Assembly (NCBI RefSeq): GCF_928097925.1
Contig: NZ_CAKMRI010000001.1
Coordinates: forward strand, 310,001-374,000
Length of the DNA stretch: 64,000 bases
Reading direction: 5' to 3'
Source: Mediannikoviicoccus vaginalis
GTDB taxonomy: Bacteria; Bacillota; Clostridia; Tissierellales; Peptoniphilaceae
The position numbers and the translations under genes were made by a program. Below, in pieces: positions 1-64,000 of this stretch. The notes below the pieces were generated by a model. The model made no database searches. It saw nothing but the letters and a program-made list of their open reading frames with translations, and was not told where the DNA came from. The first letter of the stretch is position 1; every line of letters starts with the position of its first letter.

Positions 1-2
1 TA

Positions 3-77
3 ATATTAGAAACTCCTAACGACCTATATGGATATAAAAAAGAAATACAAATGATTAGGAATTTACAAAATGAGTAA
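3..77 (+). CDS. nfo: Probable endonuclease IV (AP endonuclease), C-terminal end only
   Basis: The frame open from the window edge ends with ILETPNDLYGYKKEIQ and a stop at 75-77. The ILETP element followed by an EI.M.RNL-type helix resembles the C-terminal end of Nfo-type TIM-barrel AP endonucleases, where the Glu of ILET is a metal ligand. It overlaps the start of nth by 8 bases, which suggests coupled translation. An AP endonuclease beside endonuclease III would make a base-excision-repair pair. Only about 24 residues are visible, so the call rests on that motif and on context. Confidence 0.6.
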   Translation: MLETPNDLYGYKKEIQMIRNLQNE

Positions 78-723
78 GCATTTAACAATGAAAGTAATTA
101 GCGATGTTTTGGATATTTTAGAAGAAACCTATCCCGACGCTAAGGCTGAATTAAATTATACAACTCCATACGAACTTTTAATTGCAACTATTCTTTCGGC
201 ACAATGTACTGATGTTAGAGTTAACAAGACCACTGTAGTATTATTTAAAAACTATAATACACCAGAAAAAATGGTTAGTCTTTCCGTTGATGAACTTGGA
301 AGTATTATAAAAAGCTGTGGATTTTTTAATTCAAAAAGCAAAAATATACTTTTAACTAGTCAAATATTAATTGATGAATTTAATTCAGAAGTTCCTCAAA
401 CCATGGAAGAGTTGGTAAAACTTCCAGGAGTTGGAAGAAAGACTGCAAATGTTGTACTTTCAAATGCATTTGATGTGCCATCTATTGCCGTAGATACTCA
501 TGTCTTTAGGGTTTCCAATAGAATTGGAATTGCAAATGCAGATAATGTAGAAAAAACTGAAAAGCAATTAAGAAGAAGAATTGACAGAAATAGGTGGAGC
601 AAGAGTCATCACACTTTAATATTTCATGGAAGAAGGATTTGCAGCTCAAGAAGTCCAAAATGTGGAATTTGCCCTGTAAGTTTTTATTGCTTATATTACA
701 AGAAAGAGGCGAAAAATGTTTAA
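70..723 (+). CDS. nth: Endonuclease III (DNA glycosylase/AP lyase)
   Basis: This base-excision-repair enzyme removes oxidised pyrimidines and cleaves the abasic site. The 217-residue length is normal. The helix-hairpin-helix LPGVGRKTA is at residues 118-126 with the catalytic Lys at 124; the catalytic Asp is at 142 in VDTHVFR. The C-terminal 4Fe-4S motif C-x6-C-x2-C-x5-C is complete (Cys 191, 198, 201, 207). The ATG at 70 has TAGGAA about eight bases upstream, and no such site precedes the Met at residue 7. The 3' end overlaps trmL by 8 bases. Confidence 0.96.
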   Translation: MSKHLTMKVISDVLDILEETYPDAKAELNYTTPYELLIATILSAQCTDVRVNKTTVVLFKNYNTPEKMVSLSVDELGSIIKSCGFFNSKSKNILLTSQILIDEFNSEVPQTMEELVKLPGVGRKTANVVLSNAFDVPSIAVDTHVFRVSNRIGIANADNVEKTEKQLRRRIDRNRWSKSHHTLIFHGRRICSSRSPKCGICPVSFYCLYYKKEAKNV

Positions 724-1180
724 TATAGTATTGCTGGAGCCTGAAAAGCCTACAAATACAGGAAATATTGGAAGAACATGTTATTTAACTGATACAAGGC
801 TTCATCTAATAAGGCCATTTAAATTCAAAATGGATGATAAAACCCTTAGACGCACAGGACTTGACTATTGGAAAGACGTAGATGTGGTTATTTATGATAA
901 TTATGAGGATTTTCTTTTGAAAAATCCTGGTATAAATATTTACTATGCAACAACTAAAGCAAGTAGTTATTATTCAGATGCGGAATTTAAAGATGGTGAT
1001 TTTATTATGTTTGGAAAAGAGTCGGCAGGAATACCTGAAAACATTTTAAATGAGAATAAGGAAAAATGTATCAAAATACCGATGACAAATAAATTAAAAC
1101 GCTCATTAAACTTATCGAATTCTGTTGCAATTATACTTTATGAAGCTTTAAGGCAAAGTGAATTCAATTCTTTGTTATAA
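716..1180 (+). CDS. trmL: tRNA (cytidine/uridine-34 2'-O)-methyltransferase, SPOUT family
   Basis: TrmL methylates the wobble-base ribose of certain leucine tRNAs using SAM. All SPOUT knot motifs are visible: PTNTGNIGRT (12-21), FGKESAGIP (99-107) and RSLNLSNSVAI (129-139). The 154-residue length is typical of the minimal family. The start overlaps the end of nth. About 130 bases without a gene follow before the glycolytic operon. Confidence 0.95.
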   Translation: MFNIVLLEPEKPTNTGNIGRTCYLTDTRLHLIRPFKFKMDDKTLRRTGLDYWKDVDVVIYDNYEDFLLKNPGINIYYATTKASSYYSDAEFKDGDFIMFGKESAGIPENILNENKEKCIKIPMTNKLKRSLNLSNSVAIILYEALRQSEFNSLL

Positions 1181-1230
1181 ATTTAATTAAAATTAGAAAA
1201 AATACTTCAAAATGAGAGTTTTTTACAAAT

Positions 1231-1260
1231 TTGGGTATACAAGTTAGTGATGATTATAAT
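1231..1260 (+). promoter_or_regulatory. Candidate promoter of the glycolytic operon
   Basis: A perfect -10 box TATAAT (1255-1260) lies 18 bases after TTGGGT (1231-1236), a weak -35. No other strong pair is visible in the 1181-1313 gap. The long leader ends with AGGAGG before gap. Confidence 0.5.
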
Positions 1261-1273
1261 GCTTTGGCATTAT
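1256..1273 (+). promoter_or_regulatory. Inverted repeat over the gap promoter -10 box, possible operator
   Basis: ATAATGC (1256-1262) and GCATTAT (1267-1273) form a perfect 7-base inverted repeat with loop TTTG. It starts inside the -10 hexamer and covers the likely start site. This is where a glycolytic repressor would bind. No regulator gene lies next to it, so the binding protein is unknown. Confidence 0.4.
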
Positions 1274-1313
1274 GATATATGCAAAAGATTAAAGAAAAAA
1301 CTAGGAGGTAAAT

Positions 1314-2318
1314 ATGAAAGTAGCAGTAAATGGTTTTGGTAGAATAGGAAGGGATGTTGTTAGACAAATATTCGAAAGAAAAGAAGCGGATTTAGAACTT
1401 GTTGCAATTAACTTCAGTTCAGATTTAGACACAATGGCTCATCTTTTTAAATATGATTCACTTTACGGAAAGTTTGATGGAACTATCGAAGTTAAAGATG
1501 ATTCATTTGTTATAAATGACAAAGTAGTTAAGATTGTAAACGATAGAGATCCTGCAAATCTTCCATGGAAAGAATTAGGAGTAGAACTTGTAATCGACTC
1601 TACAGGAGCTTTCAAAGATGCTGAAGGTTTAGGAAAACATATTGAAGCTGGAGCAAAGAAAGTTATTTTAACAGCACCTGGAAAGGGAATTAAAACAATC
1701 GTAATGGGTGTAAACTGCGATACTTATAATCCTGAAGAAGATAATATAATTTCTAATGCTTCTTGTACTACAAACTGTTTAGCACCAGTAACAAAAGTTA
1801 TTGATGAAAACTTTGGTATTAAACGTGGTCTTATGACAACTATCCACGCTTATACTGGAGATCAAAACATTCATGACAATAAACATAGAGATTTAAGAAG
1901 AGCAAGAGCTGCTGCACTTAGCATGGTTCCTACAACAACAGGGGCTGCAAAGGCAGTTTCATTAGTTCTTCCTCAAATGGAAGGTAAATTAAGTGGATAT
2001 GCTGTAAGAGTTCCAGTCCCAACAGTTTCTTTAGTTGACGTTACTTTTGAACTTGAAAAAGATGTTACAAAGGAAGAAGTTAACGAAGCAGTTAAAAAAG
2101 CTTCAGAAAACGAATTAAAGGGAATCTTAGGATATTCAGATGAACCACTTGTATCAATTGACTATCAAAAAGACCCAAGAGCTTCTATATTTGACTCTGC
2201 ATTAACAACTGTTATCGACGGTAACTTTGTTAAAGTGGTTTCTTGGTATGACAATGAATGGGGATATTCACAAAGAGTAATTGACTTAGCTGAACTTGTA
2301 GCTAAAAACTATAAATAA
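1314..2318 (+). CDS. gap: Glyceraldehyde-3-phosphate dehydrogenase
   Basis: This tetrameric cytosolic glycolytic enzyme converts glyceraldehyde-3-phosphate to 1,3-bisphosphoglycerate. The Rossmann start is VAVNGFGRIGRD (3-13) and the catalytic cysteine is C151 in ASCTTNCLAP. The 334-residue length is normal. AGGAGG precedes the ATG. The residue after VAIN, at the end of beta strand 2, is Phe34 followed by Ser35, where NAD-specific enzymes carry Asp-Leu. The loop normally reading Leu-Pro before HKDLRRAR reads Asn189-Lys190. This makes strict NAD specificity uncertain. It is first in the operon gap-pgk-tpiA-eno. Confidence 0.97.
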   Translation: MKVAVNGFGRIGRDVVRQIFERKEADLELVAINFSSDLDTMAHLFKYDSLYGKFDGTIEVKDDSFVINDKVVKIVNDRDPANLPWKELGVELVIDSTGAFKDAEGLGKHIEAGAKKVILTAPGKGIKTIVMGVNCDTYNPEEDNIISNASCTTNCLAPVTKVIDENFGIKRGLMTTIHAYTGDQNIHDNKHRDLRRARAAALSMVPTTTGAAKAVSLVLPQMEGKLSGYAVRVPVPTVSLVDVTFELEKDVTKEEVNEAVKKASENELKGILGYSDEPLVSIDYQKDPRASIFDSALTTVIDGNFVKVVSWYDNEWGYSQRVIDLAELVAKNYK

Positions 2319-2321
2319 TAT

Positions 2322-2347
2322 TTTAGCCCGGGTCGTACCGGGCTAAA
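2322..2347 (+). terminator. Intercistronic GC-rich hairpin between gap and pgk
   Basis: TTTAGCCCGG (2322-2331) pairs perfectly with CCGGGCTAAA (2338-2347) around a six-base loop. Only a short TTT follows, so it is more likely a partial terminator or an RNA-stability/processing element that lets gap be expressed above pgk than a full stop. Confidence 0.6.
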
Positions 2348-2366
2348 TTTAAGTAAAGGTGATAAA

Positions 2367-3563
2367 ATGTTAAACAAAAAAACTTTAAAAGATCTAAATG
2401 TAGATGGTAAAAAGGTTCTTGTAAGAGTGGATTACAATGTACCTATATCATCTGAAACAGGAGAAATATCGGATGATACAAGAATAGTCGCATCACTTGA
2501 TACAATAAAATATCTATTAGATCATAATGCAAAAGTTATACTAATGTCTCACTTAGGAAGACCTAAAAATGGACCTGAAAAGAAATTTTCATTGGAACCA
2601 GTAGCAAAAAAACTTTCTGAATTAATAGGCAAAGATGTTAAATTTTTACAATCAGATACAGTAGTTGATGAAAATGTTAAAGAAGCTTGTAAAGGGCTAG
2701 AAAATGGAGACATAGTTCTTTTAGAAAACACAAGATTTAGAGCTGAAGAGACAAAAAATGGCGACGAATTTGCAAAAGAATTAGCTTCACTTGCAGATTT
2801 ATATGTTAATGATGCCTTTGGTACATCCCATAGAGCTCATGCTTCAAATGTTGGTGTGTCAAAACATCTTGAATCTGCCCTTGGATTTTTAGTTGAAAAA
2901 GAAGTTAGTATAATGGGTAAAGCCTTGGAAAACCCAGAAAGACCTTTCATAGCAATCCTTGGTGGAGCTAAGGTAAGTGACAAGATAGGCGTTATAGACA
3001 ACTTGCTTGACAAAGTTGATGGTATTCTTGTAGGTGGAGGAATGGCATGGACATTCTTAAAATCTGAAGGATATGAAGTTGGTAAATCCCTTGTAGAAAA
3101 TGACAAGTTAGATTTAGCAAAAGAACTTCTAAAGAAAGCAACAGAAAAGGGAGTTAAGTTCTTCTTACCAATTGATGCGGTAGTGGCTGAAGAAATGACT
3201 GAAGATTCTCCTTCTAAAGTTATTTCTATAAGTGACTTTACTCCTGAAGAGAAGGCTTTTGACATTGGACCAAGAACTGTTTCCGTATTCGTAGAAGAAA
3301 TTAAAAAATCAAAGACAATTGTATGGAATGGCCCAATGGGAGTTTTTGAAATTAAACAATTTGCAAATGGAACATTTGATATAGCTAAGGCGCTATCAGA
3401 AGCAGATGCCACAACAATAATTGGTGGTGGAGATTCCGCTTCAGCTATAGAAAAGTCAGGCTATAAGGATAAGGTAACTCATGTTTCAACAGGTGGTGGA
3501 GCTTCACTAGAATTTTTAGAAGGAAAGACTCTACCAGGAATTGATGCCATTTCAGATAAATAG
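2367..3563 (+). CDS. pgk: Phosphoglycerate kinase
   Basis: Transfers the acyl phosphate of 1,3-bisphosphoglycerate to ADP. The N-terminal substrate-binding domain shows [11 protein letters not shown] and SHLGRPKN. The hinge and C-terminal nucleotide domain show [20 protein letters not shown] and the closing [10 protein letters not shown] and [14 protein letters not shown]. The 398-residue length is usual. AAAGGTGAT precedes the ATG. tpiA follows after 8 bases. Confidence 0.98.
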
Positions 3564-3571
3564 GAGGTAAA

Positions 3572-4318
3572 ATGCGTAAACCTATAATAGCGGGAAACTG
3601 GAAGATGAATAATACTCCATCGGATACAAAGTTATTTATAAACTCTTTAAAACAAAAAGAGCTTTCAGAGGATGTTGAAAAAATAATAGCTACTCCATTC
3701 ACTTCTCTTTATCTTGCTAGTGAACTTTTAAATGATACGGATATAAAACTTGGTGCTCAAAATATGTATTTTGAAGACAGAGGAGCTTTTACCGGGGAAG
3801 TATCTGGACAAATGCTAAGAGATTCAAATGTAACCTATGTAATTATTGGACACTCAGAGAGAAGAGAAATTTTTAATGAATCTGATGAACTATTGAATAA
3901 AAAAGTTAAAGCTGCTATTTCTAAAGAGTTGTCACCAATCCTTTGTTGTGGTGAAACGCTAGAAGAAAGAGAAGCTTCAAAATATAAAGAAAAAATAAAA
4001 AATCAAATCACAAAGGATTTAGATGGAATTTCTGAAAAAGATTTAGACAAACTTGTTATTGCCTATGAACCTATTTGGGCAATTGGCACAGGAAAAACGG
4101 CTTCTCCTGAAGATGCTGAAGAAATGTGTAAATACATTAGAGGTATCTTAGAAGAACTATATTCTAAAGATTTGGCAGATAAAACTAGAATTTTATATGG
4201 TGGATCCGTTAAGCCAGAAAATATAAAAGAAATTATGGCTAAGGAAAATATTGATGGTGCTCTTGTTGGAGGAGCAAGTTTAAAAGTTGATAGTTTCACA
4301 AGTTTAATCAATTATTAA
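3572..4318 (+). CDS. tpiA: Triosephosphate isomerase
   Basis: Interconverts dihydroxyacetone phosphate and glyceraldehyde-3-phosphate; a cytosolic dimeric TIM barrel. Catalytic residues are visible: Lys11 in NWKMN, His94 in IGHSERR and Glu166 in YEPIWAIGTG. The phosphate-binding GGSVKPEN lies near the C-terminus. The start follows AGGAGGTAAA. The 248-residue length is normal, and eno begins 12 bases downstream. Confidence 0.98.
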   Translation: MRKPIIAGNWKMNNTPSDTKLFINSLKQKELSEDVEKIIATPFTSLYLASELLNDTDIKLGAQNMYFEDRGAFTGEVSGQMLRDSNVTYVIIGHSERREIFNESDELLNKKVKAAISKELSPILCCGETLEEREASKYKEKIKNQITKDLDGISEKDLDKLVIAYEPIWAIGTGKTASPEDAEEMCKYIRGILEELYSKDLADKTRILYGGSVKPENIKEIMAKENIDGALVGGASLKVDSFTSLINY

Positions 4319-5614
<1,296 letters not shown>

Positions 5615-5620
5615 TATTAA

Positions 5621-5649
5621 TTGGCTCTATTTTATAGGGCCAATTTTTT
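5621..5649 (+). terminator. Rho-independent terminator after eno
   Basis: TTGGCTCTAT (5621-5630) pairs with ATAGGGCCAA (5634-5643), with one G-U pair and loop TTT, followed by TTTTTT. This is a strong intrinsic terminator closing the glycolytic operon. Confidence 0.9.
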
Positions 5650-5703
5650 AATATTCTCAAATTTATTATATAATTGAATTGATATAATAATTTGGAGCAA
5701 AAA

Positions 5704-8073
5704 ATGAAGAAATATAACTCTATAATCATACTGGCAATAGTTATTACAACCATGTTTTTTGGGTATTTTTTTGAAATCAATAAATTGTTTTATATATCAG
5801 CCTTTGCCATAAGCCTAGGTATATTTTTGTTTTCAAATAAAAATCTAACATATATATCCCTTGGAATAATTCTTGGAGTACTATGCCTATACAGATATAA
5901 CATTCTTCAAAATAATTTTAATTATGCCTTAGATAATAAATTCTTTTATATTGATGGCGTAGTAACAAAGGCAATTGAAAAAGAAGATTCTACAACCCTT
6001 TATATAAAAGACGTATTATTAGATGGAAATAAAAAAGGACCTAATATTTATGTATATTATAAAGGTGAAGAAAGTTTTAAAATAGGTGATAGAGTAAAAT
6101 TTAGCACAAAGTTATACATACCAAAAAACAAAAAGATACCAGGAAGATTTAACTTCTATAATTACTTAATGGCCAAAGATTTACATTCCTATTGCTATGC
6201 AAATAAAATTTCAAAAGAAGGAGTTTCTGAGAAAATATTATTGAAGTGGCAGGGAGGTTTTGATGAACTTATAAAATCTAGAGCTTCGAACTTTCACGGA
6301 AATCTTTCTAACTTTTTATATTCTGCATCAACGGGAAGAAATATTATTAATATGGAGATAAAGGATGAATATAGAGATTTAGGAATTTCACATATTCTTG
6401 CAATTAGTGGATTTCATATTATGATAATCTACTCCAGCATAATGTTTTGCTTAAGGCTTTTAAGTATAGATATGAAGATAAGGAAAGTTATATCTGTTTT
6501 ATTTGTAGGTTTTTATTGCCACCTTATAGATTTTCCTTTCTCATCATTTAGAGCATTTTTATTTTTGCTTATTAGTGTAATTTCATACTTAACAATGATT
6601 CCAGAAGATAGAAAGAAGACAATTGCAATTTCAGCCCTTATAATAATATTGGTTTATCCTTTTTCAATTTTTGATATAGGATTTCAATTTTCGTTTCTTG
6701 CAGTTACAGCAATGGAAATTATATATCCTATAATAAAAAACAAGAACGAAAAGGATGGTTCAATTACAAATTTAATTTACTTAATTGTTTCGGTAAATAC
6801 ACTAATATTTCCACTGCAATTGTATTATTTTAAAAGTTTTTCCTACTTTGTTTTCCTGGGAAACTTATTTGTAGTTCCCATTTTAACAATTGTTTTGTAC
6901 TTGTTTATTCCATATATACTACTTGCAAGGTTGCCTATATTTGGAAGCTTACTGAAGTACATAATTGATTTTGTTTTCAAAATTTCAGAATATGTAATGA
7001 AGGCGCTTACTCCTGATAATGGATTTAGTAAAGTGGAACTAAGCTTTAATATGGAAAATGTAGTGCTTTATTTTTGTGTTATAGCTGTAATAATAATGAT
7101 TTATTACGATAAATTTCAATATGAAAAGCTCTTAAAACAAAATGCAAAAGTAATTTTACTACTTTCCTCTACCACATTTATTTTTAATATACTTTTAAAT
7201 AGTACAAGGCCAATAGGAACTCTTACGATGATTGATATAGAGCAGGGGGATTGTTTTTTACTAAGATATAATGACGAAAATTATTTAATAGACACTGGCG
7301 GAAAAATTAAAGAAGGAGATAACTCTCAAATAGTTTTCGATAACTTGTCCTATGAAAAAGTGAAGAAGTTAAATGGAATATCTTTGTCCCATTTAGATAA
7401 AGATCATATTGGTAACATTGGTTTTATAATGGAAAAATTTCCTAAAACACCTGTGTATTCCCATATAGACAGTACTGAATATCTTTATAATGATTTTATT
7501 AAAAAAGATTTCAATTCTGTAGAATTAAAAAAGGATGATATACTAAAGAAAGGTGACTTAAAGATAGAAGTTTTAAATTCATCTAATGATAGAGAAGAAA
7601 ATGATAACTCTTTAGTTCTTTTGGTAGACATAAATGGTGCTAAAGTGCTTTTTACAGGAGACATTACTTCAGAACTTGAAGAGAGCTTACTTGATAAAAA
7701 TATTGACGTGGATATTTTGAAAATTGCCCACCATGGATCTAAGTATTCATATTCTGAAGAGTTTTATAAAAAAACGAGCCCTAAGATAGCGCTTATTTCT
7801 GTTGGTGAGTACAATTCTTATAACCACCCAGATGTAAATATTATAAAGTACTTAAATGATAACAAGATTAGGACGTTTAGAACAGATATTTCAGGAAATT
7901 GTTATATAGATTTTTACGAAAATTATATGAAAAGTTATGACTCCACAGAATATGTCAAAGAAAAAATACTTTCAGTAGATAAAAAATTAAGCTTTATTTA
8001 TTACTTTCTATTGCTATATTTTAGTAGAAAAATATTTCTAGAAGAAGAGAGGTGTTTAAAATTAGAAATATAA
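5704..8073 (+). CDS. comEC: ComEC/Rec2-type DNA uptake channel protein
   Basis: ComEC is the inner-membrane channel that takes single-stranded DNA into competent cells. The start at 5704 is preceded by GGAG seven bases upstream; an in-frame TTG at 5692 lies in that ribosome site. The N-terminus has closely spaced membrane helices, then an OB-like soluble part, the polytopic competence domain (about 200-480), and a C-terminal metallo-beta-lactamase domain with LSHLDKDHIGN and IAHHGSKYSY. The 789-residue length matches full ComEC. It overlaps holA by 22 bases, a common neighbour. No other competence gene is in the window. Confidence 0.93.
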   Translation: MKKYNSIIILAIVITTMFFGYFFEINKLFYISAFAISLGIFLFSNKNLTYISLGIILGVLCLYRYNILQNNFNYALDNKFFYIDGVVTKAIEKEDSTTLYIKDVLLDGNKKGPNIYVYYKGEESFKIGDRVKFSTKLYIPKNKKIPGRFNFYNYLMAKDLHSYCYANKISKEGVSEKILLKWQGGFDELIKSRASNFHGNLSNFLYSASTGRNIINMEIKDEYRDLGISHILAISGFHIMIIYSSIMFCLRLLSIDMKIRKVISVLFVGFYCHLIDFPFSSFRAFLFLLISVISYLTMIPEDRKKTIAISALIIILVYPFSIFDIGFQFSFLAVTAMEIIYPIIKNKNEKDGSITNLIYLIVSVNTLIFPLQLYYFKSFSYFVFLGNLFVVPILTIVLYLFIPYILLARLPIFGSLLKYIIDFVFKISEYVMKALTPDNGFSKVELSFNMENVVLYFCVIAVIIMIYYDKFQYEKLLKQNAKVILLLSSTTFIFNILLNSTRPIGTLTMIDIEQGDCFLLRYNDENYLIDTGGKIKEGDNSQIVFDNLSYEKVKKLNGISLSHLDKDHIGNIGFIMEKFPKTPVYSHIDSTEYLYNDFIKKDFNSVELKKDDILKKGDLKIEVLNSSNDREENDNSLVLLVDINGAKVLFTGDITSELEESLLDKNIDVDILKIAHHGSKYSYSEEFYKKTSPKIALISVGEYNSYNHPDVNIIKYLNDNKIRTFRTDISGNCYIDFYENYMKSYDSTEYVKEKILSVDKKLSFIYYFLLLYFSRKIFLEEERCLKLEI

Positions 8074-9038
8074 TTTTAATACATGGCAGCGAAAGCTTTT
8101 TAATAGAAAAGCATTCAAAAGACATTATAGACAAATTAGTAGATAAAAGTTTTTATGACTTTAATGTTTCAAAATTTGAATTTGAAGACTTAGAAACTGA
8201 AAAATTATATAATAGTTTACAGACTTTGCCTCTAATGAGTGATAATAAAGTTGTAATAATTGAGAATATGCCCTTAGATAAAGGAGCAATTTCTAAATAT
8301 AAAACAGTTTTTGAGGAATTAGCTAATATAATTAATAATGTACCACCTTCAACCTACTTAATAATAAATTCATCAACTGAGAAATTATTTAATGGTAAAT
8401 TTTTAAAAAAATTCAAAGAAGTTGGAGATATAAAGGTAGTTAACAAACTAAATAGACCGGAGTTAATGAAATATATATCGAACTATTTAGGCATTAAACA
8501 AGCGGACAATATTAAGCTGATTAATTATATTGCGGACAATAGCGGATACTTGATTGCTGAGTTGAAGATGACATTGCTCGATTTAAACAACGAGCTAGAT
8601 AAAATAAAAAATTTAGATTTAAATGCTTCCGATAAAGATATTATAGATACTTTAACTAAGATTTCAGGATATAACATTTTTAATCTAACGGATAGCATAT
8701 TAGAAAAATCATTGAAAAAATCCTTGTTGATTTATAATACATTAATGGATGATAATGATGACGCTTTTAGAATATTTTATATGATTTTAAGAACTATTAG
8801 AAACATCTTAATAATAAAAGAATGTAGACGCAGGGGAATGAATAATATTCAAATAACAAAAAAGTATGGCATATCAAATTTCGAACTTAAAAAGATAGAA
8901 AGATACACAAACTCTTGGACTTATAAGGATTTAAAAGAGGCCATTAATAGTTCGTATGACTTAGAGGTTGGACTAAAATCAAGGCCAATTAAACCAAGGG
9001 CACAGGTTGAAAACTATATTCTAAATCTATGCACCTAA
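8052..9038 (+). CDS. holA: DNA polymerase III delta subunit (clamp-loader wrench)
   Basis: HolA opens the beta sliding clamp as part of the clamp loader. The 328-residue protein begins IILIHGSESFLIEKHS, equivalent to the LLYGED.YLI element of the family, and keeps the three-domain length. Residues around NRPELMKYISNYLG and NSGYLIAELKMTLLDLNN match the conserved helical region. The start is a GTG at 8052 inside the end of comEC; no in-frame ATG fits. The close GAGAGG makes translational coupling to comEC likely. Confidence 0.9.
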   Translation: MFKIRNIILIHGSESFLIEKHSKDIIDKLVDKSFYDFNVSKFEFEDLETEKLYNSLQTLPLMSDNKVVIIENMPLDKGAISKYKTVFEELANIINNVPPSTYLIINSSTEKLFNGKFLKKFKEVGDIKVVNKLNRPELMKYISNYLGIKQADNIKLINYIADNSGYLIAELKMTLLDLNNELDKIKNLDLNASDKDIIDTLTKISGYNIFNLTDSILEKSLKKSLLIYNTLMDDNDDAFRIFYMILRTIRNILIIKECRRRGMNNIQITKKYGISNFELKKIERYTNSWTYKDLKEAINSSYDLEVGLKSRPIKPRAQVENYILNLCT

Positions 9039-9053
9039 AAAAAGACATTAAAT

Positions 9054-9079
9054 AAGAGATAATGAAACCATTATCTCTT
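9054..9079. terminator. Bidirectional terminator between holA and rpsT
   Basis: AAGAGATAATG (9054-9064) pairs perfectly with CATTATCTCTT (9069-9079). T-rich sequence follows on the plus strand, and on the minus strand a TTTTTTT run lies slightly further on. Placed between convergent genes, it can serve both. Confidence 0.75.
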
Positions 9080-9090
9080 TACTAAATGTA

Positions 9091-9354
9091 TTATTTTGCA
9101 ACATTTAATTTTTTTGCTAATCTACTTACATGTCTTGAAGCTGTATTCTTGTGTATGATATTTTTTGTAGTTGCTTTCTTCAATTTTTTATCAATCAATC
9201 TCAATAATTTTTCTGCTTCGTCAAAATTTTCGTCAGTTATAGCTTGTTCAAACTTCTTAGTATAAGTTTTGATTTCTGACTTTCTAGATTTGTTTTCAAG
9301 AGTTTGTCTCTTAGTAACTTCAATTCTCTTAATAGCTGATTTTATATTTGCCAT
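9091..9354 (-). CDS. rpsT: 30S ribosomal protein S20
   Basis: S20 is a primary 16S rRNA-binding protein of the small subunit. The protein begins MANIKSAIKRIEVTKR and ends with NTASRHVSRLAKKLN, both family hallmarks. At 87 residues it is the usual size. The open frame extends further upstream, but GCAGGAGGTG lies just before the ATG at 9354, which sets the start. It is a single-gene unit on the minus strand between holA and lepA, as in many Firmicutes. Confidence 0.97.
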   Translation of the reverse strand: MANIKSAIKRIEVTKRQTLENKSRKSEIKTYTKKFEQAITDENFDEAEKLLRLIDKKLKKATTKNIIHKNTASRHVSRLAKKLNVAK

Positions 9355-9382
9355 TGTTTCACCTCCTGCACATAACATTGTT

Positions 9383-9411
9383 ATTATAATATAGCAAATG
9401 GTAAAAATCAA
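9383..9411 (-). promoter_or_regulatory. Sigma-A promoter of rpsT
   Basis: Read on the minus strand, TTGATT and a perfect TATAAT are separated by exactly 17 bases, with the -10 about 30 bases before the rpsT start. This is a strong vegetative promoter. Confidence 0.85.
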
Positions 9412-9624
9412 GATAATTATTATGGAAAGTTCAAGATATAGTTCATATTTTAAATTTTTTTATCTTTTCTCCAGGATTTTCGTGTAAATTTTTAAATGCT
9501 TATAAATTTATGTAAAAAATATCTATACTACTAATAGCCATGTTAAATTAGTTCACTGTGTTTAAATTATGTTATAATGTTCTTGATTTCAAAGATTATG
9601 ATAAAATGTATATAATTTAAAGAA

Positions 9625-9652
9625 ATTACCTTTGCATTAGAAAGAAGGTAAT
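9625..9652 (+). promoter_or_regulatory. Hairpin in the lepA 5' untranslated region
   Basis: ATTACCTT (9625-9632) and AAGGTAAT (9645-9652) form a perfect 8-base stem ending about ten bases before the GATGAGG ribosome site of lepA. The 9412-9624 region upstream is AT-rich. It holds TATAAT-like boxes but no well-spaced -35, so the promoter is not resolved. Confidence 0.4.
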
Positions 9653-9674
9653 TAAAATAGAGATGAGGTATTAA

Positions 9675-11486
9675 ATGAATATAAAAAAATCTAATATCAG
9701 AAACTTTTGTATTATTGCACATATTGACCATGGAAAGTCAACTTTAGCCGATAGGCTAATAGAAAACACAGGCACCCTTACTAAGAGAGAAATGGAAGAA
9801 CAAGTTCTTGATAGCATGGATCTTGAAAGGGAAAGAGGTATAACCATTAAGTTAAAGGCTATTAAACTAAAATATAGAGCAGAAGATGGGGAAGATTATA
9901 TTTTAAATTTAATAGACACACCGGGCCATGTGGACTTTTCATATGAGGTTTCAAGAAGTTTAGCGGCTTGTGAAGGGGCTGTTTTAATTGTTGATGCAAG
10001 TCAAGGAGTGGAAGCACAAACCCTTGCCAATGTTTATCTTGCCTTGGACCAAGACTTAGAGATTCTTCCTGTAATAAATAAAATAGATTTACCATCAGCA
10101 GACATTGATTTTGCAAAGAGGGAGATTGAAGATATCATTGGTCTTGATACTGAAGGTGTTCCACAAATCTCTGCAAAAGAAGGAACAAATATAGACCAAG
10201 TTCTAGAAGATATTGTAAAGAATGTTCCAGCTCCAGTTGGCGATGACAACGATCCTTTAAAGGCCCTTATTTTCGACTCATACTATGATTCATATAAAGG
10301 AGTTGTGTCATATGTAAGAGTTTTTGATGGTGTTATTAAACCGGGAATGGACATTAAGATGATGTCCACAGGTAAGACATTTGAAGTTACTGAAGTTGGC
10401 TATACTGCAGGAGGACCTGTTTCAGTTAAAGAACTTAGCGCTGGGGATGTTGGATTTGTAGTTGCTTCTATAAAAAATGTAAGGGATTCTAAGGTAGGGG
10501 ACACAATTACTTCTGCAGACAATCCTACAAAAATTCCACTACCAGGATATAAAGATGTAACTCCTATGGTTTACTGTGGAATTTATCCTGCAGAAGGCGA
10601 AGAATATAATGCCATAAGGGAAGCTTTGGAAAAATTACAAGTAAATGATGCATCATTGGTATTTGAGCCGGAAACATCACAAGCCCTAGGTTTTGGTTTT
10701 AGATGTGGTTTCTTAGGACTTCTTCATATGGAGATAATACAAGAAAGACTTGATAGAGAGTTTGATTTAAATATTATTGCTACTGCACCTTCAGTTATTT
10801 ACAATGTTATGACCAAGGCTGGGGAGATGCTTACAATACAAAATCCTTCTAACTTACCTGATCCTTCGGAGATAGAGTACATGGAGGAACCTATCGTCGA
10901 TGCAAATATAATGGCTCCAACAGATTATGTTGGTGCTATTATGGAGATATGCCAAAATAAGAGGGGAACTTTTTTGAATATGGAATATCTTGACGAAAAA
11001 AGAGTAAACATAAACTATATAATGCCTCTAAATGAAGTTATATATGACTTTTTTGATGCGTTAAAGTCAAAAACAAGAGGTTATGCTTCTCTTGATTATG
11101 AATTTAAGGGATATCAACAATCTCAACTTGATAAGCTTGATATATTAATAAACGGGGAACTTGTGGATGCCTTCTCTCTAATTGTTCATAGAGACAAGGC
11201 CTATGAAAGAGCGAGAGTTATAGTTGAAAAGCTTAAAGATGAAATTCCAAGGCATCAATTTGCTGTACCTATTCAAGCTTCAATTGGATCTAAAATAATT
11301 GCAAGAGAAACTGTTAGAGCACTTAGAAAAGACGTTCTTGCAAAATGTTATGGTGGAGATATTTCAAGAAAGAGAAAACTGCTTGAAAAACAAAAAGAAG
11401 GAAAGAAAAGAATGAGACAAATAGGATCTGTTGAAGTTCCTCAAAATGCTTTCCTTGCAGTATTAAAATATGACGAAGACAAATAA
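9675..11486 (+). CDS. lepA: Elongation factor 4 (LepA), translational GTPase
   Basis: LepA is a ribosome-associated GTPase that back-translocates or remodels stalled ribosomes and aids 30S biogenesis. The G domain shows G1 [11 protein letters not shown]3 DTPGH and G4 NKIDLP. The LepA-specific C-terminal domain is present (KYDEDK end; [13 protein letters not shown]). The 603-residue length is exact for the family. hemW starts 17 bases before its stop, the usual lepA-hemW pairing. Confidence 0.98.
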
Positions 11487-12627
11487 TTTAGCAAATAAAG
11501 CTGGACTATATATCCATATTCCATTTTGTGCATCTAAATGCTACTACTGTGACTTTTCCACCATGCCATATCAAGATAAGAGAATTGATGAATATTTCTA
11601 TTATCTTTTTGAAGAAATAAAATTATTATCAATGGATTGGCAGGGTTTTGAGTTTGATACAATTTTCTTAGGTGGCGGTACACCTAATTACGTACCAAGT
11701 GAAAAGATTATTCAGTTGGACAAATTAATAAAATCTAGATTTAATATTTCTGAAGAAATAGAGTACACCATAGAATGTAATCCAGAATATCTTGAAGAAA
11801 ATAAAGTGAAAGACTATTTAAACTGTGGGATAAATAGATTTTCTGTGGGAGTACAGACATTTAACGACTCTATTTTAAAAAAGTTAGGTAGACTTCATAC
11901 AGGCGAAATTGCTTATGAAAATATATTGAAGCTCAAAGCTCTTGGAGTTGAAAATATAAGTTTAGATTTTATTATGGGACTTCCTGGACAAAGAGAAGAT
12001 AGTCTATTAAACGACCTAAGTATAATTAAAGATTTAGATGTGAATCACATATCTTATTATGATCTTATAATTGAAGAGAATACTAGATTTAATTTTGAAT
12101 TTAAAAAAGGAAATTTAAATTTGCCAAGCGAGGATGCAAATAGAAAATATTACCATGAAGTTATTAGCTTCTTGAAAAATATTGGTATTTATCAATATGA
12201 AATATCAAATTTTTCTAAACCTGGATTTGAATCAAAGCACAATTTGAAATACTGGCATACTTTGCCCTACGCAGCCTTTGGATTAGGAGCTAGTGGTTAC
12301 GATGGCAGTATAAGGTATACCAATCATCATCGATATAAAGATTATATAAACTCAATTAAACAAAAAGATGCTCCCACTGAGATTATAGACAATCTAAGTA
12401 ATGAAGATAGACTTTTTGAAAAGATTATTATGAATATGAGACTTATAGAAGGTGTGTCTACAAAAGAGTTAGCAGAGAAGTTTGATTATGATATATGGAA
12501 AGACAACACAGAGCTAATAAAAAGTTACGAAAAAAATAATTTGATAAGGGTTTTTGATGATAGAATAGCCTTTACAGATTATGGTTTTGACATATCTAAT
12601 AAATTTTTTAAAGATCTTTTGATTTAA
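11470..12627 (+). CDS. hemW: HemW-like radical SAM protein (heme chaperone family)
   Basis: This is a HemN-like radical SAM protein. The 4Fe-4S/SAM motif is C20-x3-C24-x2-C27 in [13 protein letters not shown], followed by GGGTPNY and a C-terminal HemN domain. HemW proteins bind heme and lack the extra cysteine of true coproporphyrinogen dehydrogenase; the motif ends C-Y-Y-C-D, consistent with HemW. The 385-residue length is typical. It overlaps lepA by 17 bases, and its last codons form part of its own terminator. Confidence 0.92.
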
Positions 12628-12648
12628 TGTTGACAAAAGATCTTTTTT
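12610..12648 (+). terminator. Terminator of lepA-hemW, merged with the hrcA promoter
   Basis: AAAGATCTTTTG (12610-12621) pairs perfectly with CAAAAGATCTTT (12634-12645), followed by more T. The left arm lies in the final hemW codons. The right arm overlaps the TTGACA -35 of the next operon. Confidence 0.8.
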
Positions 12649-12658
12649 GTTTTATCAT
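12630..12658 (+). promoter_or_regulatory. Sigma-A promoter of the hrcA heat-shock operon
   Basis: A consensus TTGACA (12630-12635) is followed after exactly 17 bases by TATCAT (12653-12658). CIRCE begins five bases after the -10, covering the start site. Confidence 0.88.
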
Positions 12659-12662
12659 AATA

Positions 12663-12689
12663 TTAGCACTTGAGGTTAGTGAGTGCTAA
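12663..12689 (+). promoter_or_regulatory. CIRCE operator (HrcA binding site)
   Basis: TTAGCACTT-N9-GAGTGCTAA matches the CIRCE consensus TTAGCACTC-N9-GAGTGCTAA with one change. Its position over the start site implies that HrcA represses the operon, its own gene included, as is established for class I heat-shock genes. Confidence 0.97.
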
Positions 12690-12709
12690 TCAAGAAAGGA
12701 TTTGATTTT

Positions 12710-13735
12710 ATGAACTATTCCGACATTGATATGAGAAAAAAACATATTATGGAATTTATCATAAATGAATATTTGGAAAGTTGTACTCCTGTAGGATCAA
12801 GAACCATTTCAAAAAATTCTGATTTAGGAGTATCTGCTGCAACTATAAGAAATGAAATGAGCGATTTAGAAGAACTTGGTCTATTAGAAAAAGCTCATTC
12901 CTCTTCTGGAAGAATCCCTTCTGAGTTGGCTTATAGATATTATGCACATGAATTGTTAAATGAATTTAATGAAAAAAAATCAGACGAAAAGACAAATTCA
13001 TTAACAGTTCGAAGTGAAAGATCGGGAATTAAAGGAGAGAACGCTTTAAGTTTAGCATGCGACATACTTTCAGAGTCAACAAATTCTGTGGTTATTTCAT
13101 CTTTAGAAAGATTTAATCAACCAAGAATTAAAAAACTTGAAATAATTAATATAACTTCAAAAACATATGTTATTGTTTTTGTTTTGGATAATTTAGAAGT
13201 TTCGAGTAAGGTTTTTAATGTTGACTTCGAAATTAGTAGCTCAGATTTAAAGAAAATAAATTTCTTGCTAAACAAAATCTTAAGCATTAACACTCAAGAT
13301 GAGTTGACGGCAGAAGAATTAGATGAACTTGTAAGTTCAGCTTTGAATAGAGATTTAATTCAATATTTTCTTTATTTCATCAATAAGGAGTATAGGGGAA
13401 TAAATGATATTAAGACAAAGGTAACTGGCTTGATGAATGTTTTAGAGATGCCAGAGTATAATGATTTTTTTCAATTAAAATCCTTTTTAAACTTACTTAA
13501 TAGTGAGTCTGAAATAAAGAGAATTCTGAACAAGAAATTGAATAATCATATAGAAGTTTTTGTTGGAGAGGAAATAGGGCTTGAAGAGCTATCAAAAAAT
13601 AGTTTGGTGCTTACTGAATTGATATTAGACAATGCTTATAAGATTAAAATAGGAGTGTTATCTCCGTTAAGATCTGATTATAGAAAAAATATTTCAAGCT
13701 TGTACAATATTTCATGGAAGCTGATTAGTTTATAA
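12710..13735 (+). CDS. hrcA: Heat-inducible transcription repressor HrcA
   Basis: HrcA binds CIRCE and represses chaperone genes; its folding depends on GroE. The N-terminal winged helix includes SCTPVGSRTISKN, the SAATIRNEMSDLEELGLLEKAHSSSGR region in two halves, and PSELAYRYY. The rest is the GAF-like domain. The ATG at 12710 follows GAAAGGA; the upstream GTG at 12683 lies inside CIRCE and is rejected. That gives 341 residues, the family size. grpE follows after 12 bases. Confidence 0.96.
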   Translation: MNYSDIDMRKKHIMEFIINEYLESCTPVGSRTISKNSDLGVSAATIRNEMSDLEELGLLEKAHSSSGRIPSELAYRYYAHELLNEFNEKKSDEKTNSLTVRSERSGIKGENALSLACDILSESTNSVVISSLERFNQPRIKKLEIINITSKTYVIVFVLDNLEVSSKVFNVDFEISSSDLKKINFLLNKILSINTQDELTAEELDELVSSALNRDLIQYFLYFINKEYRGINDIKTKVTGLMNVLEMPEYNDFFQLKSFLNLLNSESEIKRILNKKLNNHIEVFVGEEIGLEELSKNSLVLTELILDNAYKIKIGVLSPLRSDYRKNISSLYNISWKLISL

Positions 13736-13747
13736 AGGAGGTATTCT

Positions 13748-14311
13748 ATGGAGTCTAAAGAGAAGGATATTAAAGATGAAAATATTGATTTAGAAAATGA
13801 AGTCAATATTGAAGATGAGGTTGAAGAGCAGGTTGACAATGTAGAACAAGAAGAGATTATCGATGCTGAATTAACGTCTGAAATTGAATTACTTAAAGAT
13901 GCTAATACAAGTTTAAGTTCATCGCTGGCTCGTCTACAGGCAGATTTTTCAAACTATAAAAAAAGAATTGAAAAAGAAAAATCGATGTCGGTTAAACTGG
14001 CTAATGAAGATTTGATTATGAAACTTCTGCCGGTTATAGATGACCTTGAGAGAGCATATAATCATATGGAATCTTCAGAATATTCTGAAGGAATAAATAT
14101 AATAATAAAAAATTTTAAAGAAGTTTTGAAAAAAGAAGGGCTTGAAGAAATAGAATCGGATGGCATACCATTTGATCACAATTTCCATCAAGCAATTCTA
14201 ATGGAAGAAAGCGAAGACGTAGAGTCAGGTAATATTATTGAAACATTCCAAAAGGGATATATTTTAAACGGGAAAGTTATTAGACCAAGCATGGTCAAAG
14301 TTTCTGAATAA
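13748..14311 (+). CDS. grpE: GrpE nucleotide-exchange factor
   Basis: GrpE releases ADP from DnaK. The first 50 residues are highly acidic and disordered. A long coiled coil follows ([18 protein letters not shown]), then the beta domain with FDHNFHQAI and [17 protein letters not shown], the family signature. The 187-residue length is typical. AAAGGAGG precedes the ATG, and the gene sits between hrcA and dnaK. Confidence 0.96.
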
Positions 14312-14325
14312 TTAGGAGGTATATT

Positions 14326-16152
14326 ATGTCAAAAATAATTGGAATCGACTTAGGTACAACAAACTCAGCTGTAGCCGTAATGGAAGGTGGATCAGCTAGT
14401 ATAATTACAAACGTAGAAGGTAATAGAACAACACCATCTGTAGTTGCTTTTACTAAAGATGGCGAAAGATTAGTTGGTGAAACTGCAAAGAGACAAGCTA
14501 TAACAAATCCTAGCAGAACTATTTCATCAATAAAGACTCATATGGGTTCAGATTATAAAGTAGATATCGATGGCAAGCATTTAAATCCTGAAGATATTTC
14601 TGCAATGATACTTCAAAAGTTAAAGGCAGATGCAGAACACTTTTTAGGTGAAAAGATTACTGAAGCAGTTATTACAGTTCCTGCATACTTTACAGATAGC
14701 CAAAGGCAAGCTACAAAAGACGCTGGACAAATTGCAGGTTTAAATGTAAGAAGAATTATAAATGAGCCTACAGCAGCAGCGTTAGCTTATGGACTTGACA
14801 AAGACCATGACCAACATAAGATAATGGTTTATGACCTTGGTGGTGGAACATTTGACGTTTCAATTCTTGAAGTAGGTGACGGAGTATTTGAAGTTCTTTC
14901 TACAAGAGGTAATAACAAGCTAGGTGGAGATGACTTTGATAACGCTGTTATAGATTATTTAGCAGAAGAATTTAAAAAGGAAAATGGAATTGACTTAAGA
15001 CAAGATCCAACTTCTCTACAAAGACTTAAAGATGCAGCTGAAAAGGCAAAGAAAGAGCTATCAACAACTCTATCTTCAAATATAAATTTACCATTTATAA
15101 CTGCAGTTAATGGAGTTCCTGCTCATTTAAATATGGACCTTAGCAGATCTAAGTTTGAAGAGTTAACTGAACATTTAGTTGAAAAGACTATTGATCCTGT
15201 TAAACAAGCATTAAAGGACGCTGGATTACAAGCATCAGACATCGAATCTGTTTTACTTGTAGGTGGTTCTACAAGAATTCCAGCTGTACAAGAATCAGTA
15301 AAGAAATTGATAGGTAGAGATCCTCAAAAGGATATTAACCCTGACGAATGTGTTGCTATGGGTGCAGCAATTCAAGGTGGAGTATTAAGTGGAGAAGTAA
15401 AAGACTTACTATTACTTGATGTTACCCCATTATCATTAGGTATTGAAACACTTGGTGGAGTTACAACTAAGTTAATAGAAAGAAATACTACAATACCTAC
15501 TAAGAAGAGTCAGGTATTTACAACTGCAGCAGATGGACAAACCAATGTTGAAGTAGTAGTTCTTCAAGGTGAAAGAGAAATGGCTGCTGACAACACTTTA
15601 TTAGGTAAGTTCACATTAGCTGACATACCTGCAGCTCCAAGAGGAGTACCTCAAATTGAAGTAACTTTTGATATCGACGCAAATGGTATAGTAAATGTTA
15701 CTGCAAAGGACTTAGGATCAGGTAAAGAACAAAAGATGACAATTTCATCTTCAACTAAATTATCAGATGAAGAAATACAACAAAAGGTTGATGATGCAGC
15801 AAAGTATGCTGAAGAAGATAAGAAGAAAAAAGAATTAATTGAAAATAGAAATAATGCAGAATCTGTAATCTACCAAACAGAAAAGACAATGAAGGACTTG
15901 GGAGATAAGGTAAGTGCAGATGAAAAATCAGCAATTGAAGATAAGATAAAAGAACTTAAAGATACTTTAACTTCTGAAGATGCTGAAGAAATTAAATCTA
16001 AAACTGAAAATCTTACTCAAGAACTTTACAAGATGTCTGAAAAACTATATGCACAAAATGCAGATGCAAATGCAGGAGAAGCTCAAGGTAATAACGATGA
16101 TGTAGTTGATGCAGATTACGAAGTTGTAGATGAGGATGAAGAAGACAAATAA
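14326..16152 (+). CDS. dnaK: Chaperone DnaK (Hsp70)
   Basis: This ATP-dependent chaperone starts [18 protein letters not shown] and keeps [23 protein letters not shown] and LVGGSTRIP in the ATPase domain. The substrate-binding domain includes [15 protein letters not shown]. The C-terminal tail is rich in acidic residues. The 608-residue length is normal for Firmicutes. TAGGAGG lies before the start, and the operon order hrcA-grpE-dnaK-dnaJ is the ancestral one. Confidence 0.99.
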
Positions 16153-16163
16153 TAATATTCAAT

Positions 16164-16188
16164 AGGGACAGAGATTTCCTCTGTCCTT
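16164..16188 (+). terminator. Attenuating hairpin between dnaK and dnaJ
   Basis: AGGGACAGAG (16164-16173) pairs with CTCTGTCCTT (16179-16188), with one G-U pair, then TGTTTTC. It probably ends a fraction of transcripts so that dnaK is made in excess of dnaJ. The 100 bases downstream hold only weak promoter-like boxes and no second CIRCE. Confidence 0.75.
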
Positions 16189-16239
16189 GTTTTCTTTTTA
16201 AACTATATTATGATAAGATAATTAGAGAATTTTTGAGTT

Positions 16240-16266
16240 ATTAAATCTTTTAAAGGAAGATTTAAT
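16240..16266 (+). promoter_or_regulatory. Hairpin in the dnaJ leader
   Basis: ATTAAATCTT (16240-16249) and AAGATTTAAT (16257-16266) form a perfect 10-base stem about ten bases before the GGAGG of dnaJ. An all-AT stem of this kind could act as a temperature-responsive element; that is inference only. Confidence 0.35.
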
Positions 16267-16290
16267 ATTTTATTATGGAGGTAATTTTAA

Positions 16291-17424
16291 ATGAGAAACC
16301 CTTATGAGGTTTTAGGTGTTGAAAAGGACTTTACTAAGGATGAGTTAAAAAAGAAATATAGACAACTTGCCAAAAAATATCATCCAGATTTAAATCCTGA
16401 CAATGAAGATGCAAAAGAAAAATTACAAGAGATAAATGAAGCGTATGCTATTTTGTCTGATGATGAAAATAGAAGAAAGTATGATATGTATGGCGAAGCT
16501 GCTTTTAACGGAGCAGGTGGAGGCTTTGGAGATATAAACTTTGACCTTTCAGATATATTCGGAGATATATTTGGCGATATTTTTTCAGGAGGATTTTCTT
16601 CAAAAAGCAGAAGCAACTATCCTCAAAAAGGCGAAGACTTACAGACTGTTGTCAATTTAGATTTTAATGAAGCGGCCTTTGGTGCAAAAAAAGAAATTTC
16701 ATTTAGAAGGACTGAAAGTTGTCCTAAATGTGACGGAACTGGAGCTAAAAAGGGAAGTAAAGTTAAAGTGTGTCCTAAATGTCATGGAACAGGTGAAGTA
16801 AGGTACCAACAGCAATCTCCTTTTGGAACATTTGTAAGAACTAGTGTTTGTGACGAATGTCATGGAACTGGTGAAGTAATAGAAGAAAAATGTCCAACTT
16901 GTAAAGGAAAGAAAAAAGTAAGTAAGACAAAGACTATAAACATAGATATACCTGCAGGAGTTGATAATGACTCTGTAATTAACTTAAGAGGAGAAGGTAA
17001 TGCAGGGCATAATGGTGGACCTTCAGGAGACCTTTATGTAATCATCAAGGTAAAAGAGCATGAACTTTTTGAAAGAAGGGGCTATGATCTATATTTCAAA
17101 ATGCCTATAAGTTTCTCACAAGCAGCCCTTGGAGCAGATATAGAAATACCTTTAATAGATGGTATTGAAAAATATACTATACCGGAAGGAACTCAAACTG
17201 GAACAGTATTTAAATTAAAAAATGAAGGTATTCAAAAATTAAATAACAAAGAGGGTAAAAGAGGCGACTTATATTTTGAAGTAGTTGTAATAACCCCTAA
17301 GAATTTAGATAGTAAGCAAAAAGAGCTATTAAAAGAGCTTGCAGATGGTTCAGATATAGATTTAAAACAACATAAAGACAAAAAGTCTTTATTTGAGAAA
17401 ATCAAGGAGAAGTTTGAAATATGA
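16291..17424 (+). CDS. dnaJ: Chaperone DnaJ (Hsp40)
   Basis: DnaJ stimulates DnaK ATPase and delivers clients. The J domain at 1-70 carries the HPD motif in KKYHPDLNPDN. A Gly/Phe region follows, then four CxxCxGxG-type zinc repeats (CPKCDGTGAKKG, CPKCHGTGEV, CDECHGTGEV, CPTCKGKKKV) and the C-terminal peptide-binding domain. The 377-residue length is normal. It overlaps prmA by 4 bases. Confidence 0.98.
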   Translation: MRNPYEVLGVEKDFTKDELKKKYRQLAKKYHPDLNPDNEDAKEKLQEINEAYAILSDDENRRKYDMYGEAAFNGAGGGFGDINFDLSDIFGDIFGDIFSGGFSSKSRSNYPQKGEDLQTVVNLDFNEAAFGAKKEISFRRTESCPKCDGTGAKKGSKVKVCPKCHGTGEVRYQQQSPFGTFVRTSVCDECHGTGEVIEEKCPTCKGKKKVSKTKTINIDIPAGVDNDSVINLRGEGNAGHNGGPSGDLYVIIKVKEHELFERRGYDLYFKMPISFSQAALGADIEIPLIDGIEKYTIPEGTQTGTVFKLKNEGIQKLNNKEGKRGDLYFEVVVITPKNLDSKQKELLKELADGSDIDLKQHKDKKSLFEKIKEKFEI

Positions 17425-18344
17425 AATGGATAAATTTTAGCCTTAAATCTCCATATGAATACGAAGATTTAATTTATAATTACCTATATGAAAATGAAGT
17501 ATATTCTTTTGAAGTAGTAGATGATAGAACCGTTGATGAAGTTGAAGAAACTAAACCATACTGGGTGGAAATAGATAATGATTTAAGGATTGGAGAAGAA
17601 TTATTATTTATCAAGTTTAACTTAGAAGATAATGAAGAAAATTTAAATAGAATTTTAAATCTTATTGAGAGCTTAGAAAGCCTATCATCTGAAATAGAAA
17701 CGGATTATAAAAGAGGATGCGAGGATTATGATTGGACTGTGGAATGGAAAAAGTTTTTCAAGCCACTTGAAGTGGGAGAAAAATTTGTAATTGTTCCAAG
17801 CTGGGAAGAATATAAAGCTGATGCAGATAAAATAATTCTTGAAATTGATCCTGGAATGGCATTCGGTACAGGAAGTCATGAAACTACTGCTATTTGCTTA
17901 AAGCTTTTAGAAGGAATAGATTTAAAGGATAAAGAAATTGCAGATGTGGGAACTGGTTCGGGTATACTTGCCATCGCTTGCGCTAAATTAGGAGCAAAGC
18001 ATGTACTCGGCCTTGATATTGATCCATTATCAATTAAAACTGCAAGAGAAAACGTGAAAGTAAATAACTGTGCTGATAAGATAGAAGTTATGGAAAGTGA
18101 CTTACTAAACACTTCGAAAGATAATTATGATTTAATTATTGCAAACATTCTACCAGATGTGATAATAAACTTGATTCCTGATGCTTATGATAAATTAAAC
18201 CATAGTGGATTGATGTTAGTTTCAGGAATTATAATTGAAAAGAAAGATTTGGTTATTGACGAATTAAAGAAGCAAGGTTTTAATATCGTTAAAGATTTAG
18301 ATATGGGAGAATGGACTGGAATTATAGGTAAAAAAGATGTTTAG
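17421..18344 (+). CDS. prmA: Ribosomal protein L11 methyltransferase
   Basis: PrmA trimethylates ribosomal protein L11 with SAM. The N-terminal substrate-recognition domain is followed by the class I methyltransferase fold with FGTGSHETT, VGTGSGILAIACAKLG and the acidic LGLDIDP; the IANILPD motif IV is present. The length is 307 residues. Its place after dnaJ and before rsmE is standard in Firmicutes; the start overlaps the dnaJ stop. Confidence 0.96.
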   Translation: MKWINFSLKSPYEYEDLIYNYLYENEVYSFEVVDDRTVDEVEETKPYWVEIDNDLRIGEELLFIKFNLEDNEENLNRILNLIESLESLSSEIETDYKRGCEDYDWTVEWKKFFKPLEVGEKFVIVPSWEEYKADADKIILEIDPGMAFGTGSHETTAICLKLLEGIDLKDKEIADVGTGSGILAIACAKLGAKHVLGLDIDPLSIKTARENVKVNNCADKIEVMESDLLNTSKDNYDLIIANILPDVIINLIPDAYDKLNHSGLMLVSGIIIEKKDLVIDELKKQGFNIVKDLDMGEWTGIIGKKDV

Positions 18345-19062
18345 ATTTTTCATAGATGAGTCAAATATAATTGATGATAATTTTATAGAAATAGTTGAAA
18401 AAGAAGATTTTCATCATGGAAAAAACGTACTGAGACTTAAAGTAGGAGAAAAATTAGAGCTAATATCAGAAGCAAATAAATATATAAATGAAATTACAGA
18501 GATAAAAAGCGACTCTATTTTGACTAAGATATTAGAAAAAACTGAATTAAAAAATAAAGATGTTTCTATAAAATTATATCAAGGGATGCCCAAGTCTGAT
18601 AAATTTGAATTAATCATACAAAAATCTGTGGAACTTGGGGTAGATGAAATAGTTCCCTTCGAATCAGAAAGAACAATAGTTAAGTTTAAAGCAAAAAGTT
18701 ATAATAAAAAACAAGAAAGATATGAAAAAATTATAAAAGCGGCAGCGATGCAGTCAAAGAGAAATAGTATACCAAAAATAGATTTTCCAATAAATTTAAA
18801 TGAAATAGAGCTTGAAGATGGAGAACTAGGTATTTTAGCGTATGAAGAATCTTACTTGCCTATTAGAGAAGTTTTGAAAAACTTAAATGAGTACAATAAA
18901 ATATCCATTGTGATTGGACCTGAGGGCGGTTTTTCAAAGAATGAAGTTGACAATTTAGTTTCAAAAGGATTTAACTCCGTTTTGCTTGGAGAAAGAATTT
19001 TAAGAACAGAAACTGCGTCATTAAATTTATTATCTATAATAGGCTATGAATTAGAAAGGTAA
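18337..19062 (+). CDS. rsmE: 16S rRNA (uracil-1498-N3)-methyltransferase
   Basis: RsmE is a SPOUT-family enzyme acting on the 30S decoding region. An N-terminal PUA-like domain (HHGKNVLRLKVGE) is followed by the knot with IGPEGGFSKNE and LGERILRTETASL, the SAM-binding signature. The 241-residue length is typical. It overlaps prmA by 8 bases and lies 3 bases before mtaB. Confidence 0.95.
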   Translation: MFRFFIDESNIIDDNFIEIVEKEDFHHGKNVLRLKVGEKLELISEANKYINEITEIKSDSILTKILEKTELKNKDVSIKLYQGMPKSDKFELIIQKSVELGVDEIVPFESERTIVKFKAKSYNKKQERYEKIIKAAAMQSKRNSIPKIDFPINLNEIELEDGELGILAYEESYLPIREVLKNLNEYNKISIVIGPEGGFSKNEVDNLVSKGFNSVLLGERILRTETASLNLLSIIGYELER

Positions 19063-19065
19063 AGG

Positions 19066-20367
19066 ATGAAAAAAGTAAGCTTTTTAACACTGGGATGTAA
19101 AGTAAATCAATATGAAACAGAAGCTATGACGGAACTTTTCACAAGTAGGGGATATGAAGTTGTTCCCCATGGTGAATATAGTGACATCTTTGTTATAAAC
19201 ACATGTACCGTTACAAACCAAAGCGACAGAAAATCTAGGCAAGCCATAGGAAAGGTGAAAAAACTGAATGAAGATGCAATCATAGCCATGGTTGGATGCT
19301 ATGTTCAGATTAAGCCAGAAGAAGTTTCTGAAATCGATGGTGTTGATGTAGTACTTGGCACAAACAATAAATCACAAATAGTAGACGCCTGTGAAAGAGC
19401 AATTACAGAAAAAAGAGTAATTAATGTAGTTGATGAAATAAAAAATAATAGAGACTTTGAAGAGCTTGAAATTTACAATCAATCTGAAATGACAAGAGCC
19501 TATATTAAAATTCAAGAAGGCTGTAATCAGTATTGCTCTTACTGCATTATTCCATATGCAAGGGGACCTGTGAGATCAAGAGATATTAAATCAATAATAA
19601 CAGAAGCTCAAAGACTTTCTTCTCGTGGCTATAAAGAGATTATACTTACTGGTATTCATGTTGCGTCATATGGTATTGACTTTGAAGAGGATATTTCGTT
19701 AATTGATGTTATAGAAGATATCAGCAAGGTAGAAGGTATTAAAAGAATAAGATTAAGTTCTATAGAACCAAGACTTATAACAGAAGAATTCTTAAGTAGA
19801 GCAAAGGAAACAGGAAAGTTTTGTGATCACTTCCATCTATCACTTCAAAATGGATCTAATAAGATTTTAAAACTTATGAATAGAAAATATACCACAGAAG
19901 AATATGAAGACAAAGTAAAACTTATAAGGAAGTTTTTCCCAAATGCAGGTATAACTACCGATATAATCGTAGGTTTTCCAGAAGAGACAGAAGAAGATTT
20001 TGAATTGACCTGTAATTTTGTAAGAAAAATAGGATTTTCAAAAGTTCATATTTTTAAATACTCACCTAGAGAAGGTACTAGGGCTGCTAAGATGAAAAAT
20101 CAAATAGCTGGAGACGTTAAAAAATATAGAAGTACAAAATTATCCGAAGTTTGCCAAGAGGTTTCAAATAAATATTTAAATAGCTTAATTGGAAAAACTT
20201 TTGAAGTTCTATTTGAATCTAAATCAGACTTCGATGGATATATATCAGGATATGCTACAAATTATACCAGAGTAAATATTCTTGAAGACGATAAAATGAT
20301 TAATGAAATTCTAAGTATCGAATATAAAAATGTACAAAATAGTGAAGTATTTGGTATAATTAGATAA
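19066..20367 (+). CDS. mtaB: tRNA t6A37 methylthiotransferase
   Basis: MtaB converts t6A37 to ms2t6A37 in ANN-decoding tRNAs. The N-terminal UPF0004 domain has its cluster cysteines (LGCKVNQYE, NTCTVTNQSD, VGCYVQ). The radical SAM motif is CNQYCSYCIIPYARGP, and a TRAM domain ends the protein. The CNQYC.YC form and GILTGIHVASYG-like region fit MtaB rather than MiaB, which is present separately at 53449-54765. Confidence 0.93.
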   Translation: MKKVSFLTLGCKVNQYETEAMTELFTSRGYEVVPHGEYSDIFVINTCTVTNQSDRKSRQAIGKVKKLNEDAIIAMVGCYVQIKPEEVSEIDGVDVVLGTNNKSQIVDACERAITEKRVINVVDEIKNNRDFEELEIYNQSEMTRAYIKIQEGCNQYCSYCIIPYARGPVRSRDIKSIITEAQRLSSRGYKEIILTGIHVASYGIDFEEDISLIDVIEDISKVEGIKRIRLSSIEPRLITEEFLSRAKETGKFCDHFHLSLQNGSNKILKLMNRKYTTEEYEDKVKLIRKFFPNAGITTDIIVGFPEETEEDFELTCNFVRKIGFSKVHIFKYSPREGTRAAKMKNQIAGDVKKYRSTKLSEVCQEVSNKYLNSLIGKTFEVLFESKSDFDGYISGYATNYTRVNILEDDKMINEILSIEYKNVQNSEVFGIIR

Positions 20368-20381
20368 TAGGAGGTGAAATA

Positions 20382-20723
20382 ATGGATTGTATTTTTTGTA
20401 AAATAGCAAATAAAGAAATTGAATCAGCTATTATTTATGAAGATGATTCAGTTATTGCTTTTAATGACCTTAATCCTCAGTCTCCTATACACTTTTTGGT
20501 TATCCCCAAAGAGCATATATCATCAGCCAATGATATAAATGAAGATAATAAGGAAATAATTGGTCACATCTTTTGTGTAATAAATAAATTAGCTAAAGAC
20601 AAAGGATTTGATAAAGATGGATATAGGATTGTAAATAACATCGGAAAAGATGGAGGTCAATCTGTAAATCATATTCACTTCCATGTATTGGCAGGAAGAA
20701 GTTTACAATGGCCACCAGGCTAA
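20382..20723 (+). CDS. HIT-family nucleotide-binding protein
   Basis: This small histidine-triad hydrolase or transferase is of the PKCI/HINT type. Catalytic HIHFHVLAG is near the C-terminus, and CIFCKIANKEI at the N-terminus provides the CxxC typical of the branch. The 113-residue length is normal. AGGAGGTG precedes the ATG. It ends the heat-shock-linked operon just before the rpsU promoter. Substrates of this branch are aminoacyl or phosphoramidate nucleotides; the in-vivo one is unknown. Confidence 0.92.
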   Translation: MDCIFCKIANKEIESAIIYEDDSVIAFNDLNPQSPIHFLVIPKEHISSANDINEDNKEIIGHIFCVINKLAKDKGFDKDGYRIVNNIGKDGGQSVNHIHFHVLAGRSLQWPPG

Positions 20724-20726
20724 ATG

Positions 20727-20755
20727 TTGCAATATAATAATTCTTAAGTTATAAT
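20727..20755 (+). promoter_or_regulatory. Sigma-A promoter of rpsU
   Basis: TTGCAA (20727-20732) and TATAAT (20750-20755) are spaced by exactly 17 bases, about 60 bases before the rpsU start. A small TGCTCA/TGAGCA stem (20768-20782) lies in the leader. Confidence 0.85.
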
Positions 20756-20811
20756 ATTAAAGTGTTCTGCTCAATATGAGCACTCTTTATACAAGAGGGG
20801 AGGGGAAACCT

Positions 20812-20997
20812 ATGCCAGAAATCAGAGTTGGTGAAAATGAATCTTTAGAAAGTGCTTTAAAAAGATTTAAAAGACAATGTGCTAGATCAGGCGTGTTATC
20901 TGAATACAGAAAAAGAGAACACTATGAAAAACCTAGCGTTAAAAGAAAAAAGAAATCAGAAGCAGCTAAAAGAAAAAAAGTAAGAAGAGGTTTTTAA
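20812..20997 (+). CDS. rpsU: 30S ribosomal protein S21
   Basis: S21 joins the small subunit late and aids initiation. The protein begins [20 protein letters not shown] and ends in a Lys/Arg-rich tail, as expected. The open frame extends back to 20776, but GAGGGGAGGGG precedes the ATG at 20812, giving 61 residues, the family size. Confidence 0.97.
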
Positions 20998-21003
20998 CAC
21001 CGC

Positions 21004-21032
21004 ATACCCGGGATTGTCCTGGGTATTTTTTT
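21004..21032 (+). terminator. Rho-independent terminator of rpsU
   Basis: ATACCCGGGA (21004-21013) pairs with TCCTGGGTAT (21017-21026), with one G-U pair and loop TTG, followed by seven T. Confidence 0.92.
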
Positions 21033-21060
21033 GTTTATTTTTATATGTGGAGGGTATAAA
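21031..21060 (+). promoter_or_regulatory. Candidate promoter of the nfeD-floA operon
   Basis: TTGTTT (21031-21036) and TATAAA (21055-21060) are spaced by 18 bases; the -35 overlaps the T-tract of the rpsU terminator. The match is moderate, and the spacing to the AGGAGG of the next gene is short. Confidence 0.45.
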
Positions 21061-21076
21061 TAATTAGGAGGTATGT

Positions 21077-21835
21077 ATGAAAAAACGTATATCTATTTCA
21101 AGCTTATTATTTACTTTAATTTTATTTTCAAAAACTCTAACATTAGCCTCAGAGACTTCTAAAGGTATTTTTATAAATACTCCATTGAAGGCGAATTCTT
21201 TTAATGATGTTTTTGCTTTTTTTGCAAATCCTTTTGTTTCAACTTTACTTTTAACGCTAGCAACTTTACTTATAATATTTGAGTTATTTTTCAACTTAAA
21301 AGGCTTAGGAGTAGGATTTGCCATTATTTCTCTAGTACTATTTTTCATGGGAAATATAGGAATGGGTTACACCAATTTATTGGAACTAATATTGTTCTTA
21401 ATCGGTGTTGTATTTATAGTTTTTGAAATTTTTATACCTGGATTTGGCATTCCGGGAATATTGGGAATAGGATTTATTCTATATGCACTATACAATGCAA
21501 TGAGTGACCCTACCATAAGTTTAATTTCAATAACTGTTTCTGGAGTTATAGGACTTTTAGTTTTTGTGATAATATTAAAAATGGGATTTCGAAGTAATGC
21601 ATTTAATAAAATTATATTACAAGATGATATTTCGTCTCATACAAGTAATGACAGAAAAGAACTTTTAGGAAAGTCAGGAACATCTCTTAGTATGTTAAGA
21701 CCTTCAGGAAAAATCTCAATTGATGGAGAGACATATGATGCAATAACTGAAGGTAACTTTATTCAAGCTAATAAACCAATCAAGGTTTATAAAATAGAAG
21801 GTTTTAAAATAGTAGTTAAGGAGGAAATAATTTAA
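21077..21835 (+). CDS. NfeD-family membrane protein
   Basis: A signal-peptide-like N-terminus ([16 protein letters not shown]) is followed by about four hydrophobic membrane helices and a C-terminal OB-fold NfeD domain ([15 protein letters not shown] onward). At 252 residues it lacks the N-terminal ClpP-like protease domain of long NfeD proteins. NfeD proteins are partnered with flotillins, and floA overlaps its stop codon here, so a role in membrane microdomain organisation is likely. TAGGAGG sets the start. Confidence 0.88.
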
Positions 21836-22824
21836 TGCCAGGAAACGTATCATTAATTTTAACAATCGTAATAGTCTTAGTTTTATTATCCCTATTTTTT
21901 ACATTTGTACCTGTAGGACTATGGGTTACTGCATTCTTTGCAGGGGTTAAAATCAAAATATCTACACTTATAGGAATGAGACTAAGAAGGGTATCACCAA
22001 GCAGGATAATAAATCCACTAATAAAAGCAACTAAAGCAGGACTTAATTTAAATGCTAACCAACTAGAGGCACACTATCTTGCAGGTGGTAATGTAAATAC
22101 TTTGGTAGACGCATTAATAGCTGCACAAAGGGCAGAAATTCCTCTAGACTTTGACAGAGGTGCCGCAATAGACCTTGCAGGTAGAAATGTTTTAGAAGCA
22201 GTTCAAGTTTCCGTAAATCCAAAGGTAATTGAAACTCCACTAATATCTGCCGTTGCAATGGATGGTATTGAAGTCATTGCAAAGGCTAAGGTTACTGTTA
22301 GAGCAAATATTGACAGATTAGTTGGTGGAGCCGGTGAAGAGACCATTATTGCAAGGGTTGGAGAAGGTATTGTAACAACTGTTGGTTCTGCAAAAAGCCA
22401 TAGCCAAGTTTTAGAAAATCCTGATTCTATTTCGCAAATGGTTTTAACTAAGGGTTTGGACTCAGGAACAGCTTATGAAATTTTATCCATAGACATTGCA
22501 GATGTAGACGTTGGAAGAAATATTGGTGCAAAGCTTCAAACAGATCAAGCTGAAGCTGATAAGAGAATTGCACAAGCTAAGGCGGAAGAAAGAAGAGCCA
22601 TGGCAGTTGCCTCTGAACAGGAAATGCTTGCAGAAATTAAAAAGATGAGATCTAAAGTTGTTGAAGCGGAATCGAAAATTCCACTTGCTATTGCAAAGGC
22701 ATTAGAAAATGGCAACATTGGAATCATGGACTATTATAAAATGGAAAATATAAATGCTGATACAAAAATGAGAAATTCTATTTCAGGATATGACACAGGA
22801 ACTAATGAAAAGGATAAAAAATAA
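21835..22824 (+). CDS. floA: Flotillin-like protein FloA
   Basis: FloA forms oligomers on the inner membrane leaflet and organises functional microdomains. One N-terminal hydrophobic hairpin (about 5-40) is followed by an SPFH domain ([19 protein letters not shown]) and an Ala/Glu-rich coiled coil ([19 protein letters not shown]). The 329-residue length matches the family. The ATG overlaps the nfeD stop, and the TAATG at its own end overlaps the next gene. Confidence 0.96.
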
Positions 22825-23222
22825 TGCTTTTTCTAATTTTTATTATCATTCTAGTTATCTATTTGGATAATCAAAAAAAAGTATATAAAAATAAATCTAA
22901 GAAAAAAACATATACTTATCCCGATAAGAATAAAAAAAGAGAGGATCCTGAAGTTAGAGATTTAAGTTCAAAAAAAGTGGTGAAAAAAGAAATCTCAAAT
23001 AGCAAGAAAAATAAAAAAGTAGATGTGAAGAAAGAATCTGCTAAATTAAATATTCCAGATAAACCAAAAAAGGTTAATAGGGATAAGGAACTTGTTATTG
23101 AAGATGTAAAAGACACTTTAGATGAAAATGATGATGTAAAAACAGAAAATAACAAAAGCGATTTTAAATTTAATCCAAAAGAAGCTTTTATTTACTCGGA
23201 GATTTTTAATAGAAAATACTAA
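22824..23222 (+). CDS. Unrecognised small Lys-rich membrane-anchored protein
   Basis: I do not recognise a family. The first 15 residues ([15 protein letters not shown]) form one membrane anchor with no charged N-terminal region. About 100 residues rich in Lys, Glu, Asp and Asn follow, likely disordered, with repeated KK, and a short conserved-looking end (FKFNPKEAFIYSEIFNRKY). The start overlaps the floA stop as TAATG, so it is translationally coupled to floA. It may be a FloA partner. The open frame, coupling and clean ending argue that it is a real gene. Confidence 0.75.
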   Translation: MLFLIFIIILVIYLDNQKKVYKNKSKKKTYTYPDKNKKREDPEVRDLSSKKVVKKEISNSKKNKKVDVKKESAKLNIPDKPKKVNRDKELVIEDVKDTLDENDDVKTENNKSDFKFNPKEAFIYSEIFNRKY

Positions 23223-23225
23223 AGG

Positions 23226-23254
23226 TTGAAATATTAAGCAAATCTTGATATAAT
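23226..23254 (+). promoter_or_regulatory. Sigma-A promoter of the rimP-nusA-infB operon
   Basis: TTGAAA (23226-23231) and a perfect TATAAT (23249-23254) are spaced by exactly 17 bases, immediately after the floA operon ends. Confidence 0.88.
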
Positions 23255-23277
23255 TAACTTAAGATAGTGGAATTGAT

Positions 23278-23300
23278 AGGAGTGGGGTTGTCCCGCTCTT
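23278..23300 (+). promoter_or_regulatory. Leader hairpin upstream of rimP
   Basis: AGGAGTGGG (23278-23286) pairs with CCCGCTCTT (23292-23300), with two G-U pairs, and is followed by ATTTATTTAG. It lies in the transcript leader about 20 bases after the expected start. Such a hairpin could act as an attenuator; NusA, encoded downstream, is a natural candidate regulator, but that is inference. Confidence 0.55.
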
Positions 23301-23324
23301 ATTTATTTAGTTAAGGGAGGGAAT

Positions 23325-23786
23325 ATGAGAAAAAAAGATTTACTCAGTCTTTGCGAAAAAGAATTTGAACCACTAATAATACAATCAGGTTTGGAATTAT
23401 ATGAGATTGAATATGTTAAAGAGCCTGTTGGAAATATATTAAGAGTTTATATTAGCAAAGATAATGGAAGTGTAAGCATAGAAGACTGTGAAACAGTAAG
23501 TAATTTAATTAGCGAAAAGCTTGACGAATTAGATCCTATAGAAGATTCTTACTTCCTCGAAGTTTCTTCTCCAGGAATTGATAGACCTTTTAAGAAAGAG
23601 AAAGATTATGAAAAAAATATAGGAGAAAATGTAGAAATTAAATTCTATGGCTCCCATAAAGGACAAAAGACTTTAATAGGAAAGCTTTTGAGCTATGATG
23701 AAAATATATTAAAAGTTGAAACTGAAAAAGGGGTAGAAGAATTGGATAGGGAAACTATTTCTACCGTAAGATTATCATTATTTTAA
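23325..23786 (+). CDS. rimP: Ribosome maturation factor RimP
   Basis: RimP assists assembly of the 30S subunit. The N-terminal alpha/beta domain (LRVYISKDNGSVSIEDCE) and FLEVSSPGIDRPFK mark the family; an SH3-like C-terminal domain follows. The 153-residue length is usual. AAGGGAGGG precedes the ATG. It is first in rimP-nusA-ylxR-infB-rbfA. Confidence 0.96.
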   Translation: MRKKDLLSLCEKEFEPLIIQSGLELYEIEYVKEPVGNILRVYISKDNGSVSIEDCETVSNLISEKLDELDPIEDSYFLEVSSPGIDRPFKKEKDYEKNIGENVEIKFYGSHKGQKTLIGKLLSYDENILKVETEKGVEELDRETISTVRLSLF

Positions 23787-23797
23787 TAGGAGAAAAA

Positions 23798-24982
23798 ATG
23801 AACAAAGAATTTATTGATGCCCTAAAAGAAATTGAAAGAACAAAAGGGGTTTCGAAAGATGTAATAATCGAGGCTTTAGAAAAAGCTTTGATTAAGAGTT
23901 ATGAAAAAAACTTTGATGAAAATGCAAATGTTACAGTTAATATTAATAAAGAAACTGGAGAAATAAAAACATATTCCATAAAAGAGGTAGTTGAAGAAGT
24001 TGAAGATCCTATTACTCAAATATCAGAACTTGAAGCAAGAAAGATTAATTCAAGTATAGAAATAGGCGATGAACTTTCCATTGAAGTAACGCCTAAGGAC
24101 TTTGGAAGAATTGCAGCTCAAACTGCAAGAAACATAGTTATTCAAAAGATTAAAGATGCTGAAAGAGATATTGTCTATAATGAATTTATAGATAGAGAAA
24201 AGGAAATTGTAACAGGCTTAATTCAAAGAATTGACAGAGGAATTTTATATGTTGATTTAGGAAGGGTTGAAGGTATTGTACCTTACGAAGAACAAATACC
24301 TGGAGAATCATATAACTTAAACTCTAGATATAAATTCTTCATAAAAGAAGTAAAAAACACAACAAAGGGCGCACAAGTTATCCTATCCCGATCTGATGTT
24401 GGATTAGTAAAAAGACTTTTAGAGCTTGAAATACCAGAAATTACTGAAGGCATTGTAGAGGTTCAGGCAATTGCAAGGGAAGCAGGATCAAGAACGAAGC
24501 TTGCAGTTTTTGCAAAGGATGAAAATGTAGATCCAGTTGGAGCTTGTGTAGGATTTAAAGGAAGCAGAGTTAAAAACATTGTGGATGAACTAAATGGTGA
24601 AAAGTTAGATATTGTAGTTTGGGACAAAGATATAAAGAACTTTTTAGCAAACAGCTTAAGCCCTACAGAGGTTAAGAAAGTTTTTGTCGATGAAAAAGAG
24701 AAAGTAGCAAGAGTGATTGTTGCTAATGACCAGTTGTCACTGGCAATTGGTAAAGAAGGACAAAATGCAAGGCTTGCTGCAAAACTTACTGGTTGGAAAG
24801 TTGATATAAAAGGATTTGAACAATATATTGACGAAATGGAATCGCGTGAATTGGAACCAGAGTTTCCTGAAGAAAAAGAATATATTGAATCTATTTTGAA
24901 TCCTGATTCAGATGAAATAGAAGAGGATTTTGTTGAAGGCAATGATGAAGACCAAGAGGAATTTTTAAATAATGAAGACTAA
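23798..24982 (+). CDS. nusA: Transcription termination/antitermination factor NusA
   Basis: NusA binds RNA polymerase and nascent RNA and modulates pausing and termination. The N-terminal polymerase-binding domain is followed by S1 (TGLIQRIDRGILYVDLGR), then KH1 (VGACVGFKGSRVKNIVDEL) and KH2 (LAIGKEGQNARLAAKLTGWK). The tail after about 350 is acidic, in place of the extra repeats of proteobacterial NusA. At 394 residues this is the Gram-positive form. It overlaps ylxR by 11 bases. Confidence 0.97.
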   Translation: MNKEFIDALKEIERTKGVSKDVIIEALEKALIKSYEKNFDENANVTVNINKETGEIKTYSIKEVVEEVEDPITQISELEARKINSSIEIGDELSIEVTPKDFGRIAAQTARNIVIQKIKDAERDIVYNEFIDREKEIVTGLIQRIDRGILYVDLGRVEGIVPYEEQIPGESYNLNSRYKFFIKEVKNTTKGAQVILSRSDVGLVKRLLELEIPEITEGIVEVQAIAREAGSRTKLAVFAKDENVDPVGACVGFKGSRVKNIVDELNGEKLDIVVWDKDIKNFLANSLSPTEVKKVFVDEKEKVARVIVANDQLSLAIGKEGQNARLAAKLTGWKVDIKGFEQYIDEMESRELEPEFPEEKEYIESILNPDSDEIEEDFVEGNDEDQEEFLNNED

Positions 24983-25235
24983 AAAAATCCCTATGAGAAA
25001 ATGTGTTGCCTGTGGTTTAAATAAACCTAAGGGTGAGATGTTACGAATAGTTAAAAATAAAGAAGAAGGTATAGTTGTTGATACTACTGGGAAAAAGAAT
25101 GGTAGGGGAGCCTATATCTGTAAAGATTTGGAATGTTTAGAAAAAGCAAAGAAAAACAAAAAGATTTCACATGCATTAAACGCTGAATTAAGCGAAGAAA
25201 TTTATAAGGAGATTTCGAGTTATGTAATGGAATAA
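24972..25235 (+). CDS. ylxR: YlxR-family RNA-binding protein
   Basis: This small basic DUF448 protein has the family motif [20 protein letters not shown] and GRGAYIC. In Bacillus subtilis YlxR (RnpM) has been tied to RNase P regulation. The length is 87 residues. It overlaps nusA. The ylxQ (L7Ae-like) gene that usually follows ylxR is absent, and infB starts 23 bases downstream. Confidence 0.92.
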
Positions 25236-25258
25236 TAAGTTCGAGAGGAGTGCTGTAT

Positions 25259-27490
25259 ATGAAAAAAATAAGAATTTATGAACTTGCAAAGAATTTAGAT
25301 GTACCAGCAAAAACTGTAATTCAGGAGCTGGATAAGATGGGGATAAAGGTTAAAAGTCACATGTCATCTGTTGATGCAGATTTTGAAAATAAACTAAATG
25401 ATGTATTTAACCCTAATACTAGTAAAAATAAAACCAAAAAAGAGGGTAGTACAGAAAACAATAAACAAAAATATAATAACAAAAACAAAAATTTTAAAAA
25501 GAACTCACATAAAAAAGAAAATGATGACGAATCAGAGGTAGATAGTAAGGCTTTTAAACACGAAAATAGACAAAGAAATAAAAACCAAAACACTCCTAAG
25601 AAAAATAAAAGAAATAGAAAAAATTCTAAAAAAGTAGAAATAGATGAAGATCACTTTAAAAATTTACAAAAAACTACTCCTAGGTTAAAAAATAAATACA
25701 AGAAGAAGGAAGAAACTGAAAAAGTTGATCCGGATGCACCTATAGAAATACCAGGAAGTATTACTGTGGCTGATTTAGCAGAAGCTATAGATGTTACTCT
25801 TACAGATTTAATGGGTAAGCTTATTTCATATGGAATAATGGCTTCTCAAAATGAAGAATTAAGTTTTGAAAATGCACAAATTATTAGTTTAGAGTTTGGC
25901 AAAGAAGTTGTTCAAATGACAGAAGAAGATCTTGAAGAAGATATGATGGAAGAACTTGACTTTGAAGATAAAGAATCATCTTTGAAGAAAAGACCTCCAG
26001 TTGTTACTGTTATGGGACACGTAGACCATGGTAAGACTTCTCTTCTTGACAGCATTAGAAATACAGCTGTTACTAGAGGAGAGGCAGGTGGTATTACTCA
26101 ACATATTGGTGCTTCTGTAGTAAATGTAAATAACGAAAAAATAGTATTTTTAGATACTCCTGGACACGAAGCCTTTACTGCAATGCGTTCTAGAGGAGCT
26201 CAAGTAACTGACCTAGCAATATTAGTTGTTGCTGCAGATGATGGAGTAATGCCTCAAACAATAGAAGCTATAAACCACGCAAAGGCAGCAGAAGTTCCCA
26301 TAATTGTGGCAATTAATAAGATGGACAAGCCTGAAGCAAATGTAGAAAGAATAAAACAAGAACTTGCAGATAATGACTTAATGCCAGATGATTGGGGCGG
26401 AGACGCTATTTGTATGCCTGTTTCTGCAAAAACCGGAGAAGGAATAGATGATCTTCTAGAGATGATTCTTACTGTATCTGAAATGGAAGAGCTTAAAGCA
26501 AATCCTAATAGAAAAGCTATCGGAACTGTTATTGAAGCTCAACTTGATAAGGGAAGAGGACCTACAGCTACAGTATTAATTCAAAAAGGTACTTTGAAAA
26601 CTGGAGATATTGTAGTATCAGGAACTACAAGTGGACGTATAAGGGCTATGTTTGATGACAAAGGAAAGAATATCAAAAAGGCAGGACCTTCTTTTCCAGC
26701 GCAAATATTAGGTCTATCAGATGTGCCAGAATCGGGAGATACACTATATGCAGTTAAAGACGAAAGAACTGCTAGAGGTTATGCTGATAAGGCTAAAGAA
26801 GTTCAAAAGGAAGATATGATTAAATCTTCATCCAATATAAATTTAGATGATTTATTTAATCAAATTTCAAGTGGAGACATTAAAGACCTTAACATTATAA
26901 TTAAAACAGATGTTAGAGGTACAATAGATGCAGTTAAACAGTCATTTGAAAAACTTAGTAATGAAGAAGTTAAGGTAAATATCATCCATGGAGCTGTAGG
27001 TGGTGTTACAGACTCAGATGTTAACTTAGCAGCTGCTTCAAATGCACTTATTATCGGATTTAACGTAAGGCCTTCTCAATCTGCTATAGAGCTTGCAAAT
27101 TATGAGAATGTAGAAATCAGAACCTATAGAGTTATATATGAAGCTATAGAAGACTTAAAGAACGCAATAAAAGGTATGCTTGCACCAAAACTTGTTGAAG
27201 AAGTAACAGGAAGGGCAGAAATAAGAGCGGTATTTAAAGTTCCAAATGTAGGTTCGGTTGCTGGTATCTATGTTACAAGTGGTAAAATATTAAGAAATGC
27301 TTCAGTAAGACTAATAAGAGATGATATTGTTATACATGAAGGGGAAATTTCATCGTTAAAGAGATTTAAAGATGATACTAAAGAGCTTGCTACAGGCTAT
27401 GAAGGTGGTCTTGGAATCGAAAATTACAACGATATTAAGGAAGGCGACGTAATAGAATCATTTGTTATGAAAGAAGTTGCTCCAAAGTAG
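25259..27490 (+). CDS. infB: Translation initiation factor IF-2
   Basis: IF-2 delivers initiator tRNA to the 30S subunit and hydrolyses GTP on subunit joining. A first IF2N module (1-50) is followed by a Lys/Asn-rich linker, a second IF2N module ([18 protein letters not shown]), and a G domain with [22 protein letters not shown] and NKMDKPE. Domains II, III and the C-terminal fMet-tRNA-binding domain complete 743 residues. The ATG at 25259 is preceded by GAGAGGAG; the in-frame GTG at 25250 is within that site. Confidence 0.98.
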
Positions 27491-27498
27491 GTGATATT

Positions 27499-27864
27499 AT
27501 GAATGAAAAAAGAGTTAAGAGAATTTCTTCAGAAATAAACAAAATTGTTTCGAATCTAGTATATACAGATTTAAAAAATCCTCACATTGATCCTCTATAC
27601 ACAGGAATAACAGGTGTAGAGGTAACAAATGACCTTAGTTTTGCTTACATCTATATATCAGTTATAGGTGATGATGTAAAAAAACAAGAGACATTAAAAG
27701 GATTTGAAGAATCAAAGGGATATATTAGAAAAGAAATTAGTAGGAATGTAGATCTTAGACATACTCCATCTTTAATTTTTAAATTAGATGAATCAACTGA
27801 AAGAGGTATGCATATAGAGAAAATCATTGATGATTTGAACTCTGAAGGAAATGGTAATGAATAA
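27499..27864 (+). CDS. rbfA: Ribosome-binding factor A
   Basis: RbfA is a KH-like 30S maturation and cold-adaptation factor. MNEKRVKRISSEINKIVSNL at the start and the DLRHTPSLIFKLDES segment are family hallmarks. The 121-residue length is typical. It follows infB by 8 bases and overlaps nrnA. Confidence 0.96.
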   Translation: MNEKRVKRISSEINKIVSNLVYTDLKNPHIDPLYTGITGVEVTNDLSFAYIYISVIGDDVKKQETLKGFEESKGYIRKEISRNVDLRHTPSLIFKLDESTERGMHIEKIIDDLNSEGNGNE

Positions 27865-28813
27865 AATACAAGAATTAAAGGAGATAATTGCAGATAATGA
27901 GAGATTTGCAATTATCTCTCATTTAAGTCCAGACGGGGATAACCTCGGATCGATAATAGCCATGACAAATTATCTAAGTGACTTAGGTAAATTGGTTTAT
28001 CCTATTGAACTTGATAATATTCCTAATAAATTTAAATTTATCACAGATTCAATAAAATTTTACGATAACAGTAATTTTGAAGTTGATGTATTAATTACCT
28101 TAGATTGTGCTGATAGGAAACGTCTTGGGAACATAGATAATCTATTTGATAATTCTACGAAAATCATAAAGATAGACCATCATAACTCCGGGGATGACTA
28201 TGCCGACTTAAGCATTGTGGATAGTGATATATCTTCTACCTGTGAACTTTTATCAGAGATTTTTTTAGAACTTGATGCTAACTTCACAACAGATATTTCC
28301 ACTGCCTTATTAATGGGTGTTTTAACGGATACTGGCAGATTTTTATTTGATTCAGCTGATTCAAGAACTTTTGAAATAGCTTCCATATTATGTTCTAATG
28401 GGGCAAAAAAAGATCTTTTAATGGATAAAATATTTCAATCAGAAAGTCTTAGTGCTAAAAGAGCTCAACTTGAGATTTTAAAAGATGCTTCCTTTTACTA
28501 TGATTCAAAATTAGTTATATTAGAACAGAGTTTAAATTTACTAAAGAAGTATGGCGTAGCTGATACGGATGTTGAAAATGTAATAAATTATTTTAGAGAA
28601 AGTTCAGAAGTTTGTGCCGTTGCGTTAATTAAAGAGCTGTCTAAAGACAATTATAAAATAAGTTTAAGAAGTAAAGGTAATATCAATGTGTGTGAGATTG
28701 CTAAAAAACATGGTGGCGGAGGACATATAAATGCTTCTGGATTAAAGATAGAAGCTCCTTATAAAGAAGTTAAAAGCAAAATTATAGAAGGATTTGATAT
28801 TCTTGACAAATAA
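27857..28813 (+). CDS. nrnA: DHH-family oligoribonuclease/pAp phosphatase (NrnA type)
   Basis: NrnA degrades 2-5-nt RNAs and 3'-phosphoadenosine 5'-phosphate. Metal motifs HLSPDGDNLGS, TLDCAD and IDHHNSGDDYAD are present, with a C-terminal DHHA1 domain ending in GGGGHINASG. The length is 318 residues. The ATG at 27857 has GAAGGA eight bases upstream, better placed than for the ATG at 27851. The site in the rbfA-truB interval is the usual one in Firmicutes. Confidence 0.93.
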   Translation: MNKIQELKEIIADNERFAIISHLSPDGDNLGSIIAMTNYLSDLGKLVYPIELDNIPNKFKFITDSIKFYDNSNFEVDVLITLDCADRKRLGNIDNLFDNSTKIIKIDHHNSGDDYADLSIVDSDISSTCELLSEIFLELDANFTTDISTALLMGVLTDTGRFLFDSADSRTFEIASILCSNGAKKDLLMDKIFQSESLSAKRAQLEILKDASFYYDSKLVILEQSLNLLKKYGVADTDVENVINYFRESSEVCAVALIKELSKDNYKISLRSKGNINVCEIAKKHGGGGHINASGLKIEAPYKEVKSKIIEGFDILDK

Positions 28814-29705
28814 AAATAATATTGACGGAGTTATAAATGTATATAAAGAAATAGGATACACTTCTCATGATGTTGTTGCAATACTTCGCAAAACCCTAGA
28901 AATAAAAAAAATTGGTCATACTGGAACGCTTGACCCAAATGTGTCAGGAGTGCTTCCTATTTGTGTTGGAAATTCTACAAAAATATCTTCCTATCTAATG
29001 AATCATGAAAAATCTTATCTTGGTGAGCTTACTTTTGGATATGAAACGGATACTGAAGATATTTGGGGAAGTATCACAGAAACTTGCGATTATACTCCGT
29101 CTGTTGATGAGCTTGAAAAGGCAATATCTAGAATAAATGGCAAAGAAATTCTTCAAACTCCACCAATGTACTCTGCAATTAAAGTAGGCGGAAAAAAACT
29201 CTATGAACTTGCAAGAGAAGGAAAAGAAATTGAAAGAAAAAAAAGAAACGCCCATATTTACTCCATAGAACTTATAAGATATATTAATGGGAAAGCTCAT
29301 ATTAAGGTTACATGCTCCAAGGGGACCTATATAAGGACGTTATTTAAAGATATAGCTAGAGAGTGTAATTCTCTAGGCACTATGACCTCTCTTATAAGGC
29401 TATCTTCTGGTGGATTTAATATTAAGGATTCAATAACCTTGGACGAAATAAGTGAGTTGAGTAGACAAAGAAACTTTGATTTCTTTGTTAGTGCAGACAA
29501 AGCTCTTGAAGATATGGAAAGAGTGAATATTCCTGATTTTCTCTTTGATAAGGTAATCAATGGAGTGGCGATAAAAACAAATCTATTAGGTTTAAAATTA
29601 CAGGAAGACAAAGAATATTTAGTATATTGCAGGGAAGAATTTATTGGTATTTATTACCACTTAGATAATTTATTAAAAGTAAAAAGTTATTTGTATAAGA
29701 GGTAA
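28794..29705 (+). CDS. truB: tRNA pseudouridine-55 synthase
   Basis: TruB makes pseudouridine 55 in the T-loop of tRNAs. The catalytic Asp is in GHTGTLDPNVSGVLP. PPMYSAIKVGGKKLYELAREG and the CSKGTYIRTL motif are conserved. The start is a TTG, either 28794 or 28803, inside the end of nrnA, after AGAAGGA; the exact codon is uncertain. The length is about 300 residues. ribF follows 3 bases downstream. Confidence 0.95.
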   Translation: MIFLTNKNNIDGVINVYKEIGYTSHDVVAILRKTLEIKKIGHTGTLDPNVSGVLPICVGNSTKISSYLMNHEKSYLGELTFGYETDTEDIWGSITETCDYTPSVDELEKAISRINGKEILQTPPMYSAIKVGGKKLYELAREGKEIERKKRNAHIYSIELIRYINGKAHIKVTCSKGTYIRTLFKDIARECNSLGTMTSLIRLSSGGFNIKDSITLDEISELSRQRNFDFFVSADKALEDMERVNIPDFLFDKVINGVAIKTNLLGLKLQEDKEYLVYCREEFIGIYYHLDNLLKVKSYLYKR

Positions 29706-29708
29706 TCT

Positions 29709-30626
29709 ATGATTATAGATTTAGACAAAAAAATTAATGGAATAGATAAAGACAATTGTATTGTTCTTGGAAATTTTGATGGATTTCATATTGGCCATCA
29801 AGAGTTGATAAAAAAATTGTTGGAAGTTTCAGAAAGTAAAAAGTTAAATCCGTCCATATTATTATTTAAAGAACATACCAAAAGCGCTTTAGATAAAGAT
29901 GAATTTAAATATTTAACTAAACTAGATGACAAAATAGATATATGTAAACAATTTGGACTCGACAATATCTTTATCATAAATTTTGATAATATAAAATCAT
30001 TAACTCCAATAGAATTTTTAAATTTTTTAAAGGATAAATTAAATGTTAAGGGCATTATTGTTGGGGATGATTATACATTTGGCGAATTTGCTAAAGGCGA
30101 TATTCAATTTATGAAAGAATATTGTTATAAGAACAAAATTTTATTTAACACCATCACTCAAGTTAAGTTAGAAGGAAATATTATAAAAAGCACAAATATA
30201 CGTAGTTTAATTGAAGATGGTAAAGTTGAAGAGGCTGCTATTTTTTTAGGCAGACCATACAAGATTAATGGAATTGTTAATCACGGTTTTAAAAGAGGGC
30301 GTAAATTAGGATTTCCAACTGCTAATATATCAATAGAGAGGGGATATATTTTACCTAAGGAAGGTGTATATCTTACAAAGACAATTACTGACGATAAAAA
30401 GGAGTATAACAGTTTATCCTTTGTAGGAAAGAATATAACTTTTAATGAAGAAGAGTTGAAGATTGAAACTTATATTCTAGATTTTTCTGGTGATTTATAT
30501 GGCAAAGAAATCTATATTGAATTTATGAATTTCATTAGAAGCAATAAAAAATTTGATGATCCAAAGGATTTGGTAAATCAAATTAACATGGATATTGAAA
30601 AATCCAGAAAACTATTGAAAAATTAA
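29709..30626 (+). CDS. ribF: Bifunctional riboflavin kinase/FAD synthetase
   Basis: RibF phosphorylates riboflavin to FMN and adenylates FMN to FAD. The N-terminal nucleotidyltransferase part has GNFDGFHIGHQELI and STNIRSLI. The C-terminal kinase part has GRKLGFPTANIS and the GVY motif. The 305-residue length is typical. It ends the long translation-linked operon; rpsO then has its own promoter. Confidence 0.96.
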   Translation: MIIDLDKKINGIDKDNCIVLGNFDGFHIGHQELIKKLLEVSESKKLNPSILLFKEHTKSALDKDEFKYLTKLDDKIDICKQFGLDNIFIINFDNIKSLTPIEFLNFLKDKLNVKGIIVGDDYTFGEFAKGDIQFMKEYCYKNKILFNTITQVKLEGNIIKSTNIRSLIEDGKVEEAAIFLGRPYKINGIVNHGFKRGRKLGFPTANISIERGYILPKEGVYLTKTITDDKKEYNSLSFVGKNITFNEEELKIETYILDFSGDLYGKEIYIEFMNFIRSNKKFDDPKDLVNQINMDIEKSRKLLKN

Positions 30627-30655
30627 TTTACAACAAAGATTTATTATGTTACAAT
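30627..30655 (+). promoter_or_regulatory. Sigma-A promoter of rpsO
   Basis: TTTACA (30627-30632) and TACAAT (30650-30655) are spaced by exactly 17 bases, starting right after the ribF stop. Confidence 0.8.
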
Positions 30656-30673
30656 CATATAGTAATACCTTTA

Positions 30674-30696
30674 CGTTGATATTCGATTCCTCAACG
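30674..30696 (+). promoter_or_regulatory. rpsO leader stem, possible S15 autoregulatory site
   Basis: CGTTGA (30674-30679) and TCAACG (30691-30696) form a stem in the roughly 75-base leader between the promoter and AGGAGG. S15 is known to bind its own mRNA leader in several bacteria; whether this leader folds as such a site is inference. Confidence 0.4.
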
Positions 30697-30736
30697 ATTT
30701 CAATAGTAATGGTGAATTAAATTTTAGGAGGACATT

Positions 30737-31003
30737 ATGTTTAGTAAAGAAGAAAAAAAATCAATAATTGAAGAGTACAAATTAAGTGAATTAGATACAG
30801 GTTCACCAGAGGTTCAAATTGCGCTATTATCAAAAAGAATAGCTGATTTAACAGAACATTTAAAACTTCACCCAAAGGATCATCATTCAAGAAGAGGTCT
30901 TTTTAAAATGATAGGTAAGAGAAGAGGTCTTCTAAACTATCTTAAGAATAAAGACATTGAAAGATACCGTGAACTTGTTAAAAAATTAAACATCAGAGGA
31001 TAA
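30737..31003 (+). CDS. rpsO: 30S ribosomal protein S15
   Basis: S15 binds the central domain of 16S rRNA early in assembly. [16 protein letters not shown] and [21 protein letters not shown] are the classic signatures, and the 88-residue size is exact. AGGAGG precedes the ATG. The rpsO-pnp order is conserved across bacteria. Confidence 0.98.
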
Positions 31004-31006
31004 TAT

Positions 31007-31037
31007 AATAAGAGCGGTATAATACGCTCTTATTTTT
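31007..31037 (+). terminator. Terminator after rpsO
   Basis: AATAAGAGCG (31007-31016) pairs perfectly with CGCTCTTATT (31025-31034), followed by TTT. Since pnp lies 27 bases beyond with no clear promoter, partial readthrough probably feeds pnp. Confidence 0.8.
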
Positions 31038-31063
31038 GAATTAAGAATTTCTAAGGAGAAAGT

Positions 31064-33160
31064 ATGATAAAGGAATTTAAATACAAAATTGCCGACAAAG
31101 AACTCACAGTTACCACAGGCAAAGTTGCAAAGCAAGCTAATGGAGCATGTCTTGTACAATCTGGTGAAACTGTAATTTTGGTTACGGCTGTTGCTTCAAA
31201 AGAGCCTAGAGAAGGAATAGATTTCTTTCCGTTAAGCTGTGATTTTGAAGAAAAATTATATTCAGTAGGTAAAATACCTGGTGGATTTATAAAAAGAGAA
31301 GGTAAAGCTACTGAAAGAGCTACACTTATTTCAAGATTAATTGATAGGCCTTTAAGGCCTCTATTCCCAGAAGGATATAGAAATGACGTTCAAATAATTG
31401 CAACTTCATTATCCGTAGATCCTGACCATAGCCCAGATATACTTGCTATGATTGGATCTTCAATAGCACTTTCCATTTCTGATATACCTTTTAATGGACC
31501 AACAGGAGCAGTTGGAGTAGGAATGATAGATGGAGAAGTTATTATAAACCCAACTGTTGAGCAAAAGGAAAAATCAGACTTAGAATTGACTGTTGCAGGT
31601 ACTGATGAAGCTATTATGATGGTGGAAGCTGGCTGCAACAAACTAAAAGAAAAAGATGTATTGAATGCAATTCTTAAAGCACATGAAGAAATAAAAGGAA
31701 TTTGTAAATTCATAAAAGAAATTCAAGATGAAATAGGTAAAGAAAAATCTGAATTTACTGTTGAATTACCTGATGAAGATTTAGTTGAAAAAGTTAAAGC
31801 TTTTTCCGAATCTAGAATAGTGGACGCTTTAAGAGATGAGGATAAAGTTTCAAGAGAAAATAACATTGATGAAATAATTAAAGAAACTAAAGAACATTTT
31901 GAAAAAGAATATCCTGAATCTGGCAAGATGATTTCAAGTATACTTGAAGAAATTCAAGTTAAAGAAGTTAGAAGACTTATAATCGAAGATAAGATAAGAC
32001 CGGATAATAGAAGAACAGATGAGATTAGACATTTGTCATGTGAAAGGGGACTTCTACCAAGAGCACATGGATCAGGATTGTTTACTAGAGGACAAACTCA
32101 AGTTCTTTCTGTAGTTACACTAGGTTCACCTAGTGATGTTCAAGTGTTAGATGGGCTTATTGAAGAAGAAGATAAAAGATACATGCATCAATACAACTTC
32201 CCTCCTTACTCTGTAGGAGACACTAGACCTCTTAGGGGACCTGGTAGAAGAGAAATTGGTCATGGAGCCCTTGCAGAAAGAGCGTTAGTTCCAGTTCTTC
32301 CATCAGCAGAGGAGTTTCCATACACAATAAGAGTTGTTTCTGAAGTTTTAGAATCAAATGGTTCAAGTTCTCAAGCTTCAGTTTGTGGTTCAACATTAGC
32401 ATTACTTGATGCAGGTGTTCCTATAAAAGACTCTGTGGCAGGAATTGCAATGGGCCTTATGAGTGACGGCAATAATACTACAATCTTAACAGACATTCAA
32501 GGGCTAGAAGACCACTTTGGAGACATGGACTTTAAGGTTGCTGGAACAAGAGACGGAATTACCGCATTACAAATGGATATAAAAATTGATGGTATTTCTG
32601 AAGAGATATTAACTAATGCTCTTGAACAAGCAAAAACTGCAAGACTTCAAATTCTTGATACAATGGATGAACTTATTTCAAAACCTGAAGCAGACATTTC
32701 AAAATATGCACCAAGATTAATGTCAATTAAGATTGATCCTGATAAGGTGAGAGAAGTAATTGGACCTGGTGGAAAGACTATTAATAAAATAATTGATGAA
32801 ACTGGGGTTACAATAGATACTCAAGACGACGGAACTATAACAATAACATCAGATACAACTGAAAATGGTAAAAAGGCTATTAAGATGATTGAAGATATAG
32901 TTGCCGAAGTTGAAGTTGGCAAGTCTTATCTAGGAAAAGTTATGAGAATTACAAACTTTGGTGCTTTCATCGACATCTTAAATGGTAAAGAAGGACTACT
33001 TCATATATCAAAAATTGCACATGAAAGAGTTAATAAAGTAGAAGACGTTTTAAATGTTGGAGATGAAGTACTAGTTAAAGTTACAGAAATAGACAATATG
33101 GGACGTATCAATCTTTCGAGAAAAGCATTACTACCAAAACCAGAAGAAAAAAATAAATAA
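31064..33160 (+). CDS. pnp: Polynucleotide phosphorylase
   Basis: PNPase is a trimeric phosphorolytic 3'-5' exoribonuclease. Two RNase PH domains are visible (GGFIKREGK and [16 protein letters not shown] in the first; [12 protein letters not shown] and [11 protein letters not shown] in the second). The KH domain has [16 protein letters not shown], and a C-terminal S1 domain follows ([15 protein letters not shown]). The 698-residue length is normal. Confidence 0.98.
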
Positions 33161-33180
33161 AATATTAATTCTAACCAAAT

Positions 33181-33210
33181 AAAACATAGATATTCTATGT
33201 TTTATTTTTT
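33181..33210 (+). terminator. Terminator between pnp and dut
   Basis: AAAACATAGA (33181-33190) pairs perfectly with TCTATGTTTT (33194-33203), with loop TAT, then ATTTTTT. The T-tract ends at the AGGAGG of dut. Confidence 0.85.
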
Positions 33211-33220
33211 AGGAGGTAAA

Positions 33221-33652
33221 ATGATAGTAAAAGTTATAAACAAAAGTAACAATCCCCTTCCAAAATATGCAACAGAAGGTTCTGCGGGGCTTGATGTTCA
33301 TGCTTTTTTGGAAGAACCTGTTATTATAAAACCTTTAGAGAGAAAAATAATACCTACGGGATTGTATTTAGAAATACCTAATGGCTATGAAATCCAAGTT
33401 AGGGCAAGAAGTGGTATGTCTATTAAACATGGAATTACACTTGTAAATGGAGTAGGTACCATTGACTCTGATTATCGTGGAGAACTGGGAATACCAGTTA
33501 TAAATCTATCCAATGAAGAGTATGAAATAAAGAGCGGAGATAAAGTTGCTCAAATTATTTTAGCTAAATATGAGCATTTAGAATTTAAATTAGAAGAAAA
33601 TCTAGAAGAGACAGATAGAAGTGATGGAGGATTTGGTCATACAGGCTATTAA
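33221..33652 (+). CDS. dut: Deoxyuridine triphosphatase (dUTPase)
   Basis: Trimeric dUTPase hydrolyses dUTP to dUMP, keeping uracil out of DNA. All five motifs are seen: AGLDVHA, RSGMS, VGTIDSDYRGE, GDKVAQIIL and RSDGGFGHTG at the C-terminus. The ATG at 33221 follows AGGAGGTAAA; the longer frame begins inside the terminator and is rejected. That gives 143 residues, the family size. Confidence 0.97.
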   Translation: MIVKVINKSNNPLPKYATEGSAGLDVHAFLEEPVIIKPLERKIIPTGLYLEIPNGYEIQVRARSGMSIKHGITLVNGVGTIDSDYRGELGIPVINLSNEEYEIKSGDKVAQIILAKYEHLEFKLEENLEETDRSDGGFGHTGY

Positions 33653-33673
33653 TTCCATTTATTGGAGGCAGTT

Positions 33674-35935
33674 TTGGGAAGAAAAACAAATACTAAAAAT
33701 ATTTCACTCAAAAATTTAAAACTAAAAAACTTTCTAAGTTTCATTTCCGTTTTACTTGTAATTTCATTTATATGTATTGTTGGAAAGAACACTGGAGTTT
33801 TTGGAAGAAAGATAAAAGAATTTTATTTTAATATGTTTGGAGTTGGTTCTTTTATAATAGTGCCAGCTGTTCTATCACATATTCTTCTTGGCGTTTTTAA
33901 TAAAACAAATAAAAAAATTCATATTTCCTATGCTCTTTTATATTTATTATTTATTTTAGGTCTTATTATACTGGATCTAAACACAAATATAGGAGATACA
34001 CTAGCTATTAGAAAAGAAAATTCGCTAATATTAGCAAATCACTTTCAAGGCGCTGGTCTTTTAGGTTCATCCATTTGTCACTTTCTATTAACTTCCATTG
34101 GAAAAGTGGGCATTTATATCTCAACTATAATTGCAGTATTCTTTTCAGGAATTTATATTTTGGATGTAGATATTAAATCATTAAGAGATGATGTTACTAC
34201 ATTTTTTAAGAAATTAGGAGAGATAATAGTTGTATTCTTTAACAAGGTTAAGGAACTTTTTAATAATATGTCAAATAAAGGACATATCCCTTCAAAAGAA
34301 CATAAGCTAAAAGTAAATGATAATATAAAGAATCATCCAATTAAAGATGTAACACATAAGAAAGATGTTGATAGAGAGTCTATAACTTTTAATACTTATG
34401 AAGACACAGGTACAAAAGAAAAAAATTCGAAAACTCATGAAGTTGAAGAATTTGAAGATTTCTCAGAACAATTAGAGATAGAAGAAAATATATTATCTAA
34501 GACTAAAGTTAATAGCGTTTATAAATTTCCGCCTATTGAACTTTTAAAAGATCCTATAAAAACATCCGGTGATTCAAAACAAATTTTATTAGAAAAGGCA
34601 AGAAAAATAGAGGAGACTTTATCAAGTTTTGGCATTGAATGTAGAGTTGTTTCAATTAACAAGGGTCCAACTGTTACGAGTTTTGAACTTGAACCTCCTT
34701 TAGGTGTAAAGGTGAGTAAGATTGTAAATCTTTCGGATGATTTGGCACTCGCGTTAGCTTCTCCAGACATAAGAATAGAAGCACCAATACCTGGAAAATC
34801 CCTGGTGGGTATTGAAGTTCCAAATTCTAATAAAGAGATGGTATTTTTCAAAGAGATTATAGATTCTGAAGAGTTTACAAATCTTTCTAGCCCACTTCCA
34901 CTAGGACTTGGAAAAGATATTCAGGGAAATACCATAGTATCGTCCATAGAAAAAATGCCTCACTTACTAATTGCAGGAGCTACAGGATCTGGTAAGTCAG
35001 TATGTATAAATTCAATTATTTTAAGCATACTATTTAAATCGAACCCAGATGATGTTAAGATGATACTAGTGGATCCAAAAGTTGTGGAATTAGGAATATA
35101 TAATGATATACCGCATCTGGCAATACCAGTTGTAACAAATCCTAAAAAGGCAAGTTTTGCACTGAATTGGGCAATTAGTGAAATGGAGAGAAGATACAAA
35201 ATTTTCTCAAACAATTATGTAAAGGACATAAAAGCATATAATGCAAAGAGCGCTGAAGAAGATCTAGAAAAACTACCATATATTGTAATTATTATAGATG
35301 AGTTATCGGATCTTATGATGGTAGCAGCAGGCGAGGTTGAAGATGCAATAACAAGACTTGCTCAAATGGCGAGAGCTTGTGGAATTCATTTGATTATTGC
35401 CACACAAAGACCTTCAGTTGACGTTATAACAGGAACTATTAAGGCAAATATTCCTTCTAGAATTTCCTTTGCCGTATCTTCTCAAATAGATTCTAGAACA
35501 ATTCTAGATATGTCTGGAGCAGAAAAACTTTTAGGTAGGGGAGATATGTTATTCTTACCGTCAGGACAATCAAAGCCAATAAGAATACAGGGAGCTTTTA
35601 TTTCTGATAAGGAAGTTGAGAATATAGTATCCTACTTAAAGAATAAAAACGAATCTGACTACGATAAAGATATAATTGAAAATATCGAAAAGACAACAGA
35701 AAAGGCAAATAGGCAATCTGGCACGGATGAACTTTTTAATGAAGCCGTTAAGATTGTCATAGAAGAAGACTCTGCATCCATTTCAATGTTGCAACGTAGA
35801 ATGAAGATTGGCTATGCAAGAGCTGGAAGAATTATAGATGAAATGGCAGAAATGGGTATAATATCAGGGTATGAAGGTAGTAAGCCTAGAAGAGTATTAG
35901 TAGATAAAAATTATTTAGAGGAACTTGATGTATAA
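33674..35935 (+). CDS. ftsK: FtsK/SpoIIIE-family DNA translocase
   Basis: This membrane-anchored hexameric motor pumps chromosomal DNA through the closing septum. Four or five N-terminal membrane helices (about 20-175) are followed by a charged linker, the alpha/beta motor and a C-terminal gamma winged helix (ISMLQRRMKIGYARAGRIID). Walker A GATGSGKS is near residue 435 and Walker B is IIIDELSDL. The start is a TTG at 33674 with GGAGG five bases before it. At 753 residues it is a short-linker, Gram-positive type. It overlaps pgsA by one base. Confidence 0.95.
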   Translation: MGRKTNTKNISLKNLKLKNFLSFISVLLVISFICIVGKNTGVFGRKIKEFYFNMFGVGSFIIVPAVLSHILLGVFNKTNKKIHISYALLYLLFILGLIILDLNTNIGDTLAIRKENSLILANHFQGAGLLGSSICHFLLTSIGKVGIYISTIIAVFFSGIYILDVDIKSLRDDVTTFFKKLGEIIVVFFNKVKELFNNMSNKGHIPSKEHKLKVNDNIKNHPIKDVTHKKDVDRESITFNTYEDTGTKEKNSKTHEVEEFEDFSEQLEIEENILSKTKVNSVYKFPPIELLKDPIKTSGDSKQILLEKARKIEETLSSFGIECRVVSINKGPTVTSFELEPPLGVKVSKIVNLSDDLALALASPDIRIEAPIPGKSLVGIEVPNSNKEMVFFKEIIDSEEFTNLSSPLPLGLGKDIQGNTIVSSIEKMPHLLIAGATGSGKSVCINSIILSILFKSNPDDVKMILVDPKVVELGIYNDIPHLAIPVVTNPKKASFALNWAISEMERRYKIFSNNYVKDIKAYNAKSAEEDLEKLPYIVIIIDELSDLMMVAAGEVEDAITRLAQMARACGIHLIIATQRPSVDVITGTIKANIPSRISFAVSSQIDSRTILDMSGAEKLLGRGDMLFLPSGQSKPIRIQGAFISDKEVENIVSYLKNKNESDYDKDIIENIEKTTEKANRQSGTDELFNEAVKIVIEEDSASISMLQRRMKIGYARAGRIIDEMAEMGIISGYEGSKPRRVLVDKNYLEELDV

Positions 35936-36474
35936 TGAATATAGCAAATAAATTAACAACTTTAAGATTATTTTTGATACCTGTGTTTGTAGCAGCAGTT
36001 ATGCAATTTTCAATAAAGAGTCCAATACCGGGAATTATATTTTTAGTTGCCGCAATTACAGATTTTTTTGATGGGCACTTAGCAAGAAGTAGAAATTTAG
36101 TTACAACATTTGGTAAGTTTATAGACCCTCTTGCTGATAAGATGTTAGTTGCAGCCGCTTTAATAATGTTTATAGAGCAAGGTATATTTCCTGCGTGGAC
36201 AGTTGTAATAGTTATAGCAAGAGAATTTTTAATAACTGGATTTAGAATAATTGCAGCTTCTGAAGGAGTAACAATTGCAGCTAGCAAGTGGGGAAAGTCA
36301 AAAACAGTAACACAATTTGTGGCAATTGTAATGGTACTTTTTATGTCAAAACTAACATTTATTCCATTTACAGTAACAAGTGTTATCTACTATATTTCAG
36401 TAGCGCTAACTGTTATTTCAGGAATGGATTATATTATTAAGAATAAAGAAGTATTGGATTTAGAAAATATTTAA
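35935..36474 (+). CDS. pgsA: CDP-diacylglycerol-glycerol-3-phosphate 3-phosphatidyltransferase
   Basis: PgsA makes phosphatidylglycerol phosphate, the first step to anionic phospholipids. The CDP-alcohol transferase motif D-x2-DG-x2-AR-x8-G-x3-D-x3-D is complete in the segment [11 protein letters not shown] to [10 protein letters not shown] (near 43-67). Several membrane helices follow. The 179-residue length is usual. The ATG overlaps the ftsK stop, and recA follows 14 bases later, a common pgsA-recA arrangement. Confidence 0.95.
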
Positions 36475-36488
36475 GGAGAGTAAGAGCT

Positions 36489-37544
36489 ATGAATATTTCA
36501 AGTGATAAGAACAAAAACGAATCGATACAAAACGCTTTTAAGCATATTGAAAAGCAATATGGTAAAGGTGCGGTTATGATTTTAGGTGAAGCACCTAAAC
36601 AACAAATAGACTCTATTTCTACAGGTGCAATTAACTTAGATATAGCACTTGGTATTGGTGGTATACCTAGAGGAAGGATCATTGAAATTTATGGACCCGA
36701 ATCTTCAGGTAAGACTACTCTTGCCCTTCACATTATAGCAGAGGCACAAAAAAAAGGTGGCATTGCTGCATTTGTTGATGCAGAGCATGCCCTTGATCCT
36801 ATCTATGCTAGAAATTTAGGTGTAAATATAGATCAACTTATTGTATCTCAACCAGATACAGGAGAACAAGGACTAGAAATTGCAGAATCACTAGTTAGAA
36901 GTAGTGCCATTGATGTCGTAGTTGTAGACTCTGTAGCAGCCTTGGTACCAAGAGCAGAGATAGATGGAGATATGGGTGCTACACATGTTGGTCTTCAAGC
37001 AAGGCTTATGTCTCAAGCACTAAGAAAACTAGCTGGAGCTATTTCAAAAAGTAATACATCTGTAATATTTATTAATCAGCTTAGAGAAAAGGTTGGAGTT
37101 ATGTTTGGAAACCCAGAAACTACAACAGGTGGTAGAGCTCTTAAATTCTACTCTTCAGTAAGAATGGAAGTTAGAAGGGGAGAGGCTATTAAACAAGGTG
37201 AAGATATTATTGGAAATAGAACAAGAGTAAAGGTAGTAAAAAATAAAGTAGCACCACCTTTCAAACAAGTTGAATTTGATATTATGTATGGACAAGGAAT
37301 TTCAAAGTTAGGAACAATTCTCGACATGGCTTCCGATGTTGATATAATAAAAAAAGCTGGAGCATGGTATTCTTACGGAGATGAAAGACTCGGCCAAGGT
37401 AGAGAAAATGCTAAAGATTATTTAGAACAAAATCCAGATTTACTCAACGAAATAGCTGAAAAGGTATATAGCCATTTCAATATAGCTGGTCATGAAGTTG
37501 AAGAAGCTACACTGGATTTTAGTACAGATATAGAAAATGATTAA
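36489..37544 (+). CDS. recA: Recombinase RecA
   Basis: RecA forms filaments on single-stranded DNA, drives strand exchange and triggers LexA self-cleavage. Walker A is GPESSGKTT and Walker B is [24 protein letters not shown] and the C-terminal domain are intact in 351 residues. GGAGAG precedes the ATG. No LexA box is visible in the preceding 180 bases. Confidence 0.99.
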
Positions 37545-37566
37545 GCCTCCTGAAAAGGAGGTTTTC
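37543..37566 (+). terminator. Terminator of recA
   Basis: AAGCCTCC (37543-37550) pairs with GGAGGTTT (37557-37564), with one G-U pair, then TTC. The downstream cassette lies only 14 bases on, so it must use readthrough or a promoter I cannot resolve. Confidence 0.8.
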
Positions 37567-37579
37567 TTATAGGTGAAAT

Positions 37580-38539
37580 ATGAAATTTTTATTTTTTACA
37601 GACACTCATATTAGAGCTTCAAATCCATCATCTAGAAAAGATGACTATATAGAATCTTTAAAGCTTAAATTTGAAGAAGTTGGTGAAATTGCAAAAGAAA
37701 ATAATGTAGACTATATTCTACATGGCGGAGATCTATTTGATAGGCCAGATGTCCCAGTAAGAATAGTTGGCGCTTTTGCAAATATTTTAAATTCTTATAA
37801 CAAACCAATCTATATTATTTCAGGTAATCATGATATATATGGACATAATCCCAAAACAGTTGAAAGGTCTATGTTAGGACTTTTAAATCAAATTAATTTT
37901 GTAAAATTAATTAATTTTCAAGAACCAATTGTACTCACAAAGGATAATTTAAAAGTACAGATTTCAGGTGTTCCATATATTTACGATATAGAATCCAACT
38001 ATAAGGATTATTATTTTCCAACAAGACTGGAAGGCGTAGATTATCATATAGTCATGATTCACAGTTTTTTAATAGATAAACCATTTATCGACTCTATTAG
38101 TCATACCTTAATTGACGAAATAAAGGACGTAGATGCGGATATAGTTCTAGCAGGACATTATCACACAGGTTTTGGTGTAAAGCGATTTAATGACAGATAT
38201 TTTGTCAATCCAGGATCTTTAGCAAGAACATATAACTCAACTGCAGAAATTAATAGAATTCCAGCTGTTACTATTATTGAACTTTCAAAAGAAGAATTAA
38301 GAATAGATGAGATAAAATTAAAATCTGCAAAAAAGGGCGAAGACGTATTTAATAAAAGTGAAGATAGATATAAAATAAAAAATGAACAGATTGAAAACTT
38401 TAAGCAACTCATCAGAACAAGTGGAAACTTGGAAAACTATAATACACTTGAAATTTTAAAAGAAATTTCAAAGGATAAGAACTTTCCTAAACGTATAGTA
38501 GATGAAGCTATTAGAAGGCTGGGAGAAGTAAATGAATAA
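37580..38539 (+). CDS. SbcD/Mre11-like metallophosphoesterase
   Basis: This calcineurin-like phosphoesterase has the full dinuclear-metal set: DTH at 8-10, GGD at 49-51, GNHD at 82-85, then MIHSF and AGHYHTG. The DGGDLFDRP-type second motif is the exonuclease-like form of SbcD/Mre11 and YhaO proteins. At 319 residues it has a C-terminal extension of about 100 residues, in the position of the capping/ATPase-interaction region. The next gene overlaps by 8 bases and encodes the N-terminal half of a Rad50-like ATPase, so this is probably the nuclease partner of that complex. The exact substrate is unknown. Confidence 0.85.
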   Translation: MKFLFFTDTHIRASNPSSRKDDYIESLKLKFEEVGEIAKENNVDYILHGGDLFDRPDVPVRIVGAFANILNSYNKPIYIISGNHDIYGHNPKTVERSMLGLLNQINFVKLINFQEPIVLTKDNLKVQISGVPYIYDIESNYKDYYFPTRLEGVDYHIVMIHSFLIDKPFIDSISHTLIDEIKDVDADIVLAGHYHTGFGVKRFNDRYFVNPGSLARTYNSTAEINRIPAVTIIELSKEELRIDEIKLKSAKKGEDVFNKSEDRYKIKNEQIENFKQLIRTSGNLENYNTLEILKEISKDKNFPKRIVDEAIRRLGEVNE

Positions 38540-39839
38540 CGATATTAAGATAGAATACATTGAAATAGAAAACTTCCAATCACATTCACATACAAAACTT
38601 GAATTTGATGAAGGTGTAAATGTCATAATAGGACCTTCAGATAGTGGCAAAACAGCAGTTATTAGAGCTATGAAGTGGATCTTCTTTAATGAGCCATCTG
38701 GTACGGATATTATAAAAAAAGGAGAAACTGCGGCTAAAGTTACCTTGAAACTTAACACTGGATTTAAGATTATTAGAGGAAGAGACAAAAGTAAAAACTA
38801 TTATGAGCTAGTAACTGAGGACGGCGAAGTTCAAAGATTTGAAGGTTTTGGATTAAATGTGCCACAAGAGGTAATAGATATAACAGAAATGAATAAAATT
38901 GATCTTGGAAATATTAAGATGTCACTAAATATTTCAGAGCAATTGGAAAGTCCTTTTCTAATTACAGATAGCCCTTCAATTAAAGCAAATGCCCTTGGGA
39001 AATTAGCTGGTGTTGACATTATAGATAAGGCATTAGGAAATTTATCCAAAGATATCTACGAGATAAATAACGATAGAAAGTCAATTGAAAAGGAAAGAAA
39101 AAACCAAGAAAGTTTTTTAGAAAGTTTTAGGTATTTGGATGAAGAAAAGACTAAAATAGAAAGACTTGAAAATATTTTTCATCAAGTTGATGAATATAAA
39201 TCTAAACTCAGTATTTTAACAAACTTAGAGAAAAAACATACAAACAATTTAGAAAAAACAAATGAAACAAAAGAATATTTAAAAAAGTTTAAAAATTTGG
39301 ATGAACTTTCTATTTTATATGAAAAGCTTATTTTAAAAGAAAATAATCTTAAAATTTATTTGAATTTAAATAATAGGTTAGTATACACCGATTCGAAAAT
39401 TAAAGAATTAAATTTATTTTTAAAAAAAGTTGACACTGATAAAGTTTATAATATTTATTCTAAGAGTTTTGAAATATATAAAAATCTAGAAAAGTACAAT
39501 TTAGCTTACAAGAATTATACTAATATTACCAAACAGATAGGCCAGTTGGAAAATATTTTAAAAAAATATCCCGATACAGAACAATTAGATAAATTAGTAT
39601 TAGAGCTTTCAGATTTAAATATAAAAAAAGAAAAAATGGAAAGTTTAAAAGTTAAGTATGATCACATAAATCAAAGGTTAAACGAAGGAAATAAGTATAT
39701 TACTAAGTTAATTTCTAACTATAGAGCAGCTGTTAATACTTATATAGAACTTTTAAAAGAAAGCGGAACATGTCCTATATGCTATAACAAAATAGATGAT
39801 AAACATATAGAGAGTATACTTAAAGAATTAGAGGTTTAA
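38532..39839 (+). CDS. N-terminal half of an SbcC/Rad50-like ATPase with zinc hook
   Basis: The protein begins with an ABC-type N-lobe (IEIENFQSHSHTKLEF, Walker A GPSDSGKT at 34-41). From about 170 to 410 it is a long charged coiled coil. It then reaches C414-P-I-C417, a Rad50-type zinc hook, and stops 18 residues later. There is no signature motif or Walker B in this chain, so it cannot hydrolyse ATP alone. These elements are found in the gene at 40088-40744. The length (435) and the stop just after the hook point to a split of the usual single-chain SbcC at its apex. It overlaps the phosphoesterase gene. Confidence 0.85.
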   Translation: MNNDIKIEYIEIENFQSHSHTKLEFDEGVNVIIGPSDSGKTAVIRAMKWIFFNEPSGTDIIKKGETAAKVTLKLNTGFKIIRGRDKSKNYYELVTEDGEVQRFEGFGLNVPQEVIDITEMNKIDLGNIKMSLNISEQLESPFLITDSPSIKANALGKLAGVDIIDKALGNLSKDIYEINNDRKSIEKERKNQESFLESFRYLDEEKTKIERLENIFHQVDEYKSKLSILTNLEKKHTNNLEKTNETKEYLKKFKNLDELSILYEKLILKENNLKIYLNLNNRLVYTDSKIKELNLFLKKVDTDKVYNIYSKSFEIYKNLEKYNLAYKNYTNITKQIGQLENILKKYPDTEQLDKLVLELSDLNIKKEKMESLKVKYDHINQRLNEGNKYITKLISNYRAAVNTYIELLKESGTCPICYNKIDDKHIESILKELEV

Positions 39840-39841
39840 AA

Positions 39842-40087
39842 ATGGAACAAAATACAGATTATAATGCTAAATTAAATGAATTGAAGAACAAATTAGATGT
39901 TGCAAAAGCGAATAAAACTAAAGCAGAAGGTATGCTTGAAACTTTGAACAATAATAAAGAAGAAATTATTGTTTCCATCAGAGAAATGGGAATTGAGCCT
40001 GAAGATCTTGAAAATGAAATATTGAACTTACAAACACAAATAGATAGTTTACTATTTGAAGCTGAAAAGTTATTAGCAGAGGAATAA
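39842..40087 (+). CDS. Small coiled-coil protein of the split SbcC-like cassette
   Basis: This 81-residue, highly charged protein is predicted by eye to be helical, with heptad-like Leu spacing broken once by GIEPEDLEN. It resembles a segment of the returning coiled coil of Rad50/SbcC. AGAGG lies before its ATG, two bases after the previous stop. Its TAA stop is followed directly, in the same frame, by the ATG of the next gene. It could be a separate subunit or the front part of a longer protein interrupted by that stop. No family recognised. Confidence 0.7.
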   Translation: MEQNTDYNAKLNELKNKLDVAKANKTKAEGMLETLNNNKEEIIVSIREMGIEPEDLENEILNLQTQIDSLLFEAEKLLAEE

Positions 40088-40744
40088 ATGTTAGAATTTA
40101 ATTATGATAATCTTAAAAATACATTCATAGATAAAAAAAACAAATATTATCAAGCTCTTGGAGAAAAGAAATCTATTGAAAATAATTTAGAAAGATTAAA
40201 AGATAATCTTAAAAAATTAAATGAAGAATCAGAAGACCTGATACTTGTGGATACACTTTTAAAAGAAACTGCAGATTTTTCACGTCTACAATCATCGAAA
40301 GAGATAGAAGCAATCGTAACCACATGTTTAGATTTAGTATTTAATTCAAAAATGGAGTTTAAAATTGAGTTAAGTCAACTTAGAGGAAAAAATTCTGCGG
40401 AGTTTTTTATAATTGAAATGGATGAAGATAAAAAATATACTTACAAAATAGAGGATACAAGAGGTGGGGGAGTGATAGATATACTTTCACTTGCACTTAG
40501 AATTGCATTTATATTAAAAATTCATCCTTCAATAGAGGGCCCAATTGTCCTTGATGAACCTGCAAAACATGTTAGTGATGACTATGTCTTCAATATAGCA
40601 GATTTTATTAAAAAGATATCTGAGGAATTTGGAAAGCAAATAATTATAATTTCTCATAACGAACATCTTGCCTCTATAGGAGATAAAAGTTATAAAATAC
40701 ACAAAGAAAACCTAAGTTCTATAGTAGATGAACTTCAAATGTAA
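40088..40744 (+). CDS. C-terminal half of an SbcC/Rad50-like ATPase
   Basis: Residues 1-65 are coiled coil. The rest is an ABC C-lobe with the signature-like DTRGGGVIDILSLALR (123-138), Walker B PIVLDEP (152-158) and the H-loop IIISHNEH (186-192). Walker A is absent and is supplied by the gene at 38532-39839. The GGGVxD..S.ALR form of the signature differs from the LSGGE of canonical SbcC and recalls RecF/SMC-like and phage repair ATPases. It lies in the same frame as the preceding small gene, with only a TAA between. AGAGG lies before the ATG. Confidence 0.85.
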   Translation: MLEFNYDNLKNTFIDKKNKYYQALGEKKSIENNLERLKDNLKKLNEESEDLILVDTLLKETADFSRLQSSKEIEAIVTTCLDLVFNSKMEFKIELSQLRGKNSAEFFIIEMDEDKKYTYKIEDTRGGGVIDILSLALRIAFILKIHPSIEGPIVLDEPAKHVSDDYVFNIADFIKKISEEFGKQIIIISHNEHLASIGDKSYKIHKENLSSIVDELQM

Positions 40745-40748
40745 CAAC

Positions 40749-40777
40749 TTGACTTTTAGTCGTGAAAACCTTATAAT
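40749..40777 (+). promoter_or_regulatory. Sigma-A promoter of rny
   Basis: TTGACT (40749-40754) and a perfect TATAAT (40772-40777) are spaced by exactly 17 bases, starting four bases after the split-SbcC cassette ends. Confidence 0.9.
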
Positions 40778-40851
40778 TTATTTATATGTGTGATTATTAA
40801 ATGTAATTATTCATATAAGAATCTTGAAAATTTAATAGAGGGGGCTTGTCA

Positions 40852-42396
40852 ATGGACAATAATATTATTACTATAATTGCAAGTTTGATAACCCTTGTAA
40901 TCGGCTTGGCAGTCGGTTTTTTAATCAGGAAAAACATCGCTGAAAAACAAATTGGTTCAGCAGAGGCTCATGCAGCTCAAATTATTAATGATGCTGGAAG
41001 AGAAGCTGAAACAACTAAAAAAGCGATGCTTTTGGAAGCTAAAGATGAGATATTTAAATTAAGAACCGATCAGGAAAATGAAAATCGAGAAAGAAGATTG
41101 GAAATTCAAAAATCTGAAAAAAGAATTCTTCAAAAAGAAGAAAACTTAGAAAAAAAGAGTGAAAAGTTAGACTCAAAAATTCAAAAACTTGACTCAGATT
41201 TAAAAGATGTTGAAGAAAAGAATAAAGAAGTACAACAACTTTTAGAAAAGCAAAATACTGAATTAGAGAGAATAGCTGGTCTTACTGAAGAAGAAGCTAA
41301 AGAAATTCTTCTTTCAGATTTGAAAGAAAAAGTAACACATGAACAAGCAATGATTATTAAGGAATTGGAAGCAGAAACGAGAGATAAGGCTGATGATATC
41401 GCTAGAGATTTAGTAACAGCATCTATACAAAGATATGCAGCAGACTTTGTAGCGGAATCTACAGTTTCGGTTGTTTCACTGCCTAATGATGAAATGAAGG
41501 GTAGGATTATTGGTAGAGAAGGTAGAAATATAAAGGCCTTCGAAACTCTTACAGGTGTTGATTTGATTATTGATGATACTCCTGAAGCAGTTGTATTATC
41601 CGCTTTTAATCCAGTTAGACGTGAAGTGGCTAGAATAACATTAGAAAAGCTAATAATGGACGGTAGAATTCATCCTACAAGGATTGAAGATCTTTTTGAG
41701 AAATCAACTCAAGAAGTTGAACAAGCTATTAAGAAACACGGTGAAGAAGCATGTTACGAAGTTGGACTTCATGGAATTCATCCAGAGCTAGTAAAACTTT
41801 TAGGTAAGTTGAATTACAGAACAAGTTATGGACAAAATGTACTTAAACACTCTGTAGAAGTTGCTCAAATAGCAGGAATGTTAGCACAGGAAGTTGGAGC
41901 AGATGTAAGACTTGCTAAAAGAGGTGGCCTAATGCATGACTTAGGAAAAGCAATAGATCATGAAATTGAAGGACCACATGTTCAACTAGGCGTTCAAGCG
42001 GCAAAAAGATACAAAGAAAGAGCTGAAGTTATTAACTGTATAGAATCGCATCATGGTGATGTGGAACCAACTTGTATTGAAGCTGTTTTAGTACAAGCAG
42101 CAGATGCTATTTCTGCAGCTAGACCTGGAGCTAGAAGAGAGGCTCTTGAATCTTATATTCAAAGACTTGAAAATCTAGAAGCAATAGCAAATTCTTTTGA
42201 AAGTGTTGAAAGTTCTTTTGCTATTCAAGCTGGAAGAGAGCTTAGAATTATGGTAAAACCAGAAAAGATTTCAGAAGACGAGATGATTTTACTTGCAAGG
42301 GACGTAGCTTCAAGAATAGAAAGCGAGCTAGAATATCCTGGACAAATAAAAGTAAATGTTGTTAGAGAAATCAGAGCAATAGATTACGCAAAATAA
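40852..42396 (+). CDS. rny: Ribonuclease Y
   Basis: RNase Y is the membrane-bound endoribonuclease that starts mRNA decay in many Firmicutes. An N-terminal membrane helix ([20 protein letters not shown]) is followed by a long coiled coil (about 30-170), a KH domain ([20 protein letters not shown]) and an HD domain with [12 protein letters not shown]. The length is 514 residues. The ATG at 40852 follows AGAGGGGG; the in-frame TTG at 40846 is rejected. recA and rny are often close neighbours; here the SbcCD-like cassette lies between them. Confidence 0.97.
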
Positions 42397-42403
42397 TATA
42401 ATA

Positions 42404-42436
42404 AACAAATTCTACTTCTGTAGGATTTGTTTTTTT
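42404..42436 (+). terminator. Terminator of rny
   Basis: AACAAATTCTAC (42404-42415) pairs with GTAGGATTTGTT (42420-42431), with one G-U pair and loop TTCT, then a T-run. Confidence 0.9.
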
Positions 42437-42460
42437 ATGGTAATATTAATTGGAGGAACT

Positions 42461-43279
42461 ATGTTTGATTTACATATTCACAGTACTTATTCCGATGGAA
42501 AACTAGATCCAGAAAGTATAATAATTAACTTAAAAGAACAAAAAATTCAAGGATTTTCTATAACTGATCACGACTGTATAGCTGGTCTAGAAGAAGCAGC
42601 AACCATTTCAAAGATGTGTAATATTAAATTTATACCTGGCATTGAATTTGGTGTGTCTTATAATGGTAGAGAAATACATATTTTAGGATATTTTATAGAC
42701 TATAAGAACGAAAAGTTGAATGATTTTGTAATTAAATTACAAGAGAATAGAAAAGTGCGAATTAGTAATACTTTAATAAGATTAAATGAACTTGGTGTTA
42801 AAATTAACGAAAGTAGTTTAAATATATATAAAGGTAGCGATTTTATTTCAAGATCACATATAGCAATGTACTTGGTTGATAATAATTATGTTAAAAGCAT
42901 TAATGAAGCTTTTGAAAAATATCTTGGTGAAAGTGGATCTGCATATATTGAAAAAAACGAAGTGGAACTTAAAGATGTTTTAGATATTATAAAAATTTCA
43001 TCAGGCGTATCAATACTTGCTCATCCATTTAAAATGAAGGAAAAGGAAATTATAGATATTATAAATTCAGGAATTGATGGAATTGAAGTTATTAATTCCA
43101 AACATAGTAGAGATACAATAATTAACTTAATGAAAATAGTAGATAAATATAATTTAATTCCAACTGCAGGTAGTGATTGTCACGGAAGATTATATGATGA
43201 AAATTATTTAATGGGAAAGTTCTTAAGTCCAAACTCATCAATAAAAAGGCTTGAGAGTCTACACAATTTAAGAAAGTAG
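42461..43279 (+). CDS. PHP-domain phosphoesterase
   Basis: The trinuclear-metal PHP fold is clear: DLHIHSTYSDG at the start, ITDHD near 36, PGIEF, then ILAHPF and GSDCHG toward the end. This arrangement matches the YciV/RNase AM group, which degrades short RNA or 3',5'-bisphosphonucleotides from the 5' end. The ATG at 42461 follows TTGGAGGAACT; the upstream in-frame ATG at 42437 has no ribosome site. The length is 272 residues. The substrate is inferred from the family only. Confidence 0.85.
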   Translation: MFDLHIHSTYSDGKLDPESIIINLKEQKIQGFSITDHDCIAGLEEAATISKMCNIKFIPGIEFGVSYNGREIHILGYFIDYKNEKLNDFVIKLQENRKVRISNTLIRLNELGVKINESSLNIYKGSDFISRSHIAMYLVDNNYVKSINEAFEKYLGESGSAYIEKNEVELKDVLDIIKISSGVSILAHPFKMKEKEIIDIINSGIDGIEVINSKHSRDTIINLMKIVDKYNLIPTAGSDCHGRLYDENYLMGKFLSPNSSIKRLESLHNLRK

Positions 43280-43286
43280 GTATAAA

Positions 43287-44480
43287 ATGTATAACATTAA
43301 AGCAGCAGAAGTAAAGCCATCTATTACTTTAGAACTATCAGCCAAGGCTAAAAAGTTAAAGTCAGATGGAAAGCAAATAATAAATTTAACAGTTGGAGAA
43401 CCTAATTTTAATACTCCTGATTATATTGTAAAAGGTGCTTTAGAGGGAATTGAAAAAGGATTTACAAAATACACACAAACTTCTGGAATTATAGAATTAA
43501 AGGAAGAAATTGTTAAAAAGTTAAAGAGCTTTAATAATATTAAATATAATAGCTCCAATATTTTAGTATCAACAGGAGCTAAACAATGCCTGTTCAACGC
43601 TATATTTTCAATTATAAATGATGGAGATGAAGTTATTATACCAAGTCCTTACTGGGTTAGTTATACTGAAATGGTAAGACTTTCAGGTGGAAAATCAGTT
43701 ATTGTTGATACATCAAAGGAAAATGAATTTAAGATAGATGTTAAATCTCTTGATGAAAAATTAACAAACAAAACGAAGATATTAATTTTAAATAATCCAA
43801 ATAATCCTACTGGTTCAGTTTATAATGAGTCTGAACTTAAGGAAATTGGAAATTGGGCTGTAAAAAATAATGTAATTATAATTGCAGATGAAATATATGA
43901 AAGACTTACTTATGATACCAAACATGTTAGTATTGCATCATTAAGTGAAGAAATTAAAAATAATACCATAACAATTAGTGGATTTTCAAAAACATATTCA
44001 ATGACTGGCTGGAGACTTGGTTATTGCGCTGCACATGAAGATATTATAAAGATAATGAATGCGGTCCAAAGTCATACTACAGCATGTGCAAACTCTATTG
44101 CACAATACGCTGGATACGTAGCACTTAGAGACGAATCAAAATATAATGGCATAACAAATATGATTGATGAATTTAATAACCGCCGTAAAAAAGCTATTGA
44201 TTATATTTCAAAAAATTCAAATCTTACTATTAACTCACCAAAGGGAGCTTTTTATATCTTTATCGATATCGAATCTCTAATAGGTAAATCCTTTAATGGA
44301 AAAATTTTAAACAGTTCAATAGATATTTCTGAAGTATTACTTGATGAATTTAATATTGCAGTTGTTCCAGGAATAGGTTTTGGAAATGATGATTATATAA
44401 GAATTTCATATGCAGCAGATGAAGAACTAATTATTGAAGGCATTAAAAGGATTATAGAATTAGAAAAATTAGCAAAATAG
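43287..44480 (+). CDS. Class I pyridoxal-phosphate aminotransferase, aspartate aminotransferase-like
   Basis: This fold-type I enzyme is of the AspC group. Substrate loop NLTVGEPNFNTP, PLP-ring segment NNPNNPTGSVY, cofactor-linked Lys in SGFSKTYSMTGWRLGY and carboxylate-binding Arg near the C-terminus (YIRISYA) are all present. The 397-residue length is typical. The amino donor (Asp or an aromatic acid) cannot be read from sequence alone. It lies 7 bases after the PHP gene. Confidence 0.9.
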   Translation: MYNIKAAEVKPSITLELSAKAKKLKSDGKQIINLTVGEPNFNTPDYIVKGALEGIEKGFTKYTQTSGIIELKEEIVKKLKSFNNIKYNSSNILVSTGAKQCLFNAIFSIINDGDEVIIPSPYWVSYTEMVRLSGGKSVIVDTSKENEFKIDVKSLDEKLTNKTKILILNNPNNPTGSVYNESELKEIGNWAVKNNVIIIADEIYERLTYDTKHVSIASLSEEIKNNTITISGFSKTYSMTGWRLGYCAAHEDIIKIMNAVQSHTTACANSIAQYAGYVALRDESKYNGITNMIDEFNNRRKKAIDYISKNSNLTINSPKGAFYIFIDIESLIGKSFNGKILNSSIDISEVLLDEFNIAVVPGIGFGNDDYIRISYAADEELIIEGIKRIIELEKLAK

Positions 44481-44553
44481 TCTTAATAGTGGTACTTTCC
44501 TTTTAAATCCGTTTTTGATATGTTGATGAGTAATTAGTCACAAAATTATTTTA

Positions 44554-44588
44554 AAGGCCTTAGAACGCAAAATAAGGCCTTGTTTTTA
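44554..44588 (+). terminator. Terminator after the aminotransferase
   Basis: AAGGCCTTA (44554-44562) pairs perfectly with TAAGGCCTT (44573-44581), then GTTTTTATG. The 44481-44716 gap also holds the promoter and palindrome listed separately; no gene is seen in it. Confidence 0.85.
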
Positions 44589-44620
44589 TGTTTATACCTA
44601 TGATTTGAATATAAAGCTTC

Positions 44621-44649
44621 TTTACATATTCTGATTTATGCTGTATAAT
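44621..44649 (+). promoter_or_regulatory. Sigma-A promoter of the tyrosine recombinase gene
   Basis: TTTACA (44621-44626) and a perfect TATAAT (44644-44649) are spaced by exactly 17 bases. Confidence 0.85.
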
Positions 44650-44662
44650 AAATTTAATGAAC

Positions 44663-44692
44663 TTTGTCACAAAACTATTATTTTGCGACAAA
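44663..44692 (+). repeat. 12-6-12 imperfect palindrome upstream of the tyrosine recombinase gene
   Basis: TTTGTCACAAAA (44663-44674) and TTTTGCGACAAA (44681-44692) are inverted repeats with 11 of 12 matches around the 6-base spacer CTATTA. The element begins about where transcription should start and ends 24 bases before the recombinase ATG. It could be an operator, an RNA leader hairpin, or a recombinase core site, since XerCD-type sites have two 11-12-base arms around about six bases. A related GTCACAAAA-TTATTTT copy lies at 44537-44552. Confidence 0.6.
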
Positions 44693-44716
44693 ATAAAAAA
44701 ATTAAAAAGGTGACTT

Positions 44717-45670
44717 ATGAAAGACTACCCTCTTATACTAATAGACTTTTTAGACTATATAGAAACAATTAAAGGACATTCCCCCTCCACAACTAAGGAG
44801 TATGGATATAGTATTTCTTGTTTCTTAAAGTACATTATATATCGATTCAATATGGAAAAATATAAAAAAGAAGAAATTGTTGGAATTAATATAAAAGATT
44901 TTCCTGAAGATTATTTGGATAAAATTGAGCTAGCGGATTTACATTCATATCTTGCTTACACAGATAGATATAAAAATCACTCCACTACTACTAGAGCAAG
45001 AACTGCTTCTAGCCTTAGAACTTTTTTCGACTATTTATATAAAATTCGAAAGATGATTTCAAACGATCCTGCTCATAATTTGGAAACTCCAAAAATAGAA
45101 AAGAAAAATCCCATTTATTTAACTTTAGATGAAGCAAAGAGATTAATAAACGCTGTAAAAATTGTTGAAGATGAATTTGTACAAAAACGAGATCTTGCAA
45201 TAATACTCTTATTTTTAAACTGTGGTCTTAGACTTAATGAACTTACAAATATAAAGATTTCTGATTTTAAAGAAGACACAATAAATGTAACTGGAAAAGG
45301 AAATAAAGAAAGGACTATCTATTTAAATAATGTATGTAACAAAGCAATAGATGACTATTTAAAAATTAGACCTGATATAGAAGACCCTTACCTCTTTATC
45401 AGTAATAGAAACTCTAAAATAAGCAATCGTACAGTACAAAGAAGAGTTGATTTCTATTTAGAAGAAGCTGGATTAGATACAAATGTATTTTCCGTCCATA
45501 AATTGAGACATACTGCAGCTACTTTGATGTATAAGTATGGAGATGTGGACATATTGCTTTTAAAGGAGATTTTAGGCCACGAAAATGTATCTACAACTCA
45601 AATATACACTCATGTAGATAATGAAGGGCTTAGAGATGCAATTTCTAAAAATCCATTAAATGAATTATAG
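44717..45670 (+). CDS. Tyrosine recombinase, XerC/XerD-like
   Basis: A SAM-like N-terminal core-binding domain (1-120) is followed by the catalytic domain with all active-site residues: Arg172 in NCGLRLNEL, Lys194 in TGKGNKER, His261 and Arg264 in HKLRHTAA, His288 in LGHENVST and nucleophile Tyr297. The 317-residue length is that of Xer proteins, and the LexA-adjacent, non-mobile context favours a chromosomal dimer-resolution type over a phage integrase. No dif consensus was recognised. GGTGAC lies before the ATG. Confidence 0.9.
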   Translation: MKDYPLILIDFLDYIETIKGHSPSTTKEYGYSISCFLKYIIYRFNMEKYKKEEIVGINIKDFPEDYLDKIELADLHSYLAYTDRYKNHSTTTRARTASSLRTFFDYLYKIRKMISNDPAHNLETPKIEKKNPIYLTLDEAKRLINAVKIVEDEFVQKRDLAIILLFLNCGLRLNELTNIKISDFKEDTINVTGKGNKERTIYLNNVCNKAIDDYLKIRPDIEDPYLFISNRNSKISNRTVQRRVDFYLEEAGLDTNVFSVHKLRHTAATLMYKYGDVDILLLKEILGHENVSTTQIYTHVDNEGLRDAISKNPLNEL

Positions 45671-45697
45671 CGATCCCTATTTAGGTATCGCTATAAT
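45664..45697. terminator. Bidirectional terminator between the recombinase and yneA-like genes
   Basis: A stem of 14 pairs with one mismatch is formed by 45664-45677 and 45684-45697 around loop TATTTA. The recombinase stop lies in the left arm, and the stop of the convergent yneA-like gene runs from the arm into the loop. Confidence 0.85.
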
Positions 45698-45970
45698 TTG
45701 TCCAGGATATATTTTAGAATCCTTTAAGTTATTTATTTCTATTATTTCATCTACAAAATTTCTTATATCTCCTTTATAATCCGATTCTTTTGCTATATCC
45801 CAAACTGTTTCATTGCTTCTAACTGTATATGACATATACTCAATCTTTGATTCATGCCCTTTTGACAATGTATAATTAAATGCAAGTGCTACTATTGTAA
45901 TTAGTGTCAATATAATAATACTCATGCTTACATAAAATCTAAATTTATTTACTATTCTATACTTTTTCAT
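45677..45970 (-). CDS. yneA: YneA-like LysM membrane protein, SOS cell-division inhibitor candidate
   Basis: This 97-residue protein has a basic N-terminus, one membrane helix (residues 14-32) and an extracellular LysM domain (YTVRSNETVWDIAKES to IYPGQIIAIPK). In Bacillus, YneA has the same layout, lies divergent from lexA and blocks division during the SOS response. The identical arrangement here supports that role. GGAGG precedes the ATG at 45970. The sequence is too short to separate it firmly from other LysM proteins; the context decides. Confidence 0.8.
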   Translation of the reverse strand: MKKYRIVNKFRFYVSMSIIILTLITIVALAFNYTLSKGHESKIEYMSYTVRSNETVWDIAKESDYKGDIRNFVDEIIEINNLKDSKIYPGQIIAIPK

Positions 45971-45979
45971 AACGTCCTC

Positions 45980-46022
45980 CGTTCATATGTTCGTTAAATA
46001 TATGATATCGAACATTTGAACG
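45980..46022 (-). promoter_or_regulatory. Paired 14-base inverted elements in the yneA promoter
   Basis: CGTTCATATGTTCG (45980-45993) and CGAACATTTGAACG (46009-46022) are inverted copies of each other with 13 of 14 matches, 15 bases apart. One lies between the yneA -35 and -10 boxes, the other just downstream and next to the ribosome site. They contain LexA-type CGAAC/GTTCG half-sites, but each element reads GAAC-N4-GAAC rather than the usual GAAC-N4-GTTC. LexA is the likely binder. Confidence 0.6.
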
Positions 46023-46030
46023 ATTGTCAA
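46002..46030 (-). promoter_or_regulatory. Sigma-A promoter of the yneA-like gene
   Basis: Read on the minus strand, a consensus TTGACA (complement of 46025-46030) is followed after 17 bases by TATCAT (complement of 46002-46007), about 32 bases before the start codon. Confidence 0.82.
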
Positions 46031-46037
46031 TACTTTT

Positions 46038-46070
46038 CGAACAAATTTTCGCAATTTAGAACTTATGTTT
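46038..46070 (+). promoter_or_regulatory. LexA boxes upstream of lexA
   Basis: CGAACAAATTTTCG (46038-46051) and GAACTTATGTTT (46059-46070) match the Gram-positive SOS box form GAAC-N4-GTTY closely. The second overlaps the lexA -35, so autorepression is expected. Confidence 0.75.
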
Positions 46071-46097
46071 GTTTACTAAACATCTATATGCTATAAT
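46069..46097 (+). promoter_or_regulatory. Sigma-A promoter of lexA
   Basis: TTGTTT (46069-46074) and a perfect TATAAT (46092-46097) are spaced by exactly 17 bases, with GAGGTG and the start codon close downstream. Confidence 0.8.
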
Positions 46098-46119
46098 TTA
46101 CTTAAATGAGGTGTTAATA

Positions 46120-46740
46120 ATGTATGAAGATTTAAATAAAAAAGAAATGATACTTCTCGAATTTTTAAAGAATTTCATAAATGAAAATGGATATCCCCCA
46201 TCATACCGAGAAATTATTGAAGATATAAAGATTATAAAATCAACGTCTACTATCAATTCATATTTAATACAGCTTGAGAAAAAGGGTTATATTAGAAGGG
46301 ATCCTACTAAGAATAGAGCTCTTGAAATAATTGATATGGATGATTATATGACTGTTGGCAAAAAAGAAACATATGATATACCTATAGTGGGTATGGTCAC
46401 AGCTGGCCAACCAATTCTTGCAATGGAAAATATTGAAGATACCTTTCCCCTACCTATTGAGTTTTCTCAAAAAGGTGAGTTATTTATACTAAATGTATCT
46501 GGAGAATCAATGATAGAAGCAGGAATTTTGGATGGAGATAAAATAATAGTAAGAAAACAAAATGTTGCAGAGAATGGAGATATAGTTGTAGCTCTTATAG
46601 AAGACTCAGCCACAGTCAAAACTTATTACAGACATAGTGATCATATTGAACTTAGGCCTGAAAACTCAAGCATGTATCCAATAATAACAAAGCAAGTTGA
46701 AATTTTGGGAAAAGTAATAGGATTGTTTAGAGAAATATAG
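46120..46740 (+). CDS. lexA: SOS repressor LexA
   Basis: LexA represses DNA-damage genes until RecA filaments induce self-cleavage. The N-terminal winged helix spans about 1-70. The cleavage site is Ala95-Gly96 in GMVTAGQP, the catalytic Ser130 is in VSGESMIEAG and the Lys167 is in ATVKTYY. The 206-residue length is normal. The frame can be extended upstream into the promoter, but GAGGTG before the ATG at 46120 fixes the start. Confidence 0.96.
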   Translation: MYEDLNKKEMILLEFLKNFINENGYPPSYREIIEDIKIIKSTSTINSYLIQLEKKGYIRRDPTKNRALEIIDMDDYMTVGKKETYDIPIVGMVTAGQPILAMENIEDTFPLPIEFSQKGELFILNVSGESMIEAGILDGDKIIVRKQNVAENGDIVVALIEDSATVKTYYRHSDHIELRPENSSMYPIITKQVEILGKVIGLFREI

Positions 46741-46769
46741 ATGGACTAATCCATCTATATTTTTATTTT
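46735..46769. terminator. Terminator between lexA and the convergent lyase gene
   Basis: ATATAGATGGA (46735-46745) pairs perfectly with TCCATCTATAT (46750-46760), followed by TTTTATTTTG on the plus strand. The right arm overlaps the last codons of the minus-strand gene. Confidence 0.85.
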
Positions 46770-48041
46770 GTTCATTTCTACAAATTTTTGTAAGACTTTC
46801 ATCAAAGCCAACTTGCATTGATAGAAGTTAAGTCCACCTTGATAGTAAGCTACAAAAGGCTCCCTAAGAGGACCATCTGCAGATATTTCTATGGAAGAAC
46901 CGTCTATAAAAGATCCTGAAGCCATTATAACCTTGTCAGTATATCCTGGCATATCCCAAGGATAAGGGGTTACAAAAGAATCTACTGCAGAAGCTTCTTG
47001 AATGCTTCTACAAAATTCAACTACTAATTCTTCATCTTCAAATTGAATTGCCTCAATTATATCGTATCTAGTTGAATTAGAGTTTGGAAAAGTTTTAAAA
47101 CCTAAACTTTCAAAAGTAGATGCAAATAACAAAGCTCCTCTAAGTGCTTCCATTGTAACTTTAGGAGCAAAATACAGTCCTTGTAGTGTTGTTCTTGTAG
47201 TACCAAATGTCAAACCAGTTTCTTTCCCGAGGCCTGGAGATGTGAGTCTTATAGCAATTCTTTCAATTAATTTATGTGTACCTACAATATAACCACCACT
47301 TAGAGCTATTCCCCCACCTGGATTTTTTATAAGAGAACCAACCGTTAAGTCAGCCCCCAATTCTGAAGGTTCTTGTACTCTTGTAAACTCTCCATAGCAG
47401 TTATCTAGCATAACTATAATGTTTTTGTCTAGAGATTTAACAAAACTTATAGCCTTTTCTATCTGCTCCAAACTAAGTGCATCTCTTAGACTATAGCCTG
47501 TAGATCTTTGTATCATTACTAGTCTTGGTTTATTTTTTATAATCTTATCTTTCACAGTGAATAAATCTATATTACCATCTTCAAGTAAATCTACTTTGTC
47601 ATATTTAACGCCAAGTTCTATAAGTGTACCTGTGTTCTCACCCTCAATACCAATAACTTGTCTTAATGTATCATATGGATCACCATTAATGGAAAGTATC
47701 GAGTCCCCTGGTAATAAACTCCCCTGTAAAGCCAATGCTAATGCATGAGTTCCAGAAGCAATATTTGGTCTAACCAATGCATCCTCAGCTTTAAATACTT
47801 TCTTGTATATATCTTCTACTTTATCTCTTCCAGGGTCTCCATATCCATAACCTGTGGTCCAGTTAAAGTCAGAAGATGAAAGTTTACTTTCCTGCATAGC
47901 GTTTAATATTTTTAAAAGATTGTATTCTTCTATTTCTTTTAGTTTATTAAATCTTTCCTGTAATCCTTCTTCAATATTGCAAACATAATAATATGTTTTT
48001 TCATCTATTCCATATACATCTTTGTAAAATTCTTTATTCAT
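46755..48041 (-). CDS. Methionine gamma-lyase family PLP protein (aluminium-resistance/YnbB type)
   Basis: This fold-type I PLP protein of 428 residues belongs to the family long annotated as aluminium-resistance protein. RPNIASGTHALALAL binds the cofactor region, and the Schiff-base Lys is probably that in VGSLIKNPGGGIALSGGYIVG. MLDNCYGEF carries the PLP-ring Asp. The family's substrate is not established; lyase activity is by analogy. It sits after miaA, overlapping by 8 bases, as ynbB lies near miaA and hfq in Bacillus. Confidence 0.88.
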   Translation of the reverse strand: MNKEFYKDVYGIDEKTYYYVCNIEEGLQERFNKLKEIEEYNLLKILNAMQESKLSSSDFNWTTGYGYGDPGRDKVEDIYKKVFKAEDALVRPNIASGTHALALALQGSLLPGDSILSINGDPYDTLRQVIGIEGENTGTLIELGVKYDKVDLLEDGNIDLFTVKDKIIKNKPRLVMIQRSTGYSLRDALSLEQIEKAISFVKSLDKNIIVMLDNCYGEFTRVQEPSELGADLTVGSLIKNPGGGIALSGGYIVGTHKLIERIAIRLTSPGLGKETGLTFGTTRTTLQGLYFAPKVTMEALRGALLFASTFESLGFKTFPNSNSTRYDIIEAIQFEDEELVVEFCRSIQEASAVDSFVTPYPWDMPGYTDKVIMASGSFIDGSSIEISADGPLREPFVAYYQGGLNFYQCKLALMKVLQKFVEMNKIKI

Positions 48042-48960
48042 CTATATCCCTCAAAATATACTCGGCTATCTTTTCAAAATCGTAGCCATATTTCTCTATG
48101 TCAATCCAATTTATCCTATTATCTCTTCTGAACCATGTGTATTGCCTTTTTGCAAGTCTTCTAGAGTTTCTTTTAAGAAGTCTTAACATTTCATCATAAT
48201 CGGTTTTATTTTCTAAATAATCTACAACCTCTTTGTATCCGATTCCCTTGAATGAAATAGAATTTTTATCATATTTTGAAATTAATGACTCTACTTCTTT
48301 TAAAAGACCTTCATCAATCATTTCGTCAACCCTATGGTTTATTCTTTCATAAAGCTTTGATCTTTCTTCTTCCAAACAATAGATATGAAAGTTATAATCT
48401 TTATTCTCTTCTCTAAAATTATCATTTTTTTCAGAGTATTTAAGGCCCGTCGTATGATTATACTCAATAGCCCTAATAATTCTTTTAATATTATTTCCAT
48501 GTATTGTCTGAAGTGAGTTAGGATCCTTTGATTTGAGTAAATCTAAAAGAGCTTGAGATCCTTTCTCTTCATATATTCTCCAAAGTTTATTTCTATATTC
48601 TTCATTTGGCTCTTCATTACCAAATTCAAGTTTGTAAACTAAGGAGTTTATATATAGTCCTGTACCTCCAACAACAATAGGAGTTTGTCCTTTTAATAAT
48701 AAATTGTCAATTATTTGAAAAGCATCTTCTTGAAAGTTTGATACATTGTACTCTTCATCAGGATTTACAACGTCAATTAAATAGTGCTTTATATCGTCTT
48801 GAATTTCTCTACTTACTTTTGCAGTTCCTATGTCCATTCCTCTGTATATTTGCATAGAATCTGCTGAAATTATTTTACTTTTGAGTTTATTTGCCAAGAT
48901 TAATGATAGCTTGGTCTTCCCTACTCCCGTTGGACCAACAATTAAAATTACGTCTTTCAT
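48034..48960 (-). CDS. miaA: tRNA dimethylallyltransferase
   Basis: MiaA adds the isopentenyl group to A37 of UNN-reading tRNAs, the substrate later used by MiaB. P-loop VGPTGVGKTKLS, SADSMQIYRGMDIGTAK, VGGTGLYINSL and the C-terminal KRQYTWFRRDNRINW are all present. The 308-residue length is usual. The ATG overlaps the mutL stop as TAATG, with GAGGG upstream. Confidence 0.97.
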   Translation of the reverse strand: MKDVILIVGPTGVGKTKLSLILANKLKSKIISADSMQIYRGMDIGTAKVSREIQDDIKHYLIDVVNPDEEYNVSNFQEDAFQIIDNLLLKGQTPIVVGGTGLYINSLVYKLEFGNEEPNEEYRNKLWRIYEEKGSQALLDLLKSKDPNSLQTIHGNNIKRIIRAIEYNHTTGLKYSEKNDNFREENKDYNFHIYCLEEERSKLYERINHRVDEMIDEGLLKEVESLISKYDKNSISFKGIGYKEVVDYLENKTDYDEMLRLLKRNSRRLAKRQYTWFRRDNRINWIDIEKYGYDFEKIAEYILRDIDE

Positions 48961-49463
48961 TATTTGACCCTCAAAAATAGTTTTTCAAGTTCATTTTTAC
49001 TAACTTCTATTATAGTTGGTCGTCCATGTGGACAAGTTAGAGGATTTTCGCATTGTAAAAGTTGTTGTAAAAGTCCTTCAAGTTCCAAGTTCGACATAAA
49101 GTCTCCTGATTTAACAGATGCTTTACAAGACATAGAAATTATCTTATTAATAATTTCTGAATCATCAAAGCTGTTAATATCATCATTTAACCTATCCAAT
49201 ATATTTGTAAAAAGATCTCCTGTTTTTGGAATTTCTAAAATTTCAGGAAGTCCTCTTATTATAAGTGTATCGTTGCTAAATGCATCAACTTCAAAACCTA
49301 AATCATAGAACATATTAGAGAATTTCTTATATAAATCAATTTCTTCACTTGTAACAGTAATTAAAATTGGACTTATGAGTTGTTGACTAGCAACTTCTTT
49401 TTTCTCATATAAATTTAGAAATTTTTCAAAATTTATTCTTTCATGTGCAGCATGTTGATCCAT
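48960..49463 (-). CDS. mutL: MutL, C-terminal endonuclease/dimerisation part in a shifted frame
   Basis: This frame carries the whole MutL endonuclease domain. The metal motif DQHA-x2-E-x4-E begins at residue 2, followed by SCKASVKSGD and CPHGRPT near the end. It is in the -1 frame relative to the N-terminal part. Upstream of the ATG the frame stays open back to the A10 tract, reading IGTIFKTYNIFQSLTEDK, which is normal MutL sequence. The gene is therefore one ORF broken at 49536-49545. The ATG at 49463 overlaps the stop of the N-terminal part, so separate translation by reinitiation is also possible. Confidence 0.88.
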   Translation of the reverse strand: MDQHAAHERINFEKFLNLYEKKEVASQQLISPILITVTSEEIDLYKKFSNMFYDLGFEVDAFSNDTLIIRGLPEILEIPKTGDLFTNILDRLNDDINSFDDSEIINKIISMSCKASVKSGDFMSNLELEGLLQQLLQCENPLTCPHGRPTIIEVSKNELEKLFLRVK

Positions 49464-50848
49464 TAGTATAATCTTATCTTCTGTAAGAGATTGAAAAATA
49501 TTATAGGTTTTGAAAATAGTCCCAATATATTGATATTTTTTTTTTCTTTACTTGATTCACTAAAATAACTTATATTGTCAATTTCAATATCTTCTTCATC
49601 TTCAATTTCATTTTTAGTAAAATCATCAGAAGGCATATATTTCTCTTCTATGACAACGTCATATTTAGCATCCAGGTCTGAAATGGTAGAATCTTCTTCA
49701 TTGTTAGAACAATTTTCAAAGTTTGTAATACTATGGATACCATTAAAGTTTAAACCTTTTTCTTCATCTGAATCAGAATATCTATTTAGTAAATCTTTAA
49801 GGTCATTATTATAAAGCTTTGGAACTTCTTCGTCCTTATCCTGTACAGATAAGTTTAATAGATTCTTGCTTTCATTTAAAATTCTAGGCAATTCTTTATT
49901 AATCGAATTTTTAATATCATCTAAAATAACAATAGAAACTTTTTCTTTATTTGGATGAATATTTACATCAATAAGATTTGGTTTTATATCAAAAAATAAT
50001 TGAAAAGCTGGAAATCTTCCATTAGGTATTAATGAACCATAGGCTTTTTCTATTGCATTTGAAATATCTGAGTTTTTTACGTATCTTCCATTGATATAAA
50101 TATATTCCATGGACCTATTGGAACGGTAATATCTATTATTTGATATATAGCCCTTGATGCTAAAATCCTTTTTATCAATATCAACTTCTAAAAGCTCTTT
50201 TGTAAATTCAAATCCAAAAAGCTCTGATAGATTGGATTTTAAACCTTGACCCTTAATAGTTCTAAAAATTTCTTTATCATCCTTTACATAAGTAAATCCA
50301 ATATCATTATTACCTATAGCAAGTCGATACATAATTGAAGTTATAGCATTGGATTCTGATATTGTTGAACTTAAAAACCTCTTTCGAACAGGTATGTTGT
50401 AAAACAAATCTTCAACAATTATAGAAGTACCATTATTTTTTGCAATATCACTATGTGAAACCAGTTGTGATGACTCAAATATAAAAGAAGATCCTATATC
50501 GTCATCTTTAGTTTTTGTTTCTATAGTGGTTTTGGAAATGGAAGTTATACTTGCTAGAGCTTCACCTCTAAAACCAAGAGAAGATATATTATAAAGATCG
50601 TTAAAGTTATCAAGTTTTGAAGTAGCATGTCTTTTTACTGCAACTTCTACTTCTGACTTTGAAATTCCGCATCCATTATCTGTAACTTTTATATAATTCA
50701 ATCCACCTTCAGAAATTTCAACTTTAATTTCAGTGGCCTTTGCATCTATTGAGTTTTCAACAAGTTCTTTAACTACAGAAAAAGGTCTTTCAATAACTTC
50801 TCCTGCAGCAATCTTTTGAATTGTGTCTTTTGAAAGTATTTTTATCAT
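49463..50848 (-). CDS. mutL: MutL, N-terminal ATPase part, ending after a frameshift
   Basis: MutL links MutS mismatch recognition to strand incision. The GHKL ATPase is intact: KIAAGEVIERP, VKELVENSIDA, DNGCGIS and LGFRGEALASI; a transducer domain and an acidic linker follow. About 435 residues are in frame. At a run of ten A (49536-49545 as T on the plus strand) the frame leaves the MutL path and ends after 26 foreign residues. Adding one A, or a -1 slip, restores a product near 628 residues, the normal length. Alternatives are a sequencing error, a real inactivating mutation, or slippage-based expression. Confidence 0.9.
   Translation of the reverse strand: MIKILSKDTIQKIAAGEVIERPFSVVKELVENSIDAKATEIKVEISEGGLNYIKVTDNGCGISKSEVEVAVKRHATSKLDNFNDLYNISSLGFRGEALASITSISKTTIETKTKDDDIGSSFIFESSQLVSHSDIAKNNGTSIIVEDLFYNIPVRKRFLSSTISESNAITSIMYRLAIGNNDIGFTYVKDDKEIFRTIKGQGLKSNLSELFGFEFTKELLEVDIDKKDFSIKGYISNNRYYRSNRSMEYIYINGRYVKNSDISNAIEKAYGSLIPNGRFPAFQLFFDIKPNLIDVNIHPNKEKVSIVILDDIKNSINKELPRILNESKNLLNLSVQDKDEEVPKLYNNDLKDLLNRYSDSDEEKGLNFNGIHSITNFENCSNNEEDSTISDLDAKYDVVIEEKYMPSDDFTKNEIEDEEDIEIDNISYFSESSKEKKNINILGLFSKPIIFFNLLQKIRLY
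49536..49545 (-). repeat. A10 homopolymer at the mutL frame break
   Basis: Ten consecutive A on the coding strand, preceded by AGTAAAG and followed by TATCAATAT. Eight or eleven A would keep mutL in frame. The tract lies in the poorly conserved linker between the ATPase and endonuclease domains. Confidence 0.95.
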
Positions 50849-50853
50849 AGTAC

Positions 50854-53439
50854 CTACAAATCCTTAGCTTCTTTAATTATTTCATCTAATTTTGTCAATG
50901 CTTGCATAGGGGTAAGCATATTTACATTAACATTTCTAATTTTATCAATAAAAATCTCATATGAGGAGTCAACTTCTTCGTGACTCATATCAAAAAGAGA
51001 TTCTTCTATAATTTCTGAATCATTTTCTCTTTCTCTCTCAATATTTGAAAGTATCTTTTGGGCTCTATTTGTAAGCTCAAGTGGTAAACCGGCTATTTTA
51101 GCTACCTCAATACCATAAGATCTATTTGATTTTCCTTCCACAATTTTTCTTAGGAATACAATGCCATCTTTATTTTCTTGAATTTTAACCTTCAAGTTAA
51201 TAATATTATCCATTTTTCCTTCAAGCTCTGTCAATTCATGATAATGTGTGGCAAATAGAGTTTTTGCTTTAATTTTCTTGCTAATATATTCAAGTACTGC
51301 CCAAGCTATACTTAGTCCATCAAAAGTGCTTGTACCTCTTCCAACTTCATCTAGAATTAAAAGGCTATCCTTAGTTGAGTTTTTTATAATATTACTAACT
51401 TCATTCATCTCAACCATAAAGGTACTTTCTCCCTTATATAGATTGTCCGATGCACCAATACGAGTAAATATTTTGTCCACAATGGATATATTTGCTTCAT
51501 CAGCAGGAACAAATGAACCTATTTGTGCCATTATCACAATTATTGCTATCTGTCTTAAATAAGTTGACTTACCGCTCATATTCGGTCCAGTAAGTATTTG
51601 GATGTCATTGTATCCTAAGCCTATAGTAGTGTCATTGCTTATAAAATTCTCTAAACCTATAGAATTTTCAACAATGGGATGTCTTCCACCACTTATTTGT
51701 ATAAGGCCTATATTGTTTAAATTTGGCCTAACATATTTATTTTCATATGCGACAATTGCAAGGGAATTGAATACATCTATTTCAGATATTATTTTTGATG
51801 TTTCCTTTATACGATTAATACAATCAAGTATTTCAAGTCTAATTCTATTAAATATCTCATATTCTAGGTTTACTATTTCAGAATCTGAACTTAAAATCAT
51901 GTTTTCAATTTCCTTGAGTTCAGGAGTAATAAACCTTTCAGAATTAGTCAAAGTTTGTTTTCTTTCAAAATAATCTGGAACAAATTTTAAATTGCTTTTT
52001 GTTACATCTATAAAATATCCTAATTTTTTATTAAATACGACTTTTAAATTCTTTATTCCTGTTTCTTCTTTGAGCTCTATCTCGTATTCAATTAATCTTT
52101 TCTTTCCTTTTATTCTATTATCTCTAACTTCATCTAGATGTGCATCAAATCCAACTTTTATAATATTACCTTCTGTAATTAATATTGGTGGTTCTTCTAC
52201 AATGGAATTATTTAATAGTTCATAGATATCAGTCAATGTGTCTAACTTGTCAACCATTGATTTTAAGACTTTACTGTCATTTTCTAAAATAACTCTTTTT
52301 ATTTCTGGAAGTTTTTCAATAGAAATTTTTAAAGAAACTAAGTCTCTAGCATTAGCTCTTCCAAAGGATAATTTTCCAATAAGTCTTTCCAAATCATATA
52401 TCTCTTTTAATAAATTCGATATATTATTTTGTAAGGCTCTAGAATTGTAAAAAGAGTTTACTATTTCCTGTCTATTGATAATTTCTTTTTTATCCATCAA
52501 TGGCCTCTCTAGTAGACTATGGAGAAGCCTACTTCCCATAGATGTAGAGGTCTTATTTAATATTGAATAAAGTGAACCTCTTTTTGATTCCGTTGATAGA
52601 TTCTTATGAATTTCTAAGTTTATAATTGTATGAGAATCAATGTTCAAATATTTATCTACTTCAAAATAATATGCGTTTTTAATATGCGTTAAGTTTTCAC
52701 TTCTATAATTATAAATGTAACTTAATAGCATGCTTATAGCTTTGAAGCTTTTTAAATCTTTTAATTCAGAGGTAATTTCCTTTTCATTTATAATTTTCAA
52801 ATGCTCATCTGTATCGATATTTTCTGAAGTAGTTAAGGTAATGTTATTTAACTCAGCTAAGTTACTTAAAAAGTCCTGCGAAAAGGCTTTATTCTCATTA
52901 TAGATAATTTCTGATGGACTTACTTTTATCATTTCATTTTCTATCTTTTTTTCTAATTCTTCATAATTGGAATATCTGATTTTAGTGAAATGAATATTTC
53001 CATCTAATATATCAGAATATGCTAAAGTTACTATATTATCATCAAAGTAAATGGCCATTAAATAGTTAAAATCAGAAGAATCTGTCGATTCTTTATTAAT
53101 TATTGTGCCAGGTGTTACCTTGTCAATTATCCCTCTTTTAACTATTCCCTTTGCCTCTTTTGGATCTTCTAATTGCTCACATATTGCAACTTTGTAGCCT
53201 TTTTCCACAAGTTTTGATATATAGGTATCAGCAACATGATATGGAATTCCACACATAGGACATTTTTGATTATTACCACAATCTCTTTTAGTTAAGGCTA
53301 TTTCAAGCTCTCTTGAAGCTGTTATAGCATCATCAAAGAACATTTCATAAAAATCTCCCAGTCTAAAAAATAGAATACAATCTTTATTCTCTTCTTTTAC
53401 TTTCATATACTGTTGCATCATTGGAGTTAAATTTTCCAT
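50854..53439 (-). CDS. mutS: DNA mismatch-recognition protein MutS
   Basis: MutS binds mispairs and signals to MutL. The mismatch-binding Phe-x-Glu motif is in GDFYEMF near residue 30. The ATPase shows TGPNMSGKSTYLRQIA, and LLILDEVGRGTSTFDG is Walker B with its flank; FATHYHEL follows. The 861-residue length is normal, and no break is seen. AAGGTGATATA precedes the ATG. mutL follows 5 bases later. Confidence 0.98.
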   Translation of the reverse strand: MENLTPMMQQYMKVKEENKDCILFFRLGDFYEMFFDDAITASRELEIALTKRDCGNNQKCPMCGIPYHVADTYISKLVEKGYKVAICEQLEDPKEAKGIVKRGIIDKVTPGTIINKESTDSSDFNYLMAIYFDDNIVTLAYSDILDGNIHFTKIRYSNYEELEKKIENEMIKVSPSEIIYNENKAFSQDFLSNLAELNNITLTTSENIDTDEHLKIINEKEITSELKDLKSFKAISMLLSYIYNYRSENLTHIKNAYYFEVDKYLNIDSHTIINLEIHKNLSTESKRGSLYSILNKTSTSMGSRLLHSLLERPLMDKKEIINRQEIVNSFYNSRALQNNISNLLKEIYDLERLIGKLSFGRANARDLVSLKISIEKLPEIKRVILENDSKVLKSMVDKLDTLTDIYELLNNSIVEEPPILITEGNIIKVGFDAHLDEVRDNRIKGKKRLIEYEIELKEETGIKNLKVVFNKKLGYFIDVTKSNLKFVPDYFERKQTLTNSERFITPELKEIENMILSSDSEIVNLEYEIFNRIRLEILDCINRIKETSKIISEIDVFNSLAIVAYENKYVRPNLNNIGLIQISGGRHPIVENSIGLENFISNDTTIGLGYNDIQILTGPNMSGKSTYLRQIAIIVIMAQIGSFVPADEANISIVDKIFTRIGASDNLYKGESTFMVEMNEVSNIIKNSTKDSLLILDEVGRGTSTFDGLSIAWAVLEYISKKIKAKTLFATHYHELTELEGKMDNIINLKVKIQENKDGIVFLRKIVEGKSNRSYGIEVAKIAGLPLELTNRAQKILSNIERERENDSEIIEESLFDMSHEEVDSSYEIFIDKIRNVNVNMLTPMQALTKLDEIIKEAKDL

Positions 53440-53448
53440 TATATCACC

Positions 53449-54765
53449 TTATATTAATTCTCCGCTAAGTGAAAAAGAGTTATGACTATTAATTTTCACT
53501 TGAACCAGTTTTCCTATTAAGTCTTTAGGCCCTTCAAAATGAACAAGCTTATATCCTCTAGTTCTTCCCGTTAATATATCTTCGTTATTTTTGCTAGGTC
53601 CTTCAACTAATACTTCTACCGTCTCACCTAACATTTTTTCATTATTTTCATAAAATATTTGATACATCTCTTCTATTAGTCTGTCAAATCTTTTCTGACT
53701 TACATCCCTTGGTATTTGATCATCCATTGTAGCAGCCTTTGTGCCTTCTCTTTTACTATAGATAAAAGTAAATCCTTGGTCATATCTAACTTCTCTAACT
53801 ATTTTAAGAGTCTCTTCAAAGTCTTCCTCTGTTTCTCCAGGAAATCCAACAATAATATCCGTTGATAGAGTTATTTCAGGAATTTTATTCTTTAATTTTT
53901 TTACAAGATTTAAATAATCCTCTTGAGTATATTTTCTGTTCATTGCCTTTAACACTCTGTCTGATCCTGCTTGGAATGGTAGGTGTAGGTTTTCGCATAC
54001 TTTATCACATTCAGCCATTGCATCAATTAAATCATCTGATAGATCCTTTGGATGGCTAGTTAAAAATCGAATTCTTTCAATTCCATCAACCTTATTTATC
54101 ATTCTAAGTAAATCTGGAAAAGAACAAGCTGTGTCTAAATTCTTTCCATATGAATTTACATTTTGTCCAAGTAGAGTGACTTCTTTATAACCCTTATGTG
54201 CAAGTATTTTTATTTCTTCTAATATACTTTCCGGACTTCTACTAACTTCTCTTCCCCTTGCATAAGGTACTATGCAATAGGTACAAAAGTTGTTACATCC
54301 TGTCATAATATTTACATATCCTATAAAGTCATGGTCTCTATTTAAATTTGGTATTTCGTCAATTAAATCTGTCTCTGATATATCTACTACCATCTTACCA
54401 GTATTTAAATGTCTGTCTATAAGGTTAGGTAGCATAGAAATATTTTTAGTACCGAATATTATATCAACATGTCTGTATTTTTCTCTAATGACATCCCTTG
54501 CATCACCCGTTTGCATCATACATCCACAAACCGCAATAATCATGTCTGGTTTTTCTCCTTTAAGTCTTTTTAAAGCACCAAGTTGTCCATAAACTTTAAG
54601 CTCTGCATTTTCTCTAACAAGACATGTATTGTATATAATAAAATCCGACTCTTCTAAATCTTCAGTTCGCTCGTATCCTAGATTTTCTAAAATATATCTA
54701 ATCCTTTCAGAGTCATGTTCATTCATTTGACATCCATAAGTTATTATAGTGTATTTCTTTTTCAT
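53449..54765 (-). CDS. miaB: tRNA-2-methylthio-N6-dimethylallyladenosine synthase
   Basis: MiaB methylthiolates i6A37, completing the modification begun by MiaA. The N-terminal cluster cysteines are in YGCQMNEHDSER, NTCLVRENAE and CGCMMQ. The radical SAM motif is CNNFCTYCIVPYARGRE. The C-terminal TRAM domain carries LTGRTRGYKLVHF. The 438-residue length is typical. The miaB-mutS-mutL-miaA run is a common Firmicutes order. Confidence 0.97.
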   Translation of the reverse strand: MKKKYTIITYGCQMNEHDSERIRYILENLGYERTEDLEESDFIIYNTCLVRENAELKVYGQLGALKRLKGEKPDMIIAVCGCMMQTGDARDVIREKYRHVDIIFGTKNISMLPNLIDRHLNTGKMVVDISETDLIDEIPNLNRDHDFIGYVNIMTGCNNFCTYCIVPYARGREVSRSPESILEEIKILAHKGYKEVTLLGQNVNSYGKNLDTACSFPDLLRMINKVDGIERIRFLTSHPKDLSDDLIDAMAECDKVCENLHLPFQAGSDRVLKAMNRKYTQEDYLNLVKKLKNKIPEITLSTDIIVGFPGETEEDFEETLKIVREVRYDQGFTFIYSKREGTKAATMDDQIPRDVSQKRFDRLIEEMYQIFYENNEKMLGETVEVLVEGPSKNNEDILTGRTRGYKLVHFEGPKDLIGKLVQVKINSHNSFSLSGELI

Positions 54766-54770
54766 AAAAT

Positions 54771-55997
54771 CTACTCTTCAATTGCCTTTCTAATTAAATC
54801 ATATTTTTTTACAGGAAAGTCTATTTTTGTCTTAAATATCTCTTTAGCTCGCGGAACTACATTTACAACTTCTCCCTCAGCATTTGTCATTTCACCCATT
54901 ATAAACTTTTTGTATTTATATTCTGGTCCAAACACTTCAAGTTCATCTCCTGAAAATATTCTATTTCTCTGCTCAATTGTAGCTATTTTTGTACTCTTGT
55001 CATAGTCTAGAACTACACCTACAAAATCATAATTTCTAATATATGAGCTGGTTGTATAGAGCTGATCATGTTCATCTGGTTTTTTGAAAAAGAATCCAGT
55101 TGTAAAATCTCTGTGAGAAACTTTTTTTATTTCATCTAAAAGCTCTGTTGCTAATTCTTCTGTATAAGTTCCATTATAATAAGCATCTATGGCAAGTCTA
55201 TAGCTTCTAATTACTGTAGCAACATAATATAATGTCTTTACCCTTCCTTCAATCTTTAAGCTATCTACGTTGGCTTTAAAAAGTTCAGGAATATGCTTTA
55301 TCATACATAAATCTTTAGAGTTAAATATGAAGGTACCATTATCATCCTCCTCAATTGGATAATACTCACCAGGCCTTTTTTCTTCAACTAAGTTATATTT
55401 CCATCTACATGCCTGAGCACAGTCTCCCCTATTAGCATCTCTACCTGTCATGTAGTTACTTAGTAAACATCTTCCAGAGTAGGAAATGCACATAGCTCCA
55501 TGTACAAATACCTCAAGATCTACATCTGGTACTTCATTCTTTATATTTTCTATTTCTTCTAGTGATAGTTCCCTTGCAAGTACAATTCTCTTAACTCCCA
55601 TATTTTCCCAAAATCTAACGGTCTCATAATTTGTTACGGAAGCCTGAGTTGATAAATGTATTTCAATATCTTTACTTACAGACCTAATAACTGAATATAT
55701 ACCAGGATCTGATACAATAAGTGCATCTACCTTGCTATCTACAAGAAACTGTACATATTCTTTTAATCCTACTAAATCTTCATTATGTGGAATAATATTT
55801 AAAGTTATATAAATCTTCTTATTATTCTCATGAACAAACTCTATAGCTTCTAACAATTGCTCATTAGTGAAGTTTTTAGAAGCCTTTCTCATTCCAAATT
55901 CTGGACCAGCTAAGTAAACCGCATCTGCTCCATAATGAATTGCATATTTTAATTTTTCTAAATCCCCAGCTGGGGCAAGTAATTCTATTTTTTTCAA
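54771..55997 (-). CDS. Peptidase U32 family protein
   Basis: The protein starts KKIELLAPAGDLEKLKYAIHYGA and carries the U32 signature region EVFVHGAMCISYSGRCLLS with the cysteines of GDCAQACRW. Related RlhA/TrhP proteins hydroxylate rRNA or tRNA in partnership with iron-sulfur chemistry, so RNA modification is likelier than proteolysis. The start is a TTG at 55997 with GAGGAG upstream; no ATG fits. The length is 408 residues. The site between an O-methyltransferase gene and miaB is typical; in this neighbourhood U32 proteins have been tied to tRNA U34 hydroxylation together with an O-methyltransferase. Confidence 0.9.
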   Translation of the reverse strand: MKKIELLAPAGDLEKLKYAIHYGADAVYLAGPEFGMRKASKNFTNEQLLEAIEFVHENNKKIYITLNIIPHNEDLVGLKEYVQFLVDSKVDALIVSDPGIYSVIRSVSKDIEIHLSTQASVTNYETVRFWENMGVKRIVLARELSLEEIENIKNEVPDVDLEVFVHGAMCISYSGRCLLSNYMTGRDANRGDCAQACRWKYNLVEEKRPGEYYPIEEDDNGTFIFNSKDLCMIKHIPELFKANVDSLKIEGRVKTLYYVATVIRSYRLAIDAYYNGTYTEELATELLDEIKKVSHRDFTTGFFFKKPDEHDQLYTTSSYIRNYDFVGVVLDYDKSTKIATIEQRNRIFSGDELEVFGPEYKYKKFIMGEMTNAEGEVVNVVPRAKEIFKTKIDFPVKKYDLIRKAIEE

Positions 55998-56033
55998 TCT
56001 AAACTCCTCATCAAAACAATATCCTATAAGAGA

Positions 56034-56675
56034 TTAAATCTTATAGGATATTGACATTCCATCATCTATAGGTATAATTGACGTTTTGTATTCCTCTAAA
56101 TTCGAAATATATTCAAGGAACTCATTTAATCTTTTGACGATAGTTATTTTTCTATGACGTTTTGTAAGTGCCTCTTCATCACATACCATACCTTTAAAAA
56201 GTACGTTGTCACATACAATAATACCTTTATCATTTATCAATTTCATAGACTCTTCAAAATACTTTAGATACTGTCCCTTTGCTGCATCTATAAATATCAT
56301 GTCAAATTTTTCGTCACAATCTAATAGATATTCATAGGCATCACATTGAACGACATCAACACTATCACTAAACTCAAAATCCATTATATTTTTTTTAGCA
56401 ATTTCAACCATTTTTTTATTTTTTTCTAAAGTTATTATTTTAGCATCTCTATATGCTAGATTCATAATAATGGATGAATAGCCTATTGCTGTTCCAAGTT
56501 CCAAAATCCTTTTAGGTTTTTGCAAACTAACAATAACATTTAAAAAGTTGGCCACTTCAGCTTCAATTATTGGAACATGGTTTTCTTTAGCATATTTTTC
56601 TAGCTCCAATAGCTTTGAATCTTTTGTACTTGATAAAGATCTTATATAATTTTCGACATTTGAATCTACTATCAT
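56034..56675 (-). CDS. SAM-dependent O-methyltransferase, TrmR-like
   Basis: This class I methyltransferase has the COMT-like ILELGTAIGYSSI (SAM loop), FDMIFIDAAKGQY and VCDNVLF. The 213-residue length and position beside a U32 gene match TrmR, which methylates 5-hydroxyuridine 34 of tRNA to 5-methoxyuridine in Bacillus. The assignment is by family and neighbourhood. It overlaps the YlbF-like gene by one base and lies 36 bases before the U32 gene. Confidence 0.8.
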   Translation of the reverse strand: MIVDSNVENYIRSLSSTKDSKLLELEKYAKENHVPIIEAEVANFLNVIVSLQKPKRILELGTAIGYSSIIMNLAYRDAKIITLEKNKKMVEIAKKNIMDFEFSDSVDVVQCDAYEYLLDCDEKFDMIFIDAAKGQYLKYFEESMKLINDKGIIVCDNVLFKGMVCDEEALTKRHRKITIVKRLNEFLEYISNLEEYKTSIIPIDDGMSISYKI

Positions 56676-57001
56676 TAATCTAATTTAATTTCCTCTTCAA
56701 TAGCTTGAAACACTTCTTGAAGTTTCATAGAAAAACTAGCTTCAGAAAACAAAAACCTACTAACTTCTGGATTTAAGGACAATATATTTTGTAAATTTTG
56801 AAGATTTTTAAAGTCTTCATCTGTAGCCTTATTCTCTTGTTTTTTTAATTCATAATCCAGAATTTTTCTTCTGAAGTCATCAATCATATCCTTGTTTTTT
56901 TCATCTTTATAAACTGTTTCATGTAATTTTTTATATTCTATAAACTCAGAGCTTTGTGCAAGCTCTTTGCCTATTTCAGTTGCTTTTGAAACTAAATCCA
57001 T
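56675..57001 (-). CDS. YlbF/YmcA-family regulator
   Basis: This small all-helical protein of 108 residues has the Com_YlbF pattern: VSKATEIGKELAQSSEFIEYK, an internal YKDEKNKDMIDDFRRK helix and a C-terminal LNPEVSRFLFSEASFS. YlbF and YmcA proteins act with YaaT to adjust RNase Y in Bacillus. Here the gene lies directly after rnjA, not near rny. Two ATGs are adjacent; 57001 has the better spacing (6 bases) from AGGAG than 57004. Confidence 0.82.
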   Translation of the reverse strand: MDLVSKATEIGKELAQSSEFIEYKKLHETVYKDEKNKDMIDDFRRKILDYELKKQENKATDEDFKNLQNLQNILSLNPEVSRFLFSEASFSMKLQEVFQAIEEEIKLD

Positions 57002-57010
57002 CATAATCTC

Positions 57011-58726
57011 CTAAACTTCTATAATTACAGGAAGTATCATTGGTCTTCTCTTTATTTTACTAAATACAAATTTTTTCAAATCTTCTCTAACTTGATGTTT
57101 AATACTTCCCCAGTCTTTTAAATTATTCTCTTGACATTCTTGTAGAGAATTTTCAACAACATGCTTTGCATCATCCATTAAAGACATGCTTTCTTTAACA
57201 TATACAAATCCTCTGGAAATAATATCTGGATCAGATAAAATTTCGTTTGTGTCTTTATTAACCGTGATTACAACCACAATAAGTCCATCTTCTGAAAGAT
57301 GTTTTCTATCTCGAAGTACAACATTTCCAACATCACCTACTCCAAGACCGTCTACTAATATATTTCCAGCATAGTCTGTATCTAATAATCTTGCGCCCTT
57401 TTTAGTAAACTCATAGGTATTTCCATTTCTACCAATAAATATATTTTCGCTGTTCATACCCAGTGACTCTGCTAATTCTCCATGAACTTTTAAATGTCTA
57501 TACTCGCCATGGGCTGGTATAAAATACTTAGGTTTAACAAGCACATGCATAAGTTTTAACTCCTCTTGACAAGCATGTCCTGAAACATGAACATCAGCTA
57601 AGGCATCATAAATTATATTTGTACCTATTTCAGTTAATTTATTTATTATTTGAGACACAGTCTTTTCGTTACCAGGTATTGGTGTTGCAGAAATAATAAT
57701 AGTATCCGTAGGTGTAAGTTTTACCATCCTATGCTCTCCATAGGCCATTCTTGTTAAAGCACTCATTGGCTCACCTTGAGAACCTGTAGTTAATAATACA
57801 ATCTTGTCACCATCATATTTATTAATATCTTTAAGTTCAATTAAAGTATTATCTCTAACATCAAGATAATTTAATTCCTTGGCAACGGAAATAATATTTA
57901 TCATCGATCTACCTGAAAGGGCAACTTTCTTATTATAGTGCTCTGCAGCATAAATAACTTGTTGTATTCTATGCAAGTTAGATGCAAAAGTTGCAACAAT
58001 GATTCGTGATTTCGCTTTTCCGAATAAATCTATAAATGTTTCTCCTACGGACCTTTCACTTAGAGTATAACCGCTTCTCACAACATTTGTACTGTCAGCA
58101 ACAAGTGCTAAAACCCCATTTCTTCCTATTTCAGCAATTCTTGTAAGATCCATTCTATCACCGTCAATTGGAGTATAATCTATCTTAAAATCTCCTGTAA
58201 AGAAAACTACTCCCAGTGGAGTATTGATAGAAAGGCAAACGGCATCTGGTATACTATGACTTGCTTGTACAAATTCAATATCGAAACATCCTAGTTTTAT
58301 AGTTTGACCTTTCTCAACAACTTTTAAATTGTTTGAGCTAAGATTATGTTCAATAATTTTATTTTTAATTAAACCAATAGTTAGATTTGTAGCATATACA
58401 TCAATATCTAGTTTTTTAAGAACAAAAGGTATTGCACCTATATGGTCTTCATGTCCATGGGTTACTACAATCCCTCTAACTTTGTGTGCATTTTTCTCTA
58501 AATAATCAATATCTGGTATAACAATATCAATTCCAGGCATACTTTCATCTGGAAAAGTCAATCCAGCATCAACAACGATGATATCATTGCCATATTCAAC
58601 CACAGTCATATTTTTACCAATTTCAGATATTCCTCCAAGAGGAATTATTTTCAACTTTCCATCCTTGTTATTTTTATTGTTTCTACCATTATATTTCTTA
58701 TATGTTTTTCCTTTTTTATTTGGCAT
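57011..58726 (-). CDS. rnjA: Ribonuclease J
   Basis: RNase J is a 5'-3' exo- and endoribonuclease of the beta-CASP metallo-beta-lactamase family. The metal motif is VTHGHEDHIGAIP, then FTGDFKIDYTP. The beta-CASP part has ATFASNLHRIQQ, TTGSQGEPMSAL, VHVSGHACQEEL and FIPAHGEYRH. A C-terminal domain completes 571 residues, with a short basic Lys/Asn-rich N-terminal extension. AAGGAGATTT lies before the ATG. Confidence 0.96.
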   Translation of the reverse strand: MPNKKGKTYKKYNGRNNKNNKDGKLKIIPLGGISEIGKNMTVVEYGNDIIVVDAGLTFPDESMPGIDIVIPDIDYLEKNAHKVRGIVVTHGHEDHIGAIPFVLKKLDIDVYATNLTIGLIKNKIIEHNLSSNNLKVVEKGQTIKLGCFDIEFVQASHSIPDAVCLSINTPLGVVFFTGDFKIDYTPIDGDRMDLTRIAEIGRNGVLALVADSTNVVRSGYTLSERSVGETFIDLFGKAKSRIIVATFASNLHRIQQVIYAAEHYNKKVALSGRSMINIISVAKELNYLDVRDNTLIELKDINKYDGDKIVLLTTGSQGEPMSALTRMAYGEHRMVKLTPTDTIIISATPIPGNEKTVSQIINKLTEIGTNIIYDALADVHVSGHACQEELKLMHVLVKPKYFIPAHGEYRHLKVHGELAESLGMNSENIFIGRNGNTYEFTKKGARLLDTDYAGNILVDGLGVGDVGNVVLRDRKHLSEDGLIVVVITVNKDTNEILSDPDIISRGFVYVKESMSLMDDAKHVVENSLQECQENNLKDWGSIKHQVREDLKKFVFSKIKRRPMILPVIIEV

Positions 58727-58736
58727 CTAAATCTCC

Positions 58737-59177
58737 TTACTTACTATTTTTCTCCTGACATTGAGAGCAGATACCAAAAAACTTCAAAACATAATTTGTT
58801 ACTTTAAAACCATAATTTTTTCTTATACTTTCTTCTATATCACTTGTTAAGTCATAACTTACTTCTTCAACTTTATTACATTGTGTACAAATTAAATGAT
58901 GATGTTGATGTTCTTCATCTCTTGTTAACTCATATCTATATCTATTGTCATCAAAATTTAATTTGTATACTAAGTTAAGTTCCTCAAATAATTGTAAAGT
59001 TCTATATACTGTTGCTATACCAATATCTTTATCTTTTTTATTTACAATTAAATGTAGTTCTTCCGGACTTAAGTGCTCAGAAGAATTTTCAAGTAATGTT
59101 TCAAAAATAACTTCTCTTTGCTTAGTTATCTTGTATCCATTATTTTGAAGTATAGATTTGAATTTATCTAAATCCAT
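58737..59177 (-). CDS. Fur-family metalloregulator
   Basis: The N-terminal winged helix (KITKQREVIFETLLE, GIATVYRTLQLFEEL) is followed by a dimerisation domain with HQHHHLICTQCNKVEE. The structural zinc cysteines are in two CxxC pairs (CTQC and CSQC). The 146-residue length is normal. Fur, PerR and Zur cannot be told apart with confidence by eye; the site next to DUF1292 and RuvX genes is the usual clostridial Fur/PerR-like position. GGGAGGTAG lies upstream of the ATG. Confidence 0.9.
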   Translation of the reverse strand: MDLDKFKSILQNNGYKITKQREVIFETLLENSSEHLSPEELHLIVNKKDKDIGIATVYRTLQLFEELNLVYKLNFDDNRYRYELTRDEEHQHHHLICTQCNKVEEVSYDLTSDIEESIRKNYGFKVTNYVLKFFGICSQCQEKNSK

Positions 59178-59179
59178 TG

Positions 59180-59440
59180 CTATCTACCTCCCTTTTTGTC
59201 GTTTTCCTCTTTTAATTCTAAATATATATCTACAACCTCATCAAGTTTTTTTTCATTTTCAATTCCTTCAAATAAAACTTGACCATCTTCATCTTTTACA
59301 GTTTTAAATATATATAACATTTCATCGTCTTCGTCTGTAGATTTTAAAACTACATAATCATCGTCTTCCACACCGAAACTATCTACAAGATAATATTCTT
59401 CTATTTCATTGTTTTCATTGTATATTTCAATTATATTCAT
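59180..59440 (-). CDS. DUF1292 protein (YrzB family)
   Basis: This 86-residue strongly acidic protein is of the YrzB type: a small beta-rich core (YYLVDSFGVEDDDYVVLK, YIFKTVKDEDG) and an acidic helix. Function is unknown. Its place between ruvX and fur follows the conserved alaS-ireB-ruvX-yrzB set of Firmicutes. Confidence 0.88.
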   Translation of the reverse strand: MNIIEIYNENNEIEEYYLVDSFGVEDDDYVVLKSTDEDDEMLYIFKTVKDEDGQVLFEGIENEKKLDEVVDIYLELKEENDKKGGR

Positions 59441-59449
59441 AATATCTCC

Positions 59450-59863
59450 TTATTTTATCATATCCAAATATGATTGAAGTATATATGTTGAAGCAACTTT
59501 GTCAATCACTTTTTTTCTATTCTTCCTACTGACATTTCCTTCAATTAGAATACGCTCTGCAGAAACCGTAGTAAGCCTTTCATCTTGTAAAATTATTTCA
59601 TTATTCAACTCTTTCTTCATACGAGAAACAAAGTCTAATACTTTTTCACCTTGTGGACCAATGGAATTATTCATGTTTTTAGGTAGTCCAACGACTATTT
59701 TGGAAACTTCATTTTCTTTAATTATTTCCTTTAGCTTTTGAATATCCTTTTTTATTCCGGTTCTAATAATAGTACTATGACCTTGAGCAGTAATAAAAAA
59801 TGGATCACTAATAGCTACTCCAATAGTTTTATCTCCTACATCTAAACCCATAAATCTTTCCAT
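59450..59863 (-). CDS. ruvX: RuvX/YqgF RNase H-like putative resolvase
   Basis: This RNase H-fold protein begins [17 protein letters not shown] and has [15 protein letters not shown], with catalytic Asp in [13 protein letters not shown] and [13 protein letters not shown]. YqgF proteins act in 16S rRNA 5' processing and in some bacteria resolve Holliday junctions. The 137-residue length is usual. AAGGAG lies before the ATG. Confidence 0.94.
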
Positions 59864-59872
59864 TATAACTCC

Positions 59873-60820
59873 TTATATTACTTTGATATAAAAATCTTCA
59901 CATACAGTGGCGCAATATCCACAAAGCACACATTTCTTAGGATTTACCTTTGCCTTGTTGTTTTCAAGGTATAATGCATTTTGATCACATCTCTTAACGC
60001 ATTTTCCACATCCGACGCAATAATCCTCAATTATAAGTTTTCTCTTTCTAGATGAAAGTTTTTCTAATTTTTCGTTGTACTTGTCCTCAATAATGAGATC
60101 AACATTACAATCTATTTCGTCTTTTGATTGGCAACCTATTGCTATGCTATCAGCTAAATTTAGTTCTTTGACAAATTTAATTGAGTCATATACTTCAGGT
60201 ATAAGATGACCTCCACCAAGCGGTTTCATACTATATATACCTTTATTGTAAGACTTTGCCTCTTTAAGAACTCTTATCATATCTTCTGCATTTCCATCGG
60301 GAATTCCAAGACCATTTTTATTTAATATTGGATGCAGAACTTCTATTTCATTAAACTTATTGGCACCTTCAACTCCAGAAATTCTGTGTGTTGATAACCC
60401 TACTGCTCTTATATACCCTTTTTCTTTAGCTTTAATAAGAAATTCTAAAGCTTCGTAATGTCCTTTAATTGTAAATTCTGATTCCTGTTCATGTAATAAA
60501 AACACATCGATATAATCAGTCCCCAATCTACTAAGAGCTTCTTCTAGGGCCTCTTTTGCAAGTTCTTTATTCCATGCATAGGTTTTTGTTGCTATAACAT
60601 ATTTATCTCTAGAAATTCCAGCGTATCCCTTTTTTAAATACTCATAATTATCATAAAGCTGGGCTGTGTCAATGAAATTAACGCCTTTTTCAAAGGCATA
60701 TCTTATAAGATATGCCCCTTCATCTACAGGTAGATTGCTTTGAAAAGGCGTAATAGTTAAACTTCCGAAACACATTGGAGAAACCATAATTCCAGTGTTT
60801 CCTAATTCTACTAATTTCAT
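59873..60820 (-). CDS. Aldo/keto reductase fused to a 2[4Fe-4S] ferredoxin domain
   Basis: The TIM-barrel reductase (CFGSLTITPFQ, FIDTAQLYDNYEYLKKG, DVFLLHEQ) spans about 1-255. The C-terminus carries two 4Fe-4S motifs, CVGCGKCVKRC and CVLCGYCATVC. Such ferredoxin-type reductases are common in anaerobes; the substrate is unknown. It lies between ireB and ruvX, 2 and 9 bases from its neighbours. The ribosome site is weak (GAAGAAAA). Confidence 0.9.
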   Translation of the reverse strand: MKLVELGNTGIMVSPMCFGSLTITPFQSNLPVDEGAYLIRYAFEKGVNFIDTAQLYDNYEYLKKGYAGISRDKYVIATKTYAWNKELAKEALEEALSRLGTDYIDVFLLHEQESEFTIKGHYEALEFLIKAKEKGYIRAVGLSTHRISGVEGANKFNEIEVLHPILNKNGLGIPDGNAEDMIRVLKEAKSYNKGIYSMKPLGGGHLIPEVYDSIKFVKELNLADSIAIGCQSKDEIDCNVDLIIEDKYNEKLEKLSSRKRKLIIEDYCVGCGKCVKRCDQNALYLENNKAKVNPKKCVLCGYCATVCEDFYIKVI

Positions 60821-60821
60821 T

Positions 60822-61085
60822 TTATTTTTCTTCTTTTAAATAATTTTTAAGAATTTCTTCAAGTAGATCATCTCTGTCAACTTGTCTAATAATATTTCTA
60901 GCGTTTCCATGAGAGGTTATATACGTAGGGTCATCAGATAGTAAATATCCTATGATTTGATTAATTGGGTTATATCCCTTCTCTTTTAGGAGTTCATAAA
61001 CTGTTGTTAAAATTTCTTTAATTGATTTTTCAGAATCTTTTTGTGGTTCAAACATCATAGTTTCGTTCAAATGATCTTTATTCAT
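60822..61085 (-). CDS. ireB: IreB/YrzL family regulatory phosphoprotein
   Basis: This 87-residue UPF0297 protein has LNETMMFEP at the N-terminus, which holds the Thr phosphorylated by the IreK/PrkC kinase in Enterococcus, and GYNPINQIIGYLLSDDPTYI and NARNIIR in the core. In Enterococcus IreB lowers cephalosporin resistance. It lies directly after alaS, the invariant position, with AAGGAGG upstream. Confidence 0.93.
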   Translation of the reverse strand: MNKDHLNETMMFEPQKDSEKSIKEILTTVYELLKEKGYNPINQIIGYLLSDDPTYITSHGNARNIIRQVDRDDLLEEILKNYLKEEK

Positions 61086-61110
61086 AAAAACCTCCTTGTT
61101 ATTACTAATA

Positions 61111-63750
61111 TTACTTAATTAAACTTTCGATTATAGACTTAACAGATGATAAAGCTTCATCTACTTTGTCTATATCTTTTCCACCTGCCATTGCAAAATC
61201 AGGTCTTCCTCCACCGTTTCCTCCGGTAATTTTAGCTACTTCTTTAACTACATTTCCAGCAGAAATAGTCTTTCCTGCTAAATCTTTTGAAACTGCCGAT
61301 AAGAAGTTTATTTTATCCCCGCTTATGTTAGCAAGTACAACTACTCCAGATTGTAATTTATCTTTTAGGTTATCTCCCAATGCTCTTAAGTTATCTACCG
61401 ACATATCATTTACTTTATGAGCTATAAACTTTATTCCAGAAGTTTCTTGTACATGTTTAAGGATATCATCACTGCCTTTTAAACTGTCTTTTTCTTCAAG
61501 TTTAGCTAATTCTTTTTCCAAAGCTTTTAGCTCTAGGTGCATGTCCTTAACTTTTGAAGTCAAATCTTTCTTTTCTGACTTTAATTCATCTGATAATTCA
61601 TTTAAAAGATTTTCATCTTCCTTTAGAACTTCATATACTTTTCTACCTGTTATGGCTTCAATTCTTCTTACACCTGCCGCAACTGAAGATTCTGAAACTA
61701 TCTTTAGCATTTGAATTTCAGCTATATTTTCAACATGGCATCCACCACAAAGTTCTACAGAGAATTTGTCTCCTATGGAAACAACTCTAACAATGTCCTT
61801 ATACTTGTCTTCAAACAGACCTACAGCACCATATTCCTCAGATTCTTTTAATGTCATATTTTGTTTTTCTACAGGTAAAGCTCTTGATATTGCCTCATTT
61901 ACTATATTTTGTACTTTTAATAAATCTTCCTTAGAAATAGTTTCAAAATGAGTTATATCAAAACGAAGTCTGTCTGGACCAACATAGGAACCAGCTTGGT
62001 GAACGTGATTTCCAAGAACATCTCTTAGGGCCTTGTGTAACAAGTGAGTTGCTGTATGGTTTTTAGTAATATCACGACGTCTATCTACATCAACTTGAAG
62101 TTCTACATCATCTCCAACATTGATTTTTCCTTCTTTAACAGAAACGAAATGATAAATTCCATTATTTTTATTCTTTTTTGTATCAAAAACATCTATCAAG
62201 CTAGTTTTAGATTTTATTATACCTGTGTCTCCAATTTGACCTCCACCTTCTCCATAAAAAGGTGTAGTTTCTGTTACAATAATACCTTCTTCACCAGCTA
62301 ATAAGCTATCGACTAAAGCTCCTTCTTTTAGTATCATATCAACTTTAGACTTTGCATAAGTATTGTCATACCCAACAAAGTTAGACTCTTTTAAATTGAT
62401 TAGATAATCATTCTTTTCATTAGCCCATCCAACATTTCCACTTTGTCTTGAAGACCTAGATCTTTCTCTTTGTTCTTCAAGCAAATTTTTAAACTCATCA
62501 AGATTTACATTTAAAGAATTCTCTTTAAGAATTTCAACTGTTAAGTCTATTGGGAAACCATAGGTATCATATAATTTGAACGCATCTTCGCTTTTTATAT
62601 AATCATGGTTAGCTTTTTTTGCATCGTCTATTAAATCTTCAAGAATTGATAGACCTTGATCTATAGTCTCTTGGAATTTACTTTCTTCAGAAGAAATAAT
62701 CTTAGTAATTCTCTCTTTGTCTTCTAGAAGTTCTGGATATTCCATATTGTAAATTTCCATTACCTTGTCTACAACTTCCGGTAAGAAATTATCTTTAATA
62801 CCAAGTAATTTTCCATGTCTTGAAGCTCTTCTAATTATTCTTCTAAGAACATATCCTCTACCTTCGTTACTAGGAATAATTCCATCGTAAACTAAGAAAG
62901 TCATCGCTCTAACATGGTCCGCAATTATTCTTATTGAAATATCTTTTTTACTGTCAGTTTTATACTGAACTCCTGAAATTTCTTCAATTTTATGGATAAT
63001 ATCCTTAACAAGATTTATTTCAAAAATATTGTCAGCATTTTCCATTACCATTGTAATTCTTTCAAGTCCCATTCCAGTATCTATATTAGGATGTTTTAGT
63101 GGAGTATAAGTTCCATCAGCGTCTTTATTAAACTGGGTAAATACTAAATTCCACACCTCTAAGAATCTATCACAGTCACAACCAGGCTTGCAGTTTGGGT
63201 CTCCACAACCATTTTCAACGCCTCTATCAACATGAATTTCTGAACAAGGTCCACAAGGTCCTTCTTCAAGCTCCCAAAAGTTGTCTGCTTTTCCAAGTCT
63301 TACAATCCTATCTTCAGGAACACCTATTTTATCTTTCCAAATAGAGTAAGCCTCTTCATCTTCTTCATATACAGAAACCCATAGTATTTCTTCTGGTATT
63401 TCCATTCTCTCTGTTAAAAACTCCCATGCCCAAGTAATTGCATCTTCTTTGAAGTAATTTCCAAAAGAGAAATTGCCTAGCATTTCAAAAAAAGTTCCAT
63501 GTCTTTGAGTTATACCCACAGAATCAATGTCTGCTGTTCTAATACATCTTTGAGAAGACGCTGCCCTATTTCCTGGCATTTTTAATTCCCCTGTAAAATA
63601 TTTTTTCAGCGGTGCCATACCTGCATTAATTAGAAGCAAACTGTCATCATCCATAGGTATTAATGGAAAGCTCTTTATTATATTGTGTTCTTTTTCGCGA
63701 AAGAATTCTAAAAATTCTTTTCTTATTTCATTTAAGCCTAAGTTTTTCAT
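61111..63750 (-). CDS. alaS: Alanyl-tRNA synthetase
   Basis: AlaRS charges tRNA-Ala and edits mischarged Ser and Gly. The class II catalytic core has [23 protein letters not shown] and [14 protein letters not shown]. The editing domain has [12 protein letters not shown] and CGGCHV, and the C-terminal DHHA1-type domain ends with [15 protein letters not shown]. The 879-residue length is exact. AGGAGAATTG precedes the ATG. Confidence 0.98.
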
Positions 63751-63759
63751 TCAATTCTC

Positions 63760-64000
63760 CTATATGTTTCTGTGATTATTATCAAAGAAAAAATTCTTTA
63801 TATCATTTTTAAAATGTCCCAGCACTACTTTTAAAGTAGCTACAACAGGAACTGCAAATATCATTCCAGGAACTCCAAACATACCCGCTCCAAGTATCAA
63901 ACTGGTCAATATTAAAAGTGGATTTAGACCTATGGTAGTTCCAAGTATTTTTGGTGCTAATATATTATTCTCAACCCATTGGATTAAAACAAAGGCCGCA
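63760..64000 (-). CDS. AI-2E/PerM family membrane transporter, C-terminal end only
   Basis: The frame open from the window edge reads FVLIQWVENNILAPKILG, then TIGLNPLLILTSLILGAGMFG and PGMIFAVPVVATLKVV. This is the last two-helix signature of the AI-2E (YdiK/PerM) family. It ends 9 bases before alaS, matching the yrrI-alaS order of Bacillus. The substrate is not known for most members. Confidence 0.88.
   Translation of the reverse strand, partial: AAFVLIQWVENNILAPKILGTTIGLNPLLILTSLILGAGMFGVPGMIFAVPVVATLKVVLGHFKNDIKNFFFDNNHRNI

Follow-up and report, generated by a model that had tools for sequence, protein, structure and literature searches.

The standard teaching on heads of the ABC/SMC type is that a single chain folds back to form them. 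Can such a head be built from the products of separate genes? This question is raised by the interval between recA and rny of Mediannikoviicoccus vaginalis, which lies in a stretch of 64,000 nucleotides of contig NZ_CAKMRI010000001.1 (hereafter, the window). A first-pass annotation, made from sequence alone, had read this interval as a cassette encoding an SbcD-like nuclease and an ATPase split at its zinc hook, with a small coiled-coil gene between the two halves. That description held when open reading frames (ORFs), motifs, and profiles were inspected, and we asked what kind of machine these genes might encode.

Four genes and their products

The ORF list shows that the recA–rny interval consists of four intact, co-directional genes, which we refer to as M, N, S, and C (Table 1). 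S and C each have their own AGAGG ribosome site, closely 5' of the start. The position of the cassette between recA and rny was confirmed, and so was a promoter-like site for rny that begins four bases past the stop codon of C, the latter by consensus match only and in a search that returned 26 matches vs. 29 expected in the region. The SOS box GAACN4GTTY has five matches in the window, none of them 5' of recA, which is not above chance.

Table 1. Coordinates in the window of the cassette genes, their motifs, and the flanking features
Feature	Position	Strand	Evidence
recA, directly 5' of M, 35-base gap	36489..37544	+	
M, Mre11/SbcD-type metallophosphoesterase, 319 aa	37580..38539	+	ORF, Pfam, PDB profile search, model
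N, Rad50 N-terminal half, 435 aa (N-lobe, long coiled coil, C-terminal zinc hook)	38532..39839	+	
Walker A GPSDSGKT (N residues 34–41)	38631..38654	+	Motif search
Q-loop EQLESPF (Q137 invariant in 22 sequences)	38937..38957	+	Motif search, alignment
Zinc-hook CPIC near N chain end (C414, P415, and C417 invariant)	39771..39782	+	
S, 81-aa coiled-coil protein, predicted helical hairpin (turn GIxPExL)	39842..40087	+	
C, Rad50 C-terminal half, 218 aa (descending helix, C-lobe)	40088..40744	+	
ABC signature GGGVIDILSLALR (C residue 126), in place of Rad50 LSGGE	40463..40501	+	
Walker B IVLDEP (C residue 153), then D-loop	40544..40561	+	
H-loop ISHNE (C residue 188)	40649..40663	+	
Promoter-like TTGACT-17-TATAAT, for rny	40749..40777	+	Consensus match only

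The profile search that the first-pass annotation had suggested as a check was run, and it tied M to Mre11/SbcD, N to the Rad50 N-lobe plus hook, and C to the Rad50 C-lobe. For M, 1) Pfam gives a Metallophos match (2e-16), 2) the metal ligands D8, H10, D51, N83, H84, H161, H193, and H195 are all invariant in an alignment of relatives, and 3) a profile built from relatives retrieves Mre11/SbcD structures from the PDB. The 39 top structural matches of the M model are all Mre11/SbcD, with Z scores of 21 to 26, the closest being Mre11 (Z 26, 2.4–2.5 Å across about 240–250 residues). The nuclease domain ends at approximately residue 250, beyond which only helices are predicted, at lower confidence. 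No capping domain is visible in the model, which places helices 289–300 and 304–318 at the C terminus, for which there are no Rad50-binding data. The NCBIfam SbcD model also matches M, below its cut-off.

N matches Pfam AAA_23 (2e-15) and, over residues 401–434, Rad50_zn_hook (6.5e-5), and its profile retrieves from the PDB both the Rad50 N-lobe and the Rad50 hook (1l8d/6zff). The CPIC motif begins at residue 414 of this 435-residue chain, with 18 residues beyond its last Cys. Walker A and the Q-loop, within an SMC-type N-lobe, are invariant in 22 sequences, and the hook in N is invariant too. C gives a weak Pfam SMC_N match, its similarity to SMC/Rad50 models is confined to their C-terminal parts, its profile retrieves the Rad50 C-lobe from the PDB, and its Walker B, D-loop, and H-loop are invariant in the alignment of relatives. 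Two features expected of Rad50 are not met. First, the signature is GGGxxDxxS in 164 of 172 C halves and SGG[EQ] in none of the 172, which fails the LSGGE/Q-type feature; the signature serine of ABC proteins is replaced by glycine, and it is conceivable that ATP hydrolysis differs as a result. Second, the NCBIfam models for Rad50 and SbcC (TIGR00618) match only below their curated cut-offs.

S, when compared alone with PDB sequences, finds only generic coiled coils. It is present in nearly all cellular loci and in about half of the viral loci described below, where the N arm has a median length of 286 aa with S vs. 200 aa without it (p 3e-6). Longer N arms alongside S fit the idea that S is part of the arm, but this test was not corrected for relatedness.

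To model the ATPase, the Caloramator locus L089, in which the stops between N, S, and C are in frame, was taken as a read-through chain with an unpaired alignment of 112 proteins. In this N-S-C model, both lobes are mostly above a pLDDT of 90, S folds into a helical hairpin, and an 84-residue helix opens C. There is one head over residues 1..782, similar to the Rad50 structures 3av0 (Z 29.6) and 3qku (Z 29.5); SMC heads match it equally well, with Z reaching 32. The model thus predicts that the N-lobe and C-lobe form one Rad50/SMC-type head, with the caveat that a joined chain favors assembly. It had been claimed that neither half forms a nucleotide site alone. That the two halves share one ATP site is supported by the joined-chain model and by the natural fusions presented below but is not shown.

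The split across genomes, phages, and fusions

N and C were found in an identical set of genomes, i.e., 23 of the 41 related genomes. A survey of recA–rny loci, which had also been suggested as a check, revealed the same genes in the same order in the 22 relatives whose loci were fetched, with recA-M-N in 22/22 and an unbroken recA-M-N-S-C-rny run in 17/22. Comparison with the same-genus relative Lagierella massiliensis gives dN/dS values of 0.08 (M), 0.13 (N), 0.07 (S), and 0.06 (C), which shows that all four genes are under purifying selection. Since the 22 relatives keep the same genes and order, and since dN/dS values are as low as 0.06–0.13, a chance reading is excluded.

Among the named genomes that were scanned, those of Tissierella, Finegoldia, Peptoniphilus, Caloramator, and Fonticella, as well as of Natroniella, Halonatronum, Thermosediminibacter, Tepidanaerobacter, and Desulfovirgula, carry the cassette, and those of Acetivibrio and Pseudobacteroides carry the C gene. 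The variant is present in 65 of 398 sampled Bacillota genomes, with C being a gene of its own in 62, and its distribution within the order is sporadic. The split is thus genuine and ancient, and in many families of one order it is fixed between recA and rny. The first-pass annotation had seen a fixed system rather than a recent insertion. The fixed locus held, but the split variant is also carried by phages, prophages, and megaplasmids, and it is not special to this locus. Because of these mobile carriers, a viral origin stays open.

The two halves are separate almost wherever they occur. N and C are kept apart in 148 of the 151 loci bearing both, and the other 3/151 lack arms; the defining feature of a single-chain Rad50, both lobes and both arms in one protein, is not met. 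N stops shortly past CxxC in 70/72 viral loci (8–24 residues from the start of CxxC, median 17) and in 66/68 cellular loci. Six genomes of the Acetivibrio-Pseudobacteroides type carry C after folD, usually before rny, and have the M-N-S operon at another locus. Since C is unlinked from M-N-S in these genomes, it must act in trans. In the 133-kb record of Microbacterium phage Magritte, N is found at 93.8 kb but C at 0.3 kb. The relative frames of N, S, and C vary freely, with all three in frame in 2 of approximately 64 cellular loci.

A single intact frame in relatives had been named as the observation that would refute the split. A single-chain form does exist in one family, where three genomes (G373, G621, and G682) encode a natural M-N-C fusion, a chain of 684–700 aa that lacks CxxC and S and is nearly devoid of coiled coil. 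In a tree of C halves, these fusions are nested in a supported group of split proteins, that of Desulfovirgula among them. The simplest reading is that the fusion is secondary, although it sits on a long branch in a tree without a fixed root. Since this single chain has neither coiled coil nor hook and falls within the clade of split forms, it does not count as a refutation of the split. In several phages, M is fused to N and C is separate. The natural M-N-C fusions show that the parts belong together.

Relation to SbcCD and to catalogued families

A search of the window genome, which is 98.3% complete, for a normal single-chain SbcC, the last of the suggested checks, found none, only weak matches of the SMC/RecF/RecN type. 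The split form occurs in 23 of the 41 relatives and a full-length SbcC in 12, with an overlap of 1; in a class-wide sample of 291 genomes, the numbers are 21, 123, and 1, the overlap being the same genome. Genome G010 carries both forms, and several near-complete genomes have neither. Exclusivity yields a Fisher p of about 1e-4 in each sample. These counts are not independent, since the recA tree leaves only two supported pairs, with which significance is unreachable. In SbcC-bearing relatives in which both genes are readable, recA adjoins rny with no cassette between them, the gap being mostly 18–494 bases and once 1340. The split form seems to replace SbcCD, with the reservation that the exclusivity counts are not phylogenetically independent. 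As a separate observation, the window genome also has an AddA-like helicase-nuclease, which scores below the family cut-off.

Like SbcCD in Bacteria and Mre11-Rad50 in Archaea and eukaryotes, the cassette encodes a nuclease and a coiled-coil ABC ATPase with a CxxC hook, the genes are adjacent, and the folds are the same. Unlike in these systems, 1) the ATPase is spread over three genes and cut directly past the hook, 2) the signature is GGGxxDxxS, 3) the nuclease has no visible capping domain, and 4) NCBIfam cut-offs are not reached. The P. furiosus Rad50 catalytic domain (1f2t and 1ii8), whose two chains form one head, one being picked up by the N profile and the other by the C profile, is a truncated laboratory construct without hook or arm, i.e., an engineered counterpart of the natural split. 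T4 gp46/gp47 and PHROG 77/100 are phage Rad50/Mre11 homologues, with weaker matches to N, C, and M, and belong to a different sequence family. The gp46 protein of T4 is one chain.

Parts of the variant had been catalogued before. PHROG 16465 (exonuclease) and PHROG 15167 (ATPase) are the same families as N and C (E 7e-73 and 1.5e-48, respectively, with most of each protein covered), examples being gp32 and gp35 of Bacillus phage vB_BboS-125, but they are filed as unrelated phage families and are not recognized as the two halves of Rad50. Fusions of Mre11 to a Rad50-like part have been reported in viruses, plasmids, and some bacteria (Yoshida 2011, PMC3175470), and those of Anaerostipes and Bacillus phage 0305phi8-36 were noted to be without one P-loop segment (PMC3175470). 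These fusions are single chains, and the missing segment was not traced there to a separate gene. We found no described split Rad50 in the open-access literature that was searched, which included neither preprints nor subscription papers. The claim of an undescribed variant therefore mostly held, with the qualification that the PHROG families and the remark in PMC3175470 had already catalogued parts of it without their being understood. In all likelihood, this is a new variant of the Mre11-Rad50 machine, for which three Rad50 features fail: the single chain, the LSGGE signature, and the curated cut-off.

Proposed complex and rival explanations

Our preferred interpretation, which we consider likely, is that the products of the cassette form an obligate multi-chain Mre11-Rad50 complex. 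The genes and their motifs, the separateness, conservation, and co-occurrence of the parts, the complementarity with SbcC, and the natural fusions are direct observations. There is no experiment, and assembly, stoichiometry, ATP-driven nuclease activity, and the role of S are all inferred. N would provide Walker A and the Q-loop as well as the ascending coiled-coil arm with its zinc hook, while C would provide the signature, Walker B, the D-loop, the H-loop, and the root of the descending arm. The S hairpin would most likely pack on the arm, completing its hook-proximal part. One N and one C would make one ABC head, ATP would dimerize two such heads, one zinc ion would join two N hooks, and two M nucleases would dock on the arm roots via their C-terminal helices, giving M2N2S2C2. 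This complex may process or tether DNA double-strand ends and hairpins ahead of RecA loading, taking the place of SbcCD where a cell has none. A bolder reading, which is possible but no more than that, starts from a hook at a free chain end and an arm whose remainder S and C contribute in trans. The arm could then open between chains, with S acting as a latch and with a DNA gate beside the hook, which would open while the heads stay joined.

The rival that survives best, although we find it unlikely, is that the cassette is not housekeeping repair but a phage-derived anti-phage or anti-plasmid effector, similar to Lamassu or Gabija. In its favor, PADLOC gives weak matches to the ATPase parts of LmuB and GajA, and the family is common in phages, occurs on megaplasmids, and is sporadic within the order. 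However, these matches cover only the shared ABC head, there are no partner genes, the nuclease is of the Mre11 type, the recA-adjacent locus is fixed across many families, and the cassette is complementary to SbcC.

Two further rivals are very unlikely. One is that frameshifting, stop readthrough, or joining at the RNA level restores a single Rad50 chain, as might be suspected because S and C of the window are in one frame with a single stop between them and because two relatives have N, S, and C all in one frame. Against this, frame relations and gaps are variable, with only those 2 of about 64 cellular loci entirely in frame, S and C each have their own ribosome site, and C is at another locus in six genomes, as N and C are far apart in Magritte. 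The other is that C is a shared C-lobe completing other ATPases too, i.e., a promiscuous ABC module, for which its lack of linkage to M-N-S in Acetivibrio-type genomes could be cited. However, N and C never occur one without the other, a search of the window genome with N as a query found no further lone N-lobe, and fusions link C only to M-N. Finally, a pseudogenized or assembly-broken SbcC, which might be invoked because canonical SbcC is one chain, is all but excluded by a break directly past the hook in every lineage, dN/dS values of 0.06–0.13, and catalytic motifs that are all invariant.

If the multi-chain reading is correct, an apparent gap is filled, since many Tissierellales genomes would otherwise score as being without SbcCD. 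Throughout an order and in many phages, the genes of the two lobes have been kept separate by evolution. Were the bolder reading true, a DNA-encircling Mre11-Rad50 could load or release DNA through a gate on the hook side, and the separate C-lobe would make assembly of the ATPase a control point. The split form, together with the armless and hookless M-N-C fusion, makes the purpose of the coiled coil and hook, ring opening, and the minimal Mre11-Rad50 testable.

Relatives with both, neither or a possibly damaged system

Only one relative, G010, combines the split cassette with a single-chain SbcC, which is 921 aa long and adjoined by an SbcD-like gene. Both the split form and SbcC are missing from the near-complete relatives G018, G022, and G031, which might reflect either a third solution or a real absence. 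The C gene of genome G015 has in-frame stops in its opening portion and is undamaged beyond that; this could be due to a frameshift, an error in sequencing, or an incipient pseudogene.

Duplicate copies, a probable prophage copy and plasmid relatives

Two Bacillota genomes, G398 and G436, carry two copies of the split system, of different clades (L237-L240). Since the C-half of genome G703 (L236) is identical to that of viral contig L157, the G703 copy probably lies within a prophage. Relatives of the C-half (26-35% identity), mostly annotated as hypothetical, were also found on non-mobilizable plasmids of 70-720 kb from Paenibacillus, Brevibacillus, Geobacillus, and others (matches H10-H18).

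Fusions and an inserted gene

Several phages encode M-N fusions with C as its own gene, which may be why one P-loop segment was apparently absent from some of the Mre11/Rad50 fusions in the 2011 survey (PMC3175470). Natural Mre11-RadN-RadC fusions, found in genomes G682, G373, and G621, lack both the coiled coil and the CxxC, and could be the smallest Mre11-Rad50 known to date.

In Bacillus phage vB_BboS-125, a gene for an AP2-domain protein, gp33, lies between N and S. This protein is conceivably a homing endonuclease, and insertions like this one may have given rise to the Rad50 split.

Loci and coordinates of the features described
Feature	Locus	Coordinates	Length (aa)
SbcC with adjacent SbcD-like gene, G010	L242	2114-6040	
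C gene, G015	L040	5040-5699	
gp33, vB_BboS-125	L241	5907-6479	
M-N fusions, viral contigs	L135, L136, L143, L147, L171		707-799
Mre11-RadN-RadC fusions	L229, L230, L231		684-700
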